Below, piece by piece: positions 1 to 64,000 of a stretch of DNA of 64,000 bases; the stretch's first letter is position 1, and the number at the start of each line of letters is the position of its first letter. Origin of the DNA: Pseudoroseomonas ludipueritiae (GTDB lineage: Bacteria > Pseudomonadota > Alphaproteobacteria > Acetobacterales > Acetobacteraceae). Made by a program: the position numbers and the translations under genes. The stretch covers positions 43,529 through 107,528 of the forward strand of contig NZ_JACTUZ010000003.1 of the NCBI RefSeq assembly GCF_014490445.1, given 5' to 3'. The notes beneath the pieces are model-generated. The model worked only from the letters and a program-made list of their open reading frames with translations, did no database searches and was not told where the DNA came from.

Positions 1-170
1 CCTTCCCCCTTCTGATGCAGTTCCTCCGCGAGACCTGCGCCGTGCCGGCTTGGAGCTGCAGGAGGTGCCGCAGCCGCAGCCACAGGACAGCAGAAAGTTG
101 ACGCTCCCTGCTGCGGCCGAGAGACGGCTGAACCCGAATATACGGACGATAGAACAGGGAGGAAAATAAG

Positions 171-1388
171 ATGAACACGCGGCGTTGGACACGGAGAGTT
201 ACGCTGGGCCTCCTGCTCAGCACGGGTATCGCGGCAGCACAGCCGGCCGGCGCCGAGGTTCGCTTCGGCGCTTTGTATCCCTTCAGCGGTGAACTGGCGG
301 TGCTCGGCGACGAGAGCTGGCGCGGGCTGGAACTGGCTGTCGAGGAACGCAACGCAGCAGGTGGCATCAAGGGCGAGAAGATCGTGCTGATGCGCGGAGA
401 CGCGGTGGACAACAACCAGGCGGTGGCCGAGGCGCGGCGGTTAATCTCGGTGGGTGGCGTCAAGGCGATCTTCGGCACCTACTCCTCCGCGCGCGCCCAG
501 GTGGCGAGCCAGGTGGCGGAGCTGGCACGCATTCCATACTTCGAGATGGGCGCGGTCTCAGATGCCATCACCGAGCGCAAGTTCCGTTACCTGTTCCGCA
601 CCAATCCCACCGCCCGCAACATGGCCGAACGCTCTGTCGACATGGTGGTGAACGCCGTGGCCAAGGGCCTTTCTGTGGAGCCGGGCAGCCTCAACGTCGC
701 CATCATCCATGAGGATAGCCTCTATGGCACCACGGTTGGGCGCTATCAGACGGCCTATGCCAAGGAGCGCGGGCTGAAGATCGTCGAGACGATGCCTTAT
801 CCGGCCAACGTCGTTGACATGTCGTCGCTGATCCTGCGGCTGCAGGCAGCCAAGGCTGATGTTGTGCTGCAAACCTCCTATCAGAACGACACGGTGTTGT
901 TCTTCCGCCAAGCCAGGGAGGCCGGCTTCAAGCCGCGCGCCATCATCGGCGGCGGCGGCGGCTACTCGCTGCGCGAGACCATGCAGGCGGTAGGCCAGGA
1001 GGTGATGGAAGGTGTGCTGAACGTCGACTTCACGCAGATCGCCACGAATCCGCAGGCTGCGCCGGGCATCGACAAATTCGTTGAGGCCTACCGCGCGAAG
1101 TACAACATGGAGCCGCGCTCAGGCCACAGCCTTGGCAACTACGTCGGCGCCAAGGTCTTCCTTGAAGCTGTGGCGAGCGCAAAATCCACCTCAGCCGATG
1201 ACATCCGTGCTGCCGTGGCCGCGGTGGACATCCCTGATGGCGGTACTGCGGAAGGCTGGGGCGTGAAGTTCGGCGCGGACGGGCAGAATGAGCGCGCCAA
1301 GATGATGGGCCTGCAGTGGCAGGACGGCAAGCTGGTCACCGTCTTTCCGCCAGAAGCAGCGGTATCTGAGATCCGCCTGAACCGCTGA
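171..1388 (+). CDS. ABC transporter substrate-binding protein, Liv/HAAT type
   Basis: Periplasmic binding protein (405 aa) of a branched-chain-amino-acid-type ABC transporter. Residues 1-28 look like a cleavable signal peptide with an Arg-rich start and hydrophobic core ending near AQPAGA. The mature part opens with the type-1 periplasmic-binding-protein pattern FGALYPFSGELAVLGDESW and continues with a typical AAGGIKGEKI segment. A strong Shine-Dalgarno (GGGAGGAAAATAAG) supports the ATG. It is the first gene of a set with permease and ATPase genes immediately downstream (24-nt gap), so it should be their receptor. Ligand unknown: this family binds amino acids, amides, urea and aromatic acids. 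A frame open from the window edge to position 166 lies upstream and is not recognisable. Confidence 0.9.
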   Translation: MNTRRWTRRVTLGLLLSTGIAAAQPAGAEVRFGALYPFSGELAVLGDESWRGLELAVEERNAAGGIKGEKIVLMRGDAVDNNQAVAEARRLISVGGVKAIFGTYSSARAQVASQVAELARIPYFEMGAVSDAITERKFRYLFRTNPTARNMAERSVDMVVNAVAKGLSVEPGSLNVAIIHEDSLYGTTVGRYQTAYAKERGLKIVETMPYPANVVDMSSLILRLQAAKADVVLQTSYQNDTVLFFRQAREAGFKPRAIIGGGGGYSLRETMQAVGQEVMEGVLNVDFTQIATNPQAAPGIDKFVEAYRAKYNMEPRSGHSLGNYVGAKVFLEAVASAKSTSADDIRAAVAAVDIPDGGTAEGWGVKFGADGQNERAKMMGLQWQDGKLVTVFPPEAAVSEIRLNR

Positions 1389-1412
1389 AGACCGGGAAGG
1401 AGCCCGCCCCGC

Positions 1413-2288
1413 ATGGACACCTTCGTGCAACTGGTGCTGAATGGGTTGATGCTGGGCGGGCTTTTCGCCATCATCAGCGTCGGGTTGACATTGATCTTCG
1501 GCATCATCCGCCTGGTCAATTTCGCCCATGGCGAGTTGCTGATGGTGGGCATGTATCTCACCTGGATCGGCGCCACCAAGCTCGGGGTGCATCCTTATCT
1601 TCTGGCGCCTCCGGTGGTGCTGGTGCTCTTCGTGCTCGGGCTGCTGATCCAGCGTTTCATCCTGCAACCGCTGTTGGAAGCGCGGGATGCGCATGTGCAG
1701 ATTTTCGCCACGGTCGGCTTATCCACCGCGCTCATCAACCTGGCACTGCTGGTGTTCGGCGCCGACCTCTACGCGACACCCTCCAGCGGTGTGCGCGACT
1801 CCATCTCCTTTGGGCCGTACCGTGTCCTGGTAGGGCAGTTGGTGATGTTCGTCTGCGGCATCCTCGTGGTTACCGCGCTGCACCTGTTCATGGAACGCAG
1901 CTATCTCGGGCGGGCCATCCGCGCCACGGCGCAGCACCGCGCCGCGGCACAGCTGATGGGTGTGGATGTGAAGCGCATCTACATGGTGACCTTCGGCATC
2001 GGCGCTGCCTGTGTCGGGGTGGCGGCGGTTCTGGTGGCGCCGATCTATCCGACCTCCCCCACAGTGGGCACCTACTTCGTGCTCACTGCTTTCGTGGTCG
2101 TGGTGCTGGGTGGCATGGGCAGCCTGCACGGCGCCTTCGTCGGCGCGCTGATCATCGGCCTCGTGGACAGCCTCAGCGGCTTCTACATCGCGCCGGACCT
2201 GAAGGAGGTGGTGATCTTCGCCTTGTTCATCGGAATCCTGTTGCTGCGGCCGACAGGCCTGTTCGGCCTCGGCCGTGGCTCCGAATAA
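1413..2288 (+). CDS. livH: Liv-type ABC transporter permease (LivH)
   Basis: Inner-membrane permease of 291 aa with the LivH family pattern: an N-terminal helix with NGLMLGGLFAIISVGLTLIF, then IRLVNFAHGELLMVG, and the conserved VVVVLGGMGSLHGAFVGA loop that contacts the ATPase. About eight hydrophobic segments are visible. It lies between the receptor gene and the LivM-LivG fusion gene, with a 10-nt gap to the latter, and forms one half of the heterodimeric channel. Length and motifs are normal for the family. Confidence 0.92.
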   Translation: MDTFVQLVLNGLMLGGLFAIISVGLTLIFGIIRLVNFAHGELLMVGMYLTWIGATKLGVHPYLLAPPVVLVLFVLGLLIQRFILQPLLEARDAHVQIFATVGLSTALINLALLVFGADLYATPSSGVRDSISFGPYRVLVGQLVMFVCGILVVTALHLFMERSYLGRAIRATAQHRAAAQLMGVDVKRIYMVTFGIGAACVGVAAVLVAPIYPTSPTVGTYFVLTAFVVVVLGGMGSLHGAFVGALIIGLVDSLSGFYIAPDLKEVVIFALFIGILLLRPTGLFGLGRGSE

Positions 2289-2298
2289 GGATCGGCCC

Positions 2299-4104
2299 AT
2301 GAACGACATGACGGTGCCCGCCACACAGCGGCCGGCGCGCCGCGTTGACGCCGCCAGCATCGGCGTTGCCGCCCTTCTGGCGCTGATCCTTGCCGTGCCT
2401 TTGCTGGTGGGTGACGATTTCGTATCCCATGTCTTCATCACCATCTGCCTGTATGGTGCGCTGGCGACGGCCTGGAACATCGTTGGCGGCTTTGCCGGGC
2501 AGCTTTCCCTCGGGCACGCGATTTTCTATGGCATCGGGGCCTATACCGCTGCATTGCTGGTGCCCTACGGCATCTCGCCCTGGATCGGCATGTTGGGCGG
2601 CGCACTTGTCTCGGCGCTGGTGGGGGTGGGCATCGGCCTGCCCTGCTTCCGCCTGCGCGGGCCCTTCTTTGCGCTGGCGACCATCGCCTTCCTGCAGGTC
2701 ATACGCCTCCTGGCACTGCACTTCACCGGCCTTACCGGCGGCGCTGTTGGCTTGATGGTGCCGCTGCAGACCGGCTGGCAGTGGATGATCTTCTTTGATC
2801 GCTGGCCTTCACTGCTGATCGCCTTCGGGATGCTCGCCTTTACACTGGCGGTGAGTGGATGGATCCGCCACTCTCGCTTCGGCTATTACCTGGTGGCGAC
2901 GCGGGAGCGTGAGCCTGCGGCGGCGGCGGCCGGGGTCAACACACTGCGCATCCGCTTGGCGGCCGTGGCGGTGTCGGCGGCGCTGACCTCCATGGTCGGC
3001 ACCTTCCACGGCATGTACCTGACTTTCATCGAGCCGGAGGCGATGTTCTCCCTCGCCTTTTCCGTCCAGATCGCGATGTTCGCTCTCATAGGTGGCATCG
3101 GGACGGTGCTGGGGCCGCTTTTCGGCACATTGCTGGTCGTGCCCCTCACAGAACTGGCGCGTGGCTGGCTCGGTGCCTCGGCACTTGGGTTGCACGGCTT
3201 TGTCTACGGCACGGTGCTGGTGCTGATTGTTCTGTTCCTGCCGGACGGTCTGGCGGGGTTGCTTCGCCGCAAGACGGCGTCCGATGCCGCGGATGTAGAG
3301 GCCGGTGCTCCTGCTGCCAGCGTCCCGGCGGAAGCCCGCCCCGCTCGTCCGCCGCTGGGCGAGCCCATCCTGGTGGCCGAACACCTGAACAAGCGCTTCG
3401 GTGGCCTCGCCGTTACAACGGACGTGAGCCTGTCGCTGCGGCAGGGTGAGGTGCTTGGCATCATCGGCCCCAATGGCGCCGGCAAGACCACGCTGTTCAA
3501 CCAGCTATCCGGCTTCCTTGCGCCACAGAGCGGCGTGGTGCGGGTGCGGCTGGCAGATGGTAGCCTCGTGACGCCGGCGACGCCGCATGGCTTTGCCCAT
3601 GCCGGCGTCGGCCGCACGTTCCAGATCGTCCAGCCGTTCGCGGCCATGACGGTGCTGGAGAATATCATGATCGGCGCCTTCCACCGCCACCCTGGCCGGG
3701 CCGAGGCGCGCGAGAAGGCGTTGGAAACCGCCGCGCGCATGGGGCTGTGGTCGCAGCGTGACCTGGAAGCACGCTCGCTCACCATCGGTGGGCTGAAGCG
3801 GCTGGAGGTCGCGCGCGTCATGGCGATGGAGCCGCGTATCCTGCTGCTGGACGAGGTGATGGCCGGCCTGAACCAGACCGATGTCCGCCGCGCCATTCGC
3901 ATGATCGAGCAGATCCGTGACGACGGCGTGAGTATCATCGCCATCGAGCACGTGATGCAGGCCATCATGGCCCTTTCGGATCACGTGGTGGTGCTGAATT
4001 CCGGCCGGGTTATCGCGGAGGGCCAGCCGAAGGAGGTAGTGCGCGATCCCATGGTGATCGAAGCTTATCTCGGGAAGGATTTCGTCGATGCTCACCCTGC
4101 ATGA
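2299..4104 (+). CDS. LivM-LivG fusion: ABC permease joined to ATPase
   Basis: A 601-aa single polypeptide that joins two normally separate subunits. Residues 1 to about 335 are a LivM permease (WNIVGGFAGQLSLGHAIFYG motif, multiple membrane helices, IGGIGTVLGPLFGTLL loop). An Ala/Pro-rich linker of about 35 residues follows. From about residue 365 on is a LivG ATPase with Walker A GPNGAGKTT near residue 390, GVGRTFQIVQPF, signature LTIGGLKRLEVARV and Walker B ILLLDEV. I chose ATG 2299 over an in-frame GTG at 2275 because the latter lies inside the end of livH. The stop overlaps the start of the next gene by 17 nt, so translation is probably coupled. Such fusions occur elsewhere; the second Liv operon in this window has the two parts separate. 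Confidence 0.92.
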   Translation: MNDMTVPATQRPARRVDAASIGVAALLALILAVPLLVGDDFVSHVFITICLYGALATAWNIVGGFAGQLSLGHAIFYGIGAYTAALLVPYGISPWIGMLGGALVSALVGVGIGLPCFRLRGPFFALATIAFLQVIRLLALHFTGLTGGAVGLMVPLQTGWQWMIFFDRWPSLLIAFGMLAFTLAVSGWIRHSRFGYYLVATREREPAAAAAGVNTLRIRLAAVAVSAALTSMVGTFHGMYLTFIEPEAMFSLAFSVQIAMFALIGGIGTVLGPLFGTLLVVPLTELARGWLGASALGLHGFVYGTVLVLIVLFLPDGLAGLLRRKTASDAADVEAGAPAASVPAEARPARPPLGEPILVAEHLNKRFGGLAVTTDVSLSLRQGEVLGIIGPNGAGKTTLFNQLSGFLAPQSGVVRVRLADGSLVTPATPHGFAHAGVGRTFQIVQPFAAMTVLENIMIGAFHRHPGRAEAREKALETAARMGLWSQRDLEARSLTIGGLKRLEVARVMAMEPRILLLDEVMAGLNQTDVRRAIRMIEQIRDDGVSIIAIEHVMQAIMALSDHVVVLNSGRVIAEGQPKEVVRDPMVIEAYLGKDFVDAHPA

Positions 4105-4792
4105 TGTCCAGGCAGGCTACGGCCGCACGACCATCCTCCATGGCATCAATATCGAGGTGCGCTCAGGCGAGGTCGTCACCATCGTTGGCGCCAATGGCGC
4201 GGGCAAGACCACCACGCTGCGCACCATTGCCGGGCTGGTACGGCCGAGTGCCGGGCGCATCACCTTCGAGGGCGAGGAGATCGGCCGCCTGTCGCCGCAC
4301 GAGGTGGTCGCGCGCGGCATCACCCTGATTCCGGAAGGGAGGCAACTGTTTCCCTTTATGAGCGTACGCGACAATCTTCGCATGGGTGCCTATACGCCAC
4401 ATGCCCGCGCCCGAATGGAACAGACCATGGAGGAGGTGCTGGAGCTGTTTCCCCGGGTCAGGGAACGGCTCGACCAGCATGCCGGCTCCCTTTCGGGCGG
4501 GGAGCAACAGATGGTGGCGATCGCGCGCGGCATGATGGCACGGCCGAAGCTGCTGATGTTCGATGAACCCTCGCTCGGCCTCGCCCCCATCATTGTCTCC
4601 CAGGTTTTCGATGTGGTGGAGCGCATCGTGCAAACCGGCGTCACGGTTCTGCTGGTGGAGCAGAATGTGTTCCGCACCCTTTCTATCGCCGACCGCGGCT
4701 ACGTCTTGGAGAATGGCGAGATCACCATGAGCGATAGCGGTTCTGCTTTGTTGCGCGACGATCATGTGCGCCGCGCTTATCTCGGAATCTGA
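4088..4792 (+). CDS. livF: Liv-type ABC transporter ATPase (LivF)
   Basis: Cytoplasmic ATPase of 234 aa that pairs with the LivG domain of the upstream fusion. Visible motifs: Walker A GANGAGKTTT, the LivF hallmark LIPEGRQLFPFMSV after the first third, signature LSGGEQQMVAIARGM, Walker B LLMFDEPSLGLAP and the H-loop-region sequence VLLVEQN. The ATG overlaps the 3' end of the fusion gene by 17 nt. With it the transporter is complete: receptor, LivH, LivM-LivG, LivF. Confidence 0.93.
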   Translation: MLTLHDVQAGYGRTTILHGINIEVRSGEVVTIVGANGAGKTTTLRTIAGLVRPSAGRITFEGEEIGRLSPHEVVARGITLIPEGRQLFPFMSVRDNLRMGAYTPHARARMEQTMEEVLELFPRVRERLDQHAGSLSGGEQQMVAIARGMMARPKLLMFDEPSLGLAPIIVSQVFDVVERIVQTGVTVLLVEQNVFRTLSIADRGYVLENGEITMSDSGSALLRDDHVRRAYLGI

Positions 4793-4799
4793 GAGCGTG

Positions 4800-5591
4800 A
4801 TGTCCATGCAGGATCTGGCTACCCGCCCAAGCCATGCCGGCCGCTGCGTACTGGTCACCGGTGCAGGTCAGGGTATCGGCGCCGCCATCGCCATGGCTTT
4901 TGGCCGCCGCGGCGCGGCTGTCGGGGTGCTGGACGCGTCTTCCGACCGTGCCGAGGATGTATCCAGGGCGATCCAGGGGAATGGCGGCAGGGCGTGTGCC
5001 GCCACGGCGGATGTGGCTGACTATGCGGCGCTTTCGGCAGCGGTGGATGCCCTGCAGGCTGAACTCGGTGTGCCTTTCGACACATTGGTGAACAATGCCG
5101 GCATCTCGCCCAAGCATGACGGGCGGGCGCACGAGGCATGGGAGATGGCGCCGGATGAATGGAACCGCGTTGTCGCCGTCAACCTCAGTGGCTGCTTCAA
5201 CGCCATCCGCCTGCTTACGCCGGCAATGCGTGCGGCAGGGCACGGCAGCATCGTCAACATGTCCTCGATCGCCGGCCGGACCTATTCCATGGTGGTTGGC
5301 GCCCATTATGCCGCCACCAAGGCCGCACTGATCGGCTTGACCAAGCATCTGGCCGGCGAACTCGGTCCCTATGGCATTCGTGTCAATGCGATTGCACCGG
5401 GCCGCATCGATACCCCGCTGATCCGGACGGTGCCGGACGAGGTGAACCAGCGCCAGGTGGCGGCTACGCCACTGCGGCGGCTCGGCAAGCCGGAGGAAGT
5501 AGCAGACCTGGCGCTTTACCTTGCTTCCGGCGAGGCATCCTTCGTCACCGGGCAGGTCGTGGATGTCGCCGGCGGAATGATGATGACCTGA
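4800..5591 (+). CDS. Short-chain dehydrogenase/reductase (SDR)
   Basis: NAD(P)-dependent oxidoreductase of 263 aa, classical SDR. Cofactor-binding TGAGQGIG near residue 19, NNAG in the middle, catalytic Ser in NMSSIAG, and YAATKAA carrying the Tyr and Lys. The end, ASFVTGQVVDVAGGMMMT, is the FabG/3-oxoacyl reductase-like close. ATG 4800 is 8 nt after the livF stop, so it is likely in the transporter operon and acts on the imported compound or a derivative. Substrate cannot be read from sequence; an automatic FabG label would be unsafe given the context. Confidence 0.88.
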   Translation: MSMQDLATRPSHAGRCVLVTGAGQGIGAAIAMAFGRRGAAVGVLDASSDRAEDVSRAIQGNGGRACAATADVADYAALSAAVDALQAELGVPFDTLVNNAGISPKHDGRAHEAWEMAPDEWNRVVAVNLSGCFNAIRLLTPAMRAAGHGSIVNMSSIAGRTYSMVVGAHYAATKAALIGLTKHLAGELGPYGIRVNAIAPGRIDTPLIRTVPDEVNQRQVAATPLRRLGKPEEVADLALYLASGEASFVTGQVVDVAGGMMMT

Positions 5592-5779
5592 GGTCAGGAT
5601 TGGTGGGCGCATGGGCAAGCGCGGCAGTCCCGCCCTGGCCCGGCCAGGCAGTATTTCGTTGCAAAGTGGGTTGTGTCGGGGACAGTTTAGCATGCTCCTG
5701 ACATCCGGCAGGTCCCCGGTCCAGGCGTCGCCGAGGCAGCAGGGCGTAATCCACAGTTACCGGATCATCAGGAGGTTCC

Positions 5780-6094
5780 ATGTCCGCCACTGCTCCCACG
5801 ATCATCTATGTCACTTACCAGGGCAGCGCGACGACACGTTTCGACCGTGGCTACTATGTCGGGACCCATCTGCCTCTGGTCATGAAAGCCTGGGAGGGGC
5901 ACGGCCTGGAGAGTGCCGCCGCTTTCTTTCCGGCCGCCGCGCAGGACGGAACCATCGCGATCTGTGAACTTCGCTTTCGTGATGATGCAGCACTCGCAGC
6001 TTCACTTGCTTCGGCTGACACTTCTGAAGTCATGGCCGACGTTGCGCGTTTCACTGACGTGAAGCCTGTATTGGCACGTGCCGTGTCGGTGTGA
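5780..6094 (+). CDS. EthD-family protein
   Basis: Small protein of 104 aa with the EthD (dimeric alpha-beta barrel) layout: a beta strand IIYVTYQG, then the diagnostic FDRGYYVGTHLPLVMKAW segment (family pattern F..YY...H.PL), and a repeat of the fold to the C-terminus. EthD proteins accompany degradation genes and their catalytic role is mostly unproved. An AGGAGG directly upstream supports the start. It follows the SDR gene after 188 nt, on the same strand, and could be part of the same degradation unit. Confidence 0.8.
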   Translation: MSATAPTIIYVTYQGSATTRFDRGYYVGTHLPLVMKAWEGHGLESAAAFFPAAAQDGTIAICELRFRDDAALAASLASADTSEVMADVARFTDVKPVLARAVSV

Positions 6095-6383
6095 CGGGAT
6101 GATGTGTCGTGTCTTCTCGCTGAGCCAGGTTGATACGCTTCCATGCCCTTGGCGCGGAATGAGCGGGGCCGCGACATAGCCGAAGCGGCCTCAGCGCCGG
6201 GCAAAACCATCGTCGGTGTGAGGTATGGCTGTCTCGCGGCTCAGCACTTCTGCGTCGAGATCAAGATGATTCTCATCCTGACCGGCGGCGCCTGGAGTGC
6301 CGGATCAATTCCCCAAGATCCTGATTGTCGGTGCTCTGGTCATCCTTGGAGCACGGGACGCACATCCAGGCGCCGACAGAGCC

Positions 6384-7076
6384 TTAGATCAGTTCCTTCA
6401 CCCGCTCGTAGGTATTGTCCAGGTGCTTTCCCAGGATGTGAGCCAGCGCTTCTCCGTCGCGCGCCTTCAGGCTCCGGATCATCTCCTCGTGCTCGGCAAC
6501 GGCATCGGCCCATTTCTCCGGGCCGGCATTGCCAATGAAGCGGATATGTTTCATGCGGGACTGGATCGCTTCATGTGCCCAGATCAGCGTCGCATTACCC
6601 GGTAGTGCCACGATGCCTGTATGGATGGACTGATTCAGCTTGAAATAGGCAAGGCGGTCCTGGGCCTTGTAACACTGCATCATCCCATGGTGCAGCGCTT
6701 CGATAGCCGCGATGCCGGCGGCGGAGCCTTCGGAGCAGGCCAGGCGGCCTGCCAGCATCTCCAGGGATTTCAGGACGACCAGGCTGTCGGCCACATCCTT
6801 GCGCGTCAGCCGGCGCACCACCGCACCCCGGGCTGGCACCAGTTCCACCAGCCCTTCGCCGGCAAGCACCCGCACGGCCTCCCGCAGCGGTGTGCGGGAG
6901 ACGCCAAGCTGCGCGCAAAGCGCCACCTCATTCAGCCGGGCACCGGCCGGGATAAGGCCCTGGGTGATGAGGTCTCTGAGCCTGACCGCCACCTCCTCCT
7001 GCAACGGGCGGCGGATGATTGGCCCATCCGCCGGGGCGGCTGCTTGTTGCGGATGCGCGTCCCATTCCGCGTCCAT
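6384..7076 (-). CDS. GntR-family transcriptional regulator, FCD type
   Basis: DNA-binding regulator of 230 aa. N-terminal winged helix (EEVAVRLRDLITQGLIPAGA, then LNEVALCAQLGVSRTPLREA, VRVLAGEGLVELVPARGAVV) and a C-terminal all-helical FCD ligand domain with metal-ligand-like histidines (FKLNQSIHTGIV, AEHEEMIRSL). I take ATG 7076 as the start, because AGGAAG lies 8 nt upstream; longer upstream extensions lack family similarity. It is divergent from pdxA2 with a palindrome in the shared promoter region, so it probably controls the pdxA2-tct operon in response to a small organic acid. Confidence 0.9.
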   Translation of the reverse strand: MDAEWDAHPQQAAAPADGPIIRRPLQEEVAVRLRDLITQGLIPAGARLNEVALCAQLGVSRTPLREAVRVLAGEGLVELVPARGAVVRRLTRKDVADSLVVLKSLEMLAGRLACSEGSAAGIAAIEALHHGMMQCYKAQDRLAYFKLNQSIHTGIVALPGNATLIWAHEAIQSRMKHIRFIGNAGPEKWADAVAEHEEMIRSLKARDGEALAHILGKHLDNTYERVKELI

Positions 7077-7122
7077 GACTGGGCTTCCTAAACGATGCTG
7101 CTGAGAGGCCTGGCTTACCACG

Positions 7123-7153
7123 TTGACTCCGAAAATACTGTATGCAGTATAAT
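7123..7153 (+). promoter_or_regulatory. Promoter and probable GntR operator upstream of pdxA2
   Basis: TTGACT at 7123-7128 and a perfect TATAAT at 7148-7153 are separated by 19 nt, longer than the optimum. Overlapping the -10 box is a palindrome with arms ATACTG (7135-7140) and CAGTAT (7145-7150) around TATG, resembling known FCD-type GntR operators (TGTATA-core). Binding there would block the promoter, consistent with repression by the divergent GntR gene. Inferred, not shown. Confidence 0.55.
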
Positions 7154-7185
7154 CGGACAGGGGTTTACCAGAAGGGCCCATCTCC

Positions 7186-8214
7186 ATGAGGATGCAGGCT
7201 GCATTTTCCGCCAAGCCTCGGATCGCCTTGGCCATGGGCGACGCGGCCGGTATCTCGCCTGAACTCGCGGCCAAGGTCCTGGCCGATGACGATGTCCGCG
7301 CGGCGGCCTCGATCACCGTCTTCGGAGATGCCCGTGTGCTGGCCGAGGGCGCGCGGGTGGCTGGCCTCGATCTGGACATCGACATCGCGGCGGATGTTCC
7401 GGCATCAGCCCCTCGGACGGAGCGGCCACTCCTGATCGACCTGGCCCATTGCGACCCGGCCGAGGTTCCGCTGGGGCAGATCTCCGAAGCTGGCGGCCGC
7501 TTTGCCACGGAGAACTTCCGCCGGGCGCTGGCGATGGCCGCCGCCGGCGAGGCCGATGCGGTCTGCTTCACGCCCTTCAACAAGGCGGCGATGCGGCTGG
7601 TGACCCCTGGCTATGAGGACGAGATCGGCTTCACCGCGGAGGCCATCGGCTTCCATGGCGTGGCCAAGGAGTTCAACGTGCTGGAAGGGCTGTGGAATGC
7701 CCGTGTCACCTCGCACGTGCCGCTCAAGGATGTTGCCTCCCTGCTCAGCCGGCAGACCATCCTGGACAACCTGCGCCTGACCCATGATGCCTTGCGGGCG
7801 GCGGGCATCGCGCGCCCGCGCATCGCCGTTGCCGCGCTCAACCCGCATGCCGGCGACAATGGCAATTTCGGCCGCGAGGAGATCGAGGTCATCGGCCCCG
7901 CCGTCGAGGAGGGCAAGGCGCAGCAGATCGGCTGCGACGGCCCTTTCCCGGCCGATACGGTGTTCGTGCGCGCCCGGCGCGGAGACTTCGATGCCGTGCT
8001 GACGATGTACCACGACCAGGGGCAGATCGCGATGAAGCTGATTGGTTTCGAGGCGGGGGTCACGCTGATGGGCGGCTTCCCCTTCCCGATCTGCACCGCC
8101 GCGCATGGCACCGCCTATGACATCGCGGGGCGGGGAATCGCCCATCCGGGCGCCATGCGCAACGCGCTGCTGCTCGCGGCCCGCATGGCGGCCAGGGAGG
8201 TTGCGGGTCCCTAG
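7186..8214 (+). CDS. pdxA2: PdxA-family dehydrogenase (PdxA2-like)
   Basis: Metal- and NAD-dependent dehydrogenase of 342 aa of the PdxA family. Visible: MGDAAGISPEL at the N-terminus, metal-binding histidines in VTSHVPL and NPHAGDNG, the YHDQGQIAMKL segment, and AAHGTAYDIAGRG near the end. PdxA2 members outside vitamin B6 synthesis oxidise D-threonate or D-erythronate 4-phosphate and usually neighbour a DUF1537 kinase; none is seen here. Another relative, TphB, dehydrogenates a terephthalate diol and also sits with a TctC-type receptor. It is first in an operon with a tripartite tricarboxylate transporter, so catabolism of an imported acid is more likely than pyridoxal synthesis. A second in-frame ATG is at 7192. 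Confidence 0.85.
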   Translation: MRMQAAFSAKPRIALAMGDAAGISPELAAKVLADDDVRAAASITVFGDARVLAEGARVAGLDLDIDIAADVPASAPRTERPLLIDLAHCDPAEVPLGQISEAGGRFATENFRRALAMAAAGEADAVCFTPFNKAAMRLVTPGYEDEIGFTAEAIGFHGVAKEFNVLEGLWNARVTSHVPLKDVASLLSRQTILDNLRLTHDALRAAGIARPRIAVAALNPHAGDNGNFGREEIEVIGPAVEEGKAQQIGCDGPFPADTVFVRARRGDFDAVLTMYHDQGQIAMKLIGFEAGVTLMGGFPFPICTAAHGTAYDIAGRGIAHPGAMRNALLLAARMAAREVAGP

Positions 8215-8278
8215 ATCCACCGAAACACCGCAGAGAACCCCAAAGGGGCGTGCGGAGCATCCAGGAGGAAAGAGTTCC

Positions 8279-9280
8279 ATGAAGCTTGTCCCGACGGCGG
8301 CGCTTGCCGCTGGTGCTGCCTTGCTTGCGATCTTCCCGGCGGAGGCCCAGACGACCTGGAAGCCGACGAGGCCGGTGGAATTCGTCGTCACCTCCGGCGC
8401 CGGGGGTGGAACCGATGTCTTCGCCCGCACCGTGCAGGCCGCCATCACCAAGCACGATCTGATCCCGACTTCCGTGGTGGTGTCCAACAAGGGCGGCGGC
8501 TCGGGCGTCGAGGGCTTCGTCTACGGCACCGGCGCCAAGGGTGACCCGCACAAGGTGATCTTCGGCACCAACAATGCCTGGACCCTGCCGATGGTCGCCA
8601 AGGTCAACTGGAAGGTCACCGACCTGACGCCGGTGGCCATCATGGCCTTCGACGAATTCATGCTCTGGGTGAAGCAGGACGCCCCCTACAAGACCGCCGC
8701 CGACCTGGTGGCGGCGGCGCGGGAGAAGCCGGGGTCGATCCGCATGGGCGGCAGCCAGACCCATGACACCGACCAGACCCTGACCATGCTGATCCAGCGC
8801 GCGGCCGGGGTGCGCTTCAACTACATCCCCTACCGTGGCGGCGGCGAGGTCGGCGTGCAACTCGCCGGCGGGCATATCGAGGCCAATACCAACAATCCGT
8901 CCGAGAGCATCGGCGGCTGGCGCGGCGGGCAGGTGCGTCCGGTCTGCGTCTTCCGGCGCGAGCCGCTGCCCCAGGGCGGCAAGGTGACGGAGACCCAGGG
9001 CTGGTCCGACATCCCGACCTGCGCCAGCCAGGGCGTGGCGGTGGAGGAATTCCGCATGCCCCGCACCGTCTTCCTGCCCCCCGGCGCGCCGGCGGCGGCG
9101 CAGGCCTATTGGAGCGAGGTGTTCCGCAAGGTGAGCGAGACGCCGGAATGGCAGGATTACATCCAGCGCACCAGCCAGAGCGGCCGCTTCATCGGCAGCG
9201 ACGAGATGCGCGGCGTCATCCAGGCGGAGGAGACCGCCACGCGCGAGGTCTTTGCCGCGGAAGGATGGCTGACGAACTGA
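8279..9280 (+). CDS. TctC-type (Bug) substrate-binding protein
   Basis: Periplasmic receptor of 333 aa for a tripartite tricarboxylate transporter (TTT). A signal peptide of about 24 residues ends near FPAEAQ. The mature protein starts with the Bug pattern RPVEFVVTSGAGGGTDVFAR. AGGAGG 10 nt upstream supports ATG 8279. Genes for the two membrane subunits follow at once (21-nt gap to tctB), so unlike the other Bug receptors in this window it has a dedicated transporter. Substrate is probably a carboxylate related to the pdxA2 reaction. Confidence 0.9.
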   Translation: MKLVPTAALAAGAALLAIFPAEAQTTWKPTRPVEFVVTSGAGGGTDVFARTVQAAITKHDLIPTSVVVSNKGGGSGVEGFVYGTGAKGDPHKVIFGTNNAWTLPMVAKVNWKVTDLTPVAIMAFDEFMLWVKQDAPYKTAADLVAAAREKPGSIRMGGSQTHDTDQTLTMLIQRAAGVRFNYIPYRGGGEVGVQLAGGHIEANTNNPSESIGGWRGGQVRPVCVFRREPLPQGGKVTETQGWSDIPTCASQGVAVEEFRMPRTVFLPPGAPAAAQAYWSEVFRKVSETPEWQDYIQRTSQSGRFIGSDEMRGVIQAEETATREVFAAEGWLTN

Positions 9281-9301
9281 CCGGCGGGAAGGAGAGGCGG
9301 C

Positions 9302-9784
9302 ATGCTGTCCCGACTGCATCTCGAACTGATCTTCGCCGGCCTGGTGTTCCTGATTGGCCTGGGCGGCCTCTACGGCTCGGCCGAGTTGAACACGGGCTGG
9401 GCGTCGGACGGGCCGCAAGCCGGCTTCTTCCCTTTCCGCGTCGCCCTGATCCTGATGGCGGCGGCGGTGCTGGTGGCGGTGCAGGCCTGGCGCGGCCGGG
9501 CCGCGCTGCGCCAGGTGCCGGTGGCCGACCATGCGGGCCTCGGGCGCGTGCTATGGTTCGGCCTGCCGATCATCGGCATGGTGGCGCTGGCCCAGTGGCT
9601 TGGCCTCTATGTCGCCATGGCGGCCTATCTGCTGTTCACCATCCGGCTGCGCGGCCGCCGCCCCTGGACAACCTGCCTCGGCGTCGCGCTCGGGGTGCCT
9701 ATCGTCACCTTCATCGTGTTCGAGCGGTGGTTCCAGGTGCCCCTGCTCAAAGGGCCGCTCGAAATCATGCTCGGCCTGGGCTGA
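9302..9784 (+). CDS. tctB: TctB-family small membrane subunit
   Basis: Small integral-membrane subunit (160 aa) of a TTT carrier. Four hydrophobic segments, with the family feature GPQAGFFPFRVALILMAAA in the first third. It sits between the receptor and the large subunit, 10 nt before tctA, the usual order C-B-A. TctB is weakly conserved in general; the position makes the call safe. Confidence 0.87.
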   Translation: MLSRLHLELIFAGLVFLIGLGGLYGSAELNTGWASDGPQAGFFPFRVALILMAAAVLVAVQAWRGRAALRQVPVADHAGLGRVLWFGLPIIGMVALAQWLGLYVAMAAYLLFTIRLRGRRPWTTCLGVALGVPIVTFIVFERWFQVPLLKGPLEIMLGLG

Positions 9785-9794
9785 GGGGAACGCC

Positions 9795-11327
9795 ATGTTC
9801 GCCAATCTCGAAGCATTGGTTCATGGCTTCAGCGTCGCGCTCACCGCCTACCACGTCCTGCTGATCGTGTCCGGGGTGCTGCTCGGCATCCTGGTGGGCG
9901 TGCTGCCGGGCCTCGGCGCCCCCAATGGCGTGACGCTGCTGCTGCCACTGACCTTCTCGATGGACCCCGTCTCGGCCATCATCCTCCTGACCAGCCTGTA
10001 TTGGGGCGCGCTCTTCGGCGGCTCCACCACCTCGATCCTGTTCAATATCCCGGGCGAGCCTTCCTCCGTCGCCACCACCTTCGACGGATATCCGATGGCG
10101 CGGCAGGGGCGCGCGACGGAGGCGCTGACCTATGCCTTCCTTTCCGCGGGCTTCGGCGCCCTGGTCGGCATCATCGTCATCACGCTGCTCTCCACGGCCG
10201 TCGCCTCCTTCGCGCTGCGCTTCGGGCCGCCGGAATATTTCGCGGTCTATCTGCTCGCCTTCGCTTCCTTCATCGCCTTCGGTGGCGGCGCGCCGCTCAA
10301 GACGATCGTGTCGCTCTGCCTCGGCTTCGGCTTCGGCATGATGGGGACGGACACGGTCTCCGGCTCCATGCGCCTGACCTTCGGGCTGGACGAGCTGATC
10401 CGTGGCATCTCCTTCCTGGTGGTGGTGATCGGCCTCTTCGGGCTCGGCGAGCTGCTGCTGACCATCGAGGAGGGACCCGAATTCAAGGGCGCCAGCGGCC
10501 GCATCGACCCACGCGCCATGCTGCGCGCGGCGGCGCGGATGCCGCGCTACTGGCTGGCCATGCTGCGCGGCAGCGCGGTGGGCGTCTGGATGGGCGTCAC
10601 ACCGGGCGGGCCGACCGCCGCCTCCTTCATGTCCTACGGCATCGCCCGCCGCGTCTCGCGCAACCGCGGCCGCTTCGGCAAGGGGGAGCCGGAGGGCGTG
10701 ATCGCGCCGGAAACCGCCGACCATTCCGCCGGCACGGCGGCGATGCTGCCGATGCTCTCCCTCGGCATTCCCGGCTCCGCCACCTCGGCGGTGATGCTGG
10801 GCGGGCTGATGATCTGGGGGCTGAACCCGGGGCCGATGCTCTTTGCCGAGCAGAAGGATTTCGTCTGGGGCATGATCGCCTCGATGTACCTGGGCAATGT
10901 CGTCGGCGTCGTGCTGGCCCTGGCGACGGTGCCGCTCTTCGCCGCGATGCTCTCCATCTCCTTCTCGATCATCGGGCCGATCATCGTCACGGTCTGCCTG
11001 GTGGGCGCCTATACCGTGGCCGGGGCCGGCTTCGACCTGTGGCTGGCGCTGCTTTTCGGCATCGCCGGCTACCTGATGAAGAAGCTCGACTATCCGCTTG
11101 CGCCCTTGGTGCTGGCCATGGTCATCGGTGACAAGGCGGAAGATGCCTTTCGGCAGTCGATGCTGGTGTCCAACGGCTCCCTGAGCATCCTGTGGTCGAA
11201 CTGGCTGGTGGGCACGCTGACCACCTTGGCCATCCTGTTCCTGCTCTGGCCTCTCCTGGCCGTGCTGCTGCGCCGCCGGCCGGCGGAGAGCCTCGCCCTG
11301 GCAGCCCATCCGGAGCAGGACGCATGA
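9795..11327 (+). CDS. tctA: TctA-family large permease subunit
   Basis: Large membrane subunit of 510 aa with about a dozen hydrophobic segments. TctA hallmarks: GVLPGLGAPNGVTLLLPLTF near residue 40, the SLYWGALFGGSTTSILFNIPG stretch with the PGEPSSVAT motif, and the second half with LSLGIPGSATSAVMLGGL. These correspond to the two conserved Gly/Pro-rich loops of the family. ATG 9795 follows a GAGGGGAA Shine-Dalgarno. It completes the carrier for the acid handled by this operon. Confidence 0.93.
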   Translation: MFANLEALVHGFSVALTAYHVLLIVSGVLLGILVGVLPGLGAPNGVTLLLPLTFSMDPVSAIILLTSLYWGALFGGSTTSILFNIPGEPSSVATTFDGYPMARQGRATEALTYAFLSAGFGALVGIIVITLLSTAVASFALRFGPPEYFAVYLLAFASFIAFGGGAPLKTIVSLCLGFGFGMMGTDTVSGSMRLTFGLDELIRGISFLVVVIGLFGLGELLLTIEEGPEFKGASGRIDPRAMLRAAARMPRYWLAMLRGSAVGVWMGVTPGGPTAASFMSYGIARRVSRNRGRFGKGEPEGVIAPETADHSAGTAAMLPMLSLGIPGSATSAVMLGGLMIWGLNPGPMLFAEQKDFVWGMIASMYLGNVVGVVLALATVPLFAAMLSISFSIIGPIIVTVCLVGAYTVAGAGFDLWLALLFGIAGYLMKKLDYPLAPLVLAMVIGDKAEDAFRQSMLVSNGSLSILWSNWLVGTLTTLAILFLLWPLLAVLLRRRPAESLALAAHPEQDA

Positions 11328-11349
11328 GGAATGCCATGCCTGCCGGCCG

Positions 11350-11568
11350 GTACGGCTGCGCTTCACGCATCCTCACCCGGAAAGCGACAGCCGGAAAAAG
11401 GCCGCGAGGCTCTTCAGGAAACAACTGAAGGAGCGGGCCGATGGTGCCGTCACCGCGCAGGTCTTCGGCAATGGCGTGCTGGGCAGCGGCCAGGCCAGCA
11501 CCGCCCCGGCCCGCGGCGGCACGCCGGATATCGCCAGCACTGCGGCGCGGGTCGAAAAGGCCCGCTGA
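11350..11568 (+). pseudogene. Remnant of a TRAP-type DctP receptor gene
   Basis: Between tctA and the next gene, a 73-codon frame ending in TGA at 11566-11568 has no start codon but reads like the N-terminal part of a DctP substrate-binding protein. It contains VRLRFTHPHPESDS, then KAARLFRKQLKERADGAV, VFGNGVLGSGQAS and RGGTPDIAST. DctP proteins have the matching order (LRFAHP.., KA..F...V.ERT.G.V.V.VF.NG.LG...). The remaining three quarters of the gene and the signal peptide are gone. The 342-nt gap 11328-11669 otherwise holds nothing I recognise. Confidence 0.6.
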
Positions 11569-11669
11569 TGCGCGGCGTCATGCCGTTCCTGCTGGTTCCG
11601 CTGCCGCAGACCGTCCCACGCCATTGCGCCGGTTCCGCTGAAGCCCGTTCCCCAGACCAAGAGATTGCC

Positions 11670-13052
11670 ATGAACCATGAGATCCTGTTCCGCAGCCTGG
11701 GCGACCGCCGCTTCCGCGTCGGCGTCACCGGCGCCAAGGGCAGCTTCAGCCGGACCCTGCTTTCGCAGATCCGGGCTGTGCCGCAATTGCAACTGGCGGC
11801 GCTGTGCGACCTGGACCCGCAGGGGGTCCTGACGGTGCTGCGGGAACTCGGCTTTCCATCGGAGGCGGCCCTGCTCTGCGAGGATGCCGGCGCCGCCCGG
11901 CAGGCCGCCGGGGCCGGCAGGATCGTCGTGCTGCGCGACCATGCGCTCCTGGCCGCTGTGCCGCTCGACATCGTGGTGGAAGCGACCGGGCAGCCGGAGG
12001 CCGGGGCGCAGGTCGCGATGGAAGCGATCCGGCGCAATGTGCATGTGGCCATGGTCACGAAGGAAACGGATTCGGTTGTCGGGCCGCATCTGAACCAGCT
12101 CGCGAAGGAGCATGGCGTTGTCTACACCACCGCCGATGGCGACCAGCCGGCCAACCTGATCGGCCTTGTCACCTGGGCGCGGCTGCTGGGCTTCGATGTG
12201 GTGGCCGCGGGGAAGTCCAGTGAATACGACTTCATCTTCGACCATGCGACCGGTGTCGTGACCCAGACGGACCAGCGCTGCACCGCACCCGCCCTGGCCG
12301 ATCTCTGGACATTGGGCGAGGACATCCCGGCGCGCCTGGCGGAACGCTCGGCGGCCCTGGCTGCCCTGCCGCAGAGCGCGACGCCGGATTATTGCGAAAT
12401 GAATATCGTGGCCAATTCCACCGGCCTGCTGCCCTCGCGGGACGCGCTCAATTACCCGGTCTGCCGCATCTCCGAACTGGCGGATATCTTCATACCCCGC
12501 GCCGAGGGCGGCATCCTGGACCGGACCGGGGTGGTGGATGTGTTCAACTGCCTGCGCCGGCCGGAGGAAGTCAGCTTCGGCGGCGGCGTCTTCGTCATCG
12601 TCCGCTGCGGCGATGCCGTGGTCTGGGAGATGCTGCGGGAGAAGGGGCATGTGGTCAGCCGCAATGGCCGCTATGCCTGCATCTTCCAGCCCTACCACCT
12701 GATGGGGCTGGAGACGCCCGTCTCGCTGCTCTCCGCGGCGGGACAGGGGCGCGCCTCGGGCAGCGATACCCAGCGCTCGCATGCCGTCATGGTCGCCCGC
12801 GCGGATCGCGACTTCCAGGCCGGGGAAGTGCTCGAGATGGGCGGGCACCACCATGTCATGACCGGCTGCACCGCGCTTCTGCTGCCGGCCACCGAGGCGG
12901 AAGGCCTGGTGCCCTTCTACCTTGCCGCCCACAAGCGGCTGCGCGTCGATCTTCCACGCGGTACCCTGCTGCGCGAGGACATGGTTGATCTTGAAGGCTC
13001 GGTGATGCAGCGGTTGCGCCGGTCCGTCAGCCTTCAGCCGCCCAAGGACTGA
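11670..13052 (+). CDS. NAD(P)-binding oxidoreductase with SAF domain
   Basis: Protein of 460 aa related to the homoserine-dehydrogenase-like/SAF group. An N-terminal Rossmann fold begins RVGVTGAKGSFSRTLLSQI near residue 16, with VVEATGQPEAGAQ and VAMVTKETDSVVG following. A C-terminal SAF-like region of beta strands (GEVLEMGGHHHVMTG, then LPRGTLLREDMVDL) ends the protein. I chose ATG 11670; the open frame further upstream runs over the dctP remnant and has no family features. Such proteins are found in sugar-acid or polyol gene clusters. Its likely partner here is pdxA2, but the reaction is unknown. Confidence 0.72.
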   Translation: MNHEILFRSLGDRRFRVGVTGAKGSFSRTLLSQIRAVPQLQLAALCDLDPQGVLTVLRELGFPSEAALLCEDAGAARQAAGAGRIVVLRDHALLAAVPLDIVVEATGQPEAGAQVAMEAIRRNVHVAMVTKETDSVVGPHLNQLAKEHGVVYTTADGDQPANLIGLVTWARLLGFDVVAAGKSSEYDFIFDHATGVVTQTDQRCTAPALADLWTLGEDIPARLAERSAALAALPQSATPDYCEMNIVANSTGLLPSRDALNYPVCRISELADIFIPRAEGGILDRTGVVDVFNCLRRPEEVSFGGGVFVIVRCGDAVVWEMLREKGHVVSRNGRYACIFQPYHLMGLETPVSLLSAAGQGRASGSDTQRSHAVMVARADRDFQAGEVLEMGGHHHVMTGCTALLLPATEAEGLVPFYLAAHKRLRVDLPRGTLLREDMVDLEGSVMQRLRRSVSLQPPKD

Positions 13053-13180
13053 AATTCTCCCACGAGCGGCGCGGCCAGGGCACCCTGGCGAGGGTTGCCA
13101 GGGCACCGCGCCCATCCACGCGCCGGGAGGCGAAACAGCCGTTTCCAGGAGCAGCCCCTCCCCGCTCCTGGAGCGCGTCG

Positions 13181-13400
13181 GTGGAAGCCGTCTCGATATC
13201 GCCGGATGCCGTGACCATCGCCGCCGTGACATCCTGCACCAACACCTCCGACCTCAGCCTGCTGGTTGCCGCCGCGCTGCTCGCCTCGCCACCCCTGGCC
13301 GTGGCCTATGCCATCGCCGGACGCGCCGCGCCGGGTATCGGCCAGGACCTGCTGGGGGCCACGCGTGAGGTGAGCCTGATCCAGGCCGGCGGCATGCCCC
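13181..13400 (+). pseudogene. Remnant of an aconitase-family gene (AcnA/AcnD)
   Basis: A frame from 13181 contains two signature pieces of aconitase-type hydratases: AVTIAAVTSCTNTSDLSLL (cluster-binding TSCTNTS, normally mid-protein) and, directly after it, SPPLAVAYAIAGR followed by a degraded QDLLG. In intact AcnA/AcnD these are separated by well over a hundred residues including the other cluster cysteines, so this is an internally deleted fragment. The rest of the gap 13053-13744 shows no other gene. The frame continues open to 13726 but loses all similarity after about 13400. Confidence 0.6.
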
Positions 13401-13744
13401 GGCCGTCCTGCGCCGTGCCCTGGCCGCCGACCGTGATCGCTGCGGGCGGGAAGCGCCTGCCGACCTGTTGCCCCGGGGCGGCAGGCATGGCAGGGAAAGG
13501 TGAGGCGCGGTCCCTGCTGCGGCGGCTCAACGGCCCGCAAGGCCCCGATGTTCGAGGCTTTTACGCCACGCTCAGGCTCAAGAGGCAATCGGTGATCCGG
13601 TGTGCCACGCCCCACTTCAAAGGAGCAGGCGAGCAGCTTTACCGTGGAGGCCATAATACCACCCGTCCACGCTACTTTCCGCTGGCCGAAACCTCATATG
13701 AGCGACAGAAGCACTGCTGGCCCTGAAAGGTGACGAACAACACC

Positions 13745-14803
13745 ATGAATGATGCGAATATCAACGTCGCTCCAAGGCTCACGGAACTGGCGCATGGCGG
13801 TGGCTGTGGCTGCAAGCTGGCGCCGTCCGTGTTGCAGAAGTTGCTTTCCCGCCAGCCTGCGGCCCAGCCCTTCAGCCAGCTCCTCGTCGGCACGGAAACG
13901 GCGGATGACGCGGCGGTCTGGCAGGTGGACGAGAACCTGACGGTGATCGCCACCACGGATTTCTTCATGCCCATGGTGGACAACCCGCGCGATTTCGGGC
14001 GCATCGCCGCCACCAACGCGATCTCCGACATCTACGCCATGGGCGGGCGGCCCATCATGGCGCTCGCCATCCTTGGCATGCCGATCAGCAAGCTGCCGCC
14101 GGAAGTGATCGCGGAGGTGCTGGAAGGCGGCGCTTCGGTCTGCGCCGAGGCCGGCATTCCGGTCGCCGGTGGCCACTCGATCGACTCCCTGGAGCCGATC
14201 TATGGCCTGGCCGTCATCGGCCTGGGGCACCCCAAGCAGCTGCGCCGCAACAGCGGGGCACAGCCGGGCGACGCGCTGATCCTGACCAAGGGCATCGGCG
14301 TCGGCATCTATTCCGCCGCCATCAAGCGGCAGGCTTTGCCGGAAGGCGGCTATGAGGAGATGCTGGCCTCGACCACGCTGCTGAACCGCATCGGCTCCAG
14401 CCTGGCCAGCGATCCCGCCGTGCATGGCATCACCGATGTCACCGGCTTCGGCCTGCTCGGCCATGGGCTGGAGATGGCGCGCGGCTCCAGCGTCACCCTG
14501 ACCATAGAGCAGGATGCCGTGCCGCTTCTGGCCCAGGCGGAGGCCCTGGCGCAGCAGGGCTTCGTCACCGGCGCCTCGCACCGCAACTGGGACAGCTACA
14601 GCAGCGGCGTGACCCTGCCGGAAGGCTGCCCGGACTGGCGCCGCCTGCTGCTGACGGACCCGCAGACTTCAGGCGGGCTGCTGATCTCCTGCGCAGCGGA
14701 GGCAGCGCCCGCCCTGGTCGGCCGCATCCGCGAAGCTGGCTACCCGCTGGCGCGCCAGATCGGCACCATCACGGCCGGCCAGCCATGCGTGGTGGTGCGG
14801 TAA
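13745..14803 (+). CDS. selD: Selenophosphate synthase (selenide, water dikinase)
   Basis: Makes selenophosphate from selenide and ATP, the selenium donor for SelA. About 352 aa. The catalytic segment is [11 protein letters not shown], with Cys (not Sec) in the active-site position and the essential Lys. Further family motifs: [38 protein letters not shown] (short pieces), GGHSI and [12 protein letters not shown]. An in-frame GTG at 13730 is an alternative start; neither has an ideal Shine-Dalgarno. It is on the opposite strand and about 2.2 kb from selB, beyond the decayed island, so it is separately transcribed from the other sel genes. Confidence 0.95.
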
Positions 14804-14841
14804 CCGGCGCCATCCCCGCTTGTTCTATAATGGCGGCGCAG

Positions 14842-14860
14842 GCGCGGGGCCGCCCCGCGC
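14842..14860 (+). other. GC-rich hairpin between selD and a small exported protein
   Basis: Arms GCGCGGGG (14842-14849) and CCCCGCGC (14853-14860) form an 8-bp stem with a 3-nt loop. There is no T-run, so termination is uncertain. A TATAAT lies just upstream at 14826-14831, without a convincing -35, which could start transcription of the following gene with the hairpin in its leader. Confidence 0.4.
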
Positions 14861-14903
14861 GTTGTGCCTGGTACCGGCGCCCGCTTCACAGGAGTTGAAC
14901 CCC

Positions 14904-15239
14904 ATGCGTCCACAGCCGAAGGTGATCGCGTTTCTGGCCGCGCTGGCCTTGGCCTCGCCCGCCCTGGCCCAGAATCCGCCTTCCGCGCAGAGCCTCGATA
15001 CGCGGCCGGGCTGCGGCCAGAACAACCGCGCCGAGCCGGGCACCCAGCCGCAGAAGGAAAGCGGTGATGGCACCGCGCCCGGCAATGCCGGCTCCACGGG
15101 CTGGAGCGGCGGCACCGGCGGTTCCTATATCGGCACCAACCCCGCAGGGGCGACCGGCGCATCCCGGACCTGGCAGCCGCCGACGGCGCGCGGCCTCGAC
15201 CCCATCGGCGCCCCGAAGCGCGCCGCCCCGGTCTGCTGA
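14904..15239 (+). CDS. Small exported Gly/Ser/Pro-rich protein
   Basis: Hypothetical 111-aa protein. Residues 1-22 are a clear Sec signal peptide (KVIAFLAALALASPALAQ, AxA-type site). The mature part is low-complexity, rich in Gly, Ser, Thr and Pro, with two Cys (one near residue 37, one at the C-terminus). AGGAG 10 nt before the ATG supports the start. No function can be assigned; secretion to the periplasm or beyond is the only solid statement. Confidence 0.7.
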   Translation: MRPQPKVIAFLAALALASPALAQNPPSAQSLDTRPGCGQNNRAEPGTQPQKESGDGTAPGNAGSTGWSGGTGGSYIGTNPAGATGASRTWQPPTARGLDPIGAPKRAAPVC

Positions 15240-15253
15240 AGGCGCGCCCAGGC

Positions 15254-15634
15254 TCAATGCGGCTTCAGTTCCTCCAATTGAAGCCGCAGCCCATCCGCGT
15301 TGAAGAACTCACCTTCGCGGATCAGGGTGCGGTCCTCGTGCAGCTTGCGGGTCAGGGCGCCAAGCCTCGCGCGAGCCTCGGCATCCCGCACCAGCCCTTC
15401 CCGCCCGGCACGGAAGAACACGGCGCCGGACCATGCCACCCCGGCACCGGCGAAAAGCGATACCATCTCCGGCCAGCGCGTCTCGTCCCCCACCACATGC
15501 AGCCAGGCGGAGCGCAGTGGCTCCACTGTCGTCTCGGTGATGCGCACCAGCACAAAGAGCATGGTGAAATCGCCCACCTCGCCATGGGTGCCGGCGATCC
15601 ATTCGTCGAAGTCGGTCTGGATGGGGGCGGTCAT
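15254..15634 (-). CDS. Conserved-looking hypothetical protein
   Basis: A 126-aa acidic protein without signal peptide or membrane segment, starting MTAPIQTDFDEWIAGTHGEVGD. It has mixed alpha/beta character (TMLFVLVRITETTVEPLRSAW, ending GLRLQLEELKPH). Codon usage is that of the surrounding genes (strong third-position GC), which supports it being real. It converges with the small exported protein 14 nt away. I do not recognise a family. Confidence 0.6.
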   Translation of the reverse strand: MTAPIQTDFDEWIAGTHGEVGDFTMLFVLVRITETTVEPLRSAWLHVVGDETRWPEMVSLFAGAGVAWSGAVFFRAGREGLVRDAEARARLGALTRKLHEDRTLIREGEFFNADGLRLQLEELKPH

Positions 15635-16459
15635 GATGCTGTCCCGGATGGCAAGGAATGGGCCACGATACAGAGGCTTACCAATTTGATGTTAAAAGAC
15701 ATTGTTCCGTAATACCGAAAGAAATACCCGGCCTGATTGGCCCATGCTAACCGCGAAAGCGGAGGGCGGCTGAGCAAAATCCTTGTTCAGCTTCCGCTCG
15801 CTTTGATACCGTTCCGCCCATGAGCCAATCATCCCCCTCCCCGTGTCAGCCGACAGGCGCGCGGCGATGGCAGCGACATGGGCGCTGCTGGAGCGGAGTA
15901 GCGCCTAGAGCGCCAGATGTACGGCGGCGGCAGCGCCTTGTGGTCCAGCCATGATCGACCAGAGCGAACAGGCCGCCCTTCTGGCCCAAGTTCCCGCCGT
16001 TCAGCGGGTGCCCCTCCATGACCAGCGTATTGTGGACGCCGCAGGACCGCACTGTGGCGCCACGGTATTCCCGGGCCGTCCATTCGCCTTCACCAGCCGG
16101 ACCCCAGGTGCGAGATCAGGTTGCTCATGCGGATGATCTAACCGCGCGGCAGGAGCGCGGCCATGCCAACAATTATGGCGGGTATCTCAAGGTGTAGGCT
16201 TAGGCACTATATTGAGGGATTATCGTGCGGCGATGGTGCGGAAGCAGGCCGCAGCAGGATGGGAAGCGGAGATAACTACTTCCTGCTTAGCCTCCTCGGG
16301 CAGAGTTGAGGGCGAGCAGGTAAGTGGCACCGTCATGGCTCAACGTTGCAAAGCGGCTGTCCCAAAGGTTCTGTGTCCACTTCAGGAAGGTCAGTGCGTG
16401 CGGATTGCCGCGCTTCGCCCCACGAAGACGCGGCGCCAGGATATGCATCGCTGCGAGGA
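15635..16459. other. Gene-poor stretch, probable decayed island DNA
   Basis: No intact gene is supported. Short frames on both strands lack start signals and family features, and base composition is more mixed than in neighbouring genes. One minus-strand stretch at about 15945-16070 reads CGVHNTLVMEGHPLNGGNLG followed by QKGGLFALVD, faintly like the N-terminal cluster region of molybdopterin oxidoreductases, but this is too weak for a call. Together with the integrase remnant that follows, the stretch looks like leftover inserted DNA next to tRNA-Sec. Confidence 0.5.
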
Positions 16460-16884
16460 TCAGGCCAGCGCAAGTCCAAGGCTGCGGAGCGAGTGGAGGA
16501 CGTGGTTCCCAAGGCTGAGCAGCACGTCCGCTGCGTGTACCTCTGCCCACTTCGGCGGTTCTGAGCGTACCAAACGTGGGCCATGGCTTCGAATGGCCGG
16601 GTGGTCGCGTGAGCCTTCGCCGCCCGCTTCAGCCGCTTCTCGGTGTTGAGGTCGCGCCCGGCCGCACCGGATGAGGGTGGCATCCCATTGCTGGTAGGCG
16701 CAAGCCGACGACACGCGCGGGTATTATCCTATGGGTGGTGTCTTTTATCGACCACCATGTTCGTAGCGGTAGATCCACCGCTTCGATCTATTCGGCACGG
16801 TCTGAAGATGCGGGCCGCCGCCTTCGCCCAGGCAGTAAAGCTTCTCTCCCGGTGCCGCCGCCGCACCCGCCTATCGGTCAGCAC
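16460..16884 (-). pseudogene. Decayed P4-type (DUF4102) tyrosine integrase, N-terminal part
   Basis: On the minus strand, pieces of the Arm-DNA-binding and core-N regions of P4-family integrases appear in order but in different frames and broken by stops. They are VLTDRRVR (from 16884), EKLYCLGEGGGPHLQ with RSKRWIYRYEHGGR, a stop, KTPPIG, a stop, YPRVSSA, then in another frame GRDLNTEKRLKRAAKAHATT with FEAMAHVWYAQN, and back in the second frame PPKWAEVHAADVLLSLGNHV ending at 16460. Intact relatives read LTDR.vR.akp.EK.YkL.DGGGL.L, W.yRYr.gGkeKtlsiG.YPevsLa, FE..A.eW...n...W...ha. The catalytic domain is missing. It starts about 140 nt beyond the tRNA-Sec 3' end, the classical position for an integrase using that tRNA as attachment site. 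Confidence 0.7.
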
Positions 16885-17002
16885 CGGACCTTCCGATGCC
16901 CGGTATCCCGCATAGGCCGGGTCGAATGTCCCTCAACAAAGGGCTTCAACAGGAACAAAGCGGGACATCCAATCCACCCGATGTTCTTGGACTTATTTGA
17001 GC

Positions 17003-19045
17003 CTATTTAAGATTGGGTATTGGCGGAAGAGAATGGGAGTCGAACCCACCCGGGACAGTCTCGCTGCCCCACCCGGATTTGAAGTCCGGACGCCCCACCA
17101 GGAGCGACTCTCTTCCATCCGCGGGCGGCGAGCCGAATTGGTCCGCCCGATGCGGGTTGATGCGCCGAAGATCGCCCCGGCGCAAGGTCACACCGTGGCG
17201 GTCGAAGAAGTCCAGGATCTGGATGGCGACCTTGCGGCCATTGTCCATGCGGTCCCGGAAGGCGGCGGCGGTGAAGACGCCATCTGGCGCCTGGGCGGCC
17301 ACGTCGCGCGCGATGGCCACCATCTCCGCCGTGGTGGCGCGCTGGAAGAAATGGTCATGCGCGACCTGGTCCACCCGCCCCAGCCGGGCGCAGGCCTTCA
17401 GCACGCGGCGGACCTCGGCCTCCGCCACCTCGAAATGATTGGCGATGTCGCGCACGCGCGGTGGGCGGAAGCGCGCCTCCCCGCCCAGCAGCGGCAGGAT
17501 GCGGGCGAAGAGCTCCTCATCCGCCGGGTCCAGCCGCACCTCATGGCCGGGTAGGCGCACGAAGGCGCCTTCCAGCACCACGGAGCCGGCGCGGGCCTCG
17601 CGCTCCAGCGCCGCGCGGAAGGCCGGCGCGGGCAGGAGGGGCCGCACCAGCATCCGCAACCTTTCGCGCCCGATGCCCTGGATATCCGGGTTTTCCTCAT
17701 GGAAGCGCCCGGTTTCGGCCAGCAGGCTCTGGCGGAAGGCTTCCCAGTGTTCCGGCAGCAGGGCCAGGCGCGCTCCGGCGGTCTCGATCACCACGGCCCG
17801 CAAGGCATCGGTCAGCGCCTGCCCCTCAGCGCGCGTCAGGGCATGGTCGCGGGCGAAGGCCAGGGCATCGGCATGGAAGGGCGGCAGGCGCAGCAGCCCG
17901 GCCAGGGCATCGGCCGGCGCCCGCGCCGAAAGGGCCGTGAGCTGCGCGACGCGCTCCGGCGTGCGGCGCTTGCGGGCGGGCGGGCGCAGGTCCAGGCAGC
18001 GCCCGCCGCCGATGGTCCGCTGCGCCGAGACATCCCGCAGGATGAAGCGGTCCCCAGCCGCCGCGGCGATGGGCTGGTCCAGCACCACCTGCACCAGGCC
18101 GTTGCCGCCGGGCTGCAAGGGGTCCTCCAGCGGCACCAGCCGGGCGCCGACCTCGGCGCTGGCATGGTGCAGCCGCGCCGGGAACCAGGTGCCGAGCGGC
18201 TTGGGCTCGCTGGCCAGCACGCGGAAGGTGGCGTCGATGCGGTCGGTGGGTGCGTGCAGTTCCGGTGCCAGCACCATGTCGCCGCGCCCGACGGCCTCCT
18301 TGGAAATCCCCTCCCCCACCAGGTTCAGGGCGCAGCGCTGCCCGGCGAGGCCCCGCTGGGCCGGGCGGTTCTGCGCGTGGATGGAGCGGATGCGGGCCGG
18401 GATGCCCCGTGGGCTGACCACCACCCCATCGCCCACCGCCACGGCGCCGGAGAGCACCGTGCCCGTCACCACCGTGCCGGCGCCGGAGAGGGTGAAGCTG
18501 CGGTCCACCGAAAGCCGGAAGGCGCCCTGGTCCTCCGGCTGCGCGGTCTCGTCCTCGGCCCGGGCCAGGGCGGCGCGCAATGCTTCCATCCCCGCGCCGG
18601 TGCGGGCCGAGACCGGCAGGATCGGCACATCCGCCAGGGCGGTATCGGCCACCAGGTCGCGGATCTCGGCCGTCACGGCCTCAAGCCGCGCGGCATCGGC
18701 CAGGTCGGCCTTGCTCAGCGCCACCAGCCCACGGCGGATGCCGAGCAGGTCCAGGATGGCCAGGTGCTCCCGCGTCTGCGGCATCACCCCGTCATCGGCG
18801 GCCACCACCAGCAGGGCGAAGTCGATGCCGCCAGCGCCGGCCAGCATGGTATGCACGAAGCGTTCGTGGCCCGGCACGTCTACGAAGCCGGTGACATGCT
18901 CGCCTTCCCCGGCATAGGCGAAGCCGAGATCCACCGTGATCCCGCGCGCCTTTTCTTCCTTCAGCCGGTCGGTATCGACACCGGTCAGGGCTTTGACCAG
19001 CGCCGTCTTGCCATGGTCGATATGGCCCGCGGTGCCGACGATCAT
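17003..19045 (-). CDS. selB: Selenocysteine-specific elongation factor SelB
   Basis: Brings Sec-tRNA to the ribosome at UGA codons marked by a SECIS hairpin. 680 aa. GTPase domain: [13 protein letters not shown] (P-loop) near residue 4, [23 protein letters not shown], and SKADL in the NKxD position. EF-Tu-like domains II-III follow, then C-terminal winged helices that bind SECIS (last recognisable part [19 protein letters not shown]). ATG 19045 overlaps the upstream stop as ATGA. The frame does not stop after the last winged helix. It continues through the tRNA-Sec gene (residues about 643-675, including [10 protein letters not shown] encoded by the anticodon arm) to TAG at 17005-17003, giving an extra tail of about 35-40 residues. 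Confidence 0.95.
17021..17117 (-). tRNA. selC: tRNA-Sec (anticodon UCA)
   Basis: 97 nt including an encoded CCA end (complement at 17021-17023). An acceptor stem starting GGAAGAGA pairs with the 3' side before discriminator G. The anticodon arm is CCGGA-CUUCAAA-UCCGG with anticodon UCA, the variable arm is very long, and the T arm is GGGUUCGACUCCC type. These are the marks of bacterial tRNA-Sec and closely resemble E. coli selC. SerRS charges it, SelA converts Ser to Sec, and SelB carries it to the UGA in fdnG. Unusually, the whole gene lies inside the selB reading frame on the same strand. Confidence 0.97.
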
Positions 19046-19833
19046 GCGCCCTCCTCCTCCAGCGGCAGGGCGGCCCGGCGGGCGGCCTCGGCCCTGCCGG
19101 CATCGTCCAGCCGCGCCCGTGCCGGGCCCAGGAAGGGCTGCGCCAGGCCGCTGCCACCCGCCTGCGCCCGCAGCAGCCAGGCCAGGGCGGTGACGGGATC
19201 GGCCTCCACGCCCGCGCCCAGGACATAGGCGGCGCCCAGCATGGCCTGTCCATCGGCATCGCCATGCCCGGCGCCCCGGCGCCACCAGCGCGCGGCTTCC
19301 GCCACATCCCGCTCCACCCCCAGCGCGTGGTGATAGAGCATGCCCATCCGGGTCATGGAGGAAGCGATACCCGCCTCCGCCGCCGCCAGTGCCCAGCGGT
19401 GCGCCTCCTCGGGGTCGGAGGGGATGACTTCGCCTTCCAGCAGCATCCAGCTCAGCATGTCCTGCGCCTGGGCGTCGCCCTGCTCCGCCGCCTGGCGATA
19501 GAGAGCGGCAGCGTGGGCCGGGTCGGCCTCCACCGCGTCTCCGCCGCCTTGCAGATACAGCGCGGCGAGGTTGCGCTGGCCGGCGGGATAGCCGGCCTCA
19601 GCGGCCAGGGTCAGCCATGTCAGCGCTAGGGCCGGGTTGCGTTCCACCCCCATGCCCTCGGCGAAGCAGGCGCCGATATTGGACTGCGCCCGCGCATCGC
19701 CCGCGCGCGCCAGCGGCTCCCAGAGGTTCAGTGCCTCGGCGTAATCGCCGCGCTGGAAGGCGGCCAGGGCGAGTTCCATCGGGTCGGGCGGCGGCGGCGC
19801 GGCGCGGCGCCGGAACAGGTCAAACAGCGCCAT
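19042..19833 (-). CDS. Sel1/TPR-repeat protein between selA and selB
   Basis: 263 aa, built of about five Sel1-like repeats (patterns such as [86 protein letters not shown]). Sel1 repeats form protein-binding solenoids. I chose ATG 19833 ([10 protein letters not shown]), which overlaps the selA end by 14 nt; the 3' end overlaps the selB start as ATGA. Such tight coupling on both sides suggests co-expression with Sec synthesis. No signal peptide, so cytoplasmic. No defined role in selenium metabolism is known to me. Confidence 0.85.
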
Positions 19834-21214
19834 GGCTGGAAGGCAGCTTCGCGAGGTTGGAGAGGAAGCCCGCCTCATCCGTCAGGCAGCGCAGGTCGAG
19901 CACCAGCGCCCCGTCCCGCAGCCGGCCAATCACCGGCCGTGGCAGGTCGCGCAGCGCCGCGGCCAATGCTTCCAGCGCCCGCCCACCGGGCGCGGCCAGG
20001 CGCAGGCCGAAGCTGGGCAGCGTGTCCAGCGGCAGGGCGCCGGAGCCGATCTGGCTGTGGCAGGGCATCGCCTCCACCGCCACACCCGGCGGCAGGAGGC
20101 CGGCCAGGGCGGGCAGGATGCGCCGCGCCTGCGCCTCGATCTCCGCCTGCGGGCGGGAGAGCAGCCGCAGGGTCGGCAGCCGCTCGGCCAGCCGCTGCGG
20201 GTCGCGGTACAGCTTCAGCGTCGCTTCCAGCGCGGCCAGGCGGATCTTGTCCACACGCAGGGCTCGCTTCATCGGGTTGCGGTTGATGGCCTCGATCAGC
20301 TCCCGCCGGCCGACGATGAAGCCCGCCTGCGGCCCACCCAGAAGCTTGTCGCCGGAGAAGGTGACAAGGTCCGCCCCCTCCTCCACCGCCTCCCGCACCG
20401 TGGGCTCCCGCGCCATGCCATAGGGCGAGAGATCGATCAGCGTGCCGGAACCGAGGTCGTTCAGCATGGGCACCCCGGCCTCATGCGCGATGGCGGCCAG
20501 GGCGGCGCCACCCACTTCGCTGGTGAAGCCCTCGATACGGTAGTTGGAGGTATGGACCTTCAGCACCAGCCCGGTCTCGGGGTGCAGCGCCGCCTTGTAG
20601 TCCTTCGGGTGGGTGCGGTTGGTGGTGCCGACCTCCACCAGGCGCACACCGGCGCGCGCCATGATGTCCGGCATGCGGAAGGCGCCGCCGATCTCGATCA
20701 GCTCGCCACGGGAGACAATGGCCTCCCGCCCCTCGCCCAGCGTGTTCAGCGCGATCAGCACGGCGGCGGCATTGTTGTTGACCACCGTGGCGTCCTCCGC
20801 CCCGGTCAGTTCCCGCAGCAGTTCGCGCAGATGGTCGTCCCGCTCCCCGCGCTTGCCGGTGTCGAGGTCGAATTCCAGCGCGACGGCATCGCGCATGGCG
20901 GCGGTCGCGGCTTCCACCGCCGCCTCCGCCAGCAGGGCGCGGCCGAGGTTGGTGTGCAGCACCGTGCCGGTCAGGTTGAACAAGGGGCGCAGGCCGGAGC
21001 GGTCCCGCGCCTCCAGCAGCGCGCCGGCGCGGGCCAGGATGGCGGCGGGCTCCGGCAGCGGCTCCGGCGCCTCGGCACGGATGGCGGCGAGCACCTGCCG
21101 CAGGGCGGCGCTCACCTCGGCATGGCCGAACCTGTCGGTGACGCCGGCACCTTCCGCCATGCCCAGCAGGCGGTCCACCGATGGCAGCGCCCGCAGGCCA
21201 GCCTTGCCCAGCAC
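19820..21214 (-). CDS. selA: L-seryl-tRNA(Sec) selenium transferase
   Basis: PLP enzyme of 464 aa that turns Ser-tRNA-Sec into Sec-tRNA-Sec using selenophosphate. Family marks: [11 protein letters not shown] at the N-terminus, [42 protein letters not shown]-type segment, and [12 protein letters not shown] with the PLP-binding Lys. The start codon is GTG, 4 nt after the fdhE stop, and the stop overlaps the next gene. Length matches E. coli SelA (463 aa). Confidence 0.96.
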
Positions 21215-21218
21215 CGCC

Positions 21219-22145
21219 TCAGTACCCGATCAGGAAAGGATCGAAGCCAGCGCGGCGGTAGTCGGTCTCCCGCATCAGCAGGTCCAGCCCCAGGCTGGCC
21301 ACGTCATCGGCCACCGCTTCCAGCGCCGGGTTCTTGTTGGCGTAGAAGATCTTCACCCAACTGCGGCAACTGTCGCAGGTCTCGGCCTTCACCGTCGCCC
21401 CCGCGCCGCCATCCTCGGCTTCCTTGTAGCCGACGCCCTTGGTGGAGCCGCAGGCCAGGCACTTGATGCGGACCTCGTTCCAGCCGGTGTTGCAGAGCGA
21501 GCAGACGGCATAGCGCGCGCCTTCCGCCCCCTGGTGCCCAACCACGATGGAGGAAACCGGCGGGCCGCCGCAGGCCGGGCAGACGCCTATTTCCACCGGC
21601 ACCAGCTTCTCCGCATCCAGCGTCGAGGCCAGCCGCGCCGCATGGACCTGCGCGGCGGCGGAGAGGAACAGGTGCTGCGGCAGGCTTTCCACCGGAATGG
21701 AATCGGCCATGACATTGCCGATCATCTCGTCCAGCACGGAAGGCTCGGCGCGGCGCAGGTCCTCCAGCGCCGCGGCGGCCTGGGGCGGCATCTCCAGCCC
21801 CGCCGCCGCGTCCAGGAAGGCGGCGATGGTGGCGCGCAATTCGGGCGAGGCGCCCATGGCCGCGCGGTCCAGCGGCGGCATGGTATTGGCGCGGGCCCTT
21901 TCCCGCTGCTCCGCCGGGACGGGGGATGGCGGCGGCAGGCTCTCGGCGAGCTGCTGCTGCACCCGGGCGATGCCGCCGAGGAAGCGGAGGTAGGGCGCCA
22001 TGGCGCTTCCCTCGGCCAGCACCGCGAAGCGCTCGGCGCGCCGCCCGAAGAGCACGGCCGGGTCAGGCAACAGGGCAAAGGCGGGCTTGACCAGACGCCC
22101 GATCATCGAGGGATCGGGCTGAAGACCATGAAAACCGGACATCAC
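21219..22145 (-). CDS. fdhE: Formate dehydrogenase accessory protein FdhE
   Basis: Cytoplasmic rubredoxin-like maturation factor of 308 aa that binds iron and interacts with the FdnG catalytic subunit before Tat export. Four CxxC pairs are visible: [20 protein letters not shown] and CDSCRSW, as in E. coli FdhE. It lies between the formate dehydrogenase genes and selA, 102 nt after fdnI, with a strong hairpin in the gap. Two adjacent ATGs begin the frame, so the exact start may shift by one residue. Confidence 0.94.
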
Positions 22146-22190
22146 TACCTCAAGGGGCCGGACCGGCCACTACCAACAGTTCCATGAAAT

Positions 22191-22222
22191 ATGGGGCTTT
22201 GTGCTCGTGCACAAAGCCCCAT
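22191..22222 (-). terminator. 14-bp perfect hairpin between fdnI and fdhE
   Basis: Arms ATGGGGCTTTGTGC (22191-22204) and GCACAAAGCCCCAT (22209-22222) with a 4-nt loop, 26 nt after the fdnI stop. On the minus strand it is followed by ATATTTCAT, a poor T-run. It may terminate part of the fdn transcript, or stabilise its 3' end, so that fdhE and the sel genes are expressed at a lower level than the structural subunits. Confidence 0.6.
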
Positions 22223-22247
22223 GGAAGGCCGTGTCAGCGCGGCGGGC

Positions 22248-22928
22248 CTACTTGGCCTGGTTTGTCTTGCGCTGCCCGGCCAGTTCCCGCAGCCACTTGC
22301 GGTGGTGCCGCCACGCCCAGCCACCCGTCACGGTGCCACGGGTCATGGCGCGGAGCGTGCCCCGCGTCCAGATCGCCGCATAGACGTGCAGGATGAACAC
22401 GCAGATGATCAGCACCGCCGCGATCGAATGCGCCAGCACCGCCACGCGGCGTGTCGGGATCGAGAAATACTCGGCGAAATACTGCTCCCAGATCACGACC
22501 CCGCTGACGATCAGCAGGATGATCAGGGCGCTCATGCCCCAGAAGATGAACTTCTGGCCGGCATTGTATTTGCCGAGTTCCGGCAGGTTCTCCTCATGCC
22601 CGCTGAGCAGGTCGCGGAACTTCGACAGCCAGACGATGTCCACCCGCTGCGGCAGGTTGGCTCGCCACAGCTGGAAGAAGAACGCGAAGAAGCTGACGAA
22701 GAGCACCACGCCGATCCAGGGATGGAAGGCGCGCGTATTCTGCCCGCCCCCGAACAGCCCGGTCAGGAAGAACAGCGACGGCGTGAACAGCGCCAGGCCG
22801 GAGATCGCCAGCAGGATCAGGCTCGCGGCGATGATCCAGTGGTTCACCCGCGCCGCCGGGCCGTAGCGGTCGACGATGACAGGCTTGCCCGGCCGGACGG
22901 CATCGCCGGGCTGGATACGCTCCACCAT
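22248..22928 (-). CDS. fdnI: Formate dehydrogenase gamma subunit, cytochrome b556
   Basis: Membrane subunit of 226 aa that takes electrons from the iron-sulfur subunit to quinone through haem b. Four membrane helices, with candidate haem ligands in RVNHWIIAASLILL (helix 1), AFHPWIGV (helix 2) and LAHSIAAVLIICVFILHVYA (helix 4). It starts within the fdnH stop (TGATG overlap). Length is close to E. coli FdnI (217 aa). The family also includes FdoI; the gene symbol denotes the Fdn/Fdo class. Confidence 0.94.
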   Translation of the reverse strand: MVERIQPGDAVRPGKPVIVDRYGPAARVNHWIIAASLILLAISGLALFTPSLFFLTGLFGGGQNTRAFHPWIGVVLFVSFFAFFFQLWRANLPQRVDIVWLSKFRDLLSGHEENLPELGKYNAGQKFIFWGMSALIILLIVSGVVIWEQYFAEYFSIPTRRVAVLAHSIAAVLIICVFILHVYAAIWTRGTLRAMTRGTVTGGWAWRHHRKWLRELAGQRKTNQAK

Positions 22929-23932
22929 CAGCGTCCCTCCGTCGTCGTCGCTTCATTGGGCGGCGGCACCGGCTTACCCTCCACCAGATTCTCCGCATAC
23001 TCCTCGTCTTCCTTGGAGACACGGTTGGCCCGGCCGAAGATGCCGTGGACCATGCTGCCCACCGCCATCAGGCCCATCGCGGCCACGCCGACATACTTGG
23101 TCACGCCCTTCCAGCTCTGCACCAGCGGCGAGATCTTCGGGTCGTCCGGCAGGTCGGCGTAGATATGCGGCTTGTCGTTGTGGTGCAGCACGTACATGAC
23201 ATGCGTGCCGCCCACGCCCGGCGGGTCATAAAGGCCCGCATTGGTGTAGCCGCGGGACTTCAGGTCCTCGATCCGCTCCGCCGCGTGCTTCTTCATGTCC
23301 TCCTTGGTGCCGAAGACGATGGCCTGGGTCGGGCAGGCCTTGGCGCAGGCCGGACCCTGGCCCACCGCCACGCGGTCGGAGCAGAGGGTGCACTTGTAGG
23401 AGCGGTGATCCGCCTTGGAGATGCGGGGAATGTTGAAGGGGCAGCCCTTCACGCAATAGCCGCAGCCAATGCAGTTCTCGTGGATGAAGTCCACGATGCC
23501 ATTGGAATACTGCACGATGGCGCCGGGGGCCGGGCATGCCTTGAGGCAGCCCGGGTCGGCGCAATGCATGCAGCCATCCTTGCGGATCAGCCATTCAAGG
23601 CTGTCCGTCTCCGGGTTCACCCATTCCGTGAAGCGCATCAGGGTGAACATGTTCTCGGTGAGGTCGTTCGGGTTCTCGTAGATACCCGCGTTCTCACCGA
23701 TGCCCGGGTTCGTGTCGTTCCACTCGATGCAGGCAGACTGGCACGCCTTGCAGCCGATGCATTTCGACACGTCGATCAGCTTGGCCACCGGCGTCAGCTG
23801 CCGCGTGGGCGGCGGCAGGTCGGCCGTGGCCGAGCGACGGATGAGGTCGCCCGAACCCAGGTTGCTGGCCATCGGCTGCGTCGGCGGGTTGCTCACCGCC
23901 GTGCGCGGGCTGTCCATGGTGCTTCCGCTCAT
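22928..23932 (-). CDS. fdnH: Formate dehydrogenase beta subunit, four 4Fe-4S ferredoxin
   Basis: Periplasmic-side electron-transfer subunit of 334 aa. Four cysteine clusters are seen: [42 protein letters not shown] and CTLCSDRV followed by [10 protein letters not shown] single C-terminal membrane anchor ([20 protein letters not shown]) holds it to the membrane. An N-terminal extension of about 45 residues precedes the ferredoxin part. The ATG overlaps the fdnG stop as ATGA. Confidence 0.95.
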
Positions 23933-26900
23933 GCCACCACTCCCGGTGCCGTGGAGGGCTCGATGTTCACGAGGAACGCCTTGTAGCCCGGCGTCTCGAT
24001 ATTCGCCTCGCCCACGAAGGGAGACAGCGAGTTCGGGCCGAAGCCCTTCTTCGCCGCGCCCACGAAGCCCCAGTGCAGCGGGATGCCGATCACGTGCACG
24101 GTCTTGCCGTCACAGATCAGCGGCCGGATGCGCTTGGTGACCAGGGCCTTGGCCCGGATCGAGCCACGCTTGGACCACACCCGCACCCAGCCGCCACGCT
24201 CGATGCCCTTCTCCCGCGCCAGCTCTTCCGACAGCTCGACAAAGAACTCGGGCTGCAGCGCGGCATTCACCCGGTTGTGCTTCGTCCAGTAGTGGAAGTG
24301 CTCGGTCAGGCGGTAGGAGGTCGCCGCATAGGGGAACTCCTCCGAGGTGCCGAACTGCGCCACGTCGCTCTCGAAGATGCGGCCCACCGGGTTGCCGCGC
24401 ATCTTCGGGTTGAAGACATTGGCGATGGGGCTCTCGAAGGGCTCCATATGCGCCGGGAAGGGTCCGTCGCGCAGCATGCCGCGGGCGAAGAGCCGCGACA
24501 CGCCTTCCTGGTTCATGATGAAGGGCATGACATCCTGCGGCTTGGCGTTCACGCCAATGTCGGGGACATCGTAGCCCGTCCACTTCGTGCCGTCCCATTC
24601 CAGCAGCTTGCGGGACGGATCCCAGGGCTTGCCGTTCAGGTCCGCCGAGGCGCGGTTGTACAGGGTGCGGCGGTTCAGCGGCCAGGCGAAGGTCCAGCCC
24701 AGATAGGCGCCGGTCCCGTCCGGGTCGTTGTTGTCCCGCCGGGCCATGTTGTTGCCCGCCTCGTTGAAGCAGCCGGAATAGATCCAGCAGCCGGACATGG
24801 TGGAGCCGTCGTCACGCAACTGCGTGAAGTTCAGCACCTGCTTGCCCGCCTCGACCAGGATCTTGGAGGGATCGGCGGGATCACGCAGGTCGGTCAGCGC
24901 CCGGCCGTTGATCTCCTTCGCCAGTTCCTCCGGCTCCGGCTCGTTGGGGTCGTGATACTCCCAGGAGAGGTTCAGGATGGGGTCGGGGAAGGCACCCCCT
25001 TCCTTCCGGTACATCTCCCGCATGCGCAGGAAGATCTGCGCCATGATCCAGGTGTCGGCCTTGGCCTCGCCCGGGGGCGTGGCGGCTGGCCAGAACCACT
25101 GGATCCAGCGGCCCGAGTTGGTCAGCGAGCCCTGGTCCTCCGCGAAGCAGCGGGTGGGAAGCTGGAACACCTCGGTCTGGATGGAAGCCGTGTCGACGTC
25201 GTTGTACTCGCCGTGGTTCTCCCAGAACCGCGCCGTCTCGGTCTCCAGCGGGTCCATCGTGATCAGGAACTTCAGCTTGGACAGCCCGGCCGTGACCTTG
25301 CCCCGGTTGGGGAAGGCGAGCACGGGGTTGAAGCCCTGGCAGATGTAGCCGTTGACGCGGCCGTGGTTCATCAGCTCGAACATGCGCAGCACGTCATAGG
25401 CCGGCACGTCGAGCTTGGAGAGGTAGTCGTAGGCCCAGCCGTTCTCCGCCTGCGCCGCGTCGCCATACATGGCCTTCATGAAGGAGACCATGAACTTGCG
25501 GTAGTTCTGCCAGTAGGAGGTCTGGCCCGGCCGCAGCGGCTTGAACTGCCGCGACTTCATGTAGGTCTCGAAGTCCGGCTCCTTCTCCGTCGGCATGTTC
25601 AGGTAGCCGGTGAGAAGGTGGGACATCAGGCCCAGGTCGGTCAGGCCCTGGATGTTGGAATGCCCGCGCAGCGCGTTCATGCCACCGCCGCGCACGCCGA
25701 TATTGCCCAGGATGAGCTGCAGCATGGCCATGGCGCGGATGTTCTGCGCGCCGTGCGAATGCTGCGTCCAGCCGAGGGCGTACATCGACGTCATCGTCTT
25801 GGTGGGCGAGGAGCATTCCGAGATCATCTGCGCGACGCGGAGGAACTTCTCCTTCGGCGTGCCGCAGATGCGCTCCACCAACTCCGGCGTATAGGCCGAG
25901 ACGTGTTCCTTCAGCAGGTTCCAGACGCAGCGCGGGTGCTGCAGCGTCGGGTCCGTGACGGCATAGCCGTCCTCGCCGATGACATAGTCCCAGCTCGACC
26001 GGTCGTAGTCGCGCTTGTCCTCGTCATAGCCCGTGAAGAGGCCGTCACTGTACCCGAAGCCGTCCTTGATGATGTAGGAGGCGTTGGTGAAGGCCTTCGT
26101 GTACTCCCACTGCACCTTGTCGTTGGCGATGCAGTAGTTGATCACCCCCAGCAGGAAGGCGATGTCCGTGCCCTGGCGAATGGGCGCGTAGAAGTCCGCC
26201 ACGGACGCCGTGCGGGTGAACCGCGGGTCCACGACGATGAGTTTGGCGCCGCGGTGGGCTTTCGCCTCCGTGACCCATTTGAAGCCGCAGGGGTGCGCTT
26301 CCGCCGCATTGCCGCCCATGACGACGACAAGGTCGGTGTTCTTGATGTCGGTCCAAGCATTCGTCATCGCTCCACGACCAAAAGTCGGGCCCAAACTGGA
26401 CACCGTGGGGCCGTGTCAGACGCGCGCCTGGTTATCGAATCCTACAATTCCGAGGGCCTTGGCGACCTTGAAGGTGGTCCAGGCCGTCTCGTTGGTGGTG
26501 GCGGAAGCCGCCAACATGCCCGTGGTGGTCCAGCGGTTGACCGCCAGCCCGTCCGCGTTCTTCGCCAGGAAGTTCGCGTCGCGGTCGTCCTTCATCAGGC
26601 GCGCGATCCGATCCAGGGCTGCGTCCCAGGAGATCGGCTCGAACTTGTCGGACCCCGGCTTGCGGTGCATCGGCTGCTTCAGCCGCGTCTCGGCCTTCAC
26701 GAAGTCCTTCAGCGCGGCGCCCTTGGGGCAGAGCGTGCCGAGGTTCGTCGGGTGGTCGACGTCGCCCTCGATATGGACGACCTCCGCGCGCTCGCCCTTC
26801 CGCACATCACCCTTGGAATAGATGATGATGCCACAGGCCACGGAGCAATAGGTGCAGGTGTTACGCGTCTCGGTCGTGTTTGCCAGCTTCAAGGGGCGGA

Positions 26901-27015
26901 CATGGGCCACAACGGCCGCCTCAGCCTCCCCGAAGCCCATGGCACCCATGGACGTCGCCGCCACGCCTGCACCCGCGGCGCGCAGGAAACTGCGCCGCGA
27001 GAGCTGCATATTCAT
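23929..27015 (-). CDS. fdnG: Formate dehydrogenase alpha subunit, selenocysteine-containing
   Basis: Catalytic subunit that oxidises formate to CO2, 1028 aa counting Sec. The N-terminus has a Tat signal ([12 protein letters not shown]), then a 4Fe-4S motif CTYCSVACG with [10 protein letters not shown], then the Mo-bis-MGD domains. The frame is interrupted by TGA at 26418-26416, exactly where Sec lies in E. coli FdnG (flanks DNQARV and [15 protein letters not shown] match). It is residue 200 here. A SECIS hairpin follows and all sel genes are nearby, so UGA is read as Sec. Conventional gene calling would report two pieces (199 aa, and 824 aa from an internal ATG at 26403). Length agrees with E. 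coli FdnG (1015 aa). Confidence 0.97.
26373..26418 (-). promoter_or_regulatory. SECIS element in fdnG
   Basis: Numbering the UGA as 1-3, nucleotides 4-10 (CACGGCC) pair with 40-46 (GGUCGUG). GG at 15-16 pairs with CC at 31-32, U17 is bulged, and GUCC (18-21) pairs with GGGC (27-30). The apical loop is AGUUU with G23 and U24. In E. coli fdhF the bulged U17 and loop G23/U24 are the residues SelB contacts, and all three are conserved in position. This decides that the UGA is decoded as selenocysteine. Confidence 0.92.
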
Positions 27016-27129
27016 TCCGATCCTCCGGTCCCTTGAGAATCCACTACATTAACTCTGAGTCATTAGGCTGGGTTGAGCGGCAATCAAGTCTTTTCAGCCA
27101 TAAAAACAAAGCAGGAACGCCCCATAGTC

Positions 27130-27156
27130 GGCTTGCCCCAGGGGAAGAAGCAAGCC
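27130..27156 (+). other. Weak hairpin in the fdnG upstream region
   Basis: Arms GGCTTGC (27130-27136) and GCAAGCC (27150-27156) enclose a 13-nt loop, with T-rich sequence after it on the plus strand. It lies between the end of the transglutaminase-like gene and fdnG, both read on the minus strand, and could weakly separate their transcripts. The fdn promoter must lie in 27016-27172 or further up; I could not define it. Confidence 0.3.
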
Positions 27157-27172
27157 TTGTCTTGTTAATCGA

Positions 27173-28258
27173 TCACGCGCTGATTTCGCGAGCGTTAATC
27201 TCATAACGGAACTGGTCCGGCCTCAGGCAGTCCGGCTGCCCGGCCGCCGTGAAGGCGCAGGGATACATCAGGAAGGCAAAATTGGGCTTCCGGCCCGCCC
27301 CCGCGCCGGGAAGCTCGATATCCATTGCGCTGTTGTAGCCGACCCAGTTCATCTCCCAGCCACCGAACAGCCGCTCCCGCAACGCCCGTACCTCGGCGCC
27401 GTCCAGCGGCAGCCGGTGCTCCAGCACCACCTTCCGCACATCGGCGGGGTCGAGCGGGAGCCAGCCTTCCTCCTCCAGGAAAACCTCGGTCCGGCAGTGC
27501 TGTGCCTTGCTGATGTCGCCGCTGGCGCCGAGGGTGCGGAACTGGGTCGAAGGCGCCACGCGGATGCCATAGACATCCCGGGCGGCGAAGCCGGCGGCAC
27601 GGGCCAAGCCGGTCATCAAACCATTGATATCAGCGCATTTCCCACTGAGGTTGCCGCTCTCCAGCATGCTTCGCACATCGCCGAAGCCGCAGCCCGGGAC
27701 CTCCGGGTCGCGGGAGGTATTGTCCACCACCCAGTCATAAAGCGCCCGCAGCTTCTCGCGCGGCGCGGTCCGGTCCCCGATGACGCGAAGGGCGGTATCG
27801 CGCACGATGCCATCCGTCGGCACGCTTTCCGTGGCCTGGCGCCAGAAGCCGCGCTCGGCCACTGTCATGGGCATGCCGGTGGTGGCCCCCTGCCGGTCGC
27901 AGGCCGCGACGCGCTGCACGACCTCGATGGTCTTTGGCCCGGCCGCGGCGGGCTCCCAGGTCGTCTTCAGGATCTCGGCGCCGTAGCGGTCGTCCCGCAC
28001 CACCGTGCTGGCGCCACTGGACTGCCAGCGCAACGCAGTGGCGGCCTGATAGCCGCCCGCCGTCTGCGCCAGGGGCAGCCAGAGCTGGGCCGCTCCAGGC
28101 GCTTCCTCCAGCGTCACGCGGGTGGTGATCTCGAATTCACGCCAGCCGGGCATAACAGTCGCGGCTTCCGCCCCGCTCACGCGCGAACCGACGCCGAGCA
28201 AAGCCAGAGCCCCGGCAGAAGTAAGGATGTCGCGCCGCTGCATGAGCCAAGACTTCAT
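27173..28258 (-). CDS. Transglutaminase-like domain protein with twin-arginine-type leader
   Basis: 361 aa exported protein. The leader MKSWLMQRRDILTSAGALAL has an RR pair before a hydrophobic stretch, so Tat export is likely. The C-terminal half has the transglutaminase-core (papain-like) triad pattern: Cys in NLSGKCADINGLM, His in AQHCRTEVFLE and Asp in WLPLDPADV. An N-terminal beta-rich region (WREFEITTRVTLEE) is typical of periplasmic members. I chose ATG 28258 since the longer frame adds non-leader sequence. It lies between fdhD and fdnG on the same strand. Function unknown; protease or amidase activity is possible. Confidence 0.8.
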   Translation of the reverse strand: MKSWLMQRRDILTSAGALALLGVGSRVSGAEAATVMPGWREFEITTRVTLEEAPGAAQLWLPLAQTAGGYQAATALRWQSSGASTVVRDDRYGAEILKTTWEPAAAGPKTIEVVQRVAACDRQGATTGMPMTVAERGFWRQATESVPTDGIVRDTALRVIGDRTAPREKLRALYDWVVDNTSRDPEVPGCGFGDVRSMLESGNLSGKCADINGLMTGLARAAGFAARDVYGIRVAPSTQFRTLGASGDISKAQHCRTEVFLEEEGWLPLDPADVRKVVLEHRLPLDGAEVRALRERLFGGWEMNWVGYNSAMDIELPGAGAGRKPNFAFLMYPCAFTAAGQPDCLRPDQFRYEINAREISA

Positions 28259-28355
28259 TGTTACACCTACCCCGCGTGGGCTGACCCACGGAAAGCCGCT
28301 CAGCATAGCAGATTGTGCCACCACTATCTTGCATAGCTGCGCTGACGATCGCGCG

Positions 28356-29237
28356 TCATGCTCCGGCGGGATGCCTCGCCATGGTCAGGCGATGCGGGTG
28401 CGAATGCACATCGAAGCTGTTCCCCCGCGCACGCGCGACCAAGGTGATGCCGGCAGCCCGCGCGGTGCGCACGGCCAGCGCAGAAGGCGCGGAGATGGCT
28501 ACCAGGATGGGTACGCCCAGCATGGCGGTCTTCTGCACCATCTCCACCGAAACGCGGCTGGTCAGGACCACGGCCCCCTGGCGCGGGTCGATCCTCCGCA
28601 GCGCCATCGCGCCCCCCAGCTTGTCCAATGCGTTATGGCGGCCGACATCCTCACGCACCAGAACGGTCTCATCGGCCTGGCTCCAGAAGCCCGCCGCATG
28701 CACCGCGCTGGTCTCGCGATGCAGGCTCTGGCCACTGTTCAGCGTGGTCAATGCCTTCAGCAAGCTGGCTCCGCTGGCCTGGAGGCCGGCATCGACCTTT
28801 GGCAGATCACGCATCACCGCTTCCAGGCTTTCAAGCCCGCAAAGGCCACAGCCTACCGGGCCAGCCATGTAACGCCTTCGCCGCATCAGTGCGTCGAGCT
28901 GGTCGTCGGCCAGCTCCATCCGCAATTCGATGCCTGCCGGCCGGCGAACAATCTCCAGCCCGGTTATTTGTTCCGGGTTCTTTACTATTCCTTCGGTGAT
29001 GGTGAACCCATATGCGAAGTCTTCCAGGTTCTGGGGCGTCGCCATCATCACGGCATGCGTCACCCGCTCATAGGTCAGGGCAATCGGCACCTCTTCCGGA
29101 AGAATGCGGCAAGCATCGGCTTGGCGGTATTGATCAGCTTCGCCATACCAGTGCTGCACCAGGCTCTCGGCCTGCGGCGCCGGATATTCCATCATCGTTC
29201 CATTTGTCAGCAAGGGCTTCGCCGGGGCATAGACCAC
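28356..29237 (-). CDS. fdhD: Formate dehydrogenase sulfurtransferase FdhD
   Basis: Transfers sulfur from IscS to the molybdenum cofactor of formate dehydrogenase, without which the enzyme is inactive. 293 aa. The essential cysteine pair is in GPVGCGLCGLES, with VREDVGRHNALDKLGG and SRVSVEMVQKTA as further family motifs. It is first in the minus-strand run leading to the fdn genes. Several ATGs near the start (29237, 29195, 29192) make the first 15 residues uncertain. Confidence 0.96.
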   Translation of the reverse strand: MVYAPAKPLLTNGTMMEYPAPQAESLVQHWYGEADQYRQADACRILPEEVPIALTYERVTHAVMMATPQNLEDFAYGFTITEGIVKNPEQITGLEIVRRPAGIELRMELADDQLDALMRRRRYMAGPVGCGLCGLESLEAVMRDLPKVDAGLQASGASLLKALTTLNSGQSLHRETSAVHAAGFWSQADETVLVREDVGRHNALDKLGGAMALRRIDPRQGAVVLTSRVSVEMVQKTAMLGVPILVAISAPSALAVRTARAAGITLVARARGNSFDVHSHPHRLTMARHPAGA

Positions 29238-29529
29238 GGCCGGGGCTCATAACCAGTGGCGGCCGGCTGAACGGCCGCCATGACAGGTGAAGGGCAGGGC
29301 AGCACCTCCAGAGCCGATCCGCTTGGACAACAGGCGCGGCGGGGCACCACGACGTAGTGGGGCCTCACTGGTGGCATCAGCGGGTTCGGCCCCGCCCAGG
29401 AATGGCCGCCACGCTGCCTCCAACGTGAAGCGGTTCTGCGGCCCGCGCCCGCAAAGTCAGCGGCCGCTTCTGGCGCCGCGCTTCACCGCCGTGGCAACCT
29501 CCGGCGCTCAAAAACCGGAGGAACGGACC

Positions 29530-30561
29530 ATGAAGCACCCTCTCGCCATCCTGGCTCTCGCGCTGGGGATCGGCGGCGCCCAGGCGCAGACATTGCCGCC
29601 CCTGCAGGTACAGGAGATCGGCAGCTTCCACGTCGGTGGCCGTGTGGTGGCCCTTGGGGACATGCCGAAGCGTGAGATCATCCCCTCCCCCGGCGCGCCG
29701 CCGATCCAGATGGACCCGAATGGCGAGTTCCAGGTGGAGCAGATGTACGCGCAGTACGTGAAGCTGGCGGAGCCCCGCGCCCGCTATCCCCTCCTGCTCT
29801 GGCATGGTGGCGGCCTGACGGGCGTGACCTGGGAAACGACGCCGGATGGCCGCCCGGGGTGGCAGATGTATTTCCTGCGCCAGGGCCACAACGTTTATGT
29901 CAGCGATGCCATGGAGCGTGGCCGCTCCGGCTGGGCACGCTTTCCCGAGATTTTCGCGGGCGAGCCGGTCTTCCGCGCGATGGGCGAAGGCTGGGGCCTG
30001 TTCCGCGTGGGGCCGCAATCCGGCTGGAACGCTAGGCCCGCCGCACGCAAGGCCTTCGCCGACACGCGCTTTCCCGTGGCAGCCTGGGATGCCTTCGCGC
30101 GCCAGTCCGTGCCGCGCTGGACCACCACCGACAGCCAGATCCAGGCCGCCTATAACGACTATGTCCAGAAGGTCTGCCCCTGCGTGATCATCGTGCACAG
30201 CCAGGGCGGCAACTTCGCCTTCAATGCCGCGCTGGCGGCGCCGGACAAGGTGCGGGCGGTGATCGCCATCGAGCCCTCCGGCACGCCAGCGGAGGGCACG
30301 GATGCGTCGCCCTTGCGCGGCGTGCCGCACCTCGTCGTCTGGGGCGACCATTTCGCGGAATCCCCCTTCTGGCAGCGCATCCGCGGCAATGTGGAGCGCT
30401 GGGCCGGCGCCATCCGCGACGCGGGCGGGACGGCTGACATCATGGACCTGCCAGCCGAGGGCCTGCGCGGCAACAGCCACATGATGATGATGGACACCAA
30501 TAGCGACGAGGTGGCCGGGCGGCTCCAGGCATGGATGGAGCGGCGCGGCCTGATGCGCTGA
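29530..30561 (+). CDS. Exported alpha/beta-hydrolase (esterase-like)
   Basis: 343 aa with a signal peptide (HPLAILALALGIGGAQAQ). Hydrolase features: LLLWHGGGLTGVTWE as the oxyanion-hole region, the nucleophile in IVHSQGGNFAFNAAL (G-x-S-x-G variant H-S-Q-G-G) near residue 223, and a late His in GNSHMMMMDTN. AGGAACGG before the ATG supports the start at 29530; the longer frame upstream is not leader-like. It is divergent from fdhD and shows no operon partners. Substrate unknown. Confidence 0.85.
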   Translation: MKHPLAILALALGIGGAQAQTLPPLQVQEIGSFHVGGRVVALGDMPKREIIPSPGAPPIQMDPNGEFQVEQMYAQYVKLAEPRARYPLLLWHGGGLTGVTWETTPDGRPGWQMYFLRQGHNVYVSDAMERGRSGWARFPEIFAGEPVFRAMGEGWGLFRVGPQSGWNARPAARKAFADTRFPVAAWDAFARQSVPRWTTTDSQIQAAYNDYVQKVCPCVIIVHSQGGNFAFNAALAAPDKVRAVIAIEPSGTPAEGTDASPLRGVPHLVVWGDHFAESPFWQRIRGNVERWAGAIRDAGGTADIMDLPAEGLRGNSHMMMMDTNSDEVAGRLQAWMERRGLMR

Positions 30562-30892
30562 CGGGCTTGCCCCTGGCTTCCCGCCACGGGCAGCTGCGCC
30601 CCGAGGCACGCCGCCGGCCCCGGATAGCTGCCACTCCTTCCTGAACCAGGTTAAAAATCGCAACGCATCAGAAGAACGTGGGGCCCATGGCAATGCGGCG
30701 GCTGCCGCCCGGCGGGAAGGTGGCCGCCATCGGCTCCGGCACTGGGCACCGTTCCGAGCTTCTTCGGCGCGGGCAGGGCGGCCCCCCTGCCAGCACCGTG
30801 ATTCCGTCCGGCACATCGTCCGGGCTCTTCACCAGAACGAAGGCCACTGCTCCTACGACGCCCTTATCAATCCGGCAGTTCTTCCACAGGCG
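30562..30892. other. Intergenic stretch with no supported gene
   Basis: 331 nt between the convergent esterase and GntR genes. A short plus-strand frame (30678-30917) has no ribosome-binding site and no family features. No clear terminator hairpin with a T-run was found. Confidence 0.5.
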
Positions 30893-31576
30893 TCACCCCT
30901 CATCGCCGAACATGTAGCCTTGCACGAACAGGATGTGTTCCCGCATCACACGCCGCGCCTCCATCCTGTCCCGCTGCCGGACCGCTTCCACCATGGCATG
31001 ATGCTGCGCCTGCAAGGTGGCACGCCGCTCCACGGTATTCCCGCGCGCCTTGAGCTGCCCCCAGTCGGTCCGCTCCCGCACCCGCGCCAGGGAGCGGGAC
31101 ATGGCGATGATGGCGCCATTATGGGTGGCCAGCGCGAAGGCGTCATGCAGGGCGGCGTCCCATTTCTCGAAGCCCGGCAGGTCCGCCGCGTCATCGGTGC
31201 CGCGCAGGCATTCCAGCATGCGCGCGATATCGGCCTGGGTAGCACGGGCCACGGCCAGGGAGATCATTTCCGGCTCCAGCATCAGCCGGCATTCCACGAC
31301 GTCGGAAGGGCTGAGTTCCTCCTCCCCGGCCGGTGGTGCTGCCTCAGGCGGGGCATTGCGGAACGTGCCGCGCCCGACATGGCGGGTGATCAGGCCCTCG
31401 GCCTCCAGGGCTTCCAGGGCGCGGCGCACGGTGTTGCGCGCCACGCCATAGCGCGTGCCCAGCTCCCGCTCCGTGGGCAGCTTCTCGCCCAGGGCCCAGC
31501 GGTCCTCGCGCAGTTCACGCGCCAGCAGGTTCCGCAGCGCCATCGCTCCCCTGCGTTCCGCAATGTCCTCTGCCAC
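30893..31576 (-). CDS. GntR-family regulator, FCD type
   Basis: 227-aa repressor-type protein. Winged helix: LRNLLARELREDRWALGEKL, PTERELGTRYGVARNTVRRA, LEALEAEGLITRHVGRGTF. The C-terminal FCD domain has DAALHDAFALATHNG and QHHAMVEAV with metal-ligand-like His residues. I chose GTG 31576 because AAGGGA sits 6-8 nt upstream; longer frames run into the operator. It is divergent from the FAH-Bug-molybdenum hydroxylase operon, with a palindrome between them. Sequence in the ligand domain (TDWGQLKA) resembles the second regulator at 57174-57986 (TDWGRLRA), so the two are paralogues. Confidence 0.9.
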   Translation of the reverse strand: MAEDIAERRGAMALRNLLARELREDRWALGEKLPTERELGTRYGVARNTVRRALEALEAEGLITRHVGRGTFRNAPPEAAPPAGEEELSPSDVVECRLMLEPEMISLAVARATQADIARMLECLRGTDDAADLPGFEKWDAALHDAFALATHNGAIIAMSRSLARVRERTDWGQLKARGNTVERRATLQAQHHAMVEAVRQRDRMEARRVMREHILFVQGYMFGDEG

Positions 31577-31595
31577 CAAATGTCCCTTGACGAAA

Positions 31596-31632
31596 TGAAC
31601 CAATAGGAGGACCATAATCGCATATTGGTTCA
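31596..31632. promoter_or_regulatory. Probable GntR operator, long inverted repeat
   Basis: Perfect 10-nt arms TGAACCAATA (31596-31605) and TATTGGTTCA (31623-31632) with a 17-nt spacer lie in the 89-nt divergent promoter region. A third related half-site, TGAATTGGT, is at 31642-31650. The core ACCAAT/ATTGGT recurs at the other FCD-type GntR locus (58051-58074). Confidence 0.65.
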
Positions 31633-31665
31633 AAATAAAGCTGAATTGGTATAGGAAGCGGCGTC

Positions 31666-32580
31666 ATGAAGCTTGCAATGATCAAGCGGGGGGACATCCC
31701 TTGCCCGGTGCGCGTGGACCAGTCGGGAAAGCGCTACTGGCCGGTCGCCGACCTCGCCCCCGGCCTGCCGGGGGACATGGCAGGCCTGATCGCCGCCCTC
31801 TCCGGCGGCGCGACCCTGGCTAAGCCTTCTGGCGCCGGCGAGGCATTGGACCCCACTCAACTGCTCGCCCCGCTGCCCAATCCACCGCGCAACATCTTCT
31901 GCGTCGGCAAGAACTACCATGCCCATGCGAAGGAATTCGCCGGCAGCGGCTATGACTCCTCCTCCACCAGCGCGGCGGATGCCATCCCGAAGGCGCCGAT
32001 CATCTTCACCAAACCCTTCACCTCCATCTCCGGCCCCTGGGACGATATCCCGATGGTGCCGGGCCTGGATGCCGAGGTGGATTACGAGGCGGAGCTGGCG
32101 GTGGTCATCGGCCGGGGCGGGCGCTGCATCCCGAAATCCTCAGCCATGGCGCATGTCTTTGGCTATACCGTGGTGAACGATGTCACGGCGCGGGACCTGC
32201 AGGGCAAGCACAAGCAATGGCTGCTGGGCAAGGGCATCGACGGCTTCTGCCCCATGGGCCCCTGGATCGTCACCGCCGATGAGCTGCAGGCGGATGCGAT
32301 GCGCGTCAGCTGCACCGTCAATGGCGAGAAGCGCCAGGATGCGGTCACCGCCGACCTGATCTTCGACATCCCGACGCTGATCGAGACCATCTCCCTCAGC
32401 ATGGCGCTGCTGCCGGGCGACGTGATCGCCACGGGCACGCCGGAAGGCGTCGGCATCGGCTTCAAGCCGCCGCGCTTCCTGCGCGATGGCGATGTGGTGG
32501 AATGCGCCATCGAGGGCATCGGCCAGATCCGCAACACCGTCCGCAAGGCGGATCTGGCGGCGCTGCGCGGCGCTGCCTGA
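31666..32580 (+). CDS. Fumarylacetoacetate hydrolase (FAH) family protein
   Basis: 304 aa cytoplasmic enzyme. Conserved FAH parts: FCVGKNYHAHAKEF, PIIFTKPFTSI, metal-binding acidic run DAEVDYEAELAVVIG, VVNDVTARDLQ, LGKGIDGFCPMGPW and ATGTPEGVGIGF. The family hydrolyses or decarboxylates ring-cleavage products and related 2-oxo acids. It is first in a plus-strand operon with two receptors, a molybdenum hydroxylase and a decarboxylase-like protein, which suggests a late step in degrading an aromatic or N-heteroaromatic acid. Confidence 0.9.
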   Translation: MKLAMIKRGDIPCPVRVDQSGKRYWPVADLAPGLPGDMAGLIAALSGGATLAKPSGAGEALDPTQLLAPLPNPPRNIFCVGKNYHAHAKEFAGSGYDSSSTSAADAIPKAPIIFTKPFTSISGPWDDIPMVPGLDAEVDYEAELAVVIGRGGRCIPKSSAMAHVFGYTVVNDVTARDLQGKHKQWLLGKGIDGFCPMGPWIVTADELQADAMRVSCTVNGEKRQDAVTADLIFDIPTLIETISLSMALLPGDVIATGTPEGVGIGFKPPRFLRDGDVVECAIEGIGQIRNTVRKADLAALRGAA

Positions 32581-32584
32581 CGCG

Positions 32585-32606
32585 TGGCACGCCGCGAGGC
32601 GTGCCA
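32585..32606 (+). other. Intercistronic 9-bp perfect hairpin
   Basis: Arms TGGCACGCC (32585-32593) and GGCGTGCCA (32598-32606) with a GCGA tetraloop, immediately after the FAH stop. No T-run, so it more likely stabilises the upstream mRNA or attenuates partly than terminates. Confidence 0.5.
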
Positions 32607-32706
32607 TGGAGGAGGAGGCGGGAGACAAGGGCCGGCGCAAGACCGGCCCGCTCCCGGAAACAATCCAGGAAAGGCGGGGGCGGATGCCGCCCGCGGGAGG
32701 ACAGTC

Positions 32707-33684
32707 GTGCTTTCTCGTCGCGACCTGATGATGGCGCTTGCCGCCGCGGGCCTGCCCGTGGCGGCGGGCGCGCAGGGCACCTGGCCCAGCCGGCCCATGC
32801 AGATGATCGTGCCCTTCCCGCCTGGCGGGCAGGCGGATGTCACCGCCCGCCCCGTGGCGGCGGCGCTGGAGCGGGTCTTCGGGCAGGCGGTGCCGGTGGT
32901 GAACCGCCCCGGTGCCGGCGGCATCCTCGGCACGGCCAGCGTGGCCCGCGCGGCCCCGGATGGCTACACGGCGCTGATGGCGCTCTCCTCCCACGCCGTG
33001 CTGCCGGAGAGCGAGCGCATCCAGGGCCGCACGCCCGCCTACACGATCGAGCAATTCGCGCCGGTCGCGCGCATCACCGCCGACCCCACCGTCTTCCTGG
33101 TCCCCGCCAATGCGCCCTGGCGCTCCATCGAGGAACTGGTGGCGGATGCGAAGAAGCGGCCTGGGGCCATCACCTTCGGCTCCGCCGGCAATTATTCCAC
33201 CTTGCACGTCGCCATGGCGATGTTCACCGGCTCCGCCGGCATCGACCTGCTGCATGTTCCCTACCAGGGCGGCGGGCCCGCCTTGACGGCCCTGCTCTCC
33301 GGCACCTTGCACACCCTCGCCTCCGGCCCTGGCCCGGCACTGGCGCATGTGAAGGAAGGCCGCCTCCGCGCCCTCGCCAGTTGGGGGCGGGAACGGCTTC
33401 CGGGCTTCGAGGATGTGCCGACCTTCATCGAGTTCGGCCACCCGGAGGTGGAATTCTACATCTGGACCGCCGTCTTCCTGCCTGCCGCCACGCCCGCCCC
33501 GGTGCAGGACCGGCTGCGCCAGGCATTGCGCCAGATCTGCGAAGGCGATGAAGGCCTGCGCCGCGCCCTGGACACCGCCGGCAGCCCCATCGCCTACCAG
33601 GAAGGCGCCGAGTTCGACCGGTTCTTTCAGCAGGACAGCGCCCGCCTGATCCGCGCCGTGCAGCGCATCGGCAAAGTGGATTGA
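32707..33684 (+). CDS. Bug-family periplasmic receptor (orphan)
   Basis: 325 aa tripartite tricarboxylate-type binding protein. The leader LSRRDLMMALAAAGLPVAAGA (given in part) has an RR pair. The Bug pattern follows: MQMIVPFPPGGQADVTAR, NRPGAGGILG, and APDGYTAL. The start is GTG 32707, with GGAGG 6 nt upstream. No TctA/TctB genes are near, so it must share a membrane unit encoded elsewhere. It is followed 11 nt later by a second Bug gene. Confidence 0.9.
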   Translation: MLSRRDLMMALAAAGLPVAAGAQGTWPSRPMQMIVPFPPGGQADVTARPVAAALERVFGQAVPVVNRPGAGGILGTASVARAAPDGYTALMALSSHAVLPESERIQGRTPAYTIEQFAPVARITADPTVFLVPANAPWRSIEELVADAKKRPGAITFGSAGNYSTLHVAMAMFTGSAGIDLLHVPYQGGGPALTALLSGTLHTLASGPGPALAHVKEGRLRALASWGRERLPGFEDVPTFIEFGHPEVEFYIWTAVFLPAATPAPVQDRLRQALRQICEGDEGLRRALDTAGSPIAYQEGAEFDRFFQQDSARLIRAVQRIGKVD

Positions 33685-33695
33685 AGGAAGACAGC

Positions 33696-34673
33696 ATGCC
33701 CATCAGCATCACGCGCCGTGGCTTCGGTCTCCTCGCCGCCGGCGGCCTGGCCGCTCCGGCCCTGGCGCAGGAAGCGGCCTGGCCCAGCCGCGCCGTCCGC
33801 ATCATCGTGCCCTTCGGGGCCGGCGGCTCCGCCGATATCGCCGCGCGCAATGTGGCGGAGGCTTTGACGCAGGAGCTTGGCCAGCCCTTCGTGGTGGAGA
33901 ACCGCCCCGGCGCGGGCGCCACCATCGGCACCGAGGCCGCCGCGCGCTCGGCGCCGGATGGCTATACGCTGCTGATGATGTCCAACACCCACACCGCGAA
34001 TGAGACGCTGCTGCCGAACCGCCCCTATGTGCTGATGCGGGACCTCGCTGCGGCGGCGGCCGTCAATGTGGCGCATCACGTGCTGGCGGTGCACCCCTCG
34101 CTCGGCGTCAACAGCGTGGCGGAGCTGATCGCGAAGGCCAAGGCGGAACCAGGGAAGATCGATTACGCCTCCTCCGGCCCCGGCACGCCCTACCACATCG
34201 CGGGCGAGGTCTTCCGCGCCATGGCGGGCGTCGAGGTCCAGCACGTGCCCTTCCGCTCCTCGGGCGAGGCGCGGACGGCGGTGATCTCGGGCACCGTGCC
34301 GATGATGTTCGATGCCATCCCGACCATGCAGCCGCATGTCGCCGGCGGGCGCGCCAAGGCGCTCGCCACCACCGGGCCGCGGCGGGACCCGCTGATGCCG
34401 GACCTGCCCACCGTCGCGGAATCCGGCCTGCCCGGCTACGAGGCCTCCATCTGGCTCGGCCTGATGGTGCCGGCGCAGACACCGCGCCCGATCGTGGAGA
34501 AGCTCAACGCCGCCACCAATGGCTGGCTGGCCCGCGCCCAGACCAGGGCGGCCATGGCGGGCCAGGGCGCGCAGCCCATGCCCATGTCCGTCGCGGAATT
34601 CGACGCCTTCCTGCGCAAGGATGTCGAGACACAGCGCGAATACGTCCGCATGGCGCAGATCAGGGTGGAGTAG
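33696..34673 (+). CDS. Bug-family periplasmic receptor (orphan)
   Basis: 325 aa, Tat-like leader (SITRRGFGLLAAGGLAAPAL) and Bug motifs VRIIVPFGAGGSADIAAR, ENRPGAGATIG, SAPDGYTLLM. AAGGAAG precedes ATG 33696. It abuts the molybdenum-hydroxylase small subunit (TAG followed directly by GTG), so it is in the same transcription unit. The tandem pair may bind two related substrates; neither can be identified from sequence. Confidence 0.9.
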   Translation: MPISITRRGFGLLAAGGLAAPALAQEAAWPSRAVRIIVPFGAGGSADIAARNVAEALTQELGQPFVVENRPGAGATIGTEAAARSAPDGYTLLMMSNTHTANETLLPNRPYVLMRDLAAAAAVNVAHHVLAVHPSLGVNSVAELIAKAKAEPGKIDYASSGPGTPYHIAGEVFRAMAGVEVQHVPFRSSGEARTAVISGTVPMMFDAIPTMQPHVAGGRAKALATTGPRRDPLMPDLPTVAESGLPGYEASIWLGLMVPAQTPRPIVEKLNAATNGWLARAQTRAAMAGQGAQPMPMSVAEFDAFLRKDVETQREYVRMAQIRVE

Positions 34674-35138
34674 GTGCGGGTCGCCTTCACCCTCAACGGT
34701 AACGCCGCCACGCTGGAGGCGCCCGAGGGCATGACATTGCTGCAGGCGCTGCGCGGCCCGCTCGGCCTGAGCGGCCCGCGCTTCGGCTGCGGCGCCGAGG
34801 CCTGCGGCGCCTGCTACGTGACGCTGGATGGCCAGCCGCAGCCCTCCTGCGCCCTGCCGGTGGAAGCGGCGCGGGCGCGCGAGGTGGGCACGGTGGAAGG
34901 GCTCGGCACCCCGGCGCAGCCCCATCCGCTGCAGGCCGCCTTCCTGGCGGAGCAGGCCGGGCAATGCGGCTGGTGCCTTTCGGGCATCCTGGTCAGCGCC
35001 GAGGCCCTGCTGCGGCGCAACCCCGACCCGGACGAGGCGGCGGTGCGCGCGGCGCTGGAGCCGCATCTCTGCCGCTGCGGCGCGCAGAACCGCATGATCC
35101 GCGCTGTTCTGCGGGCGGCACGGGAGATGCGGGCATGA
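34674..35138 (+). CDS. Molybdenum hydroxylase small subunit, two 2Fe-2S clusters
   Basis: 154 aa, the electron-transfer subunit of a xanthine-oxidase-family enzyme of the nicotinate/isoquinoline dehydrogenase type. First cluster: FGCGAEACGACYV plus a later Cys in QPSCAL. Second: CGWCLSGIL and CRCG. GTG start directly after the preceding stop; the ATGA overlap with the large-subunit gene indicates coupling. No signal peptide, as in other two-subunit hydroxylases of this type. Confidence 0.93.
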   Translation: MRVAFTLNGNAATLEAPEGMTLLQALRGPLGLSGPRFGCGAEACGACYVTLDGQPQPSCALPVEAARAREVGTVEGLGTPAQPHPLQAAFLAEQAGQCGWCLSGILVSAEALLRRNPDPDEAAVRAALEPHLCRCGAQNRMIRAVLRAAREMRA

Positions 35139-37279
35139 ACCTCGCCTATAGTTTCGCAACGGCGCAGGGCGGCAATGCGCCGGACCTGCCCGGCAGCCTG
35201 CGCGCCGAGCCGCGCCTGTCCCGCTGGCTGCGCTTCTCGGCCGATGGCTTCGTCACGGTCAGTCCTGGCAAGGTCGAGATCGGGCAAGGCATCCTCACCG
35301 CCCTGGCGCAGATCGCGGCGGATGAGCTGGATGTGGCGCTGCACCGCGTGCGCATCGCCCCCGCCTCCACCCCCGGTAGCCCGAATGAGGGCGTGACCTC
35401 CGGCAGCCTCTCCGTCCAGGAAAGCGGCACCGCCATCCGCCATGCCTGCGCCGAGGCACGCGCCATCCATCTCAGCCTCGCGGCCCACCATGCGGGGCTG
35501 GACCCGGCGGCGCTGCGCGTGGTGGACGGCAGCTTCCTGGCGCCGGATGGCGGCATTGCCGGCTCCTACTGGGCCCAGGCCGCCACCGACCTGCTGGAAG
35601 TGGAGGCACGCGGCGACGTGGCGCCCAAGGCGGCAGCGGAACGGCATCTGGCCGGCAGCCCGGTGCCGCGCCTGGACCTGCCGGAGAAGGTCTTCGGCCA
35701 GCCGCGCTACCTGCACGACCTGCGCTGGCCGGACATGCTGCATGCCCGCATGATCCGCCCGCCCGCCCGCGCCGCCAGCCTGCGCGCGCTGCGCGACGGG
35801 CCCCTTCCCGGCGATGCCCGCCCGCTGCGCGACGGCAGCTTCCTGGCCGCCATCGCCACGGAGGAATGGGCCGCCGAGGCCGCCGCCACCCGCCTCGCCA
35901 CGCGCGCCGAATGGGAGTTGCGCGAAAGCCTGCCGGAGGAGAACGGCCTCACGGCCTGGCTGCAATCGACCCCGGCGCAGGAGAGTGTCGTCACGGAGCG
36001 GCAGGAGCCGGCGCCGCCCGCCGCCCACAGCATCACCGCCCGCTTCACCCGGCCCTTCATCGCCCATGCCTCCATCGGCACCTGCTGCGCCGTGGCGCTG
36101 TGGCGGGAGGAGGCGCTGGAGGTCTGGACCCACAGCCAGGGCATCTACAATCTCCGCGCCGACCTCGCGACCGTGCTGCGCCTGCCGCCGGAGCGGATCA
36201 TCCTGCACCATGCCGAGGCCGCCGGCTGCTACGGGCATAATGGCGCCGATGACGTGGCGCTGGATGCCGCGCTCTGCGCCCGCGCGCATCCCGGCCGCCC
36301 GGTGCGCGCCCTCTGGAGCCGCGCCGAGGAACTGGCCTGGGGCCCGCTCTCCCCCGCCGCCATGGCGGAGATCGAGGCCGGCGTGGATGCGGAGGGCCGG
36401 CTCTGCCACTGGCGCACGGTGCTGCGCGGCAATGGCCATTCTTCCCGCCCCGGCCGCGCCAAGGACCCGACGCTGCTGGCGGCGGCGCATCTCGACCCGC
36501 CCTTCACCCACCCCGTGGCCATCGACGCGCCCATGGCGGCGGGTGGCGGCGGCCAGCGCAACGCGGTGCCGGGCTACGAGGTGCCATCGCTCGATGTGCG
36601 CATGCACCGGCTGCTGGAGATGCCTCTCCGCAGCTCCGCCCTGCGTGCGCTGGGTGGGCTGCTGAATGTCTGGGCCATTGAATCCGTCATGGACGAGCTG
36701 GCGGAGCGCAGCGGCCAGGATGCGGTCGCCTTCCGCCTGCGCCATCTCGCCCAGGACCCGCGCGCCCGCGCGGTGCTGGAGGACGTGGCGCGGATGTGCG
36801 GCTGGCCGCGCCCGCCCACGGGGGAGGGGATCGGCACCGGCATCGCCGTGGCGCGCTACAAGGGCACCGGCGCCTGGTGCGCCGTGGCCGCCGAGGTGGA
36901 GGCCGCGGAGGTCGTGCGCTGCCGCCGTCTCTGGATCGCCGCCGATATCGGCGAGGCGATCAACCCCGATGGCGCGGCCAACCAACTGGAGGGCGGCGCC
37001 ATCCAGGCCACTTCCATCGCGCTGAAGGAGGCGGTGCGCTTCGACCGCCTCAACGTCACCAGCCAGAGCTGGGATGATTACCCGATCCTGCGCTTCTCCG
37101 AAGTGCCCACCGTCGAACTGCGCCTGATGACCAGGCCGGAGGAGCCGCCGCTGGGCGCGGGCGAGGCCTCGCTCGGCCCCACCATCGCGGCCATCGCCGG
37201 CGGCATCCATGCGGCCCTCGGCATCCGCCCGCGCGCCATGCCTTTCACGCCCGACAACCTCGCCGCCAGCATGGAATAG
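35135..37279 (+). CDS. Molybdenum hydroxylase large subunit, Mo-cofactor binding
   Basis: 714 aa, substrate- and Mo-MCD-binding subunit related to NicB/IorB-type proteins. Motifs: KVEIGQGILTALAQIAADEL, FTRPFIAHASIGTCCAVAL, GGGGQRNAVPGYEVP, and near the end GAGEASLGPTIAAIAGG, whose Glu is in the place of the family's catalytic base. It lacks the C-terminal cytochrome c domains of Pseudomonas NicB. ATG 35135 overlaps the small-subunit stop. It probably hydroxylates an aromatic or N-heteroaromatic ring at a carbon next to a ring nitrogen, with water as the oxygen source. Substrate unassigned. Confidence 0.9.
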   Translation: MNLAYSFATAQGGNAPDLPGSLRAEPRLSRWLRFSADGFVTVSPGKVEIGQGILTALAQIAADELDVALHRVRIAPASTPGSPNEGVTSGSLSVQESGTAIRHACAEARAIHLSLAAHHAGLDPAALRVVDGSFLAPDGGIAGSYWAQAATDLLEVEARGDVAPKAAAERHLAGSPVPRLDLPEKVFGQPRYLHDLRWPDMLHARMIRPPARAASLRALRDGPLPGDARPLRDGSFLAAIATEEWAAEAAATRLATRAEWELRESLPEENGLTAWLQSTPAQESVVTERQEPAPPAAHSITARFTRPFIAHASIGTCCAVALWREEALEVWTHSQGIYNLRADLATVLRLPPERIILHHAEAAGCYGHNGADDVALDAALCARAHPGRPVRALWSRAEELAWGPLSPAAMAEIEAGVDAEGRLCHWRTVLRGNGHSSRPGRAKDPTLLAAAHLDPPFTHPVAIDAPMAAGGGGQRNAVPGYEVPSLDVRMHRLLEMPLRSSALRALGGLLNVWAIESVMDELAERSGQDAVAFRLRHLAQDPRARAVLEDVARMCGWPRPPTGEGIGTGIAVARYKGTGAWCAVAAEVEAAEVVRCRRLWIAADIGEAINPDGAANQLEGGAIQATSIALKEAVRFDRLNVTSQSWDDYPILRFSEVPTVELRLMTRPEEPPLGAGEASLGPTIAAIAGGIHAALGIRPRAMPFTPDNLAASME

Positions 37280-37283
37280 ATAC

Positions 37284-38276
37284 GTGCCAGAGACACTTCG
37301 CCTTTCCCTCGCCTGCACCACCTCGGACCGCACCCGGCCGATCCTGGATGGCCGCGTCACCCTGTCCGGCGTCAGCCTCACCGTCTTGCCCGGGGAGCCG
37401 GAGGATATCTTCCGCCGCGCCCTGCGGGACCGTGCCTTCGACGTGACCGAACTCTCCATGGGCAGCCATATCGTCACCACGGCGCGCGGGGATGCGCCCT
37501 ATGTCGGCATCCCGGTCTTTCCCTCCCGCGCCTTCCGCCACAGCGCCATCTATGTCCGCACCGACCGCGGCATCCGCACGGCGGCGGACCTCGCGGGCAA
37601 GCGCATCGGCCTGCCGGAATACCAGCAGACCGCCGCCCTCTGGGTACGCGGCATCCTGCGCGAGCATTATGGCGTCGATACCCAGGGCATTTCCTGGCGC
37701 ACCGGCGGCATGGAGGAGACCGGCGGTAGCGAGCGCGTGGCACTGAAGCTGCCGCCAGAGCTGGATGTGCGCCCGATCGGCCCGGACCAGACGCTGAACG
37801 GCCTCCTGGCGGCGGGTGAGTTGGATGCCGTGATCGGCCCCCGCCCACCTTCCTGCTTCGTCGCGCGCAGCGCCCCGGTGGACCGGCTCTATCCCGACTA
37901 CCGGACGGAGGAGGAAAGCTATTTCCGCGCCACCGGCTTCTTCCCCATCATGCATTGCGTGGCGCTGCGGAAGGAGCTTGCAGCGGAACATCCGTGGCTG
38001 CCGCTGGAGATTTTCCGCGCCTTCGCCCGCGCGCGTGCCATGGCGGTGGCTGATCTCTCTTTGGTCAATGTGCTGCGCGCCTCCCTCCCCTGGATCGCGG
38101 CCGAGGCGGAGGCGCAGACGCGGATCATGGGTGGCGATCCATGGCCTTATGGCTTCCGCCGCAACCGGGACGAGATCGCGGCCATGATCCGCTTCGCCCG
38201 GGCCGATGCCCTGGCCGTCCGCGACATCGCGCCGGAAGATCTGTTCCATGCCAGTGTGCTGGACGCGGTGACATAG
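37284..38276 (+). CDS. 4,5-dihydroxyphthalate decarboxylase-like protein
   Basis: 330 aa, no signal peptide, with the substrate-binding-protein fold that the phthalate-pathway decarboxylase shares with NMT1/SsuA receptors. Segments matching that family include FDVTELSMGSHIVT, IPVFPSRAFRHSAIYV, GKRIGLPEYQQTAALWVRGI, LREHYGV, PIGPDQTLNGLLAAGELDA, YFRATGFFPIMH and WPYGFRRNRDEI. GTG start 4 nt after the hydroxylase stop. In context it could decarboxylate the hydroxylated product of the preceding enzyme; a cytoplasmic binding role is an alternative. Confidence 0.85.
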   Translation: MPETLRLSLACTTSDRTRPILDGRVTLSGVSLTVLPGEPEDIFRRALRDRAFDVTELSMGSHIVTTARGDAPYVGIPVFPSRAFRHSAIYVRTDRGIRTAADLAGKRIGLPEYQQTAALWVRGILREHYGVDTQGISWRTGGMEETGGSERVALKLPPELDVRPIGPDQTLNGLLAAGELDAVIGPRPPSCFVARSAPVDRLYPDYRTEEESYFRATGFFPIMHCVALRKELAAEHPWLPLEIFRAFARARAMAVADLSLVNVLRASLPWIAAEAEAQTRIMGGDPWPYGFRRNRDEIAAMIRFARADALAVRDIAPEDLFHASVLDAVT

Positions 38277-38692
38277 GTGAGGAAAGGAATGCCTGCTTCG
38301 GCCTGTGGCATGCCGCCATCGAGGCCGTGACTCATGATGACATCGGGCATGATCGGGCCGGGGGCCGCCCGCCTTGATCAATCGGTTGTCGTTGTTGCCC
38401 GATCTCGGTCCGGCATGAGATGAGCATAGGCGCCGCAATGCTTTGCTCTTGCGGTGCCCGCTATGATAGCCCCGCCGCTCCTTTGGTGAAGCAACATCAA
38501 ACAGGGTAATGCTCCTGGGCCAGCGCTTTCACAGGACTGCCAAAGGAGTTGCCGCGCTCGCGGCGAGCGCCGCCTCCGGCCCCAGAGTGGACGGTACCCT
38601 GTGCACTAAAAGAACTTTGGCGGCACGGACCGGAGTGCTGGCGCATCCGCCTTGGATCATGTCACCGGGCAGCAGTTCGGGGCTTTGAGCAC
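38277..38692. other. Intergenic stretch with no supported gene
   Basis: 416 nt between the decarboxylase-like gene and an EamA exporter gene. Composition is less GC-biased than the flanks. A frame runs through the second half (from 38549) into the exporter but carries no family features. No clear promoter pair or terminator was found. Confidence 0.45.
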
Positions 38693-39658
38693 ATGAGAAC
38701 AGATCCGTCTTCCGCCTCGCCTATGAGGGCTCAGGAGTGGATCATGCTGCTCGCCCTTGCCGGGCTTTGGGGCGGCTCATTCTTCTTCAATGCTGTTGCC
38801 GTGCGTGATCTGCCACCTTTCACCTTGGTCTGGCTGCGCGTGGCAACCGCCGCCGCGACCTTGTTGCTCGTGCTCCGCCTGCTGCGACAACGAATGCCCG
38901 GGGGAGGCCGGGTCTGGGCTGCCTTCTTCAGCATGGGGCTATTGAACAACGGCTTGCCTTTCGCTCTCATCGTCTGGAGCCAGCAGCATGTCGCCAGTGG
39001 CCTTGCTGCCATCCTCAACGCCACCACGCCCTTGTTCACGGTGCTCGCCGCGCATCTGTTGACACCGGACGAAAAGCTGAACTCCTCCAAGGTGGCAGGG
39101 GTCATCCTGGGCTTTATCGGCGCTGCGATGATGATCGGGCCCGATGCTCTGGGCGGGCTGGGAGCTTCCATGGGGGCCCAGCTCGCTTGCCTGGCCGCCG
39201 CCCTGTCCTACGCCTTGGCCGGCATCTTCGGGCGTCGCTTCAAGAACATGGGAGTTCCGCCACTGGCTGCCGCCACCGGGCAGGTATGCGCTTCCACGAC
39301 ACTGTTGCTGCCGCTTGTACTGCTGGTGGATCAGCCCTGGATGCTGCCCTTTCCACGACCTGTAACCTGGGCCGCGGTTTTGGGCCTTGGCATGCTCTGC
39401 ACCGCGCTGGCCTACGTGCTCTACTTCCGCATCCTGGCGACCGCCGGCGCGACCAATCTGCTGTTGGTCACCTTCCTGGTCCCGGTGAGCGCCATCCTGC
39501 TAGGCTGGCTCGTCCTCGGAGAAACGCTGCAACATCGGCACTTCGGCGGTCTGGCGCTGATTGGCTTGGGCCTGGCCTGCCTTGATGGCCGCCTGCCCGG
39601 ACTGCTGGCCGGATCTGGCAGGCAGGGCGACTGCCACGGTTCGGATCCCGGAGGTTGA
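38693..39658 (+). CDS. EamA/DMT-family transporter
   Basis: 321 aa inner-membrane protein with about ten hydrophobic helices in two EamA halves (first LALAGLWGGSFFFNAVAVRDL; second beginning LACLAAALSYALAGIFGRRF). Such proteins export metabolites or amino acids. ATG 38693 begins shortly before helix 1. The C-terminal tail of about 20 residues is hydrophilic. It stands alone; the next gene is on the opposite strand. Confidence 0.85.
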   Translation: MRTDPSSASPMRAQEWIMLLALAGLWGGSFFFNAVAVRDLPPFTLVWLRVATAAATLLLVLRLLRQRMPGGGRVWAAFFSMGLLNNGLPFALIVWSQQHVASGLAAILNATTPLFTVLAAHLLTPDEKLNSSKVAGVILGFIGAAMMIGPDALGGLGASMGAQLACLAAALSYALAGIFGRRFKNMGVPPLAAATGQVCASTTLLLPLVLLVDQPWMLPFPRPVTWAAVLGLGMLCTALAYVLYFRILATAGATNLLLVTFLVPVSAILLGWLVLGETLQHRHFGGLALIGLGLACLDGRLPGLLAGSGRQGDCHGSDPGG

Positions 39659-39829
39659 TCCCGATCCCGGCTCTGTCGCATGGCGCCCTTCGAATGCTGC
39701 CAAGCCACGGAGGCTGCCGCAGCAGTCACCGGAGGTACAACTTCAAGGCGCCACACGATCCATGCCGCGACATGTGGTCAATATCTCAGTGAGCGGCGCC
39801 TTCGATCGGATCAGCGCGGGATCTCAGGC

Positions 39830-41182
39830 TCAGGAAGTGGCCAGGCTCCGCTGCAAACGCGCGATGGCCCCGGGTAAGCCGCGCACCTTCAGCACCCGGC
39901 CGGTTTCGTCGTATTCCTCCGACAGCACCCGTACACTGTTGTAGATCTCACCGATCAGCCCCTGCTGCGCGTAGGATAGCGCCAGCACATCCTCCACCAT
40001 CTCAGCCTCGAAGAAGGCGATGATGGTGCTGCGGAGCGCGCTCACATCCTCCGGCGCATGCGCGGAGAGCAGGATGGCGTCCGGGTGCTTCTCGATCAAT
40101 GCCGCGCGCCCCGCCGCGTCCACGCGATCCATCTTGTTCAGCACCAGGCGGGACGGCACCGCATCCGCCCCGATCTCGCGCAGGACGCTGCGGCTCACCT
40201 CCAGTTGCGCCTCATAGGTCGGGTCGGACGCATCAACCACGAAGAGCAGCAGCGAAGCCTCCAGCGCTTCCGTCAGCGTTGAGCGGAAGGAGGCAACAAG
40301 ATCGTGCGGCAGTTGCTTGATGAAGCCGACCGTGTCCGAGATGAGCACGCGCGGCCGGGTTTCCGGCTGCAGGATGCGCACGGTGGTATCGAGGGTGGCG
40401 AAGAGCTTGTCCTCCACCAGCACCTGGCTGCCGGTCAGGGCACGCATCAGGGAGGACTTGCCCGCATTGGTGTAGCCGACCAGGGCCACCCGCAGTTGGT
40501 CCCGCCGGGCGGAGCGGCGGTGGTCGCTGTCGCGCTGCACCGCCTCCAGTTGGCCCTTCAGTTCTGCCAGGCGGTCGCGGATCTTGCGGCGGTCGAGATC
40601 GAGGGTGCTCTCGCCCGCGCCGGGCCCCTGCCGCCGCTCCCCGCCGCCCGAGGATTCCCGCAGCCGGGGGGCGACGTACTTCAGGCGCGCCATCTCCACC
40701 TGCAGCTTCGCCTCACGTGTCTTGGCGTGGCGGTGGAAGATCTCGACGATGACGCCGGTGCGGTCCAGCACCTCGGCGCCGGTGGCACGCTCCAGGTTGC
40801 GAATCTGGCTGGGCGAGAGCTCATGGTCCACGATCACGAGGTCAGGCTTGCGGGCGGCATCCGGATCAGCCTCGGCCGGGCCGGCAGTCTCGGCCGCGGC
40901 TTCGAAGCGTGCCCGTGCCTTGGAACGCGGGGGCGGCGCCATGGAACTGACCACTCCGGTGCCGCCGGTCAGGGCCGCCAGTTCCGCCAGCTTACCGCTG
41001 CCCAGCAACAACCCGGCGCCAGTGCCTTCACGGCGCTGGGATACGGTGCCGACCACCTCATAGCCCAGCGTCTTTACCAGGCGCCCCAGCTCCTCCAGGC
41101 TCGCTTCATGCGCGACATCATCGACCTCCGGCGTCTGGATGCCGACAAGAACAGCGCGGGGAATGGGGGGCTTGGTCTCCAT
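39830..41182 (-). CDS. hflX: Ribosome-associated GTPase HflX
   Basis: 450 aa GTPase that splits or rescues stalled ribosomes. The N-terminal HflX domain includes GLLLGSGKLAEL and DHELSPSQIRNLE, then EVLDRTGVIVEIFHRHAKTR, a coiled-coil region and the G domain: GYTNAGKSSLMRAL, DTVGFIKQLPHDLVASF, VDASDP, NKMD. An insert at about residues 80-110 is Ala/Glu-rich. In many Proteobacteria hfq lies directly upstream; here nothing like hfq is seen in the 617 nt upstream. Confidence 0.95.
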   Translation of the reverse strand: METKPPIPRAVLVGIQTPEVDDVAHEASLEELGRLVKTLGYEVVGTVSQRREGTGAGLLLGSGKLAELAALTGGTGVVSSMAPPPRSKARARFEAAAETAGPAEADPDAARKPDLVIVDHELSPSQIRNLERATGAEVLDRTGVIVEIFHRHAKTREAKLQVEMARLKYVAPRLRESSGGGERRQGPGAGESTLDLDRRKIRDRLAELKGQLEAVQRDSDHRRSARRDQLRVALVGYTNAGKSSLMRALTGSQVLVEDKLFATLDTTVRILQPETRPRVLISDTVGFIKQLPHDLVASFRSTLTEALEASLLLFVVDASDPTYEAQLEVSRSVLREIGADAVPSRLVLNKMDRVDAAGRAALIEKHPDAILLSAHAPEDVSALRSTIIAFFEAEMVEDVLALSYAQQGLIGEIYNSVRVLSEEYDETGRVLKVRGLPGAIARLQRSLATS

Positions 41183-41799
41183 GGCACTCCAGTAGCATGA
41201 ACGACATCGCCTGGCCGCTCTCTAAATGACCATGGCAGCGCCTGCGCCATGACAGACAATGCCACCTGCTTCATCGTGTCAGCGCGCCTTGGTGGAGAGC
41301 CACGCCGCCTGCGTTCCGCCGGACAGCCGAATCTCCTCCTCAAGCTGCTGAAGGACTTCCGCTTCATGACCACACGGTCATTGCCGGGAAGCCGCGGCGA
41401 AGCGCGGTTGGGCTACTGTTCTTGATCACTTGATCAGTGGTAACGGTCGTCTGCGGGCGAACTCGGTACTGCGGCGCACAGGCTCCGCCGCGTGCGATGA
41501 CTTCCTCAATGCCCGAGATCAGCCGCACCGGCCGCCAGGGTGAACGGTTTCCATCACCTGTTCAAGGCTCAGTCCTGCCCCGCGGCCTTCATGCTCCTCA
41601 TTGCCAGGCAGATCCGAAAGAAAGGAAAGGCAGAGAGGGATTGAAAGCGCTTGCAGGACAAGCTTTTACGATTATCTTCTGACAAAGGCGGCGCGGCTTT
41701 CCCCAGCCGTATCTTCTACATTCCCCCGGCCCCGGCTCTCCCGCGAAGCGCCATCGGCGCGCGCCGTCACCTTTCGACGTCAATCGGATCCCTCTCGCC
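41183..41799. other. Intergenic stretch upstream of the RepA-like gene
   Basis: 617 nt without a supported gene. A short plus-strand frame (41249-41425, 58 codons) has no clear ribosome-binding site. Two TTGATCA copies, 41422-41428 and 41430-41436, are in direct repeat with 8-nt period. A purine-rich run follows near 41620-41650. If the RepA-like gene is a true initiator, this is where an origin or control region would be expected, but I see no full iteron array. Confidence 0.4.
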
Positions 41800-43071
41800 A
41801 TGACTGTCTCTGTGCCATCTGCCCTCGCCCTGGACCCAGCAGAGGCGCGCTCCGATCCGCGCGTTGTTTGGTACCACGCCGCTTTCTGCCAGATGGCGCT
41901 GCCACTGTCTCAGCCGGTTGGGTTCTGGCGTCGCGAACTGGACGGCACAGGCCTGGCCATGGAGATGGCCATGCCGGATCAGACCCTGCCGTCCGGATGG
42001 GGCTTCCGGCGCCTGCTGATGCATTTCTGCGACCAGGCGGTGCGCGGTGGCACCCCTGTGCTGGAGCTCGGACCCGATCTGGCCGCCCTGGCATCGGACA
42101 TGGGCTTGCCCACCACCGAGCCCGTTCTGCAAGAACTGGGCATGCAGGTGGAGCGCCTGGGCGCCGCGAAGCTCAGCGTCTCATGGCATAAGGAACAGGA
42201 CCTGGCGCTGTTCGATGCCCGAGGGCAGCGGCGCCGGCCTGGCGCGGAGTGGCGGCCCCGCATCCGCCTGAGTGGCCGCTTCCATGCCAGCTTGATGGAA
42301 CACGCTGTCCCGCTGGACCGGCAGATCATCACGGCTCTCGCGGCGGAAGCGCTCGCGCTCGATGCTCATGGCTGGGTCCGGCATGTGCGCCACCACCAGC
42401 CGGCCGGGCAGACCACGACGGTTCCATGGCCTGAACTCCATCGGCGCTTCGGCAGTCCGGAGCAGGAGCACCAACATTTCAGGGCTGCCTTTGAGGATGC
42501 GCTGCGGATGGTCTTCGCGGCCGACGACACCATCTCCCTGGCGTCGGATGACGACGGTGTCACTGTCGGCGCCCTGATGTCAGAGGCCGAAGCGGACCGG
42601 GGCGGCGAGCGGCAGCCGCAGCAGGAGCCAGCGGCGCCGGTGCAAGCTCCCCCGCCCGCAGCGCGTCCGCCGGCACCGCGGAACACGCCGGACAGCCCGG
42701 CGCCACGCGGAGGCGGCGGCAATGCCGCTCCCGTCTCCTCTCCGCATGGCTTGTCCCAGCCCATAGGGCTCAGATCGCATGTGACCGGCCTGTCGGGTGT
42801 GGTTTGGCTTCGGCGTGGGGGTAGCGATGAACCCGTGGTGATCGGCGTCACCCCCGGAGCACGGTTTGAGCCCGACCGCATGACCGTGTTGATGCTGGAG
42901 CCCCTGGTCATGCAGATCAACGGCGGGCTGTACGAGGCGGAGTTCAACAAGGTCTCAGCCTGGATCATGGTGAACAGGGACCTGATCGACCTCGTCTGGA
43001 ACGGCGAGATCACATCCCTGGAGGAGGCCACCAGCCGCGTCAGGAAGACACCGGCCTCTGGCTGGCGATGA
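41800..43071 (+). CDS. Plasmid RepA-like replication initiator (putative)
   Basis: 423 aa. The first 270 residues follow the layout of plasmid RepA_C-type initiators. WYHAAFCQMALPLSQ comes first, then the segment PSGWGFRRLLMHFCDQAVR (family: P.G...RLLL.W....A.R), LELGPDLAALASDMGL, a ...RIRLSGRFHASLMEHAVPLD strand (family: ..L...FF.EI...PVPLD), then TVPWPELHRRFG and a basic FRAAFEDALRMV helix. A Pro/Ala-rich linker (about 277-318) leads to a C-terminal domain of unknown type with a GGLYEAEFN segment. No strong Shine-Dalgarno precedes the ATG. Next to a toxin-antitoxin pair this points to plasmid-derived DNA. The family call rests on pattern memory, not a search. Confidence 0.6.
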   Translation: MTVSVPSALALDPAEARSDPRVVWYHAAFCQMALPLSQPVGFWRRELDGTGLAMEMAMPDQTLPSGWGFRRLLMHFCDQAVRGGTPVLELGPDLAALASDMGLPTTEPVLQELGMQVERLGAAKLSVSWHKEQDLALFDARGQRRRPGAEWRPRIRLSGRFHASLMEHAVPLDRQIITALAAEALALDAHGWVRHVRHHQPAGQTTTVPWPELHRRFGSPEQEHQHFRAAFEDALRMVFAADDTISLASDDDGVTVGALMSEAEADRGGERQPQQEPAAPVQAPPPAARPPAPRNTPDSPAPRGGGGNAAPVSSPHGLSQPIGLRSHVTGLSGVVWLRRGGSDEPVVIGVTPGARFEPDRMTVLMLEPLVMQINGGLYEAEFNKVSAWIMVNRDLIDLVWNGEITSLEEATSRVRKTPASGWR

Positions 43072-43409
43072 CGCCGAGGCCCTTGTTCAGAGGCTTTGAT
43101 CCAGAAGGGCCAAAGGGCAACAGAACCACAACCGTGTCACGGCAGAATGGCCTGGGCGGTTGTGCCATCCCGGCCCGGTGACGCGGAGGTTCTCGACGAC
43201 GGGGCTCATGCGCGCTCCCGCTCCGCCGGCAGATGCAGGCCGGTGTGGTACAGCCGAAGCAGAGGCCGTATCCAACGCTGTGGTGCGGCAAGAGCAGCCC
43301 TGTGGCCGGCTGCTGGGCAGCGCGGCAGGGCAGGAACATCGCCTGCCTGGGCAGCACAAAGCAGGCGTAAGGTCACAGTGCTTGTCGGAAGCGCGGCGCC
43401 AGCGCGGCC
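43072..43409. other. Intergenic stretch with no supported gene
   Basis: 338 nt between the convergent RepA-like and RES genes. Only short overlapping frames occur, without ribosome-binding sites. No repeats of iteron type were seen here. Confidence 0.45.
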
Positions 43410-44084
43410 TCAGGCGGTGCTGAGTTGCTTCAGGCTGATCCGGGGTGAGGAGGCCTGCACCATCAGCAGCCAATGGTCGGCCTGGGTCACCCGCAGGATG
43501 TTGCGTGGCCGGTAGGCCACCACATTGGTGCCGCCGGTGTGCCGCACGCTGTCATAAAGAATGCCCGCCTTGCCCGAGGCACGGAGGCTCTCCCCCAGCA
43601 CCTGGGAAGCGCCATAGCTGTCGGGGGCGTAAAGGTCCGGCCGCGCCGCCTGTTGTCCGCGCAGGTCCAGGTATTCCCCGGCCAGGCTGGCGGTATAGGT
43701 GCGGAAGGTCCGCTCCAGCACGGGGAGGCGGGTGGCCACAGCCTCCCGCCGCAAGTGGTGCGCCACCTCGATGGCCGCCGTGCGGAAGGCCGCGGCGGCA
43801 TACCAGGCGCCCAGCTCCGCGCCGTTGAAGCGCGCACCGGCGGGCTGGACATGCAGGAAGGTGGCCATGACGATGCTGGAATTCGGCCGCCCATAGACCC
43901 ATTCCTCCTCCGGCAGCCGCCGCAGCCGCTCCTCCACCAGCCGGTCGTTGGTCCAGCCGGCCAGTTCCATGACGGCCTCGGCATCCGCCGCCGTGGCCAC
44001 GGTGTCGAAGAGCCCGATCGGCGGGAATTTCGAGGGAATCAGGCGGTAACTGGGCGCCGGGGCCGCAGAGAAGACATCCGTCAA
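43410..44084 (-). CDS. RES-domain toxin
   Basis: 224 aa toxin of the RES family; characterised members (for example MbcT) degrade NAD+. Matching elements: early Arg in SYRLIPSKFPP, the ARFNGAELGAWYAAAAFRTA segment with its Tyr/Glu, and GILYDSVRHTGGTNVVAYRP, which carries the conserved Ser and the family ending. The start overlaps the antitoxin stop by 4 nt (ATGA), the usual antitoxin-first order, so the two are co-translated. Confidence 0.88.
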   Translation of the reverse strand: MTDVFSAAPAPSYRLIPSKFPPIGLFDTVATAADAEAVMELAGWTNDRLVEERLRRLPEEEWVYGRPNSSIVMATFLHVQPAGARFNGAELGAWYAAAAFRTAAIEVAHHLRREAVATRLPVLERTFRTYTASLAGEYLDLRGQQAARPDLYAPDSYGASQVLGESLRASGKAGILYDSVRHTGGTNVVAYRPRNILRVTQADHWLLMVQASSPRISLKQLSTA

Positions 44085-44611
44085 GAGATGATCAGGTCCT
44101 CGTCCGTGTAAGGGCGGGCGTCGCGGTCCAGGGCCTCGACCGGCTCCATGTAAAGGCCGCCGCGTGCCGCATCGAGGAAGCGGCGGACCGCCATCAGCCC
44201 GTCCTGGGTGCCGCTGGTCACCAGGTCCAGCGGCGGGCGGCCACCGAAGACGATGGCCTCATGCGGCCTGCGGAGCCATGCCACCCCTTCCCGCTCGCTG
44301 CCATGCAGCAGGCCCAGGGCCTGATGGATGCCGAGTACGGCCGAGATCCGGGTCAGCACATCGGCGTCGAGGGTGATCTCGCCATGCTCGCGGACGGTCT
44401 TGGCCCATTTATGGAAGGTGGAGCGCGGCGGGTAGCCCAGCACCAGCAGGCGCTGCGTCTCATCCAGCCCCCAGAGGTCGGCAATGGCGAGAAAGGTCCG
44501 CAGGCCGGGGGCGCTGAGGCGGCGGCGATTCTCGGGCGCGAAGCGGCTCCGGTCCATGCGGACGGGGCCAGAGGCAATAGGCAGGCGCGGGGCGCCCTGC
44601 GCGGCGGTCAT
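44081..44611 (-). CDS. Xre/MbcA/ParS-type antitoxin (DUF2384)
   Basis: 176 aa antitoxin partner of the RES toxin. The N-terminal part is a divergent Xre-like helix-turn-helix (FLAIADLWGLDETQRLLVLG, then YPPRSTFHKWAK). The C-terminal toxin-binding region has the DUF2384 pattern AWLRRPHEAIVFGGRPPLDL followed by GLMAVRRFLDAARGGLY. ATG 44611 has AGGAGG 7 nt upstream, so the longer frame starting inside the operator is rejected. It should neutralise RES and repress its own promoter at the adjacent palindrome. Confidence 0.87.
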   Translation of the reverse strand: MTAAQGAPRLPIASGPVRMDRSRFAPENRRRLSAPGLRTFLAIADLWGLDETQRLLVLGYPPRSTFHKWAKTVREHGEITLDADVLTRISAVLGIHQALGLLHGSEREGVAWLRRPHEAIVFGGRPPLDLVTSGTQDGLMAVRRFLDAARGGLYMEPVEALDRDARPYTDEDLIIS

Positions 44612-44621
44612 AGGCAGCCTC

Positions 44622-44664
44622 CTTTGTCCCAATAAGGACTATATCCAGATTGGGACAAAGTCAA
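44622..44664 (-). promoter_or_regulatory. Promoter and palindromic operator of the RES-Xre operon
   Basis: Perfect 12-nt arms CTTTGTCCCAAT (44622-44633) and ATTGGGACAAAG (44649-44660) with a 15-nt spacer lie directly before the antitoxin Shine-Dalgarno. On the minus strand TTGACT (44664-44659) and TATAGT (44643-44638), 15 nt apart, overlap the palindrome. This is the layout expected for autoregulation by the antitoxin or the complex. Confidence 0.75.
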
Positions 44665-44796
44665 AGAATGGAAGCCCCGCCCCTGAAGAAAAGCTGGCTG
44701 CAATAGGGGTTCCACCACCCGGGGCCGCCGCGCCAAGCCTTCCGCATAGCCCGGAGGCAGGGGCCGAAGACCCCCGCCCCCATGCCAGGGCGCCGC

Positions 44797-45771
44797 TTAT
44801 TCCATGCGGGCGCCGGAGAGTTCCACCATCTCCTTCCACATCGGGCGCTCGCGGTCCATGCGGGCGCGGGCACCGGCCGGCGTGGTGGCCAGCGCCTGGC
44901 CTCCGGCCTTGAGAAAGCGCTGCTGGATCACCGTGTCCGCCGCCACGCCCTGCACCGCCGCGGCCAGCCGCTCCTGGATCGGCTCCGGCAGGCCAGCGGG
45001 GGCGATCAGCGCAGACCAGGCGGTCACCACGAAATCCGGCAGCCCGGCCTCGGCCATGGTGGGCACCTGCGGCATGGTGGGCCAGCGCTCCGCCGTGGTC
45101 ATGCCCAGCGCCGTCATCTGCCCCTGCTGGATCACGCCGGCATAGGAGGCGAGGTTGTCCAGCGCGAAATCCACGTCGCCGGAGAGCATGGCCGGGATCA
45201 CCTGCGCCGCGCTGCGGAAGGGCACATGGGTGCAGGGCACGCCCACCCGCTTGAACAGCAGCTCCGAGCAGAGGTGGGCGGAGGTTCCGACGCCGGAGGT
45301 GCCATAGACCACCCCGCCCTTCTTCGCCTTGGCCCAGGCGATGAACTCCTGCAGCGTGCGCGCCGGGACGAATTTCTCCGCCACCACCGCCACATTCGGC
45401 ACCTCGAAGGCCAGGGAAACCGGCGTCAGGTCGCGCACCGGGTCATAGGGCATGGAGGGATAGAGGAAGGGGTTGATGATGAAATTGCCCACCGGCGCGG
45501 TGCCCAGCACATAGCCATCGGGGGCGGATTTCGCGACGGCATCCACGCCGATATTGCCGCCGGCGCCGGAGCGGTTCTCCACCACCACCGGCTGGCCCAG
45601 CCGCTCCCGCATGCCATCCGCCAGGATCCGCGTCAGCACATCCGTCGCGCCGCCGGCGGGATAAGGGCAGATCAGCCGGATCGGGCGGTCCGGATAGGCC
45701 TGCTGGGCCCGCGCCGTGCCGGCGAGAAAAGTGGCACCGGCGGAACCAAGCAGCATGCGGCGTGACAGCAT
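44797..45771 (-). CDS. Bug-family periplasmic receptor (orphan)
   Basis: 324 aa. Tat-like leader LSRRMLLGSAGATFLAGTARA, then IRLICPYPAGGATDVLTR, ENRSGAGGNIG and SAPDGYVLGTA, all standard for Bug receptors. ATG 45771 is preferred to 45789 because an AGGA lies upstream. No transporter subunits are close; the neighbours are the RES-Xre pair and a divergent EamA gene. Ligand unknown. Confidence 0.88.
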   Translation of the reverse strand: MLSRRMLLGSAGATFLAGTARAQQAYPDRPIRLICPYPAGGATDVLTRILADGMRERLGQPVVVENRSGAGGNIGVDAVAKSAPDGYVLGTAPVGNFIINPFLYPSMPYDPVRDLTPVSLAFEVPNVAVVAEKFVPARTLQEFIAWAKAKKGGVVYGTSGVGTSAHLCSELLFKRVGVPCTHVPFRSAAQVIPAMLSGDVDFALDNLASYAGVIQQGQMTALGMTTAERWPTMPQVPTMAEAGLPDFVVTAWSALIAPAGLPEPIQERLAAAVQGVAADTVIQQRFLKAGGQALATTPAGARARMDRERPMWKEMVELSGARME

Positions 45772-46091
45772 CAGAAAGAAATCCTGCATTCATGGACGTT
45801 GTAGGAAGGAGAGCATCGTCGAGGCTCCCCGATCCCGCCAGCAGATTCCGTGCCAGGGCTGTGACCCGATGCGCTTTCCGCGCCGCAACACGCAGCGGCG
45901 CCGGCCTGGGCGGAACCGCTGCGCGCGCCCTTGGCTTTTCCGGCCATTCCTGCCGCCGGCCTGGGCATTCCGCCACGGCCCGGGCACCGCTCCGCAGCCC
46001 GGGCTTTGCAGCCGCGCGCCGTTTGGCTACTGCTCCGGCGCGGCTCCCCCCATCCCGGGCGAGAAGAGCCGCTAAGGGATCGAGAATCGCT
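45772..46091. other. Divergent intergenic stretch with no supported gene
   Basis: 320 nt between the Bug gene (minus) and EamA gene (plus). The exporter frame is open through it, but this part lacks membrane segments and family features. I could not define promoters. Confidence 0.4.
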
Positions 46092-46988
46092 ATGTCTGCG
46101 TTCCAGCGCCTGGGCAGCATGCCTGCCGGCGCCACCGGCGGCATTGCCATGATGCTGCTGGGCGTGTTGCTCTTCGCCGTCAACGACACGCTCGGCAAAT
46201 GGCTGGTGGGCGGTTATGCCGTGGGGCAGTTGCTGCTGGTGCGCAGCATCTCCGGCCTCTGCGTCATGGCGCCCTTCATCCGCCGCACCAGCCCGGAGGC
46301 CTTTCTGCGGCCGCAGCGCCCGTGGCTGCAACTGCTGCGCGTGGTGTTTTCCACGCTGGAAACCTCGCTCTTCTTCTGGGCGCTGATCGAGCTGCCGCTG
46401 GCGGAGGTCATGACCTACTACATGGCCGGCCCGATCTATGTCACCGCCCTTTCCCCCTTCCTGCTGGGCGAGCGCGTGGGCTGGCGGCGCTGGACGGCCG
46501 TGGCGGTGGGCTTCGGCGGCGTGGTGCTGGCGCTGCATCCCTCGCCCGAATCGCTGTCCATCGGCGCGGCCTGCGCCCTGGCGGGCAGCTTCAGCTATGC
46601 CTGCTTCATGGTCGCCACCCGCAAGCTGGCCGGCACGCCCGGCACGGTGCTGATGACGGCGCAGCTCCTGGCCGCGCTGCTCTTCGGCGGCGTGCTGGTG
46701 CTGGCCCAGGGCTGGACGCCGCCGGGGGCCTTCGACCTGATGCTGATGCTCTTCCTCGGCTTCGGCTCGCTGGCGGGCAATCTCTGCGTCAACCAGGCGC
46801 TGCGCATCGCGCCGGCCTCCGTGGTGGTGCCCTACCAGTACACGCTGATCCTCTGGGGGATGCTCTTCGGCTATCTCTTCTTCGGCGAGGTGATCGGGCC
46901 CCTGACCCTGGCCGGCGCCGCCATCATCATCGCTGCCGGCCTCTTCATCTTCCTGCGCGAGCAGCAGCTCCGCCACGGGGACGGCTGA
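46092..46988 (+). CDS. EamA/DMT-family transporter
   Basis: 298 aa with about ten membrane helices. The first EamA half starts AMMLLGVLLFAVNDTLGKWL and the second about LAGSFSYACFMVATRKL; the PYQYTLILWGMLFGYLFFGE segment near the end is typical. ATG 46092 begins just before helix 1. It ends in a shared hairpin with sdaA. Likely an exporter or importer of a small metabolite; substrate unknown. Confidence 0.87.
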   Translation: MSAFQRLGSMPAGATGGIAMMLLGVLLFAVNDTLGKWLVGGYAVGQLLLVRSISGLCVMAPFIRRTSPEAFLRPQRPWLQLLRVVFSTLETSLFFWALIELPLAEVMTYYMAGPIYVTALSPFLLGERVGWRRWTAVAVGFGGVVLALHPSPESLSIGAACALAGSFSYACFMVATRKLAGTPGTVLMTAQLLAALLFGGVLVLAQGWTPPGAFDLMLMLFLGFGSLAGNLCVNQALRIAPASVVVPYQYTLILWGMLFGYLFFGEVIGPLTLAGAAIIIAAGLFIFLREQQLRHGDG

Positions 46989-47008
46989 CCCGCGCCAGGC
47001 GGGTCAGC
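46984..47008. terminator. Bidirectional hairpin between EamA gene and sdaA
   Basis: Arms GCTGACCCGC (46984-46993) and GCGGGTCAGC (46999-47008) with a 5-nt loop, overlapping the EamA stop codon and 9 nt from the sdaA stop. The two genes converge here, so it can serve both. No T-run is present. Confidence 0.6.
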
Positions 47009-47017
47009 ACTGCCGGG

Positions 47018-48400
47018 TCAGCACTCCACCACATTGACCGCGAGGCCGCCGAGCGAGGTTTCCTTGTACTTGTGCGACATGTCGAGCCCGGTCTGCCGCA
47101 TGGTGGCGATCACCTGGTCCAGGCTGACCAGGTGGGTGCCGTCGCCATGCAGCGCCAGCCGCGCGGCATTGATGGCCTTCACGGCGGCAATGGCGTTGCG
47201 CTCGATGCAGGGCACCTGGACCAGCCCGGCCACCGGGTCGCAGGTGAGGCCAAGATTGTGCTCCAGCCCGATCTCGGCGGCATTCTCCACCTGGGCATTG
47301 CTGCCGCCCAGCGCCGCCGCCAGCCCCGCCGCCGCCATGGCGCAGGCCGAGCCCACCTCCCCCTGGCAACCCACCTCGGCGCCGGAGATCGAGGCATTGC
47401 GCTTGATGATGGCGCCGATCGCGGCGGCGGCGAGCAGGAAGGTCCGCACCCCCTCGGCATCGGCGCCGCGCACGAAGCGCTCGTAGTAATGCAGCACCGC
47501 CGGGATGATACCGGCGGCGCCATTGGTGGGCGCCGTCACCACCCGGCCGCCGGCGGCATTCTCCTCGTTCACCGCCAGCGCCCAGAGGTTCACCCAATCC
47601 ATGGCCAGCAGCGGGTCCGCCTCGTTCCGGAGCGACTGTTCCTCCAGCTTCCGCCGTAGCGCCGGGGCGCGGCGGCGCACGCGCAGGCCGCCGGGCAGCT
47701 CGCCCTCGCCCCGCAGCCCGCGCGCGGTGCAGGCGCGCATGGCGTCCCAGATGCGGTCGATGCCGGCAGCGACCTCGGCGGGGCTGCGCTGGCTGGCCTC
47801 ATTGGCCTGCATCAACCCGGCCACCGAGAGCCCGGCCGCCCCCGCCTGCGCGAGCAGGTCCGCGGCATTGGCGAAGGGATGCGGCACCGCATTCTGCGCG
47901 GTGGCGGAGGCGGTGATGGCTTCGCCCTGCTCGTCCAGCACGAAGCCGCCGCCGATGGAGTAATAAACGCGCGCCATCTCCGCCCCGCCTTCCAGGCCGG
48001 CGGTGAGGCGGAGGGCATTGGGGTGGCGCGGCAGCATCTCGCGCGGCAGGAAGACGATATCGCCCGCCGGGTCGAAGGGCAGGCCGCGCCCATCCGGCAG
48101 GGAAAGCCGCCGCCGCCGCCGGATGCCATCGACCAGCAGATGGCCCTCGTCGGGGTCCAGCGTGTCCGGCTGGGCGCCGGTCAGGCCGAGCATGACGGCG
48201 ATATCCGTCGCATGCCCCTTGCCGGTCAGGGCCAGGGAGCCGAAGAGTTCCACCCGCAGCCAGGCCACCGGAAGTCCCGCCAGCCCGGCCGCGAAACTGG
48301 CGGCGGCGACCATCGGCCCGACGGTATGGGAGCTGGAAGGCCCCAGGCCGACCCGGAAAAGATCAAACAGGCCGATCCATTGCTGAGCGGCTTGCCCCAT
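47018..48400 (-). CDS. sdaA: L-serine ammonia-lyase (L-serine dehydratase), single chain
   Basis: Deaminates L-serine to pyruvate with a 4Fe-4S cluster. 460 aa. Motifs: [19 protein letters not shown] at the N-terminus, [17 protein letters not shown], and cluster cysteines in [16 protein letters not shown] and GLTCDPVAG with [10 protein letters not shown] 48400 has GGAGG 9 nt upstream. It is 64 nt after the flavoprotein stop and probably the last gene of the Liv operon, so serine may be a product or the imported compound. Confidence 0.94.
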
Positions 48401-48464
48401 GCGCCTGCGCCTCCGAACCCGATCCGCCAGATGAGACATGCCTGCCCCCGGCGGGCAAGCCCCT

Positions 48465-49850
48465 TCAGCGCCCGGCGGCCATTCCGGCGATCCGCCCCAG
48501 GGCCACTGCCGTCAGCAGCCCGTTGCCCGAGAGATAGCCTTCCGGCCGGCTGCCCGAGACACTGCAGGCGGCGCCGCCAGCCGCGAAGAGATTCGGCAGC
48601 ACCGAGCCATCCGGCCGCGCGACGCGCGCCTGGTGGTCCACCACCAGCCCGCCCTGGGTATGGAAGAGCGCGCCCGTGACGCGCACGGCGCGGTAGGGCG
48701 GCACAAGCTGCGCGATGCCGGCGAAGCCGCGGCCGAATTCGTCCTCCCCGCCGCGCGCCTTCAAATCGCCCACCTGCTCCAGGGTGGATCGCAGGGCCGG
48801 CAGGGGCAGATGCGTGGCCTCGGCCAGTTCCGCGATGCTGGAAGCGCGCAGCACCACACGCGCCGCCTCGGCCTGCCGGAAATCCTCGAACTGGCGGGCG
48901 ATGCCGGCGATGCGCTCGTCGAAGATGCTCCAGGCCACACCTTCCGGCTGGCGCAGCACGGCGGCGGCCTGTTCGGAATAGCCGTGGCTCTCGTCCGAGA
49001 AGCGCCGCCCTTCCAGGTTCACTTGGATGCCGCCCTGGGTGATGGTGGCCCAGGTGATCAGGATGCCGATGGGATGCGCCACCGAGCCATGCCCCTGGTG
49101 GCCGGAAAGATGCCGCGTCGCCGCCCCCAGCGCCTCGCCCCAGAGCAGCGCATCGCCCTGGTTGCCCGGATGCCCGAAATACAGCGCGCCGGAAAGCGAG
49201 GGCACATGGCGCGCCACAAGGTCGGGATTGCCGCCATAGCCGTTGCAGGCCAGCACCAGCGCGCCGCAGCCGACGCGTTCCTCGCTGCCATCGGGGCGGC
49301 GCAGGACGACGCCCTGGATGCACCCGCCGTTATCGGCGAAGAGATCCGTCACCTGGGCCTCGCAGAGCATGTCGATGCCGGCGCCCTCGGCTGCTTGCCG
49401 CAGCCGGTCCACCAACTCCCCGCCGGAGCGGCTGGGCAGGCCATGCATGCGGCAGGCGGAATGGCCGGGATAGCGGAAATCCGTGATCACCGAGAAATCC
49501 AACCCGTGCCGGTCCGCCAGCCATTCCAGCGCGGGGCCGATCTCGCGGGTGACGAGTTCCACCAGCGCCGGGTCCGGCTCCTGCCCCGCCTTGGCCATGA
49601 TATCGGCGGCGAAGCGGGCGGGGTCATCCTCCTCCCCGGCGGCGCGCTGCCAGCGCGTGCCGGGCGCCGGAATCAGGCCGGCGGAGAGCGCGGTGGAGCC
49701 GCGCGGCACCGCGTCACGCTCCAGCACCAGCACCCCGGCGCCGGCCTCATGCGCCGCCAGGGCGGCGGTCAGGCCCGCCGCGCCGGCGCCCACCACCAGG
49801 ACGGGCACGGTGAACTCGAAGGCAACGCCCCCGGCCGGCAGGATGCTCAT
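48465..49850 (-). CDS. FAD-dependent oxidoreductase, fumarate reductase-like flavoprotein
   Basis: 461 aa. N-terminal FAD-binding [21 protein letters not shown] and LVLERD; then [16 protein letters not shown]-terminal [11 protein letters not shown] and [20 protein letters not shown], typical of the succinate dehydrogenase/fumarate reductase/3-ketosteroid dehydrogenase superfamily. No signal peptide. The ATG overlaps the stop of a 51-codon ORF (ATGA). In this operon it may oxidise or reduce the imported acid; the substrate is not predictable. Confidence 0.85.
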
Positions 49851-50002
49851 GGCGCACGATCATCCACGGCCATCACCGCCCCGGCCAGCTCATGGAACTT
49901 CGCGGCGATATCCGCCGCCACACAGGGTTCTTCCATGCCGCCACGGCTGGTTTCCGTAGCGGCCTCGCGCAGCAGCAACACGCCGGGCGTGACAATGTTC
50001 AT
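49847..50002 (-). CDS. Small ORF (51 aa) between livF and the flavoprotein gene
   Basis: Starts MNIVTPGVLLLREAATETSR and ends [13 protein letters not shown] lies 5 nt before the ATG, the gap to livF is 7 nt, and the stop overlaps the flavoprotein start as ATGA, which argues for real translation. No membrane segment; one Cys. No family recognised. It may be a small partner subunit of the flavoprotein. Confidence 0.55.
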   Translation of the reverse strand: MNIVTPGVLLLREAATETSRGGMEEPCVAADIAAKFHELAGAVMAVDDRAP

Positions 50003-50009
50003 CGGAACC

Positions 50010-50714
50010 TCACAGGCCAAGATAGACCCGGCGCAATTCGGGATTCTCGCGCATCTCGGCCGCCGCGCCCCGCATGGCGAAGATGCCGTTCTCCAGGATA
50101 AAGGCGCGGGAGGCGACCTCCAGCGACTGCACCACATTCTGCTCCACCAGCAGGATCGGCAGCCCCGCCGCGTTAAGGCGGCGGATCAGCGCGAACATCT
50201 CCTCGACCATCAGCGGCGAGAGGCCGAGCGAGGGCTCATCCAGGATCAGCAGGCGCGGCTCGGCCATCAACCCACGGCCGATGGCCAGCATCTGCTGCTC
50301 CCCGCCCGAGAGCGTGCCGGCGAATTGCCGGCTCCGCTCCCGCAGGCGGGGAAAGGTCTCGAAGATGCTCTCCAGATTGGCGCGGCGGTTGGCCTTGCCC
50401 CGGCGGTAGCTGCCGAGCTCCAGATTCTCCCGCACGCTCATGTTCGGGAAGATCTTCCGCCCCTCGGGCACATGGATCAGCCCGGCATCCACGATGGCAT
50501 CCGGCGCCGCGCGGGCGATCTCCCGGCCCCCGAAGCGGATGGAGCCCGCCGTCGCCGGCAGCACGCCGGAGAGCACCTTGTTCAGCGTGGTCTTGCCGAC
50601 GCCATTGGCGCCCAGCACCGCCACGATCTCCCCCGCGCCCACCGCCATGTCGAGGCCGCGCAGCACCTCCACCGGCCCGTATCCGGCGCGCAGGCCGCTG
50701 ATCTCAAGCACCAT
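50010..50714 (-). CDS. livF: Liv-type ABC transporter ATPase (LivF)
   Basis: 234 aa. Walker A GANGVGKTT, LIHVPEGRKIFPNMSVRENL (LivF hallmark), signature LSGGEQQMLAIGRGL, Walker B LLILDEPSLGLSP, and LLVEQNV. I chose ATG 50714 (MVLEISGLRAGYG), which overlaps the end of livG by 11 nt. Fifth gene of the second Liv operon. Confidence 0.93.
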   Translation of the reverse strand: MVLEISGLRAGYGPVEVLRGLDMAVGAGEIVAVLGANGVGKTTLNKVLSGVLPATAGSIRFGGREIARAAPDAIVDAGLIHVPEGRKIFPNMSVRENLELGSYRRGKANRRANLESIFETFPRLRERSRQFAGTLSGGEQQMLAIGRGLMAEPRLLILDEPSLGLSPLMVEEMFALIRRLNAAGLPILLVEQNVVQSLEVASRAFILENGIFAMRGAAAEMRENPELRRVYLGL

Positions 50715-51450
50715 GCGCCTCCTGGATGCGGGAGGCCGCGCCATGGCCGAGATAGGCCTCGATCACATGCGGATCGGCGCAGACGGCGCGCGGCGCGCCC
50801 TCGGCGATCATGCGGCCCTGGGCCAGGACATAGACCTGGTCGCAAAGGTTCATCACCGCCTGCATGACATGCTCGATCATCAGGATGGTGACGCCGCTGT
50901 CGCGTATGCGGCGGATCACCGGCAGGATGTCCCGCACCTCGGAGGGATTGAGCCCGGCCAGCACCTCGTCCAGCAACAGCAGGCGCGGTTCCGTGGCCAG
51001 GGCACGGGCCAGTTCCAGCCGCTTGCGCCCGGCCACGGTCAACGCCGAGGCCGGGCCGTCCAGCATGGGGGCGAGGCCGACCTCGCGCGCCACGGCCTCG
51101 GACCGCGCCAGCGCCTCGGCGCGCGAGGAATGCCGCAGATAGGCGCCAACGGCGATATTGTCCCGCACGCTCAACCCCGCGAAGGGCTGCACGATCTGGA
51201 AGGTGCGGGCGATGCCGCGGCGGGCGCGAAGATGCGGCGCCTCCCGCGTCACGTCCGTGCCGTCGAAGGTGACGCTGCCCGCCGTCGGTTCCAGGAAGCC
51301 GGAGATCAGCGCGAAGAGCGTGGTCTTGCCCGCGCCATTGGGGCCGATCAACCCGGTGATGGCGCCCTGCGGCACGGCGAGGGAGGCATTGTCCACCGCC
51401 AGCAACCCGCCGAAGCGCTTGGAGACACCTTGCACCAGCAGAAGGCTCAC
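50704..51450 (-). CDS. livG: Liv-type ABC transporter ATPase (LivG)
   Basis: 248 aa. Walker A GPNGAGKTT, RGIARTFQIVQPFAGLSV, signature-region LTVAGRKRLELARAL, Walker B LLLLDEVLAGL and IEHVMQAV. The start overlaps the livM stop by 4 nt. Unlike in the first Liv system, it is a separate protein. Confidence 0.93.
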   Translation of the reverse strand: MSLLLVQGVSKRFGGLLAVDNASLAVPQGAITGLIGPNGAGKTTLFALISGFLEPTAGSVTFDGTDVTREAPHLRARRGIARTFQIVQPFAGLSVRDNIAVGAYLRHSSRAEALARSEAVAREVGLAPMLDGPASALTVAGRKRLELARALATEPRLLLLDEVLAGLNPSEVRDILPVIRRIRDSGVTILMIEHVMQAVMNLCDQVYVLAQGRMIAEGAPRAVCADPHVIEAYLGHGAASRIQEAHGA

Positions 51451-52397
51451 CGGCTGCCTCCCTTCACGAAGCGGCGCAGCCCCATCAGCCCGCTGGGCAC
51501 GAAGGCCACGGAGAGGATCAGCACCGCACCGAAGATCACGAGGTCTATGCCGGTGATCTGCCCGGCGGCAAGCTTGGTCACCTCCCCCAGCCCATGCAGC
51601 GCCAGCGCGCCCACCACGGGGCCCAGCACGGTGCCGAGGCCGCCGATGATGGCGGCGATCAGCACTTCCACCGAGATCCAGGTGCCATAGGCGATATTGG
51701 CGTCGAGATAGAGGAAGTTCTGTGCATAAAGGCAGCCCGCCGCCGCCGTGATGGCCGCCGAAAGCGTGATGGCGCGAAGCTTGGTGGCCAGCACGTCCAC
51801 GCCCAGGGCGCGGGCGGCGTCCTCGTTCTCCCGCACCGCGACAAGATGCCCGCCGAAGCGGCTGCGCTCGATCCAGGCGGTGAGCAGCAGCACCAGCAGG
51901 ATGCAGGCCAGCACCAGCCAGAGGAAGAGGCCACGGTCAGGGAATTGCAGGTTGCCGAAGCCCGGTTGCAGCCGGATCAGCAGGCCGGCGGCGCCTCCGG
52001 TGAAATCCGCCGCATTGGCCAGGATGCGCAGCACCTCCGCGAAGGCCAGCGTCACCAGCGCGAAGTAGGAACCGCGCAGCCGCGCCCGGAAGCTGAGGAA
52101 GCCGATGATCCAGCCCACGGCGGCGCCGATGGCGATACCCGCCGCCATGCCGATCCAGGCATTGATGCCAAAGCGGATCTGCAGGATGGCGGTGACATAG
52201 GCGCCGGTGCCGAAGAAGGCCGCATGGCCGAAGGAAAGCTGCCCGCCGAAGCCGGCCAGCAGGTTCCAGCCCTGCGCCCCCAGCGCGATGATCAGCGCCG
52301 AGACCAGGAAGTTCAGCAAGAGGCCGGAGGCGAAGAAGGGCAGCACCGCCAGCACGGCGACCAGCAGCACGGGTATGGCGATCTGGCGCGCCGTCAT
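51447..52397 (-). CDS. livM: Liv-type ABC transporter permease (LivM)
   Basis: 316 aa, multiple membrane helices, with WNLLAGFGGQLSFGHAAFFG and AAIIGGLGTVLGPVVGALAL, the LivM-specific motif and the ATPase-contact loop. Start and stop overlap the flanking genes by 4 nt each. Confidence 0.93.
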   Translation of the reverse strand: MTARQIAIPVLLVAVLAVLPFFASGLLLNFLVSALIIALGAQGWNLLAGFGGQLSFGHAAFFGTGAYVTAILQIRFGINAWIGMAAGIAIGAAVGWIIGFLSFRARLRGSYFALVTLAFAEVLRILANAADFTGGAAGLLIRLQPGFGNLQFPDRGLFLWLVLACILLVLLLTAWIERSRFGGHLVAVRENEDAARALGVDVLATKLRAITLSAAITAAAGCLYAQNFLYLDANIAYGTWISVEVLIAAIIGGLGTVLGPVVGALALHGLGEVTKLAAGQITGIDLVIFGAVLILSVAFVPSGLMGLRRFVKGGSR

Positions 52398-53266
52398 GCG
52401 CGGGCCCCGAAGAGGCCGGTGGGCCGCACCAGCAGCACCAGGATGAAGATAAGAAAGATGCCGAGCTGGCCGAGGCTTTCGCCCAGCATCAGCCCGCCGA
52501 TGCTTTCCACCACGCCGATGAAGAGCCCGCCCACCAGCGCCCCGGCGATGGAGCCCATGCCGCCCAGCACCACGATGGTGAAGGCCACCAACACGAAGGC
52601 ATTGCCGACGCGCGGGTTGACATAGAAGGTCGGCAGCAGCAGGCAGGCCGCGACGGCGAGGCAGGCGCAGCCGATGCCGAAGGTGACGGCGAAGATATGG
52701 CGTGGGTCGATGCCCACGAGCTGCGCGCCCAGCTTCTCCTTCGCCACGGCGCGGATGGCGCGGCCGGTATCGGTGGCCGAGAGCAGCAGCCAGAGCAGCG
52801 CCGCCGTGGCCAGCGCCACCAGGAAGCCGATCAGCCTGGGGCGGGAGATCAGCATGGGGCCGAGTTCCAGCACATCGAAGGCGGTATCGGCGCCCAGTGT
52901 GCGGGTATCGGACTTGAAGGCCGCCAGCATCAGGTTTTCCAGGATAATGGAAAGGCCCAGCGTCACAAGCAGCGTGTTGCGGTCCTCCCCATGGCTGGAA
53001 GGGCCGATGATGAAGCGCTGCAAGCCATAGCCGAAGACAAAGAAGGCCAGGGCCAGCGGCAGGATGGCCAGGTAGGGGTCGAAGCCCAGCCAGAGATGCA
53101 GGCCGAGCACGGCGAACATGGCGCAGGTCAGCAGCGCGCCATGGGCGAAGTTGACGATATGCAGCACGCCGTAAACCAGGGTGAGGCCCAGCGCGACCAG
53201 GGCATAGGTCGCGCCGCTCATCAGCCCGTTCACCACGGCTTCGGCGATGATCTCCGGAGGATACAT
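52394..53266 (-). CDS. livH: Liv-type ABC transporter permease (LivH)
   Basis: 290 aa permease with AVVNGLMSGATYALVALGLT, LHIVNFAHGALL and VVLGGMGSIAGALVGG. It follows the receptor gene by 28 nt. With LivM it forms the channel. Confidence 0.93.
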   Translation of the reverse strand: MYPPEIIAEAVVNGLMSGATYALVALGLTLVYGVLHIVNFAHGALLTCAMFAVLGLHLWLGFDPYLAILPLALAFFVFGYGLQRFIIGPSSHGEDRNTLLVTLGLSIILENLMLAAFKSDTRTLGADTAFDVLELGPMLISRPRLIGFLVALATAALLWLLLSATDTGRAIRAVAKEKLGAQLVGIDPRHIFAVTFGIGCACLAVAACLLLPTFYVNPRVGNAFVLVAFTIVVLGGMGSIAGALVGGLFIGVVESIGGLMLGESLGQLGIFLIFILVLLVRPTGLFGARA

Positions 53267-53294
53267 GCTCGCAGCCTCGGCGGAACGGCGCCGC

Positions 53295-54503
53295 CTATCC
53301 CTGCACCGGGAAGACGGGCTTGGCGTCCGCCACCTCTTCCGGGAAGATCACCTTGATATCCTCGCCCTGCACCTGGGTATTCACCGGGCGCGCGCCCTGG
53401 TTCTGGCCCTGCACGAACTTCGTCGGACCATAGGGCATGATGTGGCCGGCGAATTCGCTGGCAGCCAGGGATTCCGTCACCTTGGCGCGGTCGGCGCTGC
53501 CGGCGCGCTGGATGGCATCGGCCACCAGCTTCACGCAGGAATAGTTCAGCGGGATGTTATAGGCCCAGAACTTCCCGGATTCCTCCACCGACTTCTTCAG
53601 TGCCAGCGCCTCGGCATTCTTCGGGTCGTGCCAGTGGTTGCAGTCCATGACGTTCAGCGCGGCGTCCGGGAATTCCTTGACGAAGCGGAAGTTGGAGGCG
53701 GCGCCGTTCAGCACGGCATAGATGCCCTTGGGCCGGATGCGCTGCTGCCGCATGGTGCGCGCCAGCAGCACGAACTCGCCGTAATAGCTGGAAGGAATCA
53801 CGAGGTCCGGGCGCAGGGAACGGATACGCAGCGCGACATTGGACATGTCCCGCGCCGGCGTCGGATGCGCGATGGTCTCCAGCACCTCGAAGCCATGCTT
53901 CGGCAATTCCGTCTGCATCAGCTTGGCGAGGCCGGAGCCGAAGAGCCCATCCTCATGCACCAGCACCACGGTCTTGCAGGGCTTGCCGGCGCCCTCGTTC
54001 AGCTTGGCGAGGTTCTGCAGCGCCGTGCCCGTCACCTGCCCGAAGCCGGGGGCGAAGCGGAAGGTATTGGTCAGCCCGCGCTGCATGATCTGGTCGGAAA
54101 CGCCGACATCGACGATATAGGGGAGGTTGTAGCGCGCGGCTGCCTGACTGGCGGCGAGGCAGATCGGGCTGGCGAAGCCGCCGACGATGGCCGAGACACC
54201 TTCCGCCTGCAGCTTCTCCACCTCCTGCACCGCCGCCTCGGGGTTGGAGCGCGCGTCGGCCACCACCAGTTCCAGCTTCGCGCCGCCCAGGGCCTGGATG
54301 CCGCCGGCCTTGTTGATGGCCGCCGCCGCGGCCTCGGCGCCGATTCGGCCGAGGTCGCCATCCTGCGCCAGCGCGCCGGTCAGCGGCTGCAGGATGCCCA
54401 GCTTCACCGCGGCCGGCTGCGCCCGCAGGATGCCGGGCATGGCCAGGCCGGCCAGGGCTGCGCCCGCGCCCAGCGCGGCACGGCGGGAAATCGGTTGGGT
54501 CAT
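53295..54503 (-). CDS. ABC transporter substrate-binding protein, Liv/HAAT type
   Basis: 402 aa. Tat-like leader (PISRRAALGAGAALAGLAMPG). The mature part starts VKLGILQPLTGALAQDGDLG and continues IQALGGAKLELVVADARSN, the type-1 receptor pattern. The ATG overlaps the stop of the GntR gene by 4 nt, tying regulator and receptor together. Ligand unknown; L-serine or a related amino acid would fit the sdaA gene at the operon's end, but that is inference. Confidence 0.9.
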   Translation of the reverse strand: MTQPISRRAALGAGAALAGLAMPGILRAQPAAVKLGILQPLTGALAQDGDLGRIGAEAAAAAINKAGGIQALGGAKLELVVADARSNPEAAVQEVEKLQAEGVSAIVGGFASPICLAASQAAARYNLPYIVDVGVSDQIMQRGLTNTFRFAPGFGQVTGTALQNLAKLNEGAGKPCKTVVLVHEDGLFGSGLAKLMQTELPKHGFEVLETIAHPTPARDMSNVALRIRSLRPDLVIPSSYYGEFVLLARTMRQQRIRPKGIYAVLNGAASNFRFVKEFPDAALNVMDCNHWHDPKNAEALALKKSVEESGKFWAYNIPLNYSCVKLVADAIQRAGSADRAKVTESLAASEFAGHIMPYGPTKFVQGQNQGARPVNTQVQGEDIKVIFPEEVADAKPVFPVQG

Positions 54504-55342
54504 GGGGAGTTCCTCTTGTCGCGCGATGGCGGCGTGGGGCCGGCGTTCTTGCTTGTTGTTGCCGCATCGGCCGGGGCCTGCGGGGGCAATGGACTCCAGC
54601 GGCGTTCGCCCTGGGCACCGGTCCGCTGCAACTGTATCTGGAAGGTGAAGCGGTCTGGCCGGTAGAGCGCGTGCAGATGCTCCACCGCCCGCCCCGCCTC
54701 ATCCTCCACCAGGCGGGTGAGCGAGAGCAGCGGCGCGCCGATCTCCAGTTGCAGCAGCCCGGCCACCTCGGGCCCGGCCAGCGTGGCGCTGATGCTCTGC
54801 TGCGCGCGGCCGACCACCACGCCGGAGCGTTCCAGCAACGCCAGCAAGGGCTGGCTGGCGAGTTCCGCCTCGGAATAGGTCTGGCCGACCTGCTCCGGCA
54901 CATGCGTCGTGAGATGGGAGAAGGGCGCATCGCCGATCATGCGCAGGCGCACGGCGCGCTGCGCCTTCTCGCCGGGCCGCAGGCCGAGCGCCGTGGCCAC
55001 CGGCGCGGCCGGCACGGCATAGCCGAAGGACAGCAGCCGCACCTCCGTGCTGCGCCCCATTTCCTTCAAATGCGAGAAGACATCGGAGAAGTCGAGGACC
55101 GTGGTGCCCAGCGAGGCCGGCGCGCGGACGAAGGTGCCGACGCCGGGCCGGCGTTCCAGCATCTTCTCGGCGGCCAACTGGTCGAGCGCGCGGCGGATGG
55201 TGACGCGGGAGACGCCATGGGCCGCCGCGAGGTCCGGCTCCCCCGGCAGACGCTCGCCCACCGCCAGGGCGCCGCTGCTGATGCGGTCCCGCAACAGCAA
55301 ATAAATGCGGCGCGCCTTGAAAGGCTCGACGGCGGCGTCCAA
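54500..55342 (-). CDS. GntR-family regulator, HutC/UTRA type
   Basis: 280 aa. Winged helix (FKARRIYLLLRDRISSGAL, LPGEPDLAAAHGVSRVTIRRAL, LERRPGVGTFV) and a UTRA ligand domain (EKAQRAVRLRMIGDAPFSHL, with LLSLTRLVEDEAGRAVEHLH). It ends in a polar tail of about 35 residues. First gene of the minus-strand Liv operon, so it probably senses the transported compound and regulates its own operon. Confidence 0.9.
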   Translation of the reverse strand: MDAAVEPFKARRIYLLLRDRISSGALAVGERLPGEPDLAAAHGVSRVTIRRALDQLAAEKMLERRPGVGTFVRAPASLGTTVLDFSDVFSHLKEMGRSTEVRLLSFGYAVPAAPVATALGLRPGEKAQRAVRLRMIGDAPFSHLTTHVPEQVGQTYSEAELASQPLLALLERSGVVVGRAQQSISATLAGPEVAGLLQLEIGAPLLSLTRLVEDEAGRAVEHLHALYRPDRFTFQIQLQRTGAQGERRWSPLPPQAPADAATTSKNAGPTPPSRDKRNSP

Positions 55343-55679
55343 GCGCTTCCTCTCCTTTCACGGTCCAGGCCGTGCTGTCTGGTTTCTAAGGCCACTTCCT
55401 GTCTAGCGTAAGGGACAGCAACGGGTCGTCAATTGCTTTTTGGCGGCCATCCATGGCGGTGGGGGTGGCGTGACCGTCGCGGCCACGCATTCTTCGCCAG
55501 GGCATGGGGGAATGGGCAAGGCTTTCCCGCCAAGGCGCGACATTTCATTTAGGAAAGGATGTGCGGAAGGGCTAGGCGCCCGCCATTCCGGCAGGGCGCG
55601 ACGGGTCTGCGGGGTCCCGAACCGGCGAAGCCGCGCCGGGTTGCTTCCCGGCGCGGCGCGCGGTCGTCAGGCTGGAGGA
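55343..55679. other. Intergenic stretch with no supported gene
   Basis: 337 nt upstream of the HutC-type regulator and downstream of the GAF gene, both on the minus strand. It should hold the promoter of the Liv operon. The part nearest the gene (about 55375-55440) is less GC-rich. I could not identify a confident promoter, operator or terminator. Confidence 0.4.
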
Positions 55680-56189
55680 TCAGCCGGCCGTGGCGGCATC
55701 CGCGCGCGGGCCGGACAGCCAGTCCGGCAGCGCCAGGAGTGCCAGGATGCGCCCCATCTCAATCCGCTCCGGGCGGAGTTCCGCCTCGGGCCAGAGCAGG
55801 TTCAGCGTGCCCAGGCATTCCCCGCCATGCATGATGGGGAAGTTGACGATGCTGCGCAGGCCGAGGCCCAGGATCACCTCATGATCCGCGAAATGCGCGC
55901 GGATCGCGTCCTCGCCCTCACCCTCGAAGCGGCGGCCTTCCAGCAGCACCTGCCGGCCCCAGGCGGTATCCCGCTTCGGCTTGCGGCCGCCCACCGGGTA
56001 TTCCGCGGGGCGGGAGCTGAAAAGGCGCTGCACCGTCATGGCCTGGCGGTCGAAGACCATGGCGGTGCAGAGCTGCTGCCCGGTGAAGTCGCGTGCCACC
56101 CGGTCGGCGGCGCGGATGCGGGGCAGCGGCCCGCCCTCGCGCGCCGCCGCCTCGAATGCTTCAATCAGGGCCGGGAGAAACTCAGGCAT
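55680..56189 (-). CDS. Stand-alone GAF-domain protein
   Basis: 169 aa, a single GAF domain (FTGQQLCTAMVFDRQAMTVQ, GLGLRSIVNFPIMHGGECLG, TLNLLW) with short N- and C-terminal helices. No output domain. The start overlaps the stop of the upstream Bug gene by 8 nt, so it is translated with a transport receptor and a GntR regulator. It may bind a small ligand; the function is unknown. Confidence 0.8.
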   Translation of the reverse strand: MPEFLPALIEAFEAAAREGGPLPRIRAADRVARDFTGQQLCTAMVFDRQAMTVQRLFSSRPAEYPVGGRKPKRDTAWGRQVLLEGRRFEGEGEDAIRAHFADHEVILGLGLRSIVNFPIMHGGECLGTLNLLWPEAELRPERIEMGRILALLALPDWLSGPRADAATAG

Positions 56190-57177
56190 CGGTCTTGTCG
56201 ATGCCGAGGTCCTGAATGACCTTGCGCCACTTCACCGCGTCCTGGCGCAGCCGCTCGCCGAAGGCGGCGGGGGTCTCGTTCACCACCTCGACGCCAATGG
56301 CGGCCATCTTGTCCTTCACGTCTGGCAGCATCAGCGCCTTGTTCATCTCGGCGTTCAGGCGGCTGGTCAGCGCGGGCGGCATGCCCTTGGGGCCGAGCGC
56401 GGCGTACCACACGGCCATCTCGTAGCCCGGCAGGCTCTCGCTCACCGTCGGCGCATCCGGCAGCAGGGGGGAGCGCTGCCCTTCCGTCACCGCCAGCAGC
56501 TTCAGCCGCCCGTTGCGCACATGGTCCAGCGTCTGCGTGCCGGCGGAGAAGAGAAGCTGCGTCTGGCCAGCCACCGTGTCCAGCACCGCCGGGGCACCGC
56601 CGCGATAGGGAACATGCACCATGTCCAGCCCCGCCATCTGCGCGAACATCGCGGCGCAGAGATGGTTGGTGGAACCGGCGCCGGCGGAGGCATAGGCGAC
56701 CTTGCCCGAATTGGCCTTCGCATAGGCGATGAATTCCGGGACGGTGTTGGCCGGCACCGAGGGATGCACCACCATGGTGTTCAGCACATAGGCCAGCAGC
56801 GCGATGGGGGTGAAATCCTCCACGCCGTTGAAGGTCATGTTGCTGAACAGCGCATCGTTCATCGCATGCGTGCTCATGGAGCCGACCAGCAGCGTATGCC
56901 CGTCCGGCGCCGAGCGCGCCACAAAGGACGAGCCGATATTGCCGGAGGCGCCGGAGCGGTTCTCCACCACGAAGGGCTGGCCGAAGGCCATGCGCAGCGG
57001 CTCCGCCAGCATGCGGGCGAGGATGTCGGTCGAGCCGCCCGGCGCCCAGGGCACGATCACGTTGACAGGGCGGTTCGGATAGCCCTCCTGCGCCCGCGCG
57101 GCGCGCGGGGCGGCCGCGATGGCGGGCGCGGCGAGAAGGGAAAGCGCCGCACGGCGCGACAGATGCAATCGGGTCAT
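56182..57177 (-). CDS. Bug-family periplasmic receptor (orphan)
   Basis: 331 aa. Leader with RR (LHLSRRAALSLLAAPAIAAA), then VNVIVPWAPGGSTDILAR, ENRSGASGNIG and SAPDGHTLLVG. Overlaps the GntR stop by 4 nt (ATGA) and the GAF gene by 8 nt. No TctA/B nearby. It is divergent from the gamma-glutamyltransferase-like gene that the same regulator probably controls. Confidence 0.9.
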   Translation of the reverse strand: MTRLHLSRRAALSLLAAPAIAAAPRAARAQEGYPNRPVNVIVPWAPGGSTDILARMLAEPLRMAFGQPFVVENRSGASGNIGSSFVARSAPDGHTLLVGSMSTHAMNDALFSNMTFNGVEDFTPIALLAYVLNTMVVHPSVPANTVPEFIAYAKANSGKVAYASAGAGSTNHLCAAMFAQMAGLDMVHVPYRGGAPAVLDTVAGQTQLLFSAGTQTLDHVRNGRLKLLAVTEGQRSPLLPDAPTVSESLPGYEMAVWYAALGPKGMPPALTSRLNAEMNKALMLPDVKDKMAAIGVEVVNETPAAFGERLRQDAVKWRKVIQDLGIDKTDA

Positions 57178-57986
57178 GGCCTGGATGTCCTGCGGGACGC
57201 TGCCCGCTCAGGGGGTTCAACCGTCGTGGCGTGGGCTTCCGCGTGTTGGTTCCGCGGTTCCGGCAGGTCGTCACAGCCGCTGCCCTCGTCCTGGATGGCA
57301 AGGGAGACCGACTGGAGGTGGCCGCGCATGGCGCGCTGGGCGGCGGCGGCGTCACGCCGGGCGATGGCGGCGGAAATGGCGAGATGCTCCAGCGCCGAGG
57401 CCTGGCGCATGGGCGCAGTGGTGATGGCGGCGCGCAGCCGGCCCCAGTCCGTCTGGGCGCGGCTGGCCTCCACTTCCTGGAATGCGGCCAGCAGCAGCGG
57501 GTTGTGGCAGGCGGCGGCGATGGCGCTGTGGAAGGCGCCGTCCCAGAGGCCCCAGCTTGTCTCGTCCCGCGTCTCGGCGCCACGGCCGGCGGCGCGGGCG
57601 ATGGAATCGATATCGGCCGCCGTGGCCTTCATGGCGGCCAGCGCGGCCAGGGCAGGCTCCAGGGTCAGGCGCGCTTCCATGATGGCCAGCGGGTTGCTGG
57701 CTCTGGCGCGCGGCTCCGGCCGGGTGGTGGCGCCGGCGGGCTTCGGCCCCAGGAAGGTGCCCTGCCCCACGCCGCGCCAGATGCGGCCTTGCAGCTCCAG
57801 CTCGCCCAATGCCTCGCGCAATGCGCGGCGGCTGACGCCGAGCAGTGCGGTGAGCTGACGTTCGGGCAGCAGCCGGTCGCCGGGCATCAACCCAGCCTCT
57901 CGCAGATGGGTATCGAGCCGGTCGGCCGCGAGGCGGACGGACATGGGACCTTTGGTAGATGAGACCATGGCCCAGCGCAAGGCCAT
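57174..57986 (-). CDS. GntR-family regulator, FCD type
   Basis: 270 aa. Winged helix (RLAADRLDTHLREAGLMPGD, LLPERQLTALLGVSRRALRE, ALGELELQGRIWRGVGQGTF) and an FCD domain (LWDGAFHSAIAAACHNPLLL, EHLAISAAIARRD). ATG 57986 has a perfect AGGAGG 6-7 nt upstream; a shorter start at 57968 is possible. Divergent from the gamma-glutamyltransferase-like gene, with a strong palindrome in front of that gene. Paralogue of the regulator at 30893-31576. Confidence 0.9.
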   Translation of the reverse strand: MALRWAMVSSTKGPMSVRLAADRLDTHLREAGLMPGDRLLPERQLTALLGVSRRALREALGELELQGRIWRGVGQGTFLGPKPAGATTRPEPRARASNPLAIMEARLTLEPALAALAAMKATAADIDSIARAAGRGAETRDETSWGLWDGAFHSAIAAACHNPLLLAAFQEVEASRAQTDWGRLRAAITTAPMRQASALEHLAISAAIARRDAAAAQRAMRGHLQSVSLAIQDEGSGCDDLPEPRNQHAEAHATTVEPPERAASRRTSRP

Positions 57987-58050
57987 CACCTTCCCTCCTG
58001 CAATTTGCTGCATTAGAAGCGGTGCCGTGCCCGGCCAGGGCGAGAGAATG

Positions 58051-58074
58051 TGGAACCAATGCGGATTGGTTCCA
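58051..58074. promoter_or_regulatory. Probable GntR operator, perfect palindrome
   Basis: Arms TGGAACCAAT (58051-58060) and ATTGGTTCCA (58065-58074) with a 4-nt centre, ending just before the Shine-Dalgarno of the downstream gene. It shares AACCAAT/ATTGGTT with the operator at 31596-31632, next to the paralogous regulator. Confidence 0.7.
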
Positions 58075-58091
58075 GAAAAGGAGCGCCGCCC

Positions 58092-59873
58092 ATGTTCACC
58101 ACCCGCCCCGAGATCCGTGGCACCTTCGGCGCCGTGGCCAGCACCCACTGGCTGGCCAGCGCCGTCGGCATGTCGGTGCTGGAGCGGGGCGGCAATGCCT
58201 TCGACGCCGCCGCCGCCACCGGCTTCGTGCTGCAGATCGTGGAGCCGCACCTGAACGGTCCGGGCGGCGAGGTGCCCATCATCCTCAAGCGCCACGACGC
58301 GGCGGAGCCCCTGGTGATCTGCGGCCAGGGCCCCTTTCCCATGGGCGCCACGCCGGAGCATTTCGCCAGCCTGGGGCTGAAGCAGGTGCCCGGCACCGGC
58401 CTGCTGCCTTCCGTTGTGCCCGGCGCCTTCGATGCCTGGATGCTGCTGCTGCGCGACCATGGCACCTGGAGCCCGCGCGCCGTGCTGGAAGCCGCCATCG
58501 GCTATGCCGAGGAAGGCTTCCCCGTGCTGCCGCGTGTCTCGGCCTCCATCCTGCCGGCGCGCGAGTTCTTCCCCGCCGAATGGCCTACCTCCGCCGAGGT
58601 CTGGCTGCCGGGCGGCGAGGTGCCGCGCCCGCGCGCCCGGCTCCGCACGCCGGGCATCGCCGCCACCTATCGCCGCATCCTGGCCGAGGCCGAGGCGGCG
58701 GGCCCCGACCGCGAGCGCCAGATCGAGGCCGCGCGGGATGCCTTCTACCGTGGCTTCGTGGCCGAGGCGGTGGACCGCTTCTACCGCACGGCGGAGCTGA
58801 TGGATTCCAGCGGCCGCCGCCACGGCGGCGTGCTGCGCGCCGATGACTTCGCCCGCTACCGGGCACAGGTGGAGCGCACCGTCTCGCGCGACTACGCGGG
58901 CGTCACGGTGCACAAGACCGGCCCCTGGGGCCAGGGCCCGGTGCTGCTGCAGACCCTGGCGCTGCTGGAAGGCTATGACATCGCGGGCATGGACCCGGCG
59001 GGGGAGCAGTTCGTCCACACCGTCGTGGAATGCATGAAGCTTTCCTATGCCGACCGCGAGGTCTTCTACGGCGACCCGGATGCTTCCGAGATCCCGCTCG
59101 ACACGCTGCTCTCGCGCGAATACGCCGACTGCCGCCGCGGCCTGGTGCGCGAGGCCGCCTCGCTCGACCTCACGCCCGGGGACCTGCCTGGCGCCGCCGA
59201 GGCCATGCGCCGCATCCTGGCCATGGCCGGGGCGGAAACGCCGGTGGGCATCGGCTTCGGCGAGCCCACCTTCGCGCCACTGCCGGTGGAATGGGGTGAC
59301 ACGGTGCACCTGGACGTGGTGGACCGCTGGGGCAACATGATCTCCGCCACGCCTTCGGGCGGCTGGCTGCAATCATCCCCGGCGGTGCCGGGCCTCGGCT
59401 TCTCCATCTCCACGCGCGGCCAGATGGGCTGGCTGAATGCCGGCCTGCCGAGCGACCTGCGCCCCGGCACCCGCCCCCGCACCACCCTGACGCCGACGCT
59501 GGTGACGAAGGATGGCGAGGCCTGCCTCGCCATGGGCACGCCGGGCGGCGACCAGCAGGACCAATGGACCCTGGCCGTGCTGCTGCGGCGGCTGCACCAT
59601 GGGCTGGACCTGCAGGCGGCGATCGACCTTCCGCTCTTCACCAGCAAGCACTTCCCGCAATCCTTCTACCCCCGCACCTTCGAGCCCGGCCGCCTGCTGG
59701 TGGAGGACCGCATCGGCCCCGAGGCCATCGCGGCGCTGGAGCGCCGGGGGCACCGCGTGAAGGTGGAGGCGCCCTGGTCCCTGGGCCGCGTCTGTGCCGT
59801 GGGGCGGGAGGATGGCTTCGTCATCGCCGCCGCCACGCCGCGGCTGATGCAGGCCTATGCCATCGGCCGCTGA
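58092..59873 (+). CDS. Gamma-glutamyltransferase/Ntn-hydrolase family protein
   Basis: 593 aa with no obvious signal peptide, unlike periplasmic GGT. Family marks: VASTHWLASAVGMSVLERGG, NAFDAAAATGFVLQIVEPHL, NGPGGEVPIILK, then the autocleavage region with GDTVHLDVVDRWGNMIS, where the Thr should become the new N-terminal nucleophile, and later GTPGGDQQDQW. It follows an AGGAG and a GntR-type palindrome. It could act on gamma-glutamyl or cephalosporin-like amides, or another amide; true GGT activity is not certain. Confidence 0.87.
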   Translation: MFTTRPEIRGTFGAVASTHWLASAVGMSVLERGGNAFDAAAATGFVLQIVEPHLNGPGGEVPIILKRHDAAEPLVICGQGPFPMGATPEHFASLGLKQVPGTGLLPSVVPGAFDAWMLLLRDHGTWSPRAVLEAAIGYAEEGFPVLPRVSASILPAREFFPAEWPTSAEVWLPGGEVPRPRARLRTPGIAATYRRILAEAEAAGPDRERQIEAARDAFYRGFVAEAVDRFYRTAELMDSSGRRHGGVLRADDFARYRAQVERTVSRDYAGVTVHKTGPWGQGPVLLQTLALLEGYDIAGMDPAGEQFVHTVVECMKLSYADREVFYGDPDASEIPLDTLLSREYADCRRGLVREAASLDLTPGDLPGAAEAMRRILAMAGAETPVGIGFGEPTFAPLPVEWGDTVHLDVVDRWGNMISATPSGGWLQSSPAVPGLGFSISTRGQMGWLNAGLPSDLRPGTRPRTTLTPTLVTKDGEACLAMGTPGGDQQDQWTLAVLLRRLHHGLDLQAAIDLPLFTSKHFPQSFYPRTFEPGRLLVEDRIGPEAIAALERRGHRVKVEAPWSLGRVCAVGREDGFVIAAATPRLMQAYAIGR

Positions 59874-59883
59874 AGTCTAGGGC

Positions 59884-59903
59884 GGGGGCCCTTCCCGGCC
59901 CCC
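59884..59903. terminator. Bidirectional GC-rich hairpin
   Basis: Arms GGGGGCC (59884-59890) and GGCCCCC (59897-59903) with a CTTCCC loop, in the 39 nt between the convergent gamma-glutamyltransferase-like gene and a Bug gene. Followed by a short mixed C/T run on the plus strand only. Confidence 0.55.
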
Positions 59904-59912
59904 ACCCCTTGC

Positions 59913-60887
59913 CTATTCCGGCTCGATGCCGGCGGCGCGGACCATCTCCGCCCAGCGCGGCAATTCCCGCTCCACCAGCGCCGCCAGCGGGGCGGGGCCG
60001 GCCGGCAGCGCCTCGAAGCCGATGCCGGCCAGGCGCTGCACCACCGGCGGCCGTTGCAGGACGCGCACCAGCGCATCGCCCAGCGCGCCCGTCACCTCCC
60101 CCGGCGTGCCCGCCGGGGCGAAGACGCCGTTCCAGGCGGCGAGGTCGAAGCCCTCCACCCGGGCCTCGTGCAGGCTGGGCAGGTCCGGCATCAGGGCCGA
60201 GCGCTCCCGCGTGGTGACGGCCAGGGCCCGCAGCCGCCCCTCGCGGATATGGCCGAGGCTGGCGGTGATATCGATCATCATGGCGTCGATGCGGCCGCCG
60301 ATCACATCGGTCAACGCCTGCGGGGCGGAGCGGTAGGGCGCGGTGGTGGCCTGGAAGCCCGCCAGCCGCGCCAGCGTGGCCATGCCCACCACCCCGATGG
60401 CATTGGCCGAGGCGCAGTTCACCCCGCCCGGCTTTCCCTTGGCCCAGGCGATGAAGCTCGCCACGTCCCGCGCCGGCACCTCCGGCCCCACCACCAGCAG
60501 GAAGGCCGGGTTGCCCAGCCGCGCCACCGGCGCGAAGTCCCGCACCGGGTCGTAGTCGATCTGGCGCAGCAGCGCGGGATTGGCCGAATGCGTGGTATTG
60601 GTGGTCATGAACAGCGTGTGCCCGTCCGGCACCGCGCGGGCCACGGCCACCGCCGCGATGGCGCCATTGGCGCCCGGCCGGTTCTCGATCACCACCGTGC
60701 CGCCGATCTCCTCCGCCAGCAGCGGCGCCACGATGCGCGCGACGCCATCGGTGCCGGAACCGGCGGCGAAGGGCACCACCAGGGTCACCGGCCGCGCGGG
60801 CTTCCAGCCCGCGCCCTGCGCCCGGGCCGGCGCGGCGAGGGCCAGCCCGGCCAGCAGGCACCTGCGGGAAAGCCATGGAAGCGTCAT
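59913..60887 (-). CDS. Bug-family periplasmic receptor (orphan)
   Basis: 324 aa. Leader LPWLSRRCLLAGLALAAPARA, then VTLVVPFAAGSGTDGVAR, ENRPGANGAIA and AVPDGHTLFMT. It begins 4 nt after the stop of another Bug gene, so the two are a tandem pair at the end of the TPP enzyme-aldehyde dehydrogenase operon. Ligand unknown. Confidence 0.9.
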   Translation of the reverse strand: MTLPWLSRRCLLAGLALAAPARAQGAGWKPARPVTLVVPFAAGSGTDGVARIVAPLLAEEIGGTVVIENRPGANGAIAAVAVARAVPDGHTLFMTTNTTHSANPALLRQIDYDPVRDFAPVARLGNPAFLLVVGPEVPARDVASFIAWAKGKPGGVNCASANAIGVVGMATLARLAGFQATTAPYRSAPQALTDVIGGRIDAMMIDITASLGHIREGRLRALAVTTRERSALMPDLPSLHEARVEGFDLAAWNGVFAPAGTPGEVTGALGDALVRVLQRPPVVQRLAGIGFEALPAGPAPLAALVERELPRWAEMVRAAGIEPE

Positions 60888-60891
60888 GGGC

Positions 60892-61896
60892 CTATTCCAC
60901 CTTGATGTTGTGCTCGCGCAGCACGCGGCTCCAGAGGGCGATCTCGGATGCCATCGCCTCCCGGAAGGCCGCCGTCTCCGCGCCGGGCACGGTGGCGCCG
61001 GTTTCCTCCAGCCTGCGGCCGAAATCCTGGCCGCTCATGGCCGAGGCCATCACCGCCTGCATGCCCGCCAGCGCCTCCTGCGGCGTGCCGCGCGGCGCCA
61101 GCAGGCCGAACCAGGCATGGTGCACAAAATCGAGCCCCTGCTCCCGCGCCGTGGGCAGGTCCGGCAGCGCCGGCAGGCGCTCCGCCGCACCCACCGCCAT
61201 GGGCTTCAGCGCGCCGCCGCGAAGCTGCCCGGCGACCGTGGGATAGACCGGCAGGATGAACTGCACCTGCCCGCCGATCAGATCCGTCACCGCCTGGGCC
61301 ATGCCACGGTAGCTGACATGGTTGAGCCGGATGCCGGCGGCCTCCTGCAACAGCTCGGCCTGCAGGTGCGGCACGCTGCCGATGCCGCCGGAGCCGTAGA
61401 AAAGCTGCCCCGGCCGCGCCTTGGCATAGGCCAGGAAGCCCTTGAGGTCCTGCACCGGCAGCGAGGGGGCGGCGGTCAGCAGCGGCGGGTATTGCGCCAG
61501 CAGCGAGACCGGCTCCAGGTCCTGGCGGGGGTCGAAGCCGACATCGCGCCCGGCGGCGGCGGCGATGGCCAGGGAATTATCCGTCAGCAGCACGGTGGTG
61601 GCGTCCGGCGCGGCGCGCGCCACGGCCTGCCAGCCCACGGCGCCGCCGCCGCCGGTGCGGTTCTCCACCACGAAGGACTGCCCGGTGAGTTCCTGCAGGC
61701 GGCTGGCGAGATGGCGGGCCAGGAAATCGGCGGTGCCACCAGCCGCCAGGGGAACGATGACCCGCACCGGCCGGTCTGCGGGCCAGGCGGGCCGGGACGA
61801 GGTCGTGGCACGCACCAGGGCCGGGCGCGCCAGCAGGGCGGGGGCACCGGCCAGCAGCAGCGCCGCCCCGCGCCGGGTGAGCCGGGGCGCGCTCAT
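60892..61896 (-). CDS. Bug-family periplasmic receptor (orphan)
   Basis: 334 aa. Leader with LTRRGAALLLAGAPALLARP. Bug motifs VRVIVPLAAGGTADFLAR, ENRTGGGGAVG and AAPDATTVLLT, the last slightly off consensus (DGYT is DATT). The ATG overlaps the aldehyde dehydrogenase stop by 4 nt. Second orphan pair in the window next to catabolic enzymes. Confidence 0.9.
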   Translation of the reverse strand: MSAPRLTRRGAALLLAGAPALLARPALVRATTSSRPAWPADRPVRVIVPLAAGGTADFLARHLASRLQELTGQSFVVENRTGGGGAVGWQAVARAAPDATTVLLTDNSLAIAAAAGRDVGFDPRQDLEPVSLLAQYPPLLTAAPSLPVQDLKGFLAYAKARPGQLFYGSGGIGSVPHLQAELLQEAAGIRLNHVSYRGMAQAVTDLIGGQVQFILPVYPTVAGQLRGGALKPMAVGAAERLPALPDLPTAREQGLDFVHHAWFGLLAPRGTPQEALAGMQAVMASAMSGQDFGRRLEETGATVPGAETAAFREAMASEIALWSRVLREHNIKVE

Positions 61897-63377
61897 TGCT
61901 CCAGCCTCACATGGATGTTCTTGGACTGGGTATAGGCCAGCAGTTCCTCGATGCTTTCTTCCCGCCCGAGGCCCGACTGCTTGTAGCCGCCGAAGCCGGT
62001 GCCGATGAAATGCTTGCTGGTCTCGTTCACCCAGACGAAGCCAGCCTGCACGGCGGCGGCGTTGCGGTGCGCGGTGGCGAGGTCCCGCGTCCAGATCGAG
62101 GCGGTGAGGCCGTATTCCACGGCATTCACGTCCCGCAGCATCTGCGCCTCATCCTCCCAGCGCAGCACGGAGAGCACGGGGCCGAAGATCTCCTCCCGCG
62201 CGATGCGCATCCGCGGCGTGACGCCGGTGAAAATTGTGGGGCGCAGGTAGCAGCCGCGCGCCAGTTCCGGGTCATCCGGCGGGCCGCCGCCGGTCAGCAA
62301 TTCTGCGCCTTCCGCATGGGCGGATTCGACGAATTCCATGACGCGCCCGTGATGCGCGCGGCTGATCAGGCTGCCCACCTCCGTCTCCATCCGCGTCGGC
62401 AGGCCGGGGCGCATGGCGGAGACGATTTTTTCGAGCTCCGCCACCACGGCATCATGGATATCGGCATGGAGAAAGGCGCGGGAGGTGGAGCCGCAGGACT
62501 GGCCGCACCAGGTGAAGTTCATGCCGCGCGCCAGCCCTGCCGCCACTTTCGCGGGGTCGGAATCCGCATGGGCGATCAAGGCATTCTTGCCACCCAGCTC
62601 CAGCAGCACGGGCTTGATCCGGTCGGCCGCCGCGCGCAGCACGGCGCGGCCGGCGGGCACGCTGCCGATCAGCGCCACCTTGTCCACGCCGGGATGCGCC
62701 ACCAGCGCGGCACCCGCCTCCCGCCCGCCGGAGAGCACGTTGAAGACGCCAGGCGGGAAGTGGTCGCCCGCGATCTCCATCAGCCGCAGCGCGGAAAGCG
62801 GCGCCTGCTCCGGCGTCTTGACGATCACGGCATTGCCGGCGGCCAGCGGCGCCGCCGCGCGCAGCGTCGCGAACATGATGGGGTGGTTGAAGGGGATGAT
62901 CTTGGCCACCACGCCCCAGGGCTCGCGCACGGAGTAGTTCACCACCCCCTCGCCCATCGGCACGGTGTCGCCTTTCATCTCCGTCACCAGCCCGGCGAAA
63001 TAGTCGCAGCCATCGGCCGACATTTCGAGATCATGCAGCAGCGCGCGCAGCGGATTGCCGCCGTCGATGGCATCGATCAGCGCCAGTTCCCGCGCATGCG
63101 CGCGCAGCACATCGCCGAAGCGGCGCAGGATCTTGGCGCGCTCCAGCGGCGGCACGCGGCGCCAGTGCTCGAAGCCCTCCCGCGCGGCGGCCACGGCGGC
63201 ATCCACATCGGCGGCACCGGCGGCGGCCACCTCGCCCAGGGCCTCGCCCGTGGCGGGGCTTTCCACCGCGAGGCGGGTGCCGCCAAGCGGCTCATGCCAG
63301 GCGCCGCCATAGAACAGGCCGCGCCGTTCCGGCAGTTTCACCCCTGCTGACAGGGTGGCGGACAGGTCGTCCGGCAT
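61893..63377 (-). CDS. NAD(P)-dependent aldehyde dehydrogenase
   Basis: 494 aa. Family motifs: PWGVVAKIIPFNHPIMF, KTPEQAPLSALRLMEIAG, VALIGSVPAGRAVLRAA, LELGGKNALI with the general-base Glu, and WCGQSCGSTSRAFL with the catalytic Cys, then EIFGPVLSVLRW. It is 29 nt after the stop of a TPP-dependent enzyme gene. A 2-oxo acid decarboxylated by that enzyme would give an aldehyde which this enzyme would oxidise to an acid. Substrate unassigned. Confidence 0.94.
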   Translation of the reverse strand: MPDDLSATLSAGVKLPERRGLFYGGAWHEPLGGTRLAVESPATGEALGEVAAAGAADVDAAVAAAREGFEHWRRVPPLERAKILRRFGDVLRAHARELALIDAIDGGNPLRALLHDLEMSADGCDYFAGLVTEMKGDTVPMGEGVVNYSVREPWGVVAKIIPFNHPIMFATLRAAAPLAAGNAVIVKTPEQAPLSALRLMEIAGDHFPPGVFNVLSGGREAGAALVAHPGVDKVALIGSVPAGRAVLRAAADRIKPVLLELGGKNALIAHADSDPAKVAAGLARGMNFTWCGQSCGSTSRAFLHADIHDAVVAELEKIVSAMRPGLPTRMETEVGSLISRAHHGRVMEFVESAHAEGAELLTGGGPPDDPELARGCYLRPTIFTGVTPRMRIAREEIFGPVLSVLRWEDEAQMLRDVNAVEYGLTASIWTRDLATAHRNAAAVQAGFVWVNETSKHFIGTGFGGYKQSGLGREESIEELLAYTQSKNIHVRLEQ

Positions 63378-63406
63378 GGTGTTGTTCCTCCCGATTTTTG
63401 TTGTTC

Positions 63407-64000
63407 TCAGTGCTGGCCGGGCTCGCGCGTCAGCGCCTTGGCCATGGAAGGCGCGTAGCCGGGGGCGACGCGGGCATCGACCAGCGCCACGCCACCCGCC
63501 TCCACATGCGCCACGGCCTCGGCCAAGGCGGCATCCAGCGCGGCCTCATCCGCCACCGGCCCCAGGCCGAGCAGGCCCAGGCCACGCGCCAGGGTGGCGA
63601 AATCCGGGTCCGGGTCGCTGATGGACTGGCCGACCCACTTGTTCTCCACCGGGCGCCCGCGCTCCCGCGCCACGCGCTCCTGATGCACCTCGTCATTGAA
63701 GAAGGAGCGGTTGTTGGAGACGATCACCAGCAGCGGCACCCGGTAATGCGCGGCGGTCCAGAGGGCGCTGAGGCCCATCATGGTGTCGCCATCGCCCAGG
63801 ATGGCCACCGGCAGCCGGCCGCTGCCGCGCAGCGCCAGGGCCGCGCCCACCGCCATGCCCGGCCCGCTGCCGATGCCGCCGCCGCCATCCTGCCCAAGAT
63901 AATCCAGCGGATGCCGGAAATGCCGCAGCGCGCCATCCCAGCCCAGCGGCAGGCGGATCAGCGTCAGCGCCCGCCCCGGCGTGCCGCGGCGCAGGGAGGC
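63407..64000 (-). CDS. Thiamine-pyrophosphate-dependent enzyme, C-terminal part (partial)
   Basis: The gene runs off the window; 197 residues of its C-terminus are visible. They contain the TPP/Mg motif: GDGDTMMGLSALWTAAHY at the GDG and, 26 residues on, VSNNRSFFND with the NN. This is the acetolactate synthase/benzoylformate decarboxylase type PP-binding domain. The first in-frame ATG in the window (63856) is internal, since similarity extends upstream of it to the edge (GQDGGGGIGSGPGMAVGAAL). It is probably a 2-oxo acid decarboxylase paired with the following aldehyde dehydrogenase. Confidence 0.88.
   Translation of the reverse strand, partial: ASLRRGTPGRALTLIRLPLGWDGALRHFRHPLDYLGQDGGGGIGSGPGMAVGAALALRGSGRLPVAILGDGDTMMGLSALWTAAHYRVPLLVIVSNNRSFFNDEVHQERVARERGRPVENKWVGQSISDPDPDFATLARGLGLLGLGPVADEAALDAALAEAVAHVEAGGVALVDARVAPGYAPSMAKALTREPGQH

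Follow-up and report, generated by a model that had tools for sequence, protein, structure and literature searches.

Whole tRNA-Sec genes nested within selB are known from Alphaproteobacteria, including other Roseomonas lineages, and were reported by Mukai in 2021 as the first tRNA genes lying whole inside a protein reading frame in bacteria (PMC8124441). Azorhizobium caulinodans provided the first published case. In these loci the complete tRNA-Sec is on the same strand as selB, is 96 nt long, begins with GGA (Gly) and ends with CCA (Pro), and selA and formate dehydrogenase genes are found nearby. It was noted in that paper that a tRNA length divisible by three may aid frame-keeping, a constraint that was not tested there, and that "in many cases", though not in all, the selB stop falls on the first codon of ORF1 or ORF2. 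A hypothesis was also put forward in which processing of the tRNA leaves a non-stop selB mRNA and thereby represses SelB. According to the legend of its Figure 4, other Roseomonas lineages retain overlapping selBC genes. The finding is repeated in passages of two reviews (PMC9312934 and PMC13188914). No experimental test of the non-stop/processing model was found in searches of open-licence papers.

Two other systems resemble these loci. Remnant tRNA-Sec selB genes on Sinorhizobium meliloti pSymA and in Rhizobium sp. NFR07 have DNA inserted at the selB-selC junction and a new selB stop (PMC8124441). The mitochondrial tRNA-Lys of Armadillidium lies in direct orientation in the reading frame of cox1, and a similar exclusion has been hypothesized for it (cited in PMC8124441), but that genome is a compact animal mitochondrial one and the case is neither bacterial nor related to selenocysteine.

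The window described here is the whole stretch of DNA that was analyzed, 64,000 nucleotides from Pseudoroseomonas ludipueritiae. It contains a further member of this known arrangement, with a broken 3' junction. The complete same-strand tRNA-Sec of 96 nt, the GGA and CCA codons and the neighboring selA and formate dehydrogenase genes are all present, and the same non-stop/processing model can be applied. Unlike many of those loci, the window has a selB stop that misses the next start codon, and 1386 nt separate tRNA-Sec from ORF2. The junction resembles that of the remnant genes in having inserted DNA and a new selB stop. The insertion there cut the tRNA, whereas in the window it follows CCA and leaves the tRNA intact. 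A first-pass annotation of the sequence had proposed that a single RNA molecule can yield either SelB or its tRNA but not both, as a possible control of their balance; this is the model already published in PMC8124441 and is not new. Two points are absent from that annotation: the overlap of nested selB frames with a downstream start, and the cutting of the window's junction by other DNA.

The selenium locus of the window

The features of the locus are collected in Table 1. The selB frame reads through the entire tRNA-Sec gene with no stop after the last winged helix, as ARAGORN, Rfam and translation confirm. The overlap described in the first-pass annotation is thus correct, but the tRNA is 96 nt long and not 97, and the TAG starts at the 16th base after CCA, with 15 nt between them. 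ARAGORN calls a single tRNA in the window, a tRNA-SeC with anticodon TCA, and the call is supported by an Rfam match (RF01852, 83.5 bits, 17025-17116). The NCBIfam selB profile TIGR00475 matches residues 1-628 of the frame with 420 bits. Profile matches give the EF-Tu-like GTPase, the beta-barrel and the C-terminal winged helices expected of SelB; SelB-wing_3 matches residues 589-628, and the last winged-helix match ends at 628.

Table 1. Features of the selenium locus, in window positions
Feature	Position	Strand	Remarks
selD	13730..14803	+	NCBIfam match
ORF2, 126 aa (TDFDEW...)	15254..15634	-	In relatives follows tRNA-Sec with ATGA overlap
Other, apparently decayed DNA, 1386 nt	15635..17020		Between tRNA-Sec and the ORF2 start
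IPNLK (15 nt after CCA) and stop TAG	17003..17020	-	Inside the DNA separating the tRNA from ORF2
tRNA-Sec (selC), CCA encoded	17021..17116	-	96 nt, 32 in-frame residues (644-675)
Linker GSPPAD, six codons (residues 638-643)	17117..17134	-	Follows the last winged helix and leads into the tRNA
selB coding frame	19045 to 17003	-	ATG 19045, TAG 17005-17003; 680 codons; translation without internal stop
Sel1-repeat gene	19042..19878	-	Between selA and selB; stop overlaps selB start as ATGA (from coordinates)
selA	19820..21214	-	Profile matches
fdhE	21219..22145	-	Profile matches
SECIS_3 element	26363..26421	-	Covers a UGA codon (26418-26416) that is in frame in a gene for a formate dehydrogenase alpha subunit (RVUHGPTV)

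The locus is linked to selA, fdhE, selD and a selenocysteine formate dehydrogenase, in which the SECIS_3 element covers the in-frame UGA. The 400 residues after this UGA match the formate dehydrogenase-N alpha profile TIGR01553 of NCBIfam with 603 bits, which is under the whole-protein cut-off because only part of the protein was given. The genes fdhE, selA, sel1, selB and selC probably form one operon. A search for a sigma-70-like consensus promoter gave no match in 16900-17700, although promoters of this class can diverge, and the minimum-energy fold of a 261-nt context includes the arms of tRNA-Sec. Since the tRNA-Sec of the window is open in all three frames, nesting at this locus alone means little. 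It is more than chance because the frame is conserved in relatives.

Distribution of nested tRNA-Sec genes

The closest SelB relatives are from Roseomonas and its kin, among the best 80 of 312 ranked with the tail in the query, and 58 of these 80 are also nested in phase 0. This ranking is biased by the tail, and the main counts were therefore taken from samples in which tRNA-Sec was found first. Of 299 genomes from the window's family 91 had it, as did 55 of 385 from its class and 30 of 247, 41 of 199 and 7 of 248 from the families of a Phyllobacterium, a Microvirga and a Paracoccus, the centers of these last three having been taken from the list of SelB relatives. The five samples hold 223 tRNA-Sec loci, with the window's own counted once and some genomes recurring between samples. 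An upstream SelB on the same strand was detected with a SelB C-terminal profile at 118 of the 223 loci: 49 are nested, 6 have the selB stop inside the tRNA, 60 have it before the tRNA and 3 have SelB more than 400 nt away. For another 104 no SelB was detected upstream within the sequence retrieved, a count that is an upper bound because some of these sequences were short, and 1 had no ARAGORN call.

Nesting is concentrated in some families. It is found at 11 of the 35 loci with SelB upstream in the window's own family, 2 of 28 in the class, 13 of 19 in the Phyllobacterium sample, 23 of 31 in the Microvirga sample and none of 5 in the Paracoccus sample. The 49 of 118 is not a class-wide rate because the families were picked for known nested or adjacent relatives, and the window and three center genomes were counted. 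The phylum-wide sample gave 51 tRNA-Sec loci other than the window's own, of which 29 were classified; SelB was upstream in 10 (3 of the same class and 7 of other classes), and the 1 nested locus is of the same class. Outside Alphaproteobacteria none of the 7 loci with SelB upstream was nested, though the profile, made from relatives of the window's SelB, may fail to detect others.

A quick SelB tree of 166 rows was made from the named list of 80 and the tRNA-first loci. The short row L296 was dropped, and the 24 loci common to the two sets, nested or not, were merged as duplicates. This tree requires at least 18 gains or losses of nesting. Together with the 60 of 118 loci that stop before the tRNA and the 2 of 28 nested class-wide, this indicates that nesting is dispensable and not general. 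The survey of SelB C-termini for tails coded by tRNA-Sec, which the first-pass annotation had proposed, found them in 49 of the 118 tRNA-first loci with SelB upstream, 48 of them in phase 0. The annotation was wrong in taking the arrangement to be unexamined (PMC8124441). A sequencing error that hides a selB stop, also raised in the annotation, is ruled out, as 47 other tRNA-first loci share the phase-0 nesting.

Constraint on the reading frame

The selB frame enters the tRNA in phase 0 in 48 of the 49 nested tRNA-first loci; the exception, L245, enters in another phase. Openness of the tRNA itself is weak evidence since 35 of the 49 nested tRNAs are open in all three frames (49 in phase 0, 44 at an offset of one and 40 at an offset of two), and a test of the frame was made instead. 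Linker length was measured from a conserved FFD motif up to the first base of the tRNA, and its changes were counted on the SelB tree. The 49 nested tRNA-first rows have at least 29 changes of linker length, one of which changes the frame, whereas the 59 tRNA-first rows with the stop before the tRNA have at least 46, of which 24 change the frame (Fisher p = 8e-6, with changes treated as independent). When the second group is limited to the 49 rows with a stop within 60 nt of the tRNA, 22 of at least 37 changes alter the frame (p = 1e-6). Over all 89 nested rows, which include the named loci, at least 40 changes of length are found, with one of frame. In nearest non-overlapping pairs that differ in length the frame changes in 0 of 16 nested pairs vs 9 of 14 stop-before pairs (p = 1.4e-4), and in 0 of 21 vs 14 of 17 when the named loci are added. 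No single phase prevails among the 50 loci whose selB stop lies at most 60 nt ahead of the tRNA (16, 20 and 14).

Stops in the tRNA do not account for the constraint because about 77% of linker frameshifts in the 89 nested rows would still read through it. The comparison adds evidence that this frame is maintained across the tRNA by selection. Together with those on the stop codon, the frame statistics are, to our knowledge, the first quantitative argument for selected read-through, and they help to separate four possibilities: a function of the tail, a bridge for translational coupling, control of balance and passive packing.

The stop codon, the linker and the tail

In the selB frame of nested rows the first stop comes within 15 codons after CCA in 96% of the 52 rows whose frame ends on a downstream start and in 100% of the 37 others. 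The corresponding values are 8-30% for the other two frames of the nested rows, where the median distance to the first stop is 25 to 138.5 codons, and 26-42% for the three frames of 69 stop-before rows. The peptide shows no comparable conservation. In 12 pairs with 67 linker differences, pN/pS is 0.82 in the linker vs 0.17 in the SelB body. Changes in the tRNA fall at codon position 3 in 64 of 224 cases in nested rows vs 108 of 308 in stop-before rows, which is not a shift (p = 0.13). The stop data, the linker pN/pS and the absence of a third-position shift lead us to conclude that frame and nearby stop are conserved and the peptide is not. Selection on the amino acids of the tail was considered and has no support, as the linker is near neutral and tRNA changes do not favor silent positions.

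The downstream gene and the broken junction

In 52 of the 89 nested rows the selB stop overlaps the start of a downstream ORF that has 60 codons or more, in 43 of them as ATGA. The other 37, including the window, do not overlap such an ORF; these uncoupled rows have at least 14 changes of linker length and no change of frame. At least 17 changes between the coupled and uncoupled states are needed on the tree. A relative of ORF2 starts within 45 nt after CCA in 23 nested rows. The ORFs of 31 other nested loci, starting within 160 nt, form a second cluster unrelated to ORF2, which is probably the ORF1 of Mukai.

ORF2 is a conserved protein in these selenium operons (alignment A1). No family for it was found in Pfam, NCBIfam or PHROGs. 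Its sequence has no match in the PDB at E <= 1, and its predicted fold has no structural match at E <= 0.001; the best structure model has a mean pLDDT of 89 and the other four have 78-84. ORF2 is present in 5 of 17 genomes of the window's genus. In the four other genomes selB runs through tRNA-Sec in phase 0 and stops in an ATGA 15 or 24 nt past CCA, on the start of ORF2, and the distance from CCA to ORF2 is 14-23 nt vs 1386 nt in the window. The window's selB stop does not lie on the start of ORF1 or ORF2 (the ORF2 start is at 15634), an overlap that is not essential to the nested arrangement. An 87-base stretch of the separating DNA has an 81% copy elsewhere in the genome. Ten open stretches of this DNA gave no Pfam match over the cut-off, and no match was found in plasmids. 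Because relatives in the genus keep the ATGA junction and the TAG of the window sits in the 1386-nt DNA, the coupling to ORF2 appears to have been lost here, and the present TAG is probably secondary and supplied by the other DNA.

Why is tRNA-Sec kept in the selB frame?

We lean, with slightly better than even confidence, to the explanation that selC is nested in selB to let a single transcript serve either as a source of tRNA or for translation of SelB and the downstream gene, with selection acting on the frame and the stop. Should the tRNA fold and be excised by RNase P and 3' processing, what is left on its 5' side would be a selB message that lacks a stop. If ribosomes come first, the tRNA would be translated as a passive tail of 32 residues on SelB, and termination would follow within a few codons of CCA. 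In many lineages this stop falls on the start of the downstream gene, which would couple that gene to selB. Selection would then act on the open frame and the nearby stop and not on the peptide. In the window the downstream coupling would have been lost to DNA directly after CCA, with the nested tRNA and the frame remaining. Passage of ribosomes through the tRNA, a premise of the first-pass annotation, is supported by the conserved frame and nearby stop in the survey, and the comparative evidence argues well that ribosomes traverse tRNA-Sec in the selB frame. Processing of a shared transcript, mutual exclusion, and coupling or balance of expression may all occur, and may bring a regulatory benefit.

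It could also be that selB lost its stop beside selC and acquired a harmless tail, with no regulation, and that the other frames are avoided since they would burden SelB with a long, harmful extension or lead into the following gene. Such passive packing is in line with the frequent switches into and out of nesting and with linker residues that are nearly free, and the distant stops of the other frames would alone select against frameshifts. Linker stops should in that case be tolerated as well, yet no nonsense difference was seen among 191 substitutions in 22 close pairs, where 3.9 are expected under equal mutation (P = 0.02), an expectation that a GC-rich mutation bias would lower. The stop also stays near CCA in every uncoupled row, and we think packing by itself rather unlikely. 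A role in SelB for the 32 residues coded by the tRNA would account for the phase shared by 48 of 49 nested loci, which gives them almost identical peptides. However, the peptide is dictated by the tRNA, whose changes do not favor silent positions, the linker evolves almost neutrally and some relatives have no tail, all of which makes a functional tail very improbable.

Another reading is that the sole selected purpose of the overlap is to carry ribosomes over the tRNA to the downstream start, with no balance between tRNA and SelB. The overlap with a downstream start in 52 of 89 rows fits this, as do the at least two unrelated families of downstream genes (23 loci with ORF2-like genes and 31 in the second cluster), the frequency of a co-directional ORF beginning within 100 nt (72 of 88 nested vs 44 of 68 stop-before rows), and the sel1-selB junction, which is likewise an ATGA overlap. 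The 37 uncoupled rows, to which the window belongs, argue against it, as they kept the frame through at least 14 changes of length; their coupling may, though, have been lost recently, given the frequent changes of that state. We hold this reading tentatively, as a serious possibility of less than even weight. The explanation based on one transcript with alternative uses is favored by the shared phase, the frame and stop statistics, the downstream overlaps, the linker pN/pS and the lack of linker nonsense, as well as by the absence of a sigma-70-like consensus in 16900-17700 and the tRNA-Sec arms in the 261-nt fold. It is weakened by the lability and dispensability of nesting, the lack of a preference for position 3, the phase of L245 and the detachment of ORF2 in the window. 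The proposal that ribosomes routinely translate tRNA-Sec, with a selected frame and stop and an irrelevant peptide, as a translated bridge that limits SelB output and feeds the next gene, seems to us about evenly balanced.

Other variants of the selB-selC junction

In four loci of the window's family (L039, L045, L059 and L082) selB runs into the tRNA in a phase other than 0 and terminates within it, at base 54. This partial overlap differs from those described in the text of PMC8124441. The selB stop codon directly abuts the first base of tRNA-Sec in 10 of the 69 stop-before rows (L013, L260, L264, L274, L301, L121, L122, L126, L154 and L169), a state with at least 6 changes on the tree; a message cut there by RNase P would end exactly with its stop codon. 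One locus, L089, which is the same as L106 of Pararoseomonas baculiformis, has a tRNA-Sec that is also nested in selB and has the anticodon loop CGTCACG vs CTTCAAA. In standard tRNA numbering this places G for U33 and C for A37. Two possible extra pairs in this loop leave a three-base loop, TCA.
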